Source: Hydrococcus rivularis NIES-593 (GTDB lineage Bacteria > Cyanobacteriota > Cyanobacteriia > Cyanobacteriales > Microcystaceae). Taken from it: a stretch of DNA of 34,869 nt. The translations under genes were made by a program, and so were the position numbers. Location: assembly GCF_001904635.1 (NCBI RefSeq), contig NZ_MRCB01000040.1, forward strand, positions 1 through 34,869, read 5' to 3'. Under the pieces are notes generated by a model. That model made no database searches. It was given only the letters and a program-made list of their open reading frames with translations, and was not told the origin of the DNA. Of this stretch, positions 1 through 34,869 are shown piece by piece (positions within the stretch are counted from its first letter, which is position 1; each line of letters starts with the position of its first letter).

Positions 1-20
1 GAGTCTAGTTAATTAATATA

Positions 21-51
21 AAAAAGCGTCTCCTGGAGGAGGCGCTTTTTT
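21..51 (-). terminator. Rho-independent terminator downstream of mnmE
   Basis: A 9-bp stem (GCGTCTCCT pairing with AGGAGGCGC, one G-U pair) with a two-base loop is flanked by A and T runs on both sides. Read on the minus strand it lies about 66 bases after the mnmE stop and ends in a T run. The flanking A run means it could also stop plus-strand transcripts entering from the left. Confidence 0.8.
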
Positions 52-117
52 GTTGGTTATAGTTTTTAAGTAAAAACCGTACTCGATAGCGAGTGGAATA
101 CCAAAGAATACGTTTGT

Positions 118-1491
118 CTATTTCCCAATACAAAAACGGCTAAAAATACGATCTAAAACCGATTCTGTTACTTCCTCGCCTGTAATTTCTCCCAAGGCTT
201 GAATAGCAGTTCTAAGATCGATTGTCCAGAAATCGAGAGGAAGTCGAGCGTTAATTGTTTCTTGTACTTGTTCTAGAGCAACTTTGGCGCGGGTTAGGGC
301 AGCAGCTTGCCTTTGGTTAATCGCTAAGTCTAAATTAGCTGCTGTTAAATTTTCGGCTCGAACTATCTCTAAAATAGCCTTTTCTAAACTCTCAATTCCC
401 TCATTTTTAGCAGCCGCAGTCTTGACAAAATGCTTAATTTGTGATGGATATTTTATCGATTCAGCAGTAGCGAGATCGATTTTATTAATGACAAGAATTA
501 GCGGGCGGTTTTTGACTTGTTGATAAATTTCCTCGTCTTGGTCAGTCCAACCTACTTGGGCATCGATAGTCAGTAAAATTAAATCGGCAACTTGGGCAGC
601 ATGGCGCGATCGCTCTACGCCAATTTTCTCAACGGTATCCTCTGTTTCTCGGATTCCCGCCGTATCTAACACCTGGACGGGAATGCCACCGACGACTAAT
701 TGAGATTCTACTACATCGCGAGTCGTTCCGGGAAGGTCGGTCACGATCGCGCGATCGCTGCGACTCCAAGCATTCAACAAACTTGATTTTCCCACGTTAG
801 GACGACCGACGATGGCAACTTTTAATCCAGTACGAAGTAATTCGCCTCTATCTGCGGTGGCGAGAATATCTTTAACTTGGCGCAATACTACTTCTAGGCT
901 AGCGCGAACCTCGTTTTCATCCAAAGGTGGTAAATCTTCTTCAAAATCGATTCTCGCCTCAACTTCGGCAAGAATATCCAAACAAGTTGCCCGCAACTGG
1001 CGAATGGGATAGGCGAGTTTTCCTTGTAATCCTGCTAGGGCTATCTGGGAAGCTTGAGGAGACTGCGCCCCAACTAATTCTGCTACGCTTTCTGCTTGAG
1101 TGAGATCGATGCGTCCGTTGAGAAATGCCCGCAGGGTAAATTCACCCGGTTGCGCCAATCGTGCTCCTAATTCTAGGCACAATTGTAAGACTTGTTGGAC
1201 GGGGATAATACCGCCGTGGCAGTGAAATTCTACAATATCTTCGCAGGTATAGGAACGAGGCGCTAACATAATCAGCAATAAAGCTTCATCTATCAGTTGT
1301 TTGGTTTTGGGATGGCGAATGTAACCGTAGAGGATGCGATGGCTTTCCCACGGTTGCTTTCCTGGGGCATCAAAGAGAGTATGGGCAATTTCTATGGCTT
1401 TTGCGCCAGATAAGCGCACGATGCCGATACTGCCCTGTTGGGGAACGATAGCAGTTGCGATCGCGGCGATGGTATCTCCTCGAACTAACAT
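118..1491 (-). CDS. mnmE: tRNA uridine-5-carboxymethylaminomethyl modification GTPase MnmE
   Basis: MnmE (TrmE) works with MnmG to modify the wobble uridine of certain tRNAs in the cytoplasm. The 457-residue protein has the usual family length. The order is an N-terminal tetrahydrofolate-binding domain starting [13 protein letters not shown], a helical domain, an inserted G domain with P-loop GRPNVGKS near residue 230, the switch motif DLPGTTRD, the DTAG motif and NKID, and the family's C-terminal CIGK motif as the last four residues. The catalytic cysteine of that motif is therefore present. The gene is alone on the minus strand, with a hairpin terminator at 21-51. Identification is secure. 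Confidence 0.97.
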
Positions 1492-1579
1492 AGATTTATC
1501 TTATGGGCTTCTATTGTAAAAATAACAAAATCAGCCTTTGAGCTTATTTGCGATCGCCTAATTACATTAAAAGTAACTG

Positions 1580-1619
1580 CTAAAAATTAAGGAGTCAGAA
1601 AATTTGTTTCTGGCTCCTT
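1580..1619 (-). terminator. Rho-independent terminator after the 37-residue membrane microprotein
   Basis: The stem AAGGAGTCAGAAA (1589-1601) pairs with TTTCTGGCTCCTT (1607-1619) with one G-U pair and a five-base loop. Read on the minus strand it is followed by AATTTTTAG. It lies between the small ORF at 1678-1791 and mnmE, so it should end the small ORF's transcript and make that ORF a separate transcription unit. Confidence 0.75.
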
Positions 1620-1677
1620 ATCACTTATGTTATAAATGCTTTTCTGAGAATTTTCTTCTAGCAAACAACCCTGTCGA

Positions 1678-1791
1678 TTAAGAAACACCTAGTTCTAAAG
1701 CCATCAAAAGAACTACTCCTATACTCGTCAGTGCCAAAACTAATAACCAGCCAATCGAGTTAGCTAAATGAGAGTTCTGTGAAAGTTTCAT
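1678..1791 (-). CDS. 37-residue single-pass membrane microprotein, unknown function
   Basis: This short reading frame starts MKLSQNSHLANSIG and continues with about 20 hydrophobic residues (GWLLVLALTSIGVVLLMA) before ending ELGVS. The likely ribosome site AAGGA lies about eight bases before the ATG. A strong terminator 60 bases beyond the stop gives it its own transcription-unit boundary. The composition matches the very small one-helix subunits common in cyanobacterial photosynthetic and NDH-1 complexes, but I do not recognise it as PsbM, PsbX, PsbY, Psb30, PetL, PetM, PetN or PsaM. The coding call rests on the start signal, membrane helix and terminator, so it is moderate. Confidence 0.55.
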   Translation of the reverse strand: MKLSQNSHLANSIGWLLVLALTSIGVVLLMALELGVS

Positions 1792-2009
1792 GGCGAATCC
1801 TTACAAATTTTCAAAACCAAGGGGTTAATTTCTAATCATCATAGGCAAACAACCGCAACAAAAATCAGAAAAGATATCTTTCTTAATTTTTCTTGAATTA
1901 TTTTCATTAATTTTTATGTATCCTCGCGAAAATATGGCTAGTGTAAAATTTACATGCAGTTATCAGAGATAACTCGTATTTTCTTAAAATTTTTAATTAT
2001 AAATTTTCA

Positions 2010-2864
2010 ATGTCGCGCAAAAAAGAGACAATTACACTATCTATTCCACCAGGAACCAAAGAGAAACTAGAAGCGATCGCCCGTCGTTTTAATATCTTCT
2101 GGGGGAAAAGTCCGAGTCCATCCGGCTTAATCGCTGCGATCGCGCAGCAAGAATTAGAAGTTGGCGAACCGTTTGTCCTTACTCAATTGCAATTGCAAGC
2201 TTTAGTTAAAGCGATTAAAGCACTGATAAATTCTGGAGAAATCAAAGATGCCCAGCTTTTGACCGAACTCTTGTTCGAGCGAGGCACCTTAGAACCATTT
2301 TTACGTCAATCCCTCTTAAGACAGATTAGTCAGCCAACGGAAATTTGGCGCAAAATTCTCGAAGAACAAATTCAAAAACAACAGCCTTTTCTGTTGTTAT
2401 ATCTGAATTCACAAGGATTGGAAGAAACTTTTACCGTTCGCTGGGCAGATCTGAAATTTTTTGAAAAAGAGTTTTATTTACTTGCGTGGTGCGAAGAGAC
2501 ATCCGGGAGCGAGGAAGTTCTTGCCCTAGTTCACAACCGCTGCTTTCGTCTCGATCGCATTGTTAACATTTTACCTATAAATAAAATTTGGCGTAAAAAT
2601 TTAGACTTTATTTTAGTACAATTACATTTTTTAGGAGAATTAGCCAAAAAGTATCAAAAACGGGTAGAAGATGTAGAAATTTGGGCTTCTTACGATATTT
2701 GTAAAGTCACTCGAAAGGTTTTCAATACGTTTTGGCTAATGCAAGAAGTTTTAGCCGATGGAGAAAATTGTGTAGTTGTTTCGCCAGACAGCGTGCGCGA
2801 TCGCCTGAAGATGAGAGTACAAATGATGGCACAACAATACAATCTCGCTATTTATAAAGAATAA
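2010..2864 (+). CDS. WYL-domain transcriptional regulator with ribbon-helix-helix-like N terminus
   Basis: The 284-residue protein begins with a basic segment (KKETITLSIPPGTKEKLEAI) followed by a helix with a Ser-Pro-Ser-Gly turn, which fits a ribbon-helix-helix type DNA-binding fold. The middle, about residues 135-190, reads as a WYL ligand-binding fold (LLLYLNSQG, then TVRWADLKFFEKEFYLLAWC, then HNRCFRLDRI). The C-terminal part (about 195-284) matches the WYL C-terminal extension, with VRDRLKMRVQ near the end. WYL proteins of this kind in cyanobacteria include Sll7009, a repressor of a CRISPR locus in Synechocystis, but no CRISPR array or cas gene lies here. It stands alone between a divergent AT-rich region and yqeK, so its target is unknown and autoregulation is only a guess. 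Confidence 0.8.
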   Translation: MSRKKETITLSIPPGTKEKLEAIARRFNIFWGKSPSPSGLIAAIAQQELEVGEPFVLTQLQLQALVKAIKALINSGEIKDAQLLTELLFERGTLEPFLRQSLLRQISQPTEIWRKILEEQIQKQQPFLLLYLNSQGLEETFTVRWADLKFFEKEFYLLAWCEETSGSEEVLALVHNRCFRLDRIVNILPINKIWRKNLDFILVQLHFLGELAKKYQKRVEDVEIWASYDICKVTRKVFNTFWLMQEVLADGENCVVVSPDSVRDRLKMRVQMMAQQYNLAIYKE

Positions 2865-3055
2865 AATTGTCGCCGACGAGCAAACCTAAGCTTCCGACGA
2901 TAGAAAGATAGAGGAGGATAGTTATTTGATGTCAGCGCCTTGAGATCCGAATAAAGAAGTGTAAAATTAGATGTCTGGCGATCGCGATCTTGACAGATTA
3001 TCTCTAAAGACATGTTTCGCTACAATAAGGATGAATAGAGATTCAGATTTTTTTT

Positions 3056-3652
3056 ATGCGAGATCGCGCCATCGCTTGGCTAGCCGAGAATGTATCGGCT
3101 CATCGACTGCAACATATTCTAGGCGTAGAGCAAATGTGTATCGAACTTGCTCGCTGCCATCGAGTCGATCCCCTAAAAGCAGCGCAGGCCGGATTGCTGC
3201 ACGATCTCGCTAAATTTTTCAAGCCAACTCGCTTGCTTGAGATAGCAAAACGAAACGGTCTGGAAATCGATCCCATTTGCCAAGCCAACCCCCATTTATT
3301 GCACGCCGATGCAAGCGCGATCGTAGCGCGGGATGAATTTGGGATAAACGATCGAGAAATCTTAGATGCTATCTGCAATCATACTCTTGGTCGTCCTCAG
3401 ATGAGTCCGCTTAGTTGTATCGTTTTCGTAGCCGACGCTCTCGAACCCAATCGCGGCAAAACTCCCGAACTCGAAGCCATGCGTCAAGTTAGCTGGCAGA
3501 ATCTTTATAAAAGCGTGCAGCAAACCTGTGACTATTCCTTAAAATGTTTAGTTGATAGCAATAAAACCATTCACCCGCGAGTAATTTTGACGCGCAATTG
3601 GGCATTACAAATTGTTAAAAAACAAATGGAGAAAGCAACATGTAACAGTTGA
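3056..3652 (+). CDS. yqeK: HD-domain bis(5'-nucleosyl)-tetraphosphatase YqeK
   Basis: YqeK enzymes cleave diadenosine tetraphosphate symmetrically to two ADP. The 198-residue protein has the HD-superfamily metal ligands His20, His49-Asp50 (GLLHDLAKF) and a later ICNHTLG motif, followed by VFVADALEPNR, which is typical of the family. Length agrees with other YqeK proteins. The ATG at 3056 follows a T-rich stretch without a clear ribosome site, but family similarity begins immediately after it. It precedes rsfS; yqeK and rsfS are neighbours in many bacteria, so the short plus-strand cluster to about 4689 is probably one operon. Confidence 0.9.
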   Translation: MRDRAIAWLAENVSAHRLQHILGVEQMCIELARCHRVDPLKAAQAGLLHDLAKFFKPTRLLEIAKRNGLEIDPICQANPHLLHADASAIVARDEFGINDREILDAICNHTLGRPQMSPLSCIVFVADALEPNRGKTPELEAMRQVSWQNLYKSVQQTCDYSLKCLVDSNKTIHPRVILTRNWALQIVKKQMEKATCNS

Positions 3653-3739
3653 GTAAAGCTTAAAGCTTGCATCCCGAATGCAATTCCCAAACATTGATTG
3701 GTTTCAAACAAAAAATCAAAATAGTTTTCGCAGAATGTA

Positions 3740-4183
3740 ATGACAAATCGCGATTTTCAAAAATCCCCACACACAAATCTATCGACAGTAGCAATTACCA
3801 GCCAGACATCAGACGATTCATCCCACCGTTTAGCCGAGACGATCGTTCAAGCAGCTGACGATCGCAAAGCGTCTGATATTGTCGTTCTAAAAGTGACCGA
3901 TATATCTTATTTAACAGATTACTTTGTCATTGCGACCGGCTTTTCGAGAACTCAGGTAAGAGCGATCTCCGATTCGATTGAAGAGAAAGTCGCTAGAGAG
4001 TGTCACAAAAATCCTTTGCGGGTAGAGGGGAAAGGAGAAGGTTCTTGGATTCTTCACGATTATGGCGATGTAATCGTTCATATTTTTATGCCTCAAGAAC
4101 GAGAATTTTATAACCTAGAAGCGTTTTGGGGTCACGCAGAACGGATTAACATCCCTTCCTTATATAACTCATCACAAGAGTAG
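3740..4183 (+). CDS. rsfS: Ribosomal silencing factor RsfS
   Basis: RsfS (YbeB/Iojap family) binds ribosomal protein L14 on the 50S subunit and blocks joining of the subunits when nutrients are short. The 147-residue protein carries family motifs: [35 protein letters not shown] and the adjacent [20 protein letters not shown]. The N-terminal 30 residues are a Ser/Thr-rich extension that varies in the family. The gene follows yqeK by 87 bases and is separated from the next gene by only five bases, so co-transcription with the Ycf36-family gene is likely. Confidence 0.94.
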
Positions 4184-4188
4184 TAGCC

Positions 4189-4689
4189 ATGAAGGACTCT
4201 TCCGTTCAATCGTGTCCCGTTCCTGACGAACAACAACCCCTTAAAGAATACGAACAATTAAAAGATTCTTGGTTCTTTCGCTGGGCAACTCTCGAAAGCC
4301 TTCCTTATTGGAGAAAATTTGCTTGGGTATGGCTTTGGGGCTGGATTGTCGTTGGACCGATTGCAGCGGCTAGTTTCCCGCCTCAAAAACATCCATTCTT
4401 ATTTACCTTATCTGGTGCGTTAGGGACTAGCTTGCTAGTGGCATTAGTGTTGTTGAGGCTCTACTTGGGTTGGTATTATATCCGCGATCGCCTCAAATCC
4501 GAGAAGGTATTTTATGAAGAGTCGGGATGGTATGATGGCCAAATTTGGCAAAAGCCACCAGAAGCGATCGCGCGCGATCGGTTAATCGTTTCTTATCAAA
4601 TCGAGCCGATTATGCAACGCCTGCGACGAACGGCTTTAATTTTGGGAATCTTAGTCGGGAGTGGCTGCCTAATCTGGCTGTCCCTATAA
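4189..4689 (+). CDS. Ycf36/CGLD27-family (DUF1230) membrane protein
   Basis: The 166-residue protein belongs to the family conserved in cyanobacteria, plastids (Ycf36) and green plants (CGLD27). Family features visible here are WATLESLPYWRKFAW, the first membrane segment around residues 48-62 (VWLWGWIVVGPIAAA), a second around 72-92, the motif SGWYDGQIWQKPPEAIARDR, and a C-terminal hydrophobic segment. The molecular function is not established; plant CGLD27 has been linked to iron-deficiency and photosynthetic fitness. It starts five bases after the rsfS stop, implying translational coupling. Confidence 0.88.
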   Translation: MKDSSVQSCPVPDEQQPLKEYEQLKDSWFFRWATLESLPYWRKFAWVWLWGWIVVGPIAAASFPPQKHPFLFTLSGALGTSLLVALVLLRLYLGWYYIRDRLKSEKVFYEESGWYDGQIWQKPPEAIARDRLIVSYQIEPIMQRLRRTALILGILVGSGCLIWLSL

Positions 4690-4735
4690 AAATCGAGCCA
4701 ATCCTTTCATCCAAAATCCTTTCATCCAAAATCGA
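4688..4735 (+). repeat. Tandem 17-base repeat in the leader of the asparaginase gene
   Basis: The unit ATCCTTTCATCCAAA occurs twice in tandem immediately before the ATGACC start of the asparaginase gene. The same words (TCCTTTCATC, CAAAATC, ATGACC) occur in the leaders at 17828-18051, 25453-25625 and 27510-27662, so this is a short copy of the dispersed composite repeat. Confidence 0.75.
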
Positions 4736-5689
4736 ATGACCAGAGGAAAACGAACCCAAGCACCGAGACTCGAAGTTCATTTACTCAGAGAAGGAATCGT
4801 AGAATCTACCCATCAAGTTGAGGCGACCGTCTGCGACGATAAAGGACGGATTTTGCTAGTTGCAGGAAGCGCCGAAACGACAGCTTTTATTCGTTCTGCC
4901 CTCAAACCGTTTCAGGCATTAGCCGTCACCAGCACGGGAACTTTAGAACGCTACGATCTCACCGACAAAGATTTAGCCATTATTTGCAGTTCTCATCGCG
5001 GTACTATCGAACAGGCACGACAAGTTTTTAACGTCCTCTGGCGTGCTGATATCGACCCCAGTTTCCTTCAATGTCCTACTCCAGAAGGCGCTCAAAGTCC
5101 TCTACAGCATAATTGTTCCGGAAAACATGCCGGAATGCTAGCCGTTTGCCAGCAGCGCCATTGGCCCCTCGATACCTATTTGCGGCGTTCTAATCCGGTA
5201 CAGCAGCTAATTTTAGGAAAAATAGCCGAATTATTGGGAATGCCGGGAGAAGAGTTGATTAGCGCTCGTGATGACTGTGGCGCTCCGACTTACTCGATGC
5301 AGATAGGGCAAATGGCGCATTTATACGCTCTACTTGCTTCTGGTAATAGTGTGGACTTAGAACGCATCGTTCGAGCGATGACTTATTATCCGCAAATGGT
5401 CGCTGGCGATGGGGCATTCGATACCGAATTAATGCGATTGAGCGAAGGGCATTTGGTCAGCAAATCTGGTGCAGAAGGCATTCAATGCGTCGGTCGCATT
5501 GGCGAGGGAATGGGCTTAGCAATCAAAGTTATCGATGGTTCTAAGCGAGCTAAATATGCTATTGCCCTTCATCTGCTCAGGCAAATGGGCTGGATTAGTA
5601 CGACGGTCGCTGAAACTTTGTCCGAACGATTTATGATTTTGAGTCGTTACAAGCGTTTAGAAGCGATTGGCGAATTATCAATGCCTTGA
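4736..5689 (+). CDS. L-asparaginase (asparaginase II / ReAV-like family)
   Basis: This 317-residue protein matches the asparaginase family typified by the Rhizobium thermolabile enzyme (PF06089 type), which hydrolyses L-asparagine to aspartate and ammonia. Motifs include an RSALKPFQALAV segment, ICSSHRGT near residue 82, HNCSGKHAGMLAVC around residues 124-137, SARDDCGAPTY and FDTELM. The cysteine and SGKHAG segments are those conserved in this family, which is unrelated to the EcAII fold. The start ATG overlaps the end of the dispersed repeat, and no strong ribosome site is visible. The gene follows the Ycf36-family gene by 46 bases and may be read from the same promoter. Confidence 0.9.
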   Translation: MTRGKRTQAPRLEVHLLREGIVESTHQVEATVCDDKGRILLVAGSAETTAFIRSALKPFQALAVTSTGTLERYDLTDKDLAIICSSHRGTIEQARQVFNVLWRADIDPSFLQCPTPEGAQSPLQHNCSGKHAGMLAVCQQRHWPLDTYLRRSNPVQQLILGKIAELLGMPGEELISARDDCGAPTYSMQIGQMAHLYALLASGNSVDLERIVRAMTYYPQMVAGDGAFDTELMRLSEGHLVSKSGAEGIQCVGRIGEGMGLAIKVIDGSKRAKYAIALHLLRQMGWISTTVAETLSERFMILSRYKRLEAIGELSMP

Positions 5690-5706
5690 AATTTTTCGAC
5701 GATTAG

Positions 5707-5735
5707 TTGTTAGTAGCTTATTTTCCTGTTATACT
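5707..5735 (+). promoter_or_regulatory. Promoter of the initiator tRNA gene
   Basis: A -35 box TTGTTA (5707-5712) and a -10 box TATACT (5730-5735) are separated by exactly 17 bases. The predicted transcription start, about seven bases after the -10 box, falls only a few bases before the mature tRNA 5' end at 5747. Confidence 0.7.
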
Positions 5736-5746
5736 AGGAAAGGCGA

Positions 5747-5820
<74 letters not shown>

Positions 5821-5822
5821 CT

Positions 5823-5865
5823 AACGAGCTCTGTCAGAAGAAATTCTGACAGGGCTCGTTCTTTT
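5823..5865 (+). terminator. Strong terminator after initiator tRNA
   Basis: A 17-bp stem, 5823-5839 pairing with 5844-5860 with one G-U pair and the tetraloop GAAA, is followed by CTTTT. It begins two bases after the tRNA, so the tRNA is a single-gene transcript, and mutS needs its own promoter. Confidence 0.85.
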
Positions 5866-6006
5866 GGCTTTTGCGAGTTAAGGGTGTGATAATATTTCTT
5901 TTCGTATTCATATCTAGAACTCTGAGTTGGTTTAAGAATGCTGTTCTTGCTTTAACCTAAAGAGAAGGTAAGATCGTTTATTGCAGTTCCTAATCCCTGA
6001 CATTCC

Positions 6007-8685
6007 ATGACTACCTCTCCAGACTCTACACCGACACCCCCGGAAGTAGGCTCTACTCAATCTCCCCATACCGATTATCGCAAGCTGGATCGGGAAAAGC
6101 TGTCTCCGATGCACCAGCACTACGTCGAAGTCAAGGAACAGTATCCCAATGCGCTATTGCTGTATCGAGTAGGAGACTTTTTTGAGTGCTTCTTTCAAGA
6201 TGCAGTTATTATTTCTAGGGAATTGGAATTGGTTCAGACCAGTAAGTATGGCGGTCAAGAAATAGGACGGGTAGCAATGACAGGAGTCCCTCACCATGCC
6301 CTAGATCGCTACGCTAGATTGTTGGTAGAAAAAGGCTATGCTGTCGCTATCTGCGATCAAGTAGAAGATTCGGCAGAAGCTGCGGCACAAAAACGAATGG
6401 TCGAGAGACAGGTGACGAAATTACTCACCCCCGGCACGTTAACCGATGATGGAATGCTGCATGCGCGTCGCAACAATTTTCTAGCAGCAGTCGTAATCGC
6501 AGGAGAACATTGGGGATTGGCATATGCCGATATTTCCACAGGAGAGTTTTTTACGACGCAATCGAGCAGTTTAACGGCTCTTAGCTCAGAACTACTGCGA
6601 CTACAACCTTCAGAAATCCTCGTTCCCACCAATGCCCCCGATCTCAAAACTATCCTCCGTCCTGGAGAAAAATCAGACTGTTTAGCAGATTGTTTGCCAG
6701 AGTGCTTTTGTTATTCGTTGCGATCGCAAACTCCTTTTACCTTAGCAGAAGCCAAATCGAGACTGATAGAAACCTTCCGAATACGTTCTCTCGAAGGATT
6801 GGGATGCGAACACCTCCCCTTGGCAATCCGGGCGGCTGGCGGATTACTAGAATATATCGAAGATACTCAAAAAGCTAACCAAGTCCCCCTGCAACCGTTG
6901 CGCACCTACAGCATCGCCGATTATCTCATTCTCGATTATCAAACCCGTCGCAATTTAGAGATTACCCAAACGGTAAGAGATAATAGCTTTCACGGTTCCC
7001 TATTATGGGCGTTAGACCGCACTTGCACGGCAATGGGAGGCAGAGCATTGCGCCGTTGGTTATTGCAACCTTTATTGGATCCTAAAGGCATTCGGGCAAG
7101 ACAAGATACTATTCAAGAATTAGTAGAAAATACCTCCCTTCGTCAAGATTTGCGACAGTTATTGCGCAATATTTATGACCTAGAAAGAATTACGGGTCGC
7201 GTTGGTTCGGGAACTGCCAATGCAAGAGATTTACTAGCTTTAGCCGATTCTTTAGTTAGATTAAATGATTTGGCAGAACTGACGAGCTATGGTACTTCCC
7301 CTTATTTAAAAGCCTTACAGCGCGTGCCTCCTGAATTGGAACGATTAGGACAAAAAGTCATCGCTCATTTAGTTGAATCTCCCCCCTTGCATTTAAAAGA
7401 AGGAGGCGTGATTCGCGATGGAGTTAATCCTCAATTAGACGAAATGCGTCGCCTCGCTAAAGAGGATTATGAATGGATAACTAATTTGGAAGCAACAGAA
7501 AAACAAAGAACTGGAATTCCTAATTTAAAGGTTGGATATAATAAAGCATTTGGTTATTACATAAGTCTGCCTCGCTCTAAAGCAGAAAAAGCCCCTGATG
7601 ATTATATTCGCAAACAGACTTTAACCAATGAAGAGCGGTATATTACACCCGAATTAAAAGAAAGAGAAACTAGAATATTAACGGCAAAAGACGATTTAAA
7701 TAAATTAGAATATGAAATTTTTGCCGATTTGCGATCGCAAGTTGCCCAAAAAACACAAGAAATTCGCAGTATTGCTAAAGCAGTAGCGGCAATTGATGTT
7801 TTGGCAGGATTGGCAGAAGTAGCAGTTTATCAGGGGTACTGTCGCCCAGAAATTGAGCAAGGAAGACGAATTGAAATTCTCGATGGCAGACACCCAGTCG
7901 TCGAACAATCCCTTCCCGTAGGGTTATTTGTACCGAATTCAACCCAGATGGGCAGGGGAGATAAGATAAAAAATGGAGAAGATTCCGCTTTATCTCATCC
8001 CGATTTAATTATTCTTACCGGACCAAATGCTAGCGGAAAAAGCTGTTATTTAAGGCAGGTGGGATTGATTCAATTAATGGCACAGATGGGCAGTTTTGTG
8101 CCAGCCAAATCGGCAAAATTGGGAATCTGCGATCGCATCTTTACCCGCGTCGGCGCAGTAGACGATCTCGCTACCGGACAATCTACTTTTATGGTAGAGA
8201 TGAATGAAACAGCAAATATCCTCAATCATGCAACTCCTAAATCTCTAGTTCTTTTAGATGAAATCGGTCGCGGTACGGCAACATTTGATGGACTATCTAT
8301 TGCTTGGGCAGTGGCAGAATATCTGGCTACAGAAATTCAAGCAAAAACAATTTTTGCTACTCACTACCACGAACTCAACGAATTAGCATCACTTATATCT
8401 AACGTGGCAAATTATCAAGTCACTGTCAAAGAAATGCCCAATGAAATTATTTTCTTACACCAAGTTCGTCCGGGTGGCGCAGACAAATCTTACGGAATAG
8501 AAGCAGGACGCTTGGCAGGGTTACCCGCCTCGGTGATCGATCGCGCCAAACAAGTGATGCGACAAATCGAAAAACACAGTAAAATTGCACTGGGATTGCG
8601 CCAAGGCATTCAGAAATTTGAGCCGATTAGAACGCAAAAAAGTAACGGAAAAATGACAGAACAATTAGATATTTTTGGAGATTGA
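6007..8685 (+). CDS. mutS: DNA mismatch repair ATPase MutS
   Basis: MutS recognises base mismatches and short loops and starts mismatch repair. At 892 residues it is slightly longer than the E. coli protein, mainly through an N-terminal extension of about 30 residues. The mismatch-binding Phe-X-Glu motif is at residues 58-60 within GDFFECF. The P-loop GPNASGKS lies at 672-679, followed by [14 protein letters not shown], the Walker [17 protein letters not shown] and THYHEL. The C-terminal tail ends in EQLDIFGD, a short family end motif. Cyanobacterial MutS often acts without a MutH partner. No repair neighbour is present; the gene follows the initiator tRNA. Confidence 0.97.
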
Positions 8686-9017
8686 TTCGTAACTGTATTG
8701 AGGTATGACTAAGGTTGGCTTAGCAGCCCGTATCGCGGCAGTGACGGAGTAAATAGAGAGTGCGAGCATATTGCTCGCGAGCAGAATGTAGGCGCTAATG
8801 AAAAGCGTACGCTACGATGAGTGTACTACCTATTATGACTAATTAAATGGATTTGATATTAGATAAATAGCTTTTTTCAAGAAGCCTATTAGTTATCTTT
8901 CTTAGGAAAGATGAAAAAGTTTAGAGGTTAATATAAATTTTTAATCAATCATTTTATTTTATTTAGAAAACGCGATCGATTAGATTAAACAGACCAACTT
9001 ATATTGTTAAAACTTAC
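8686..9017. other. Intergenic region between mutS and mscS with overlapping inverted repeats
   Basis: No convincing reading frame is present. At 8762-8783 three short arms can pair in alternative ways: GCGAGCA (8762-8768) with TGCTCGC (8772-8778), and the palindrome TGCTCGCGAGCA (8772-8783). The last 150 bases are AT-rich and probably hold the promoter of the downstream channel gene. Confidence 0.5.
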
Positions 9018-10643
9018 ATGTTTCGTTCTCGTCATTGGCGACTGTTATCCAAATTGATAGGTGCTGCTCTCGTCCTAATCTTAGTTTTGGGGTTATGGCT
9101 AGTTCCCGCGATCGCGCAAACACCTGCCAAAGCACCAGTGGTTCTAGATGGACAGCAACTATTTCAGGTCGGTAGTTCGGGTCGGTATAGCGCTCAAGAA
9201 CGCGCAAACTCGATTAATTCACAGTTAAAAAATGCCGTTAATACTTCCCAACCCATTCAAGTCGAAATCGAACAGCGCAACCAGTTACCCACGATTTTAT
9301 TGAACGATCGCCATCTACTGACAGTCACAGAACGAGATACGGTTCCGGGAAGTACGCCTCAAGAACAGGCAGGCGTTTGGGTGGAGGAAATTCAGAATGC
9401 ATTAGAGAAAGCACGAGCGGAAAGAACAACAACATACTTCTGGCGAACTGCTCTTTTATCAGTGGGAATCGTACTGGTAGCTGCCGTCTTGAATTGGCTG
9501 CTGGGATGGATTAAGCACTATTCTTTTCGAGCAGCATCGCAGCGGTTAACGCCTAGTGCTGAATCTGACTTCGGATCGCTCAAAGCCTTGGAATTTTTAT
9601 TCAAACTGGTATTAACGCTCGCTCGCCTTGGAATGTGGGTAGGAGCTGCCCTTTACATCACTAACCTGTTTCCCTTCACTCGACAGTGGAGTTACAAAAT
9701 TGCCAATGTTCTCGTTACCAGCTTTACGTCGCCCATCCTAACGCTAAGCGACAGTGCTTACTCGGTCATCGACTTAATCATTTTAGCTGGCTTACTGTTT
9801 GGCTTAGTCATCTGTGCCGGAATTGTCGCCAACCTCTTTCGCTCTCGCGTCCTGGAGTATGCCGGCATCAATCGCGGCGCAACCGAAGCGATCGCCATTC
9901 TTGCTAAATATGGTCTGATCTTTATTGGCACGCTGGTACTGCTGCAAATATGGGGACTCGACATTAGCTCCTTGGCGATCGTAGCAAGTGCCTTGGGTGT
10001 TGGAATTGGTTTTGGGTTGCAAGATATTGCCAAGAATTTTGGCAGCGGTTTGGTACTGGTGTTTGAGCGTCCGATTCAGGTGGGAGATTTTGTAGAAGTT
10101 GGCAACTATAAAGGCACCGTAGAGCGGATTGGGGCGAGGAGTACCGAGATTCGCACTCTCGATCGCGTTTCAATTATCGTGCCTAACTCCCGCTTTCTAG
10201 AAAACGAAGTCATCAACTGGAGTCACCGCAACCCTATCTCTCGCCTTCATCTTCCTGTTGGCGTTGCTTATGGTTCCGATCCAAAAGAAGTAGAAGCGTC
10301 TCTGTTGGAGGCAGCCCGCAGCCATCCCAATGTATTAAAGTCTCCCCCTCCCCTAGTGTTGTTCAAAAGCCTTGGCGATAGTGCGCTGAATTTTGAACTA
10401 TTGGTGTGGACTGCGCAACCGGATCGGCAATTTCTCCTCACCAGCGACCTGTACTACAGCATCTACGACGTACTTGGGCAACGACGAATTGAGATTCCCT
10501 TCCCTCAGAGGGATCTGCATTTGCGTTCTGGCACGCTAGAACTTTCGCCACAAATGGAGTCAGCTTTAACCCAGATGCTCGAACGATTGTCCCTTAACGG
10601 ACAGTTCTCGGATTCAACGGCTTCAGATACAAATAAGGCTTGA
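9018..10643 (+). CDS. MscS-family mechanosensitive channel with N-terminal signal peptide
   Basis: The 541-residue protein starts with a typical signal peptide ending AIA|Q near residue 34. A periplasmic segment of about 110 residues follows, rich in Gln/Glu. Membrane helices appear around residues 140-163, 192-216, 238-270 and 290-312, then the pore-lining TM3 segment (SLAIVASALGVGIGFGLQDI) and the MscS beta-domain motif FERPIQVGDFVEV. The cytoplasmic domain runs through TEIRTLDRVSIIVPNSRFLE to the carboxy end. Such channels open under membrane tension and release solutes on hypo-osmotic shock. It is larger than E. coli MscS (286 residues) because of the extra N-terminal domain. It is a monocistronic gene by context. 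Confidence 0.92.
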   Translation: MFRSRHWRLLSKLIGAALVLILVLGLWLVPAIAQTPAKAPVVLDGQQLFQVGSSGRYSAQERANSINSQLKNAVNTSQPIQVEIEQRNQLPTILLNDRHLLTVTERDTVPGSTPQEQAGVWVEEIQNALEKARAERTTTYFWRTALLSVGIVLVAAVLNWLLGWIKHYSFRAASQRLTPSAESDFGSLKALEFLFKLVLTLARLGMWVGAALYITNLFPFTRQWSYKIANVLVTSFTSPILTLSDSAYSVIDLIILAGLLFGLVICAGIVANLFRSRVLEYAGINRGATEAIAILAKYGLIFIGTLVLLQIWGLDISSLAIVASALGVGIGFGLQDIAKNFGSGLVLVFERPIQVGDFVEVGNYKGTVERIGARSTEIRTLDRVSIIVPNSRFLENEVINWSHRNPISRLHLPVGVAYGSDPKEVEASLLEAARSHPNVLKSPPPLVLFKSLGDSALNFELLVWTAQPDRQFLLTSDLYYSIYDVLGQRRIEIPFPQRDLHLRSGTLELSPQMESALTQMLERLSLNGQFSDSTASDTNKA

Positions 10644-10671
10644 TAGGGAGGCGATCGTTACAGCAAATTTT

Positions 10672-11225
10672 TCATAGAGTTTTTTGTTTAAATTTTCCGT
10701 TCTCTACGCACAGCATGGTTGGGCGGATACTAATCGCGCGATCGTCTACACAATCACGAAAATTGTCAAATTCATCCCATCGCTGCCGCATCCAGTTTTT
10801 GAGCACAAACCACCAATACTCAATCTTGTTCAAATCCGGCGAATAGAAGGGCAGATACCAGATTTCACAGCCGGCGGCGTCCGCAATTTCATCAATGTAT
10901 TGCAAGCGATGAAAACTGGCATTGTCTATCACGATCGCCGTGCCTGGTTGCAACTGAGGCACAGTTTGGTCATTTCTCCTTGGGTCTTCCCGCCATGCAC
11001 TCGAACAAACTCTCGAAAGCGTTGCCAGTCTCTGATTTTGTGTCTATTACCCTGTTGATAGTGGGGAATTGCTTGACAATCTCCAGTTTCTTCTTTTCGC
11101 TTCAACCACAGCTCAAGCGTGTTGCGACTGATGTTGAACATTCGACTCACTTGACTTTTTCGTTCACCCCTTCGACTGCTGCAATCGCTTTTTGTCGAAG
11201 GTCATAGCTATAAGAGGATGACATA
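10672..11225 (-). pseudogene. Decayed IS630-family transposase
   Basis: Fragments on the minus strand add up to a broken transposase. The first begins MSSSYSYDLRQKAIAAVEG and then loses frame: one G appears missing in a GGGG run near 11173. Reading resumes with ERKSQVSRMFNISRNTLELW, an N-terminal helix-turn-helix. After GEMTKL the protein jumps to PQLQPGTAIVIDNASFH, so about 100 codons that should carry the first catalytic Asp are gone. The remaining DDE part includes IDNASFHR and YSPDLNKIEYWW. The end is again out of frame. I could not define clear terminal inverted repeats or the TA target duplication. Confidence 0.85.
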
Positions 11226-11287
11226 GGCAATTCTTCCAGAAGTTCTTGCTCAAATTATATGTCCTATCACCAATTCGTAGCGCTATA

Positions 11288-12097
11288 TTAGTAGTTTTTT
11301 ATCAATAGTTCCTGACCTTCAGCTGCAAATTCTTGCTTATAGTTATTCATCCCATATTGAAGAGTCCATTCTGCAATCTTGGCAAAACTAAACAATTCTC
11401 TAATTTCAGGAGAATCATCGTAAGTAATTAACCATCTGTGCTGACATTTACGCATGTTCGTAGCAAATCGTTGATGATCGAATGAAGTATGTAACGCCCC
11501 TTTTATACCATAAAGTTTTGACTTTTTAGCACTAAAATAAGGAGGGTCGAGAAAGATAAAGACCCCATCCCCATCCTGAAACAATAGCTTCTCATAATCG
11601 CTAGCAGTAATATGGGTGGATAACAAACATGAAGACAGTTTACGCAATCTATCAATTGATGAATCGGTAAATCTTCTTTCAAAAGCTTGCTGAGAATAGC
11701 CACCCGAATCGACAGTACCTGAGAAGGTAATACGATTTAAAACGAAGAATCTTACCGCGCGATCGAAGTTGCTAAGTTTTAAGTCTTCGCGAGTGTAGTA
11801 GTTGAATAACTCTCTGCCATCTGTATACTTGTGCTTGATTTTAGTTACTGCATCTACAAGAGATTCAAGTTCATCTCTAGCATATGTCCAAAAACAACAC
11901 AAATCATAATTTAGATCGTTAATCCAGTACAGTTTTATCCGAGCGCCAAACAGTTGTTTTATGGCAAGAAAAACTGAACCACCACCTACAAAAGGTTCTC
12001 TATATTCAGTAATATTTAGTGGGATATGTGGAATGATTTTGTTAATAGCTCTCGATTTACCACCTGGATAGCGAAGTGGACTTTTAATTGAAGACAT
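11288..12097 (-). CDS. DNA adenine-N6 methyltransferase, D12 class (type II restriction-modification)
   Basis: The 269-residue protein is an alpha-type (D12) adenine methyltransferase. The AdoMet site comprises PLRYPGGKS at residues 7-15 and EPFVGGGSVF at 34-43. The catalytic motif is LDPPYF around residues 183-188, followed by later family signatures such as RWLITYDDSPEI. This class includes Dam and M.DpnII, but many members recognise other sites, so GATC specificity is not proved. The gene begins only five bases after the stop of the upstream putative endonuclease on the same strand. Its role is probably to protect host DNA from that nuclease. Confidence 0.9.
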   Translation of the reverse strand: MSSIKSPLRYPGGKSRAINKIIPHIPLNITEYREPFVGGGSVFLAIKQLFGARIKLYWINDLNYDLCCFWTYARDELESLVDAVTKIKHKYTDGRELFNYYTREDLKLSNFDRAVRFFVLNRITFSGTVDSGGYSQQAFERRFTDSSIDRLRKLSSCLLSTHITASDYEKLLFQDGDGVFIFLDPPYFSAKKSKLYGIKGALHTSFDHQRFATNMRKCQHRWLITYDDSPEIRELFSFAKIAEWTLQYGMNNYKQEFAAEGQELLIKNY

Positions 12098-12102
12098 AAG
12101 AA

Positions 12103-13320
12103 TTAATTATTGGCTCTAATTTCAATTTCAATGTTGTTGTTTCGCTGTGTTTCTAGCAGCAACTTTTTGACTATACTCTGTTCTTTGTTGCTGAGTACAG
12201 TCGAGTTTTTTTCAAGAAAACTTTCTATTGCTTTCAGAGAACACGGTAAAACAATACGATCTCGAATATTCTTTCCAGTGAGCTTTAACCTTGTGGCAAA
12301 TAGAACTTGTAGCCCGTTTAGTTGTAGAGAATCTATATTTGAATAAAGAATTAACTTGAAAAGTCCATCCTGAATATCGCTCAACTCTAGTAATGTACTC
12401 TTTGTAGAATTTTTAGATTCCTGAATTACATAACGTTCTTCTCTATGTAATATTTCATCTGGAGTTAAGTAGTAAGTTCCTCCCAAATAGTTTTCGATCG
12501 CAAAAGTTGCTTTCATACCATCAACGAGATATTCAAGCTCATGCGATGTTATTGCCTCTCGTCTACTAGCACCCTGCGATCCCCTCAAGGAAAGATTCTT
12601 AAATTCCTCAAAATCTCCGATTACTGCCTGTAAATATTTTTCCATCCCAGCTTGAGAATGGATTTGCGCTCCTGTTCGATTTGATATGATTTTATATGCA
12701 TCAAGCACCTGCCTGAAAATCCTGACAAAGCGTTCCTCAAATAAGTTTTTATTCCAATGTAAAGCACTTTGCTTATAGTCCAATATTTCTTGAATCTGAG
12801 ACTTCACAAATTCATTATTAAATTTTTGATTTGTGAGCTTGTTTTTATTAGCCTGTCCTTTCTTCTGACTTCTCTCCGCATCTTCGTAGTACCCAAGAAC
12901 GATATAAATATTTAGCAAATTCATCCATGAAATCGTGGAGTACTGAAGTTTATCCAAGTCTCCATCTTTTCCCTCGTCTTTAATTACGGGTATTATCGTT
13001 AATATCTTTGACGCATTGTATATATTGTAAATTCTTGCAAACGGATAACTCCTTGTTCGTTTAGGTAAAACCCATTTCGAGTAAGCTATTTCCGCTTCGT
13101 CTGCTTGTGTAATTCCATACACACTCGATCTATTAACATCAAATCTTTCTAAATCCACCTTTTCTAGTTTTGCTGTTAGGCAAGCTCTGTACTTAACTCC
13201 TGATATAAATCCTGCAAAGTGTAAAATTTCGGTCATATTTTGGAGGTTTACTAGAGTTACAAGTATGTATCGCTTGATTTTACCAAACATTGTCTGTTGG
13301 CATCCAAAATCATGGTACAT
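12103..13320 (-). CDS. Putative type II restriction endonuclease, PD-(D/E)XK type
   Basis: The 405-residue protein is inferred to be the nuclease partner of the downstream methyltransferase. A nuclease motif is readable as Pro287-Asp288, then Glu301-Ser-Lys303 in the strand YVIQESKNS, a normal PD-(D/E)XK spacing. The helix that follows (LSDIQDGLFKLILYSN) suits a catalytic core. A second striking block is IPVIKDEGKDGDLDKLQYST at about residues 110-129, whose role I cannot assign. Methionine 29 (13236) is a likelier start than 13320 because the first 28 residues look unlike a globular domain; neither has a good ribosome site. The five-base gap to the methylase supports one operon. The recognition sequence is unknown. 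There is no HIP1 site in the gene. Confidence 0.65.
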   Translation of the reverse strand: MYHDFGCQQTMFGKIKRYILVTLVNLQNMTEILHFAGFISGVKYRACLTAKLEKVDLERFDVNRSSVYGITQADEAEIAYSKWVLPKRTRSYPFARIYNIYNASKILTIIPVIKDEGKDGDLDKLQYSTISWMNLLNIYIVLGYYEDAERSQKKGQANKNKLTNQKFNNEFVKSQIQEILDYKQSALHWNKNLFEERFVRIFRQVLDAYKIISNRTGAQIHSQAGMEKYLQAVIGDFEEFKNLSLRGSQGASRREAITSHELEYLVDGMKATFAIENYLGGTYYLTPDEILHREERYVIQESKNSTKSTLLELSDIQDGLFKLILYSNIDSLQLNGLQVLFATRLKLTGKNIRDRIVLPCSLKAIESFLEKNSTVLSNKEQSIVKKLLLETQRNNNIEIEIRANN

Positions 13321-13425
13321 CTGTCACTACATTAAAGCGAACGATATAGAAACGATCGGCGGTGATGTGAAGGTCGTTAGCTTTCCCGTTTTCTCTATAA
13401 AAAGCTTATAAGAGATAAGATCGAT

Positions 13426-13449
13426 AAAACTTCTCTGCTAGAAGTTTAT
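13426..13449 (+). promoter_or_regulatory. Hairpin in the leader of the TPR gene
   Basis: The arms ATAAAACTTCT and AGAAGTTTAT pair around CTGCT, about 20 bases before the ATG at 13471. The hairpin has no following T run, so it is not a terminator. It could influence translation of the downstream gene; that is inference. Confidence 0.4.
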
Positions 13450-13470
13450 GTCTATTTGAGTAGTGACCTA

Positions 13471-15357
13471 ATGACTGCTTCGGATTCTTCTTGGCGCGAT
13501 CGCTATTTAGACCTAATCGAACAAATCGTTACTAATACCCTGCAAGGCAAAGTCCGCTCCAAAAACCAAGTCTATCGAACGCTGACAGAAAATATCAGTC
13601 CCGGTACGGGAGAAATTTTTGAACGCTGTCTGGATGAGCGAATGAGTCAAGTTCGGGAGGGACTAGACAAGCAAACCGACGAAATGAAGCAAGCCAAGGC
13701 CACTCGCCAATTGAGAGCCTTGCAGACGATACAGGATGCGTGGCAACAGTGGCAGAAGGAAAAGCAACAAACACAATCACTCTCAAAAGCTACGACACAA
13801 ATTCTCTCGGCACCAGTAGAGGAACGCTTTCTTGCCCTATTACAAATCCTCGATATCAATCAAACTCAGCCATTGACACAAACACAGATCCAGCAACTGG
13901 CTAAATCTCTCAAGCAAACAGCTGAGTCAAACCCAGATTCAGAAATTGCCTCCGATTTGCTGCAAATCGCCGATGGACTCACTCGTGGCTTGCAGTCCAT
14001 ATCGGCGCTTGAAGGTCATTTGGTAAGCTGGATGTACGAGCAAGGTGGCAGCGCTTTAGGATTTGAAGGCATTCCCGGACAGCGAGGTCCTTGGAGCGTT
14101 TGGGCTGGACGGATTAATAGTCTTTTTCCCCAGCAGCTATTCCAGCTTCAAGCGCTTAACCAACCTGCAACCAAACTAGCACAAGCTTTTCAGAATGCCG
14201 AGTTGAGTGTTTGGATCGAACTAGCAGTCATTCTGCGATGGTTGCAACAAGGGTTGGTGTCATGGTTTGACCAACAGCCTTACAGCGCTAAGTGGGGGAG
14301 ATTGCTATCTAGTTCGACTTTGATGACCTTTGCCGTAATTTGGTGGGAGCTATCTAATGGCTTGAGTCCGGGATCGCAATTATCGCGAGCCTGTTTTCAA
14401 ATTGTCTTACAAATTCTGAGAAATTTTGCGGGAAGGGCAGATTTCCCCCTATATGGCGGGATTGTCGCCTCCTTTTCGGGGGAGGGATTGCGAAACACTC
14501 TCAAATATCTAGACGAACCCTTAAGAGAGATTGAAAGAACTCAAGAGAAAGGACGCATCCTCACCTTACTCGCTTATTCTCAACGAACTTTGGGACAATA
14601 CGAACAGGCGAAAGCATTTCACCAGGAAGCCTTAGAAATTGCCCGAAGTGCGGGCGACTCCCGCTGCGAAATTGCCAATCTCAATCATCTAGCCCGTACC
14701 AGCATTGCTCAAAAAGATTATCAAGCGGCAATTAATTACAGTCAACGCGCTTTAATTATTGCCCGTCAGACGGGAGACAGGTTAGGAGAAGCGAATGCCC
14801 TAGCCAATTTGGGCTACAGCGAAGTGCTAGCCGATCGCCAACGGGAACAAATGCTTCCAGAAGTCTATGAAGCTAGTATAGAATACCTAAAACAAAGTTT
14901 GAGTTTGTCAGATCGATTGGGCGATGCGATCGATCGCGAGGTCGTTCGCTCCCAAACTCAAGCCCTTGCCTACAATAGTCTCGGTATTGCTTACACGCTT
15001 ATAGAACAACCCGCAATAGCGGTTGAATACCTAGAAAAAGGAGTTGAAGCAGCGCAAAGGGTTGGCGACCTCTACTTGATGGGACTCAATTTTACCTATT
15101 TAGCAGAAGCTTACTATCGACTCAATCTCCTAGATCGAGCAATCTACAATGGCTGTCTGGGAATGTCTTTCTTAGAGCGAATTTCGGCTCAGGAATGGCG
15201 GCAGGCAGCCGGATTGATGACAATTTTACAAGGTCGAATAGGAAATGAAACTTTCCAAACATTATTGCAGCAGCATCGCTCCAAAATTGTACCCGCGATC
15301 GGCGTTGATGGCTTCGATTACTTACCGCAATTGTTAGAGCAATATCGGCGATCGTAG
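13471..15357 (+). CDS. Tetratricopeptide-repeat protein, cyanobacterial family of unknown function
   Basis: The protein has two parts. Residues 1-340 form a helical domain without recognised motif, containing a coiled-coil-prone Gln/Lys-rich stretch at about 75-110 and a conserved-looking GFEGIPGQRGPWSVWAGR segment near 200. From about residue 365 onwards tetratricopeptide repeats are clear, with units such as LGQYEQAKAFHQEALEIAR, KDYQAAINYSQRALIIARQT, and a later EQPAIAVEYLEKGVEAAQRV. Such repeats usually bind other proteins. No signal peptide is visible, so it should be cytoplasmic. A TTG at 13456 would add five residues; the ATG at 13471 is chosen. No partner is suggested by the neighbours; the adjacent restriction-modification genes face the other way. 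Confidence 0.85.
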   Translation: MTASDSSWRDRYLDLIEQIVTNTLQGKVRSKNQVYRTLTENISPGTGEIFERCLDERMSQVREGLDKQTDEMKQAKATRQLRALQTIQDAWQQWQKEKQQTQSLSKATTQILSAPVEERFLALLQILDINQTQPLTQTQIQQLAKSLKQTAESNPDSEIASDLLQIADGLTRGLQSISALEGHLVSWMYEQGGSALGFEGIPGQRGPWSVWAGRINSLFPQQLFQLQALNQPATKLAQAFQNAELSVWIELAVILRWLQQGLVSWFDQQPYSAKWGRLLSSSTLMTFAVIWWELSNGLSPGSQLSRACFQIVLQILRNFAGRADFPLYGGIVASFSGEGLRNTLKYLDEPLREIERTQEKGRILTLLAYSQRTLGQYEQAKAFHQEALEIARSAGDSRCEIANLNHLARTSIAQKDYQAAINYSQRALIIARQTGDRLGEANALANLGYSEVLADRQREQMLPEVYEASIEYLKQSLSLSDRLGDAIDREVVRSQTQALAYNSLGIAYTLIEQPAIAVEYLEKGVEAAQRVGDLYLMGLNFTYLAEAYYRLNLLDRAIYNGCLGMSFLERISAQEWRQAAGLMTILQGRIGNETFQTLLQQHRSKIVPAIGVDGFDYLPQLLEQYRRS

Positions 15358-15418
15358 TTATATAACTATCTGTAGCAGGTATTTAGGAAATTGTTATTAG
15401 ATCTAGAATAAATCAATC

Positions 15419-15448
15419 AAAAAAATGACTGACATTAATAGCCAGTCA
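15419..15448 (-). terminator. Rho-independent terminator of the Tic20-family gene
   Basis: Read on the minus strand, TGACTGGC pairs with GTCAGTCA (one G-U pair, seven-base loop) and is followed by seven Ts. It lies 22 bases after the stop codon at 15471. Confidence 0.8.
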
Positions 15449-15470
15449 AATGATTGCGATCGAAGAACTT

Positions 15471-15950
15471 TCAACGCACCTGAGAATAAGCAGCTTCGGC
15501 AATTCCTGGCAGTTCTGCATAAAAACCTCTTGCAGATTGCACCATTCCATAGATGCTAGCCCCTACAGTTCCTAAAAAGACTGTATTTAAAAGAGTTAGT
15601 ATTAATAAACTATTTGGCGAAAAACCTTGTTCGAGAATGGCAAAGATTAAATTTCCGATAAACAAAAGAATGTTTAAAAGAATTACTTGCATGGCATTAA
15701 AACGAATGAAGTGACTGACTCGCTCATTTCTAACGACAGCAAAGAGCAAAACAAAGAAAATAATTATTCCCATTAAGGGAAAACCATAATAAAGAGAAAT
15801 TAAGGGAGACAGGGGAACGTAAAGCGTACTCAAAATGGGAAAGTCTTTGAGTAACGGAATACCGAAAGGTAAACCATAAATCAAAGGTAGTATATAAATA
15901 AGAGCCGCGAGAACGCGATCTTTGGCTTCTGTAACTCCAGGTGCAGCCAT
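15471..15950 (-). CDS. Tic20/Ycf60-family membrane protein
   Basis: The 159-residue protein contains four hydrophobic segments, roughly residues 15-30, 48-75, 88-108 and 115-135. It shows family words such as DRVLAALIYILPLIYGLPFG and RFNAMQVILLNILLF. The family includes Tic20 of the chloroplast inner-envelope import channel; in cyanobacteria the function is unknown. The start ATG at 15950 is followed by MAAPGVTEAKDR, a typical short soluble lead. It is a single-gene transcript, bounded by the hairpin terminator at 15419-15448 and a divergent 486-base gap upstream. Confidence 0.87.
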   Translation of the reverse strand: MAAPGVTEAKDRVLAALIYILPLIYGLPFGIPLLKDFPILSTLYVPLSPLISLYYGFPLMGIIIFFVLLFAVVRNERVSHFIRFNAMQVILLNILLFIGNLIFAILEQGFSPNSLLILTLLNTVFLGTVGASIYGMVQSARGFYAELPGIAEAAYSQVR

Positions 15951-16436
15951 TGTTTTTTCTCCTAAGGTTTTTAACTAAAAAATATCACTCTTACTATGAT
16001 GACATCAGAAAGAGAAAGCTGCGATCGCATTGGCTTGGTTTGCGCCTTGGGAAACGCTGTGCAGATCGCCTCTCATTGGAAAATCTAAACTATCCTACAA
16101 AGCTTAACAGTTAGTTTCTAAACCCAGGCGGATTCGAGATAATGGAAAAGGGTTTAGACTGCAAAAAACGCGAAAGCGCGATCGCACTCAATTGACCATC
16201 CTAGCCAATTCCCTAATAAGTAGGTAGACAAAATTAATTACACATTTTTCCCCTTTTCCCTTTTTCCAAGTATGCTAAGATGTCGCACTCTTCGCATTAG
16301 CCGCCGGGGAATTAATTCCCCGTCTTATATAAGTCCATTGAAATGGACTAAAACACTTGTCTAGTCGTCTTTAGACGACTAGGCAAATGAAGCAGCAATT
16401 GAAATCGCCGACTGTTCTGTTATTGGGGCGCGATCT
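15951..16436. other. Intergenic region between Tic20-family gene and queE
   Basis: Only very short reading frames occur, none supported. The right half holds a pyrimidine tract around 16240-16268 and the triple-hairpin repeat at 16305-16382. A promoter for queE must lie here, but I cannot mark one with confidence, and no preQ1 riboswitch fold was visible to me. Confidence 0.5.
16305..16382 (+). repeat. Composite hairpin repeat, copy A (upstream of queE)
   Basis: Three adjacent inverted repeats are visible. CGGGGAATTAATTCCCCG is an 18-base perfect palindrome (16305-16322). AGTCCATT-GA-AATGGACT lies at 16332-16349. CTAGTCGTCT-TT-AGACGACTAG lies at 16361-16382. The first two elements recur, with compensating base changes, at 32069-32118 and 22489-22587. 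It ends 54 bases before the queE start, so it would be transcribed in the leader. Confidence 0.8.
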
Positions 16437-17054
16437 ATGAAAACAACTATTATCGAGACGATAACCTATCCCATTGTCGAAACCTTTCACTCGGTTCAAG
16501 GAGAAGGCGCTTGGACTGGTGTCAGTGCTTTTTTTATTCGACTGGGAGGGTGCGATGTTTACTGTCCTTGGTGCGATCAGAAAGAATCGTGGAACGCCAA
16601 GCGCTATCCCCAGCGATCGCTCGTAGAATTAGCAACAGAGGCGAAAGCAGCCAATCCCGCTATTGTCATTATTACCGGAGGCGAGCCGCTAATGCACGAC
16701 CTCAATCCTTTAACCCGACAACTGCGAAAGTTAGGATTGCGGGTTCATTTAGAAACCTCTGGCGCACATCCCTTTAGCGGTCAATTCGATTGGGTAACAT
16801 TTTCTCCCAAACAATACAAACCGCCCCACAACAGCATCTACGATCGCGTTAGCGAACTTAAAGTTGTAGTAGCCAATCCCAAAGATTTACAATGGGCAGA
16901 GCAGCAAGCAACGCGAATTCCGCCAGAAGCACTCAAATATCTGCAACCAGAATGGAATACGCCTCAAAGCCAGCAGATAATATACGATTACGTCTTGCAA
17001 CACCCCGAATGGCGAATTAGTCTACAGATGCATAAATTTTTAGGGGTGAGATAA
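16437..17054 (+). CDS. queE: 7-carboxy-7-deazaguanine synthase QueE
   Basis: QueE is a radical-SAM enzyme that converts 6-carboxytetrahydropterin to 7-carboxy-7-deazaguanine, on the way to queuosine in tRNA. The radical-SAM cluster ligands are Cys39, Cys43 and Cys46 (GGCDVYCPWCDQK), the CxxxCxxC order of QueE. Other family motifs are FHSVQGEGAWTG near the N terminus, IITGGEPL, LETSGAHP and the C-terminal LQMHKFLGVR. Length of 205 residues is normal. queC follows 62 bases downstream, so the two steps that run from carboxytetrahydropterin to preQ0 are encoded together. Confidence 0.97.
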   Translation: MKTTIIETITYPIVETFHSVQGEGAWTGVSAFFIRLGGCDVYCPWCDQKESWNAKRYPQRSLVELATEAKAANPAIVIITGGEPLMHDLNPLTRQLRKLGLRVHLETSGAHPFSGQFDWVTFSPKQYKPPHNSIYDRVSELKVVVANPKDLQWAEQQATRIPPEALKYLQPEWNTPQSQQIIYDYVLQHPEWRISLQMHKFLGVR

Positions 17055-17095
17055 TCGTAGGAACGAGGCATGCCTAATCCGTCCGGCGATCGATT

Positions 17096-17106
17096 GAGGA
17101 GGAAAG
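17096..17106 (+). promoter_or_regulatory. Ribosome-binding site that sets the GTG start of queC
   Basis: GAGGAGGAAAG is a strong Shine-Dalgarno sequence ten bases before the GTG at 17117. No ATG lies at this distance, so the GTG is accepted as the queC start. Confidence 0.7.
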
Positions 17107-17116
17107 TTTAACAGTC

Positions 17117-17821
17117 GTGTCGAAAGCAGTAGTTTTATTATCTGGGGGATTAGATTCGGCAACAACGGCGGCTATTGCCATCGCTGACGGATACGAAGTT
17201 ATTGCCTTATCTTTTCGTTACGGTCAGCGTCACGAACGAGAACTGGCAGCAGCGACAAAAATTGCTAAAACATTGGGCATTAAAGAACACTACACCGTCG
17301 ATGTCAATTTATCGCAGTGGGGAGGTTCTGCCCTGACTGACGAGTCGATCGACGTGCCTAAAGATGGAGTCAAACCCGACATAATTCCCGCTACCTACGT
17401 GCCCGGTAGAAATACCGTTTTTATTGCGATCGCGCTGTCTTTAGCTGAGGCAAAAGGGGCTGAGGCAATTTATTTGGGCATTAATGCGGTAGACTATTCT
17501 GGTTATCCCGACTGCCGTCCAGAATACCTCGAAGCTTACCAGCAACTCGCCAACCTCTCTTCCAAAATTGGCGTAGAAGGAAAAGCGCCTCGCTTAGTTG
17601 CTCCCTTGGTGAAAGACTCGAAAGTCGAGATCGTTCGTCGCGCCTTGCGTTTGGGGGTTCCGATTCAGGATACCTGGTCTTGCTATCAAGGAGGCGAAGA
17701 CCCCTGTGGGGTATGCGATTCCTGTCGCATTCGCGATCGCGCCCTTATCGAAGCTAATGTTGCCGAACTGGCGACCCCCACCGGACGAGAACTCTACTAC
17801 GCGGAAGAGATGAAGGGATGA
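17117..17821 (+). CDS. queC: 7-cyano-7-deazaguanine synthase QueC
   Basis: QueC uses ATP and ammonia to turn 7-carboxy-7-deazaguanine into preQ0. The ATP-binding PP-loop SGGLDS is at residues 9-14. The zinc-binding cysteines are Cys189, Cys197, Cys200 and Cys203 ([16 protein letters not shown]). [27 protein letters not shown] and YPDCRPEY are further family motifs. The start is GTG with a strong ribosome site. It follows queE and should be co-transcribed with it. The composite repeat at 17828 begins just after the stop. Confidence 0.97.
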
Positions 17822-17827
17822 TGGATA

Positions 17828-18051
17828 ACTGGAGACGAGGAGTGTGGGGAGAGGAGGGAGACAAGGGGGACAAGCAGACAAGGGAGAAAAGGAAGAATGG
17901 GGAGATGGGAAGATGGGGAGACAATTAACGACTAACCACTAACAAATGACAAATGACCAATGACCAACCCAAAATCCGCCGTTCTCCTTGAAGCGGTTCG
18001 AGGAGCGTGCAGCGGCTTCGCCAAAATCCAAAATCTAAAATCTAAAATTAA
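17828..18051 (+). repeat. Dispersed composite repeat in the leader of thrB
   Basis: The order of parts is a G/A-rich tract (to about 17925), GACAATTAACGACTAACC, then ACTAAC and AATGACC heptamers (17931-17970), a structured core from CCGCCGTTCTCCTTG to GCGGCTTCGCC (17986-18032), and AAAATC heptamers. The same parts in the same order occur reversed at 25453-25625 and 27510-27662. The thrB start ATGACCAATGAC is itself a copy of the heptamer. Confidence 0.8.
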
Positions 18052-18984
18052 ATGACCAATGACAAAATAATTACCATTACCGTTCCCGCAACGACTGCCA
18101 ATCTAGGTCCTGGTTTTGACTGTATGGGGGCAGCATTAACCCTCTATAACCAATTTCACTTTACCCTCTTGCCAAAGACAGAAACGGATACAGTAGAAAT
18201 TACAGTCAAGGGAACGGAAGCCCACAAGGTAAGTTTAGACAAAAACAATCTCTTGTACCAATCTTTTATCAAACTGTATCAGCACTTGGGAAAAACGCCC
18301 CCAAGGGTTGCCATTGAGATTCAGTTGGGCATTCCCCTCGCGCGAGGGTTGGGGAGTTCGGCGACGGCAATCGTCGGCGGATTGGTGGGGGCAAATCAGC
18401 TTGCCGGAACTCCCCTAGATGTCTCAGAAATAATGGAACTCGCCATTACTTTAGAAGGACATCCCGATAATGTCGTTCCCGCCCTGCTGGGCAATTGTCA
18501 GCTATCTGTAGGCGAAGCTGGCAATTGGCAAATCTGCGAAATTCCCTGGAATAGCAATGTCGTTCCCGTAGTGGCTATTCCCGATTTTGAACTGTCTACA
18601 GAAGAAGCGCGATCGGTTCTTCCTAGCCAAATTAATCGCAGCGATGCGATCTTTAATATAGCTCGCTTGGGATTGCTAGTGAGGGGCTTAGAAACGGGAC
18701 GGGCAGACTGGCTGCGCATGGCAATGGAAGACAAGCTGCATCAGCCATACCGTCAAGGATTAATTCGCGGTTATGAAACGGTCAAATCGGCAGCTTTGTC
18801 TGCTGGCGCTTATGGAATGGTTATCAGTGGCGCGGGTCCTACTCTACTCGCTTTTAGCAATAAAGAGCAAGCGGAGTCAATCGCCTCAGCTATGACGGAG
18901 GCTTGGAAGAGTGAAGGGGTCAGCGCAGAAGTCCGCTCTCTTTTTATAGATACTCAGGGGACAAAAGTGACAAGCATTGGCTAA
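18052..18984 (+). CDS. thrB: Homoserine kinase ThrB
   Basis: ThrB phosphorylates homoserine in the threonine pathway. The 310-residue GHMP kinase has the nucleotide-binding loop PLARGLGSSATA at residues 95-106, an N-terminal motif VPATTANLGPGFDCMG at 11-26, and the third GHMP motif GAYGMVISGAGPTLLAF near residue 255. Length is normal. The first four codons (MTND) coincide with the AATGACC heptamer of the upstream repeat, and family similarity begins a few residues later. There is no clear ribosome site, so the start is probable, not proven. Confidence 0.96.
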   Translation: MTNDKIITITVPATTANLGPGFDCMGAALTLYNQFHFTLLPKTETDTVEITVKGTEAHKVSLDKNNLLYQSFIKLYQHLGKTPPRVAIEIQLGIPLARGLGSSATAIVGGLVGANQLAGTPLDVSEIMELAITLEGHPDNVVPALLGNCQLSVGEAGNWQICEIPWNSNVVPVVAIPDFELSTEEARSVLPSQINRSDAIFNIARLGLLVRGLETGRADWLRMAMEDKLHQPYRQGLIRGYETVKSAALSAGAYGMVISGAGPTLLAFSNKEQAESIASAMTEAWKSEGVSAEVRSLFIDTQGTKVTSIG

Positions 18985-19344
18985 AATTCTCGATACTTGT
19001 AGTATAATGTAGTATAAGATGCTAAGCGATTCATGCTAGCGATCGCCCTCCAAAACCCAACCCCGATCATTGAGTAGTAAGAGGAGCTGACTGAGTGAGG
19101 AGGTGAGACAATTGTCGTTAAATCTTGGTAATTTGTCTCCCATGGGAGACAAAAATTAGACCGAGCTTGAAATGTTGCGGCAAGAATTATTTACGGACTA
19201 TCTAGAAATATTCAGCGGCGGAAAAACGAGAAAGGCTGCATCAGCCAGCTAGATCTGGAACTAGAAAGCAAGCCAGTCGATCCCCGTCTTTAGATAGACC
19301 AAATCTCTTCCTCAATTGAAGGGAAATCGCATTAGGATATAGGT
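18985..19344. other. Intergenic region between thrB and ldpA
   Basis: The 360 bases contain no frame I can support; a short open stretch at about 19167-19255 could encode 29 residues but ends in a stop and has no recognised relatives. The outstanding feature is the perfect 22-base palindrome at 19132-19153. Confidence 0.5.
19132..19153. promoter_or_regulatory. Perfect 22-base palindrome upstream of ldpA
   Basis: The half site TTTGTCTCCCA is followed exactly by its reverse complement TGGGAGACAAA. It lies 190 bases before the ldpA start. There is no T run on either strand strong enough for a terminator. It could be an operator for a dimeric regulator or an RNA hairpin; neither is shown. A smaller palindrome GACAATTGTC lies just before it, near 19107. 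Confidence 0.5.
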
Positions 19345-20415
19345 GTGAGCGATCTGTACTACCCTATACATTCTCTTAAAGAAGGGAACTGGTTCAAGCT
19401 CATCTGCGGAGCTAGCTTCCAAGACCTTCCTGCCATTCGCAGTCTCGCCCTAGCATATACTCTGGCAGGTGCTGACTGCATAGATGTTGCTGCCGATCCA
19501 GCCGTCATTACTGCCGCCAAAGAAGGAATTGCCGTGGCTAGAGAGCTAGCAGAAGCAGCGAAAGGAAAAGGATTTACTAGGGTTAGTCGGCCTTGGTTGA
19601 TGGTTAGCTTAAACGATGGGGAAGATCCCCATTTTCGCAAAGCAGAATTTGACTCAACTCAATGTCCTAGCGAGTGCTATCGCCCCTGTGAGACAATCTG
19701 TCCCGCAGATGCGATCGCATTTCAAGAAATTGGTTTTTCTGGCGTGTTAGATTCGCGATGTTACGGCTGCGGTCGCTGTCTGCCCGTATGTCCGAGCCAG
19801 CTTATCATAACTCGTTCCTATGTTTCAACGCCAAGTGCGATCGCGCCCTTGATTCAAGAGATGGACATCGACGCGATCGAAATTCATACTCAAGTCGGAC
19901 ATGGAGAAGATTTTAAGCGACTTTGGAGCGCGATCGCATCCCGGTGTCATCGATTGAAAGTTATCGCGATTAGCTGTCCCGACCATCCAGTCCTAATCGA
20001 TTACTTGTACGAACTCTATAAACTAATGTCACCCTTACCCTGTCCCTTAATTTGGCAAACCGACGGTCGTCCTATGAGTGGCGACATTGGCAGAGGAACG
20101 ACTCGCGCGGCGATCGAGCTTGCCCGAAAAGTCTTGAAGGCCCGTTTGCCGGGATACGTTCAACTCGCTGGCGGAACCAACTCTCATACCGTACCCAAAC
20201 TGCGATCGATGAGATTACTCAAGCAGAATTCCGAATGCTTCTATATATCTGGCGTTGCCTACGGAAGTTATGCGCGAACTCTGCTTGCGCCGATTTTAGA
20301 CAAATTAGAATCCGCACAACTAGAAAATTGTCCGCAATTACTTTGGCAAGCAGTCGGGCAAGCCTATTCCCTAGTATCCCAGCTCAAGTCAGCCGCGCTC
20401 TCTCTCCAGCCATAA
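19345..20415 (+). CDS. ldpA: Light-dependent period protein LdpA (circadian input, iron-sulfur)
   Basis: LdpA of Synechococcus elongatus senses redox state linked to light and adjusts the circadian period through clock proteins. This 356-residue protein carries two cysteine clusters for iron-sulfur centres: Cys107, 111, 115 and 119, and Cys139, 142, 145 and 149 (CYGCGRCLPVCP). The C-terminal domain (about 155-350) has the LdpA signatures IEIHTQVGHGEDF and VQLAGGTNSHTV. The start is GTG at 19345, preceded by AGGATATAGG. The Ycf45-type gene follows after 50 bases. The upstream 22-base palindrome may have a regulatory role. Confidence 0.92.
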   Translation: MSDLYYPIHSLKEGNWFKLICGASFQDLPAIRSLALAYTLAGADCIDVAADPAVITAAKEGIAVARELAEAAKGKGFTRVSRPWLMVSLNDGEDPHFRKAEFDSTQCPSECYRPCETICPADAIAFQEIGFSGVLDSRCYGCGRCLPVCPSQLIITRSYVSTPSAIAPLIQEMDIDAIEIHTQVGHGEDFKRLWSAIASRCHRLKVIAISCPDHPVLIDYLYELYKLMSPLPCPLIWQTDGRPMSGDIGRGTTRAAIELARKVLKARLPGYVQLAGGTNSHTVPKLRSMRLLKQNSECFYISGVAYGSYARTLLAPILDKLESAQLENCPQLLWQAVGQAYSLVSQLKSAALSLQP

Positions 20416-20465
20416 TTTTTTTTTGATACCTCATTCTCATTAGCCTTGACTAACGCTAAGTTGTT

Positions 20466-22283
20466 ATGTTAGACCCCAAGACAAACAACTTTTCACAACA
20501 AACGAATTCATCAGTAGCCCCCTTGTCATTGATGCCAGAAACATTCCCTTCCCACCGGATGCAAATCACAGACGATTTGAATAAATTGTTAGAAATTCTG
20601 CCAGAAAAAATTCGCGCCAAAGTCGAGCAGCATCCAAAACTAGAAAGCTTAGTTGAAGTGGTCATGGATTTGGGAAGGCTTCCAGAGGCTCGCTTTCCAA
20701 ATGAAGCCGTTTATTTAGGCGATGTCCCCGTATCTAAAGAAGACTTGCAGTATTCGATCGATCGCGTGGGAACTTTTAGCGGCGACAACCGAGCAGGAAT
20801 CGAACGCACGCTCCACCGGATCAGTGCCATTCGCAATCGAACGGGGGAAATTGTTGGTTTAACCTGCCGCGTCGGTCGAGCGATTCTCGGCACGATCGAG
20901 GCGATCCGCGATTTGGTAGAAACAGGCAAATCGATTCTGCTGTTAGGTCGTCCCGGAGTCGGAAAAACCACTGCCCTGCGGGAAATTGCCAGAGTTTTAG
21001 CCGATGAGTTTCATAAACGGGTCGTGATTATCGACACCTCCAACGAAATTGCTGGCGATGGCGATATTCCTCACCCAGCGATCGGTCGCGCCAGAAGAAT
21101 GCAGGTTGCCCGTCCAGAACTTCAACATCAAGTAATGATCGAGGCGGTGGAAAACCACATGCCAGAAGTCATCGTCATCGACGAAATTGGTACCGAACTC
21201 GAAGCAATGGCGGCGCGAACCATTGCCGAACGCGGCGTACAACTGGTAGGAACGGCACACGGCAATCGAATTGAAAATTTGATTAAAAATCCAACGCTAT
21301 CCGATTTGGTAGGCGGGATACAGGCGGTTACACTGGGCGACGAAGAAGCCAGACGGCGAGGTTCTCAAAAGACCGTGTTGGAGCGCAAAGCGCCCCCAAC
21401 TTTTGAGATTGCGATAGAAATGCTAGAGCGGCAGCGTTGGGTGGTTCACGAGGATGTTGCCAACACCGTTGATGACTTGTTGCGCGGACGCGAACCCACT
21501 CTGCAAGTGCGAACTATCGATGAGAATGGAAAGGTAACGATTACTGAGGAACATCCGCAACTGCAAACCGTAGGAGGGTTAGTTAGTAGTGCTCCGACCG
21601 TTGTAGCTCCGCCTCGTCCGAGCGGTTGGCGAGCATCGGGACGGATGACTCCCGTTTCTCCTTTGGAAGGGGAACGATACAGTGCTAAGACAGACTTTGA
21701 GCAGATGCTCGATCGCTCTTGGTATCAGCCAGAAAAGTCCTCAGAAAAAATTCGCACTCCCGGTCCGAATGGAGAAGACTGGCCCGTATACGTCTATCCC
21801 TACGGTGTCGGTCGCTCTCAAATCGAACAAGTTGTCGAGATTCTCAATCTTCCCATCGTCATCACAAAAGATATGGACAATGCCGATGTGGTATTGGCAC
21901 TGCGATCGCATGTAAAAAACCATTCCAAACTACGACAAATTGCCAGAGCGCGTCAAATTCCCATCCACGGAATTAAATCAAATACCATTCCTCAAATTAC
22001 TCGCGCTTTGCGGCGGATTTTGGGAATGGACGATCCCAATATTCCGGAAACGACCGATCTGCACTTGTTTGCCAGCAATGGCAGCGACGACGAAATCGAG
22101 GCGCTCGAAGAAGCGAGGCTGGCAGTCGAACAAATCGTGATCCCCACTGGGCAACCCGTAGAGTTACTGCCGCGATCGCCGAGAATTCGTAAAATGCAAC
22201 ACGAACTCGTCGAACACTATCGCCTTCACTCCGACAGTTTTGGAGAAGAACCCAACCGCAGGCTACGGATTTATCCGGCATAA
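20466..22283 (+). CDS. Ycf45-family AAA ATPase with R3H-like C terminus
   Basis: The 605-residue protein combines a SpoIIIAA-like ATPase domain with a single-stranded nucleic-acid-binding tail. The P-loop GRPGVGKTT is at residues 161-169 and Walker B (VIVIDEIGTE) at about 224-233, followed by LVGTAHG. An insert near 400-450 is followed by VYPYGVGRSQIEQVVEIL, with a further domain through residues 455-530. The last 30 residues (MQHELVEHYRLHSDSFGEE) fit an R3H motif. The family is conserved in cyanobacteria and in some algal plastids (ycf45); its function is not established. The gene follows ldpA by 50 bases in the same direction. Confidence 0.87.
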   Translation: MLDPKTNNFSQQTNSSVAPLSLMPETFPSHRMQITDDLNKLLEILPEKIRAKVEQHPKLESLVEVVMDLGRLPEARFPNEAVYLGDVPVSKEDLQYSIDRVGTFSGDNRAGIERTLHRISAIRNRTGEIVGLTCRVGRAILGTIEAIRDLVETGKSILLLGRPGVGKTTALREIARVLADEFHKRVVIIDTSNEIAGDGDIPHPAIGRARRMQVARPELQHQVMIEAVENHMPEVIVIDEIGTELEAMAARTIAERGVQLVGTAHGNRIENLIKNPTLSDLVGGIQAVTLGDEEARRRGSQKTVLERKAPPTFEIAIEMLERQRWVVHEDVANTVDDLLRGREPTLQVRTIDENGKVTITEEHPQLQTVGGLVSSAPTVVAPPRPSGWRASGRMTPVSPLEGERYSAKTDFEQMLDRSWYQPEKSSEKIRTPGPNGEDWPVYVYPYGVGRSQIEQVVEILNLPIVITKDMDNADVVLALRSHVKNHSKLRQIARARQIPIHGIKSNTIPQITRALRRILGMDDPNIPETTDLHLFASNGSDDEIEALEEARLAVEQIVIPTGQPVELLPRSPRIRKMQHELVEHYRLHSDSFGEEPNRRLRIYPA

Positions 22284-22323
22284 ACACAGGTAGGGGCGTT
22301 TCGCCAACTGCCCCTATTTGGGA

Positions 22324-22404
22324 TGCGGACGAAGAGACTCGAACTCTTACGTCAGAGACACTAGAACCTAAATCTAGCGCGTCTACCAATTCCGCCACGT
22401 CCGC
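22324..22404 (-). tRNA. tRNA-Leu (UAG)
   Basis: On the minus strand an 81-base cloverleaf begins GCGGACG and closes with CGTCCGC plus discriminator A. The anticodon stem CTAGA/TCTAG holds loop TTTAGGT, giving anticodon UAG for leucine codon CUA and related codons. The D loop and a long variable arm (class II) are as expected for leucine. CCA is not encoded. It is antisense to nothing, and its 3' end lies 40 bases after the stop of the convergent Ycf45-type gene. Confidence 0.96.
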
Positions 22405-22420
22405 TTGCGTCCAAAAAATC

Positions 22421-22448
22421 ATTATAACAGATAGAAACGCAAATGTAA
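22421..22448 (-). promoter_or_regulatory. Promoter of tRNA-Leu(UAG)
   Basis: On the minus strand a -35-like TTACAT (22443-22448) and a consensus -10 TATAAT (22421-22426) are separated by 16 bases. The -10 box lies 16 bases before the mature 5' end at 22404. Confidence 0.65.
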
Positions 22449-22488
22449 GATGCGATCGCTCCATCTCAGATCTGGCACTCACGCTTCA

Positions 22489-22587
22489 CTCGAGCGAGGG
22501 AATGAATTCCTAAGCTCGAGAGCAAAAGTCCTTGCCTATAAAACTAAATGATTACTAGATAAGGCTTTCAGTCTATTTTAATAGACT
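22489..22587 (-). repeat. Composite hairpin repeat, copy C (between tRNA-Leu and MDR gene)
   Basis: CTCGAGC (22489-22495) pairs with GCTCGAG (22514-22520) around an inner GGAAT/ATTCC stem. About 50 bases on, AGTCTATT-TT-AATAGACT (22570-22587) is the second hairpin. The layout resembles copies A and B, with different bases but preserved pairing. Confidence 0.6.
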
Positions 22588-22698
22588 TATGCTGTTAGCC
22601 AAAAAATTGATTTCTTGGCTAGATTGGTTATGGCGCAAGATATAAGTTCAGTAAAGATCGAATACGATCGATACAAACAGTCGAACGATACTAGACCC

Positions 22699-23727
22699 AT
22701 GAAAGCAATTGTAATGAGAGCACCTGGCAAACCCGATGTCTTATCACTTCAGGAGGTGCCAGAACCTAAAATCGAAAAACCCACCGAAATTTTAGTTAAA
22801 CTCAAAGCTGCAGGCATCAATCCCATCGATACCAAACTGCGCCAGCGAGGAACTTTTTACCCAGACCAAATGCCAGCGATTTTAGGATGCGACGGCGCTG
22901 GTATTGTCGAGGCAGTAGGATCTGAGGTTCGGGAATTCAAACCAGGCGATGAAGTATATTACTGCGCTGGAGGACTCGGTAAGTCAGGAACGGGGAATTA
23001 TGCTCAATTCGCTGTCGTCGATGAAAGCTTAGTTGCTCGCAAACCGCGATCGCTTTCCTTTGCAGAAGCTGCAGCCGCTCCCTTGGTTCTGATTACGGCT
23101 TGGGAATCGCTCTACGATCGAGCTAGACTGGAAGCCGGACAAAAAGTTTTGATTCATGCAGGTGCGGGAGGAGTCGGTCACGTTGCCATCGGGCTAGCCA
23201 AGCTAAAAGGCGCTCAAGTCTGTACGACAGTTGGTTCTCCAGACAAAGAGAGATTAGTTCGTCACTTTGGTGCCGATGAGCCAATTCTTTACAAACAGAC
23301 GGATTTCGTGCAAGCCGTTTTAAACTGGACGAATGGAGAAGGAGTCGATATCGCCTTCGATACCGTCGGCGGAAAAACGTTTTTTGATAGCTGTTCGGCA
23401 GTACGGGTGTATGGAGATTTGGTCACGATTCTCGAACCGGATCCAGCTTTAGGAAATTTGAAAGTCGCCCGCAATCGTAACTTGCGCATTAGCCTAGAAT
23501 TAATGCTAACGCCAGCTTTAATGGGGCTGGAGAGTGCCCAAAAACACCAAACAGAGATTCTCAAGCAGTGTGCCGCCTGGATTGACGAGGGCAAATTGAA
23601 AATCCATCTCAGTCAAACTTTTCCCCTAGAAGAGGCGGCAGAGGCTCATCGCTTGCTAGAAACGGGATCGATGACGGGCAAGCTTGCCTTGGTAATCGAT
23701 CGCTCCAAACGATTAACAATTATTTAA
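22699..23727 (+). CDS. Zinc-independent MDR oxidoreductase (quinone oxidoreductase-like)
   Basis: This is a medium-chain dehydrogenase/reductase of the NADPH:quinone oxidoreductase type. The N-terminal GroES-like domain starts MKAIVMRAPGKPDVLSLQEV. The nucleotide-binding Rossmann motif is HAGAGGVGHVAIGLAKLKGA. The structural and catalytic zinc cysteines of alcohol dehydrogenases are absent, which favours the quinone reductase branch. Substrate cannot be read from sequence. An in-frame extension upstream (ATG at 22630, TTG at 22615) adds 23-28 residues without family similarity, so 22699 is preferred. No ribosome site decides this. The hairpin repeat lies just upstream. Confidence 0.85.
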   Translation: MKAIVMRAPGKPDVLSLQEVPEPKIEKPTEILVKLKAAGINPIDTKLRQRGTFYPDQMPAILGCDGAGIVEAVGSEVREFKPGDEVYYCAGGLGKSGTGNYAQFAVVDESLVARKPRSLSFAEAAAAPLVLITAWESLYDRARLEAGQKVLIHAGAGGVGHVAIGLAKLKGAQVCTTVGSPDKERLVRHFGADEPILYKQTDFVQAVLNWTNGEGVDIAFDTVGGKTFFDSCSAVRVYGDLVTILEPDPALGNLKVARNRNLRISLELMLTPALMGLESAQKHQTEILKQCAAWIDEGKLKIHLSQTFPLEEAAEAHRLLETGSMTGKLALVIDRSKRLTII

Positions 23728-23736
23728 ATATTTAAA

Positions 23737-24056
23737 GATACAGCCGGAAGATACTTGGCTTCTTTTGTGGTTGATGTTGTACTTAAACCAAGATCGGATC
23801 CTGAAAACTCAGTAAGGATCGACTTGGGATTGGCTCATTTTGCTATTGTTAGCAATGGCGATCGGATTAAAAATCCTCGCCATCATAACAAGTTATTAAA
23901 GCGAATAGAAAGCTTTCTAAATGCCAACTCGGTTCTAAAAGAAGGGAAGTCGCTCAACTCAAACTAGCCAAGCTACATGCAAAAGTTAAAGATTCTAGAA
24001 ACGGTTGTCTTCATAAGACTTACATCCTATCAATAGCATCAAAAGCGATAAAATAA
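23737..24056 (+). pseudogene. TnpB fragment of an IS200/IS605-family element
   Basis: A remnant of a TnpB (OrfB) nuclease, about 100 of 350-400 codons, contains the RuvC-I region as RIDLGLAHFAIVSNGDRI. One frame covers 23737 to about 23945. A one-base shift then gives EVAQLKLAKLHAKVKDSRN, the helical region after RuvC-I, ending in a stop at 24054-24056. The catalytic Asp of IDLGL is still present, but RuvC-II, RuvC-III and the zinc finger are missing, so no activity is expected. No tnpA or element ends are visible. Confidence 0.85.
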
Positions 24057-24102
24057 AGCAATTCTAGCTAATTATTTCACAATAAGATTCCTGACTAAAC
24101 TA

Positions 24103-24921
24103 ATGATGTCCTATCTCGCTGCTGCGCTCCAAATGACTAGCACGCCTGACTTAGAAAAAAATCTAGTTCAGGCTGAAGAATTAATAGAATTGGCAGTCCG
24201 TCAGGGGGCAGAATTAATCGGGTTGCCGGAAAATTTTGCTTTTTTGGGTAGAGAAGAAGAGAAGCTCGCTCAAGCTGAAACGATTGCCCTCAAAGCTGAA
24301 AAATTTCTGAAAACGATGGCGCAACGGTTTCAAGTCACAATTTTAGGCGGGGGATTTCCCGTGCCTGTCGAGAACAATCCTAATAAAGCCTATAATACTG
24401 CCTTGCTAGTCGATCCGAGCGGAATAGAAGTCTCTCGCTATGAGAAAGTTCACCTGTTTGACGTGAATGTCCCCGACGGAAACACTTATCGAGAATCTAG
24501 TACCGTTATGGCGGGTAATGCCTTACCGCCCATCTATTCCTCTGATAAGCTAGGCAAAATAGGGCTTTCTATCTGCTACGACGTTCGCTTCCCAGAACTT
24601 TATCGCCATCTCTCGCTCAAAGGGGCCGAGATTCTCTTTATTCCCGCCGCTTTTACCGCCTTTACAGGAAAAGATCACTGGAAAGCGCTTCTGCAAGCGA
24701 GGGCGATCGAAAATACCTGCTACGTCATCGCACCCGCACAAACGGGAAATCACTACGAAAGGCGCTATTCTCACGGTCATGCCACGATCGTCGATCCTTG
24801 GGGAGTTATTTTAGCAGATGCTGGAGAGAAACCCGGCATAGCGATCGCAGAAATTAGTCCCATTCGCCTCGAACAAGTCCGCCGACAAATGCCATCGCTG
24901 CAACACCGCGTATTTGCTTAA
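24103..24921 (+). CDS. Carbon-nitrogen hydrolase of the Nit family (omega-amidase / deaminated glutathione amidase-like)
   Basis: The 272-residue nitrilase-superfamily protein has the complete Glu-Lys-Cys triad: Glu43 (LPENFAFLG), Lys115 (YEKVHLFDV) and Cys158 (SICYDVRFPELYR). HLFDVNVPDG and SYSHGH-like RRYSHGHATIVDPWG are typical of the Nit1/Nit2 branch, which hydrolyses deaminated glutathione or alpha-ketoglutaramate rather than nitriles. This is a metabolite-repair role. ATG occurs at 24103 and 24106; either is acceptable. It is probably monocistronic, since the next gene converges. Confidence 0.92.
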   Translation: MMSYLAAALQMTSTPDLEKNLVQAEELIELAVRQGAELIGLPENFAFLGREEEKLAQAETIALKAEKFLKTMAQRFQVTILGGGFPVPVENNPNKAYNTALLVDPSGIEVSRYEKVHLFDVNVPDGNTYRESSTVMAGNALPPIYSSDKLGKIGLSICYDVRFPELYRHLSLKGAEILFIPAAFTAFTGKDHWKALLQARAIENTCYVIAPAQTGNHYERRYSHGHATIVDPWGVILADAGEKPGIAIAEISPIRLEQVRRQMPSLQHRVFA

Positions 24922-24942
24922 GCAAACATTTTCGAGTGCCGA

Positions 24943-25452
24943 TTACTTTTGATTTTGGGGTTGGGGTTGTTGACTTTCCTGAGCAACTTGCTCTTTAAGC
25001 TGTTTCAGCACGCTTTTAATAATTTCTTGCTGTTCGGGATATAATTTCGCCAATTTCTCTAATGGTGCGATCGCTCCTTTTGGATCGTTCATCCGAATCC
25101 GTGCCTTTGCCAATCCTTCTAAACCAATTGGGTTATTAGGATCTAACTTTACCAATTTCTCTAGTGGCGCGATCGCTCCTTTGGGATCGTTCATCTGAAG
25201 TCGCGTTTCTGCTAATCCTTGAAGCGCTATTTGGTTATCGGGTTCGCGTTTGAGGACGGCTTCGTATCCCTGTGCTTGCTCTTGTAATTGTTTTTGAAGT
25301 GACTGTGCATCTATAGTCGCTACATTGTTTGACGGTTGGGAAGAATCGCTAAACAAACCAGCAATGGGAAATATCATCGTTGCCAGAAAAGCACTACTCG
25401 CTACGATTATCAGTATTCGCTGTATGGGTTTTTTGTCCGAGTTTTCAGGCAT
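24943..25452 (-). CDS. Membrane-anchored tetratricopeptide-repeat protein
   Basis: A basic N terminus is followed by one hydrophobic segment (RILIIVASSAFLATMIFPIA, residues 12-31), which likely anchors the protein in a membrane with its repeats outside the cytoplasm. Residues 60-150 hold three TPR units, two of which contain the identical word NDPKGAIAPLEKL. The corresponding DNA blocks at 25051-25093 and 25153-25195 are nearly identical and 102 bases apart, one TPR unit, indicating recent duplication. The tail is Gln-rich. Function is unknown. The dispersed repeat lies directly upstream. Confidence 0.82.
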   Translation of the reverse strand: MPENSDKKPIQRILIIVASSAFLATMIFPIAGLFSDSSQPSNNVATIDAQSLQKQLQEQAQGYEAVLKREPDNQIALQGLAETRLQMNDPKGAIAPLEKLVKLDPNNPIGLEGLAKARIRMNDPKGAIAPLEKLAKLYPEQQEIIKSVLKQLKEQVAQESQQPQPQNQK

Positions 25453-25625
25453 AGCAATTCAGTTATTCGATTTTAGATTTTGGATGAAAGGATTGGTCAT
25501 TGGTCATTGGTTAGTGGTTAGTGGTTAGTGGTTAGTGGTTAGTGGTTAGTGGTTAGTCGTTAATTGTCTCCCCCTCTCCCCACACTTCCCAGTCTTCCTT
25601 ATCCTCCTTGTCTCCCCTGCCCTTT
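25453..25625 (-). repeat. Dispersed composite repeat in the leader of the TPR gene, with an expanded heptamer array
   Basis: Read on the minus strand it has a G/A-rich tract, GGGGAGACAATTAACGACTAACC, a heptamer array (plus-strand TTAGTGG, six perfect copies at 25511-25552 plus degenerate ends), two AATGACC units, TCCTTTCATC and CAAAATCTAAAATC. The order matches the copy before thrB, but the CCGCCG...GCGGC core is absent here. Confidence 0.8.
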
Positions 25626-25627
25626 AT

Positions 25628-26125
25628 CTACCGTCCTAACTGCATAAAGGCTAACACGCCGCTAGTGAATCCACCGAGACAGATTAAGGTCAGGATAATA
25701 AATGTTTGCCAGCTATTGTAACCTGCCGCCTGAAATTCCAATCGTCCTAAAAGAGCAGCGCATACCAAGACCAAAATTCTAGCAAAGTAATTAATCCAGC
25801 GAATGATAAATACTACAGCAAATGCCCATCCTAGAATAGAAATCCAAGCTCTAGTTTCTGATTTGAGCCAACTGCCGAAAAAGATAGTTGCCAGGGCAAT
25901 GGGAGCCGTAAAAGCGATCGCGATTAGTAAAATTAAAACGGCACCTAAGAGATCGATAACTATATGGACGGATTTATCGTCTATAATCCAACCTAAGGCT
26001 CTTCCTTGTGCGACTATCCCTTCGCTCCAAACAAGACTCGATTGAGCGACAACCCAGCCAAAAACCCCATAGGTTAGGATTAGCAGACAAGAAGAAAGCC
26101 AAGGGAATTTTTTGGTGCCAGACAT
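25628..26125 (-). CDS. Multi-pass membrane protein, conserved cyanobacterial type, unknown function
   Basis: The 165-residue protein starts MSGTKKFPWLSSC. It has hydrophobic segments at about residues 10-28, 55-85, 92-115 and 140-160, with few charged residues. No recognised motif was found. A longer reading frame extends to 26260, but it overlaps the end of apcD, and the additional 45 residues are basic and unlike a lead; 26125 is chosen. It lies 82 bases after apcD on the same strand, so a joint transcript is possible. I cannot assign a function. Confidence 0.75.
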   Translation of the reverse strand: MSGTKKFPWLSSCLLILTYGVFGWVVAQSSLVWSEGIVAQGRALGWIIDDKSVHIVIDLLGAVLILLIAIAFTAPIALATIFFGSWLKSETRAWISILGWAFAVVFIIRWINYFARILVLVCAALLGRLEFQAAGYNSWQTFIILTLICLGGFTSGVLAFMQLGR

Positions 26126-26207
26126 ATTAATGCTGAATTTTAAAAGTTTGAAGTCTGAAAAGCATGATATTCTTTCAGACTTCAAGCTTCTGGTTTTCAA
26201 TGCTCGG

Positions 26208-26693
26208 TTAAGACATTGCCTGGATAATGTAATCGAAGTAGGGGGCAGCCTCCATGGCATCTTCCTTGTTCAGCAGCCCTAAAGCAGCATCTTTAAGGCA
26301 ACGAATGGCTTCAACCATACCAGGAACGGGAACGTTGAGGGAATTATACATTTCTTTAACTCCGATTAAACCAATTTTGTCGATTGGTTCGACGCTTCCT
26401 GCTAGGATGCCATAGGTCACTAGACGTAAATACCAGCTATAGTCGCGCAGGCATTGATTGTATTGGCGCTGACCGTAGGCATTTCCTCCTGGCGCTCTGA
26501 AATCGGGACGTTTTCTGAATAATTGGCTTTGGGCGCGATCGACAATTTTTTTATCGTTTTCTGCGAGGGTTTGGGCGATGCGCATGCGCTGCTCGCCAGT
26601 TTTTAAAAATTTTTCAATCCCCTGAAGTTCTCCACTACTGGGATATCGGAGTTCGTCGTCGGCTTTGAGAATGACTTGGCTAACTACACTCAT
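26208..26693 (-). CDS. apcD: Allophycocyanin-B alpha subunit ApcD
   Basis: ApcD is one of the terminal emitters of the phycobilisome core and passes light energy to photosystems. The 161-residue protein has the phycobiliprotein fold throughout, with the bilin-attaching Cys81 in [17 protein letters not shown] and the typical end [11 protein letters not shown]. The start [18 protein letters not shown] and segment [16 protein letters not shown] identify ApcD rather than ApcA. It is a single gene, as usual in cyanobacteria, where apcD is unlinked to apcABC. Neighbouring genes have no clear phycobilisome role. Confidence 0.96.
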
Positions 26694-26726
26694 GATATCA
26701 ACACGAATCTATTAACATAATGTAGT

Positions 26727-27509
26727 TTATCCTGAGTTGAGTATCGGATGTCGCGCTCGATCGCTGACATTGGCGCAATAAATTTCTTGAAGTTCTATTT
26801 CCGATAAAGGTCGGGTGACTAACTCAATGCCAAAACACTGACTGGCTGCTTCTGTGAGGGCTTGCACGACGACTTGTTGGCTCATGCGAGTTTCTGCCAG
26901 TTGAATTGGTAAATTTACGGGTTCGGGGGCAGAGTCGCCAAAGACTTGCCTAAAGAGTAGGCGATCGGGGCTTAATAAAATAGAACCGTGTTGTAAAATG
27001 GCATTTCCTTGTCGCAGTTGGGCGCTACCAATCAGTTTGCGTCCGTCTGGAGCAACCAAATCGGCGTTAGTAGCCGTGCCAAAACAGTTGGGATTGTGAA
27101 TGTATCCGCGTCCGGCACTGCCATAGCGCAGCTCGATCCCAAGCGATCGCCATCCACGAACGAGAAATTCACAAATCTTTTGATAAACTTCTGTCCGCCT
27201 GCCGGGAATGCCCGACGCGACGACCATATAGGTCAGATCGCCTTGATGCAGAACTGCCCGTCCTCCCGTCGGGCGACGCACCAAATCGATTGGCTTTCCT
27301 TGCCAGGTTAATTGGCGCCAATGTTCGGGGTAATGATGTTGATGATAGCCAACAGAAATCGCTGCGGGCGACCAAGTATAAAATCGCAAGGTAGGAGGAT
27401 GCTTTCCTTGTCGGTGCTGTTGGAGCAACCAGCGATCGATCGCCATCTGCATTTCACCAGTTGCTTCGAGTAGGGGAATCAAGCGCCAATAGGATTGTGG
27501 ATTGGTCAT
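26727..27509 (-). CDS. Lipoate/octanoate protein ligase-family protein, LipM-like
   Basis: The 260-residue protein belongs to the biotin/lipoate ligase fold. It has RRPTGGRAVLH at residues 78-88, Lys158 in DGRKLIGSAQLRQG, and LQHGSILLS at about 172-180. Cys142 in NPNCFG corresponds to the catalytic cysteine of LipM octanoyltransferases, which move octanoyl from acyl carrier protein to lipoyl domains; ATP-dependent LplA lacks it. An octanoyltransferase role for lipoic acid synthesis is therefore favoured, by inference. The first codons ATGACCAATCC match the adjacent heptamer repeat. The gene is upstream of apcD on the same strand, 33 bases away, but a separate apcD promoter is likely. Confidence 0.85.
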   Translation of the reverse strand: MTNPQSYWRLIPLLEATGEMQMAIDRWLLQQHRQGKHPPTLRFYTWSPAAISVGYHQHHYPEHWRQLTWQGKPIDLVRRPTGGRAVLHQGDLTYMVVASGIPGRRTEVYQKICEFLVRGWRSLGIELRYGSAGRGYIHNPNCFGTATNADLVAPDGRKLIGSAQLRQGNAILQHGSILLSPDRLLFRQVFGDSAPEPVNLPIQLAETRMSQQVVVQALTEAASQCFGIELVTRPLSEIELQEIYCANVSDRARHPILNSG

Positions 27510-27662
27510 TAATCGTTTGATGAAAGGATTTTAGATTTTGGCGAAGCCGCCGCACGTTCGTTGAACCTTTTCAAGGAGAACGGCGGATGTGGGATTGAGG
27601 ATTAGGTAACTTTCTCCCAAGTCCCCCAGTCTCCCCGTCTCCCCAACTCCCCTGCCCTCTAA
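27510..27662 (-). repeat. Dispersed composite repeat in the leader of the LipM-like gene
   Basis: Read on the minus strand: G/A-rich tract, then CCGCCGTTCTCCTTGAA and GCGGCTTCGCCAAAATC, which can fold as a bulged hairpin, then CTAAAATCC, TTTCATCAAACG and ATGACCAATCC at the gene start. Core bases match the thrB copy closely, with scattered differences in the loop. Confidence 0.8.
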
Positions 27663-27666
27663 CCTA

Positions 27667-28176
27667 TTAAGCTGCCCCAAACGCTTCTTTAAGAGATTCG
27701 TCATTATCGTCGGCGATAGTGGCAACGAGGGTAATTGCCCTGGAAATTTCTTCTGGGGAAAGGTCGGCAACAGCACGCTGCGAGAGAACGACGACGCGAT
27801 CGCCACTAATGCCAAAACGAGTTTCCAAGGTTTCTGACCAGTTCATCTCTAGCAGTTTGCGCATCAGTCCGGCTTCGTCCCGAATTGGGAATTTGAGTAC
27901 GGGCGACCAAACAGTGAGCAGATCTTCGTCGCTTTCTCCCGTTAGCTGGACGAAAACTTCTACGCTACCGTATTGGAATTTCCATAGATAGCCTGAATCG
28001 GTATGGACGACCATAGCACTGTTATTTTGTTCTAGGCTAGAGATAACTGTCTCTATGACTTCTTTGTGGCTGCTAGTTCGTTCGATGAATTCGTCCGTCA
28101 TGGTTTCAAGTTCGCGATCGCTCATCGATCTATTTGGACTGTCGGCTGTTAGAGTTTCTGGATTGGGATTGGACAT
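27667..28176 (-). CDS. YbjN-domain protein
   Basis: The 169-residue protein contains a YbjN-type fold (also likened to type III secretion chaperones) at about residues 30-150. Recognisable parts are VHTDSGYLWKFQYGSVEVFV, LTVWSPVLKFP and KLLEMNWSETLETRFGISGD. The N-terminal 25 residues are polar and disordered. Members of this family in cyanobacteria have no established function. It is probably expressed on its own, since the repeat at 27510 separates it from the next gene. Confidence 0.82.
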   Translation of the reverse strand: MSNPNPETLTADSPNRSMSDRELETMTDEFIERTSSHKEVIETVISSLEQNNSAMVVHTDSGYLWKFQYGSVEVFVQLTGESDEDLLTVWSPVLKFPIRDEAGLMRKLLEMNWSETLETRFGISGDRVVVLSQRAVADLSPEEISRAITLVATIADDNDESLKEAFGAA

Positions 28177-28271
28177 AGCTATCTCCGAATTCGGTTTTTC
28201 AACGACACAACTTAATCCTTAATAAAGATTAATATCGATAATGAAGTTTCATAGTAGACAATAACTCTACG

Positions 28272-28964
28272 ATGTTAAGGGCAATCTGTCCCTCGCTCCT
28301 AAATCCTATTATGATTATGCAAAGTTTTCGCCAGCAACTGTCGGCAGAAGCAATCAACCATTCAAGTTTTCAAGAAGATGACACTCGCACTCGCATTCTT
28401 CAAGCTGCTTTGCGTCTATTTGCTGCTAAAGGATATGAAGGAACGACGACGAAGGATTTAGCCTCAGCTGCTAATGTTGCTGAAGGAACTATATTTCGCC
28501 ACTTTGCCAATAAAAAAGCCATTCTTATAGAAGTGGCAACCTCTGGCTGGGTAGATATTTTAACGGATTTGCTGACGGAACTTAGCGAGATGGGGAGTTA
28601 TAAGGCGGTTGCTCAAGTAATGCGGCGGCGAATGATGCGACTGCAAGAAAATAGCGATCTATTGCGCGTGTGTTTTATTGAGGCGCAGTATCATCGGGAG
28701 TTACGAGAACGAATTCAATCAGAAGTTATCGCCAAAATGACTGATGTTGCCGAAGCTTTCTTTCAGACGGCGATGGATAAGGGGATTTATCGCCCAATGA
28801 ACCCCAAAATTGTTGCTCAAGTCTTTTTAGGGATGTTTGCGATCGCGGGGTTTTCTAATGACACTATTATGGAACCCAAAGCTTCTCCTAAAGCCCTGCA
28901 AGAAATGGCAGAAGGCATCGCAGATATTTTTCTCAACGGAGTACTTGCGAAGGAGAAAGAATAA
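28272..28964 (+). CDS. TetR/AcrR-family transcriptional regulator
   Basis: The 230-residue protein has an N-terminal TetR DNA-binding domain: RTRILQAALRLFAAKGYEGT, then TKDLASAANVAEGTIFRHF with the helix-turn-helix at about 60-80, and KKAILIEV. The remaining 145 residues form the ligand-sensing domain and are not conserved enough to name an effector. The true start could be at the ATG of residue 1, 14 or 16 (28311 or 28317); the DNA-binding domain starts after residue 38 in any case. PotD-like gene follows after 91 bases in the same direction, which makes that gene a candidate target, but this is inference. Confidence 0.88.
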   Translation: MLRAICPSLLNPIMIMQSFRQQLSAEAINHSSFQEDDTRTRILQAALRLFAAKGYEGTTTKDLASAANVAEGTIFRHFANKKAILIEVATSGWVDILTDLLTELSEMGSYKAVAQVMRRRMMRLQENSDLLRVCFIEAQYHRELRERIQSEVIAKMTDVAEAFFQTAMDKGIYRPMNPKIVAQVFLGMFAIAGFSNDTIMEPKASPKALQEMAEGIADIFLNGVLAKEKE

Positions 28965-29055
28965 TTACCCGCACGTGCTATTAAGGCGCATCGAGTTGTT
29001 TTGTGGTAATCTAACCCCATGTTCTTCTAACGATTGAGTTGCCAAAGCAAAAGCG

Positions 29056-30126
29056 ATGAAAAAAGCGCTGATTCTTCTCCTTTTATTCGTATTTGGTCTG
29101 ACATTACCAATAGGCTGTAGCAGTGTCGATCGAAATAATAAGGACAAGGAGCAAGTTCTCAATATTTATAACTGGACGGACTATCTGGCTCCAGATGCGA
29201 TCGCGCAATTTGAGAAACAGTATAGCGCCAAAATCAACTATGATGTCTTCGATAATAACGAAGCCCTCTACTCCAAACTCAAAGCGGGCAATCCGGGCTA
29301 TGATGTGGTTTTTCCCAGCGATTACATGGTCGCAATTTTAATTGCCGATGGCTTATTAGAAAAACTTAACAAAGACAAGCTTCCCAATCTTGCTAACATT
29401 GAGAAAAAATTTCTCGATCCTCCCTTCGATCCGGGCAACCAATACTCAATTCCTTACCATTGGGGAACAATGGGAATTGGCTATAACATCAAGGCTACCG
29501 GAGGCGAGATTGACAGTTGGGGAGCGATGTTTGACCCCAAGTATAAAGGAAGGGTCGCTTGGCTAGACGATATGCGTCCTACTCTAGCTGCCGCTTTGAT
29601 TTATTTGGGTTACGACCCCAATACTACCCAACCAGAAGAAATTGTCAAGGCAAAAGACCTACTCGTCAAGCACAAGGATATGGTTGTCGCTTTCGGTCCG
29701 GGTACGTGTAGAGATTTGCTCAACCAAGGAGAGGCAGATCTCGCTTCCGATTGGAATGGAGACACGGCTAAGGTTGCCGCAGAAAATCCAAATTTGCGCT
29801 ATGTGGCTCCCAAAGAGGGAACGATTTTATGGGCTGATGCCCTGGTAATTCCTAAAGGTGCGCCCCATAGAGAATTGGCGGAAAAATTTCTTAATTTTAT
29901 GCTAGAACCAGAAACGGCAGCCAAAAATGCCGACTATGCTAAGTTTGCAACAGCGAATAAAATAGCCTTGACCAAAGGGTTAGTGGATAAAAACAACCTC
30001 AAGAATCCCGCCATTTATCCCCCTTTGGATTCTCTAAAAAATTTGCAATACATTAAAGATGTTGGAGAGGCAACAAAATTTTATGACCAAGCTTGGACAG
30101 AATTTAAAGCTGCGATTGGAAAATAG
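29056..30126 (+). CDS. potD: Spermidine/putrescine-type ABC transporter substrate-binding lipoprotein (PotD-like)
   Basis: The 356-residue protein begins with a lipoprotein signal, hydrophobic core and lipobox LPIGC with Cys21, then GCSSVDRNNKDKEQ. The mature part fits the PotD/PotF class: LNIYNWTDYLAPDAI, FPSDYMVAIL, PYHWGTMGIGYN, ADLASDWNGDTAKV. It should bind a polyamine in the periplasm and deliver it to an ABC permease. No permease or ATPase gene is beside it, so it must partner with components encoded elsewhere. The gene converges with the next one. Confidence 0.9.
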   Translation: MKKALILLLLFVFGLTLPIGCSSVDRNNKDKEQVLNIYNWTDYLAPDAIAQFEKQYSAKINYDVFDNNEALYSKLKAGNPGYDVVFPSDYMVAILIADGLLEKLNKDKLPNLANIEKKFLDPPFDPGNQYSIPYHWGTMGIGYNIKATGGEIDSWGAMFDPKYKGRVAWLDDMRPTLAAALIYLGYDPNTTQPEEIVKAKDLLVKHKDMVVAFGPGTCRDLLNQGEADLASDWNGDTAKVAAENPNLRYVAPKEGTILWADALVIPKGAPHRELAEKFLNFMLEPETAAKNADYAKFATANKIALTKGLVDKNNLKNPAIYPPLDSLKNLQYIKDVGEATKFYDQAWTEFKAAIGK

Positions 30127-30130
30127 TTTT

Positions 30131-30658
30131 CTAGCGATCGAACCTTTCATCCGGATCCGTGTCGAATCTGAAACTTTCTTGCGAACAGCCTTCAACGGTA
30201 AGCCGATAGGTTTTGCCAACTGAGACTAAACCGCCTACAAAAATATTCACCTGATAGGGTTGCTCGTTGCGACGAGGAGTAGCTGAAATAGTCAAAGGTT
30301 GACCTGCAGATAAGACCACTTTTTGGTCGTAGAATTTATCTGTGGTATTGTTACTGTACTTCAGATACATTTTAATCGAGTATTCGCCATCATGTTCTGG
30401 CGTTAGCGTGGCAACGTAGTTATCGTAATCCGCGCGAGCATCGACCGCAAAATCTGTATTCCAATTATTATTAAAAAGAGGAACGCTAGGTGGCGAAACT
30501 GTCTTTGAGAGTTCTTCTCCCGAACCGCCGATAACTTGTAAGGGGAAACAGGCTAGTTGTTGTTGTTCTGGTTCTTGGGCTGATAAGTCGCGAACGCTTA
30601 AAGATAAGCTCGATATTGCTAGCAATGTCGTTCCCAAAAATAGCTTAGGTAACTTCAT
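30131..30658 (-). CDS. Secreted protein of unknown function
   Basis: The 175-residue protein has a signal peptide (KLFLGTTLLAISSLSLSV then LSA|QE near residue 27). The mature part is mostly beta-strand-like, with NWNTDFAVDARADYDNYVAT and two cysteines (Cys37 and Cys158) that could pair outside the cytoplasm. I recognise no family. The stop lies five bases from the end of the convergent PotD-like gene, so the two genes share a narrow terminator zone. Confidence 0.7.
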   Translation of the reverse strand: MKLPKLFLGTTLLAISSLSLSVRDLSAQEPEQQQLACFPLQVIGGSGEELSKTVSPPSVPLFNNNWNTDFAVDARADYDNYVATLTPEHDGEYSIKMYLKYSNNTTDKFYDQKVVLSAGQPLTISATPRRNEQPYQVNIFVGGLVSVGKTYRLTVEGCSQESFRFDTDPDERFDR

Positions 30659-30882
30659 CGAGATCTGGCGACCCTAACCGATAATAAATGACATGTTACT
30701 ATAAAGGGTCGTATTTCGCGATCGCTTTGTTCCCAGCTATCCAATATTGCCTTCCCAAACTACTACCAAAATATCGATATTCTCTTCTTAAAGTTCTTCA
30801 AAAATTTCTATTGCCTCGTCGGCTTTTTCGCTATTTCTAACCCTCAATTTTTCAAACTTTTGCGATCGCTCAATCGCTACTA

Positions 30883-32094
30883 CTAAAGGAGGCGCGATCG
30901 CGTTGACGTTACTCCCAATAAAATTGCGGGAATCAAGAAAAAGACACTGAAAATATAAGCAAAAGCAATATACTTTCTTTGGCTGGCAATTTGAGCTAAG
31001 GTTTGGGCAGCCAAGATAGGTAGATTTCTTAAGAAAGGAGTGCCATAGATCAGCGTTACCCCAGTGACATTAAAAAACAGATGAACCATGGCAATTTCAA
31101 GGGCAGCTAGATGGTTATCTACTACCGCAGTGGCTGCGATTAAGGCAGTCACGCAAGTGCCGATATTCGCGCCCAAAGTAAAAGGATAGGCTTCTTCTAG
31201 GGCGAGCAAACCCGTTCCTACCAGCGGGACGATCAGACTGGTCGTCGTCGATGAGGATTGAACTAAAATAGTGACGAGCATTCCCGACAAAATTCCCATC
31301 GCAGAACCCCGACCGATTGCGCTTCGCAACAGGATCTTTGCCTGTCCAACGATGGCAAGTCTCAGTAACTTCCCCATGTAGAGGATCGAGACAAAAATCA
31401 GTACTAAAGCGATCGCAATGAGAACAAGACCGTCAAACGGATGGGGGAAGACCTCTGTTGCTGCTTTCAAGAGGTTCGCGACAGGGGCAGTTGCGACTTG
31501 AATGACATCGAAGCCATTGAGACTGGTAGAGAAACTATTAACGAATAAATTGGCAAAAAATGAGGCAAACTTTTCTAAAAAATGAGTTGCAATCTCCAGT
31601 GGCAGAAAAATCAGAACGCAGGTTAGATTAAAAAAATCGTGAATGGTAGCCGCAGCGAAAGCACTTTTGAACTCTTCTTGGTTGCGGATATGTCCTAAAC
31701 TGACAAGGGTATTGGTAATCGTCGTCCCAATATTAGCACCCATCACCATCGGAACCGCAACCGTCACAGGCAGCCCTCCCGCGACTAACCCGACAATGAC
31801 AGAGGTTACCGTACTAGAGGATTGGATTAAGGCAGTCGTCAGGGTGCCGACAATTAAACCAGCTAGGGGATTGGTGGCAAACTGAAACAATTCTTGAGCG
31901 CGATCGCCCGCAACCGATTTGAAACCGTAGCTAATTATCCCTACCGCAACAATTAGCAAGTAAACGAGGGCAACGATCCCTATCCACAAGTAAGCAGAAG
32001 TCTTTTCTTGACTGGAATGCTCGATTTCTTCCGTCACGTTATCCATATAATTTCGTAGATTTGAGTCTGCCAGGAACTTCAGTTCCTGGCTCAT
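30883..32094 (-). CDS. Na/Pi cotransporter family (NptA/YjbB-type) membrane protein
   Basis: The 403-residue protein has about eight membrane segments in two inverted halves. Each half contains the signature QSSSTVTSVIVGLVAGG or QSSSTTTSLIVPLVGTG, followed by GANIGTTITN and GANIGTCVTA. This is the PF02690-type phosphate:sodium symporter repeat; the substrate is taken as phosphate, but this is inferred. The C-terminal PhoU-like domain found in some members is absent. The first 14 codons come from a hairpin repeat (copy B), so a later ATG at 32046 (MDNVTEEIEH) may be the real start. Confidence 0.86.
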   Translation of the reverse strand: MSQELKFLADSNLRNYMDNVTEEIEHSSQEKTSAYLWIGIVALVYLLIVAVGIISYGFKSVAGDRAQELFQFATNPLAGLIVGTLTTALIQSSSTVTSVIVGLVAGGLPVTVAVPMVMGANIGTTITNTLVSLGHIRNQEEFKSAFAAATIHDFFNLTCVLIFLPLEIATHFLEKFASFFANLFVNSFSTSLNGFDVIQVATAPVANLLKAATEVFPHPFDGLVLIAIALVLIFVSILYMGKLLRLAIVGQAKILLRSAIGRGSAMGILSGMLVTILVQSSSTTTSLIVPLVGTGLLALEEAYPFTLGANIGTCVTALIAATAVVDNHLAALEIAMVHLFFNVTGVTLIYGTPFLRNLPILAAQTLAQIASQRKYIAFAYIFSVFFLIPAILLGVTSTRSRLL

Positions 32095-32118
32095 AGTTTA
32101 AGTCCACTTAAGTGGACT
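32069..32118 (-). repeat. Composite hairpin repeat, copy B (overlaps transporter start)
   Basis: GCCAGGAAC-TTCA-GTTCCTGGC (32069-32090) is a 9-bp hairpin. AGTCCACTTAAGTGGACT (32101-32118) is an 18-base perfect palindrome. The pair has the same order and spacing as in copy A. The predicted start codon at 32092-32094 lies between the two hairpins. Confidence 0.8.
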
Positions 32119-32286
32119 GATGCTAGCACGCCCAGAAAATGAAAGTACTTCCTTGATGAAATCTTTATACAAACAGCCAAACTCTTATCCGTTTCTTTAA
32201 CCAACGCTAAACCAATCTACGTATGTTGGGAACTGAGAGCAGCAATTACAGCTCAAAAATCACGTAGCTGTTCTTGGTTGACAACG

Positions 32287-32580
32287 ATGATTCAAAGCAG
32301 GATGCGATCCAATTCAAAAATTGCTCAACTAATTTTCTACTGGTTAGAAGCTTTGCGCTATTGGCTCGATACTATTGAGATTCAAAATCGTAATTTGGCT
32401 CGATTTCTTTGTCGGGTCATTCCGGTTCAATGTCCCTTTGAACGAGATCTTATTTTCTTTGGTCGCAAGGTAGCCCATATCCCACCGCTATGCAAACTCA
32501 ATCCTTTCTACGAACAATTGGTGGGACTTCGTTTTCGTGCTGTCTGTTACCTAGTCGAAGAGTGCGGAGAAAGTATTTGA
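32287..32580 (+). CDS. Mo-dependent nitrogenase C-terminal-domain family small protein
   Basis: The protein of about 97 residues matches the short cyanobacterial family named for a Mo-dependent nitrogenase C-terminal domain. Family words include WLDTIEIQNRNLARFLCRVI, PVQCPFERDLIFFGR and PPLCKLNPFYEQLVGLRFRA. Four cysteines are present, at least two in the conserved core. It does not carry nitrogenase catalytic motifs, so the name does not imply nitrogen fixation; no nif gene lies here. A TTG at 32278 would add three residues. Function unknown. Confidence 0.84.
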   Translation: MIQSRMRSNSKIAQLIFYWLEALRYWLDTIEIQNRNLARFLCRVIPVQCPFERDLIFFGRKVAHIPPLCKLNPFYEQLVGLRFRAVCYLVEECGESI

Positions 32581-32587
32581 ACCTTTC

Positions 32588-33058
32588 CTAAAGCAATTTA
32601 AGAAAGGATTCCTCTAACTCGTATCCAAACATTTGCGCCATTGACTGAAGGCGAGACTGACTGGGAATTCCTTGCTGTTTGAGCCAGTCAGCTAGGACAA
32701 AAACTTTGTGCATGACAAAAATTTCTAGGGCTTCTGGGTTATACCGGATGCCTTCGCTACGGTTAAATTGATGGGGAACCAGCATTGCCGCGTAACGGGC
32801 TAATTCTCCCGCTTTCCAGTCGAGAAGAAAAGGCATCCAAGGATAAGCGGCATCTAAACGCACGAACCACAATCGGATTTCTGGAATTTCTGAGAGTTCT
32901 CTCGGATCGGCGGGATCGCGAGGATAATCAAAATCAAAGCTAATTTTTTGTTCGCCAGTGGCGATCGCGCCCTGTTTGAAAAGGCGATCGACGACTTCTC
33001 TCACTGGAGACAGATCCAATCCGTGTAAACATTCTCGATCCAAGGTAATTCTCATCAT
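32588..33058 (-). CDS. CRR6-family NdhI maturation factor
   Basis: The 156-residue protein belongs to the CRR6 family (DUF1817), whose members in chloroplasts and Synechocystis (Slr1097) help mature NdhI, the iron-sulfur subunit of the NDH-1 complex. Family features are FDFDYPRDPADPRELSE, RLWFVRLDAAYPWMPFLLDW, ELARYAAMLVPHQF and the C-terminal MAQMFGYELEESF. No zinc or iron-sulfur motif is present, consistent with an assembly role. It converges with the small nitrogenase-C-domain gene, with only seven bases between the stops. Confidence 0.9.
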   Translation of the reverse strand: MMRITLDRECLHGLDLSPVREVVDRLFKQGAIATGEQKISFDFDYPRDPADPRELSEIPEIRLWFVRLDAAYPWMPFLLDWKAGELARYAAMLVPHQFNRSEGIRYNPEALEIFVMHKVFVLADWLKQQGIPSQSRLQSMAQMFGYELEESFLKLL

Positions 33059-33184
33059 GCTTTGCTGTTGAATTCCTTGTTATTATTATGCTTTATCGTT
33101 TGCTGTCAGATCTTATCAACAAGGTACAACCTAGTTAAAGCCAGAGGCTTGAAACCTAAATTTTGAATTTTGAATTGTTTTTGG

Positions 33185-34687
33185 TCACTCATTCATGTTT
33201 CTAAGCGTAGCGACGGCGGAGGGAGATATCTGATTCAAATAGCGGAAAATCCAATATTTAAAGATAGTATCTAAAATAACTGGAAACGTAGCGATAAATA
33301 GAAAAATAGCGCTTCTATTTGCCGGAATTCCTAAATGATTTGCCAATCCTTATAGAATCACTTCCCAACCGTGGGGTGAGTGGAATCCCACAAACATATC
33401 GGTAAATAAAATTAGAATAAACGCCTTGGCGCTATCGCTCAGACCGTAAATAATATCGTTTAAAAAAGTCTTAACTGCTATTACACCTTTTGGGTTAGTC
33501 GCCACAACTCCAGCAAAAGCAATCAGTCCTAGTAGATCTGCAAAAACATTGGCGATCGCATTATTACTCTTGTAACGAAATTCTTCCGCCAATTCGTTAG
33601 CTTTTTCTGAAATCTTTTCTTCTATAGCTTCTGGAGAAAATTTAGGGGCATGATGTAATAGACTTTCAAATTTTAGTTCTTCTTCAAATGATTGAAACTC
33701 CTTCATTGCTTCTTCTTTCATTTCCCAGTTAATGAAGATAGGTGTTTTTTCTCCACTTCTATAGCGATCGATGAGAGGCAAAATGAGAAGTTGTTTTGAG
33801 AATGTTGAAGTCAAAGCAGGAATAATAATTAACAATACAACAAACTTGATAGCCTGTTGTGTAATTCGACGCGATCGCCGAAAATTTTGTAATCATTCTT
33901 CTTCTGAATTGGGATTCATTTCAGTTTTAATTTTGCCAATCGTTCTTCCGATCAATCTAGGTAGAACGCCACTTTTTTGATTTATAGGTTTGACATCAAT
34001 TAAAGTAATCTCGGATGATTTTACTTGAGATTTTGAGTGGCATGCCAATTGTAATGGTACAAGTTTTTCAGACAAACTAAGAGGTTTTAGTATAGGTTTT
34101 GCTTTGGCTGATATCTGATATTTTGTTAAAATTTGATCGATAAAACTAAGCTTATCTAGAAAATTATAATTGGCTCCTCGAAGTAGTAAACGACTAACTT
34201 TAAATTCTGCAATCTTTATTTTGATAATATTTAAATACTTATCCACATCAGCCTGAAAACAAGACAGTATATTTTGACTATAAATTTTAGACGTAGCAGC
34301 AACTTTTTGACCGCTGAAATGTTCGTCCTCTATCGCCTTAATTTTCAAAGCTGCCTGATAAGCTTGCTCTAAAGCTCTTTCTGGAGTTTTAAAAAACCAT
34401 TGATTGCTGGCTTTTATGGAACTGCTTATTTTGTCGAAAATATTGTCTGTAGATTGGGGCACTAAAAAATTTTTCATAATAATAAATAGTTCGCCTGGTT
34501 TAGTTTGCGTGAGTAAATTGAGATCGATTCGAGAGTCGGAACAGGGAATAAAAAGAATTTCAGGCGTTTGTCCCTGGGATAGCTGGCGGAACATTTCCTG
34601 ATGAATATTGAAGTAATTATTTTGAAACTCACTCAATCCTCGGATCATGCATTTAATTGGCATAGATGAATCCTGATAATTGAGCAT
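33185..34687 (-). pseudogene. pcxA: pcxA (cemA-type proton-extrusion protein) broken by two in-frame stops and fused to a carbonic anhydrase fragment
   Basis: One minus-strand frame is readable from 34687 to the stop at 33185-33187, 501 codons including stop, with internal TGA at codon 265 (33893-33895) and TAA at codon 446 (33350-33352). Codons 71-500 are PcxA, a membrane protein needed for light-induced Na+-dependent proton extrusion and CO2 use: KTPERALEQAYQAALKIKAI, then EE-stop-LQNFRRSRRITQQ, SDSAKAFILILFTDMFVGFH, HGWEVIL-stop-GLANHLG, and a C terminus [14 protein letters not shown]. Between both stops the frame is intact, with no frameshift. Codons 9-70 are the N-terminal part of a beta-carbonic anhydrase. 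A complete protein needs readthrough of both stops. Confidence 0.88.
34478..34663 (-). pseudogene. N-terminal fragment of a beta-carbonic anhydrase joined in frame to pcxA
   Basis: Codons 9-70 of the pcxA reading frame encode IRGLSEFQNNYFNIHQEM, followed by PEILFIPCSDSRIDLNLL and PGELFII. This is the beta-carbonic anhydrase N terminus, including its first zinc cysteine and the CSDSR Asp/Arg pair. The second zinc pair (His and Cys about 50-60 residues later) is missing because PcxA sequence begins after Ile70. The fragment cannot be an active enzyme. Confidence 0.85.
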
Positions 34688-34869
34688 CTTTGTAATTGAG
34701 CAAATCAGTGAAGAGTAGCTTAAAGATTAGGGAACATTTAGAAATATAAAAACAATAACTAATGGCTAATCCATTTAGCATCAATAACGAGGCAAATACC
34801 TCCGACTTTTTTCACTGGAGTTTAGACTAAAAAAGAAAGAACGGCAGCCAAAAGAGAACTTTAGCTACC
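34688..34869. other. Upstream region of the pcxA locus, window edge
   Basis: The 182 bases are AT-rich. A 22-codon frame starting at 34762 (MANPFSINNEANTSDFFHW) is too short and unrecognised to call. The region should hold the promoter of the minus-strand pcxA locus, but no clear boxes could be picked. Confidence 0.4.

Follow-up and report, generated by a model that had tools for sequence, protein, structure and literature searches.

A carbonic anhydrase-PcxA hybrid frame in Hydrococcus rivularis, very probably the remnant of a transporter/PII-like/carbonic anhydrase/PcxA gene cluster

Near one end of a contig of Hydrococcus rivularis NIES-593, a reading frame begins as a beta-carbonic anhydrase (CA) and continues as the proton-extrusion protein PcxA. 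Does it encode a fusion protein, or is it what is left of two neighboring genes? The DNA analyzed here (34,869 nt, referred to as the window) is the entire contig C35 of the source genome. On its minus strand, a 264-aa ORF (34687..33893) is open from the CA start across Met71 into PcxA, which confirms the in-frame joining at about Met71 that had been proposed from the letters of the DNA alone (the sequence-only reading). The N-terminal 70 codons (34478..34687, minus strand) belong to a CA of the type found in the operon described below. The Pfam model Pro_CA matches residues 44-71 of the hybrid ORF (7.1e-6) and the PcxA model NF002703 matches residues 86-263 (9.2e-39). The 62 aa encoded by 34663-34478 share 85% identity with the CAs of two relatives (L083 and L084), far above chance.

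The junction (34477..34478, minus strand) reads ...TTT ATT ATT / ATG AAA AAT... at 34478/34477 and marks a deletion: relatives have 537 nt (G011) or 680 nt (G012) between the same points. Absent from the hybrid are 162 CA residues, including the second zinc pair. A functional CA carries both CxDSR and GH[ST]xCG; the piece in the window keeps the first motif as CSDSR, and the second, with its His/Cys zinc pair, is deleted, just as had been noted earlier. As sequenced, the locus can yield no complete CA and no complete PcxA. The coordinates first given for the hybrid covered essentially the CA piece, while the real feature spans 34869 to 33185.

The PcxA half (33185..34477, minus strand) is a pcxA pseudogene of 431 codons including the final stop, with no frameshift and two premature stops. 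The hybrid frame does run into PcxA, as described before, but it ends short of the PcxA end at the first of these stops, a TGA (33893..33895, minus strand) ahead of the CemA membrane domain. PcxA homology continues past it in the same frame to 33185, through the second stop, a TAA (33350..33352, minus strand) inside the CemA domain, at a position where all 26 aligned members of the clade to which this pcxA belongs have glutamate. The match to the CemA membrane domain lies entirely beyond the first stop. A functional PcxA has this domain and the N-terminus in one open frame; here, the frame is interrupted by the TGA and then by the TAA. Otherwise the gene is well kept. It is changed at 2 of the 67 columns that are invariant in the 26 clade members, the TAA being one further invariant column. 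Each of the 26, when left out in turn, breaks 0-5 invariant columns, so that the fossil PcxA is not unusual in this respect. The death of the gene must therefore have been recent, or the stops are sequence errors; the invariant-column test gives no sign of a long decay and speaks against an old pseudogene.

The minus strand upstream of the CA codons contains a spacer and, beyond it, the last 17 codons and the stop of a second PII-like (SbtB2-like) gene (34759..34814, minus strand, with the codons and stop at 34812-34759; KKVGGICLVIDAKWISH followed by the stop). This remnant shows 74% identity over 19 residues to the joined G012 proteins (E 0.003, a short match). A genome of the same genus (G003) retains the second PII-like gene as an open 121-aa frame that ends KKVGGICFVIDAKWISH, together with a piece of the first PII-like gene. 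In the window, the gene is cut by a 55-nt repeat end (34815..34869, minus strand; ...TTAGTCTAAACTCCAG), which resembles the end of an insertion sequence and breaks the contig. The identical 55 nt are found at one end of contigs C1, C13 and C49, a related end (90% alike over 39 nt) at C15, C37, C39 and C54, and a partial 40-nt match within C34. Copies at several contig ends are what a multi-copy insertion sequence that broke the assembly would leave; the body of the repeat is not assembled, and no transposase was seen.

One of these contigs appears to continue the locus. The related repeat end closes C37, whose sequence can be followed in the close relative G002 (92-96% DNA identity) as far as L224:5638 (92%); the match of the window to G002 sets in at L224:5653 (94-96%). 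In all likelihood, C37 and the window therefore lie on either side of a single copy of the element, a pairing based on synteny with this one genome. C37 also carries a response-regulator fragment (G000:C37:30903-31253, L228) that has its own TAG and is cut by the repeat end. It is 71% identical over 99 residues to a response regulator located about 4 kb upstream of the transporter gene in G012, and probably forms the left flank of the element found at the end of the window.

The arrangement that these pieces recall is present in some Cyanobacteriales, where an SbtA2-like transporter, one or two PII-like (SbtB2-like) proteins, a CA and PcxA are encoded in this order on one strand. The 264-aa frame was searched for in 58 genomes, the source genome included. 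In two genomes of the same family (G011 and G012), a CA of 244 and 238 aa, respectively, is followed on the same strand by a PcxA of 425 and 431 aa, with gaps of 48 and 191 nt, and preceded by two PII-like genes and an Sbt_1 transporter of 324-326 aa. The start Met of PcxA in both genomes aligns with Met71 of the window frame. The sequence-only reading had considered relatives whose pcxA starts at this position with no CA sequence upstream; the start position was as it described, but the CA was not absent.

How often the order occurs was assessed in two samples that share five genomes. A search with the second PII-like protein gave matches in at least 169 of the 388 genomes of the order, and 40 fetched loci with strong and weak matches were combined with G011 and G012 into a PII-anchored set (n=42). 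The complete order was present in 10 of these 42 loci (tblastn pieces, counted by eye), this type of CA lay directly before PcxA in 12, and 3 had transporter, PII-like gene and CA with PcxA missing (L093, L099, L106). In 19, the transporter and a PII-like gene were found without CA and PcxA. For the CA-anchored set, the G012 CA was searched against named genomes and the best 80 of 191 confirmed stretches were taken. The CA precedes PcxA in 22 of these best 80: in 10 of these pairs the transporter and a PII-like gene are present in order (tblastn), 3 have the transporter or a piece of it and no PII match (L131, L135, L176), and for 9 the fetched stretch, in some cases a short contig, contains no transporter. 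Among the same best 80, a transporter and CA without PcxA occur at 4 loci and a CA with neither at 54. The samples were picked by CA or PII likeness, so the 42- and 80-locus counts are not frequencies. Carriers of the full order include Sphaerospermopsis kisseleviana NIES-73, Planktothrix rubescens PCC 7821, Microseira wollei, Planktothricoides sp. SR001 and Scytonema sp. NIES-4073. In the plasmid collection, no record covered 80% of the query.

Altogether, a CA gene of this type immediately precedes PcxA at 29 distinct loci, including two from the same family, which bears out the suggestion that a CA gene once stood beside pcxA. The two genes are fused at none of them, so the CA-PcxA junction, for which a search in other genomes had been advised, is not shared with any of these loci. 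Counted from the stop of the CA to where the PcxA match begins, the gaps are 37-360 nt; at 3 of the 29 (L125, L133, L141) the PcxA match begins only at about residue 153 or 166. L092 (partial CA), L094 (split CA), short-flank copies and five duplicate genomes were omitted. We also left out L107 (G149), where PcxA follows a CA, because this CA is just 25% identical and the PcxA falls outside the operon clade. Among the CAs at operon-linked loci, GH[ST]xCG is kept in 37 of 37, and the first motif is CSDSR in 31, CCDSR in 5 and CADSR in 1. Some loci deviate in their arrangement. G289 (L076:3964-7050) has two CA genes, one on either side of PcxA, and in Nostoc sp. WHI (L159:6732-6881) a PcxA fragment lies upstream of the CA, not after it. 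In L083 and L084 (about 4550-5212), both PII-like matches fall within one 213-aa open frame, possibly a natural PII-PII fusion.

In a phylogeny of 60 PcxA rows, one clade of 34 members (support 100/100) unites the fossil with the 29 CA-linked copies. The other four members are L092, L094 and L009, with a broken CA upstream, and L006, which has no CA within 9 kb. A second tree, to which ten rows were added (one of them the L006 gene) and from which eight near-copies were omitted, agrees on the operon clade (support 100/97), with a long-branch warning on one outside row; because of L107 and L006, the operon label requires three changes on it. Most clade rows derive from CA or PII searches, which biases the sampling; of the loci found by PcxA likeness, four fall in the clade (two with a CA, one with a CA remnant, one without), and a fifth, G054, is broken and was left out of the tree. 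The branch of the fossil is 0.32 long, that of the G011 copy 0.62 and that of the G012 copy 0.58. The intact PcxA of the source genome itself (on C40) is 48% identical to the fossil and lies outside the operon clade, beside the PcxA of G002. In the CA tree, the window piece, which fills 26% of the columns, groups with the CAs of G011, G012, G090, G386 (Sphaerospermopsis) and Dolichospermum; operon-linked CAs overall do not form one clade (10 label changes).

We conclude that the hybrid frame is very probably the pseudogene remnant of a cluster of SbtA2-like, PII-like, second PII-like, CA and PcxA genes. Gene debris had been named as the simplest explanation from the start, and it is supported by the two stops, the incompleteness of both halves and the CA-pcxA neighborhood in relatives. 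In the window, the CA piece lies directly upstream of PcxA, the PII-like piece upstream of the CA, and the PcxA is of the operon clade; the Sbt_1 transporter that heads the cluster is missing from it. A profile search of the source genome gave no Sbt_1 match, for which reason we regard the locus as a remnant and not as a working member. In the same genome, nothing else matched the transporter or the PII-like genes up to an E of 1, and these searches together with the profile revealed no second copy of the cluster. Recombination or deletion beside the repeat may have removed the transporter and the first PII-like gene, a deletion at or between copies of the element being the simplest course, and a separate deletion would have fused CA to pcxA, in frame by chance. 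The surviving pieces would have no present function.

Could the frame nevertheless encode something useful? A real fusion protein, in which a CA-derived segment precedes the soluble N-terminus of PcxA, would explain why 264 aa are open. We regard it as hardly credible and reject a functional fusion, because none of the 29 relatives is fused and both halves are incomplete: most of the CA and one zinc pair are gone, and the stop precedes the membrane domain. The same observations, with 162 CA residues missing, tell against the translational start shared by pcxA that the sequence-only reading had entertained. It is less far-fetched, though still improbable, that pcxA is alive, both stops being sequencing or assembly errors, and that a working operon-type PcxA starts at Met71 or at the CA start. 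The 431 codons without a frameshift, the retention of nearly all invariant residues and a branch shorter than the G011 and G012 copies have would fit such a gene. However, there are two separate in-frame stops, the genome is without the transporter, and the stretch before pcxA has been replaced by CA codons. The CA piece was also compared with the intact CA of the genome (C2:33308), of which it might have been a duplicate. The two are only 56% identical, against 77-85% for the nearest operon CAs, so a recent duplication of that gene did not give rise to the piece, and the duplicate explanation fails.

A further scenario concerns the arrival of the block and is compatible with the remnant reading. 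The block may have been gained horizontally and have broken afterwards or arrived broken, in which case G002 would represent the original empty site. Indeed, the block is absent from G002 at the corresponding position of an otherwise colinear site; colinearity ends at 33126, next to the downstream flanking gene for a CRR6-family NdhI maturation factor (32588..33058, minus strand). The block has six matches in the rest of G002, the longest of 374 nt at 74%; this one and one more lie at the other pcxA of G002 itself, and the remainder are shorter than 60 nt. The genes that flank the cluster are also not alike between G011 and G012 (by eye). On the other hand, the lone second PII-like gene kept by G003 suits loss from a shared ancestor, and we consider horizontal gain rather unlikely. 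Further downstream, the window contains a free-standing Mo-nitro_C domain (32278-32580; PF06967, 2.5e-39) and a Na/Pi cotransporter family protein (30883-32094), both of which G002 has too.

If the Hydrococcus locus is such a remnant, it is one of several. A deletion in G214 has brought the PII-like gene up against the middle of the CA, out of frame, and in G052 the beginning of the first PII-like gene continues into the tail of the CA, also out of frame. The CA of G176 is split into two pieces 1.7 kb apart. G054 has a transposase-like stretch (by eye) inside a broken PcxA and no CA match, and a PcxA tail is the sole remainder in G166. Clusters in which deletions or insertions have disrupted the CA or PcxA part were observed at L092, L205, L094, L100 and L096. 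Free cytosolic CA harms carbon concentration. Since in G214, G052 and G176 the CA is broken yet PcxA is in one open piece, these sequences suggest that the CA can be the costly part and might tend to break while PcxA stays. The seven loci of the two samples with a CA and no PcxA argue against a fixed order of loss.

How does the intact cluster relate to known systems? SbtA2-SbtB2, a bicarbonate transporter and its PII-like partner, is named in a review (PMC13249358). The cluster is alike in that an Sbt_1-family transporter is followed by PII-like genes, and unlike in that it can continue into CA and PcxA. We use "SbtA2-like" as a name by likeness, not as an assignment to the SbtA2 family of that review. 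The transporter is distant from SbtA1 (PDB 7cye, matched in two pieces, E 2.7e-26). For the second PII-like protein, the best solved match is PDB 5d4n (E 1.7e-7), recorded as Nitrogen regulatory protein P-II and presumably the carboxysome-associated PII-like protein CPII; unlike CPII, the protein here adjoins an Sbt_1 transporter. The solved chain nearest to the operon CA, over residues 17-223, is 5swc, which we take to be a CcaA-type beta-carbonic anhydrase. CAs at CA-PcxA loci end 28-32 residues past the core (30 sequences), compared with 79-104 residues in 14 of 56 other CAs; a further 26 of the 56 are equally short, so that a short tail is no marker of the operon type. CemA and the NCBIfam PcxA models match the fossil, G011 and G012 copies, which links them to the PcxA/PxcA (CotA) and CemA family, although the G011 and G012 copies score under the curated NCBIfam cut-offs. 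In contrast to the other PcxA proteins sampled, including the intact one of the source genome, the operon copies form the separate clade described above.

PcxA homologues are reported to control proton extrusion and uptake across the plasma membrane (PMC9174948), and PcxA is linked in the literature to proton extrusion and the holding of bicarbonate. In an intact cluster, SbtA2 would import bicarbonate, gated by the PII-like proteins; the CA would interconvert bicarbonate and CO2, and PcxA would extrude protons, keeping the cytoplasm alkaline enough to hold bicarbonate. From the gene order we infer that the parts of the cluster, which is often incomplete, work together. A description of SbtA2, PII-like, CA and PcxA genes joined in one cluster was not found in the parts of the open-access literature searched. 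As a tentative suggestion from gene content, more doubtful than the remnant reading, the cluster might be an undescribed bicarbonate-uptake module of a number of Cyanobacteriales, in which an SbtA2-like transporter, one or two PII-like regulators, a short, probably cytosolic CA and a dedicated PcxA paralogue would function as a unit and couple bicarbonate import to proton extrusion. What is novel is the gene cluster with its own PcxA clade, not the hybrid debris. The recurrent neighborhood ties a distinct PcxA clade to a CA, with a bicarbonate transporter in about half of the cases seen, and such a cluster, with a PcxA of its own, would offer direct genetic access to the way in which proton extrusion serves inorganic-carbon uptake. 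Another type of carbonic anhydrase lies near the G012 cluster: an alpha-carbonic-anhydrase-like frame (by eye; L033:15085-15891) adjoins the response regulator and kinase upstream of it.
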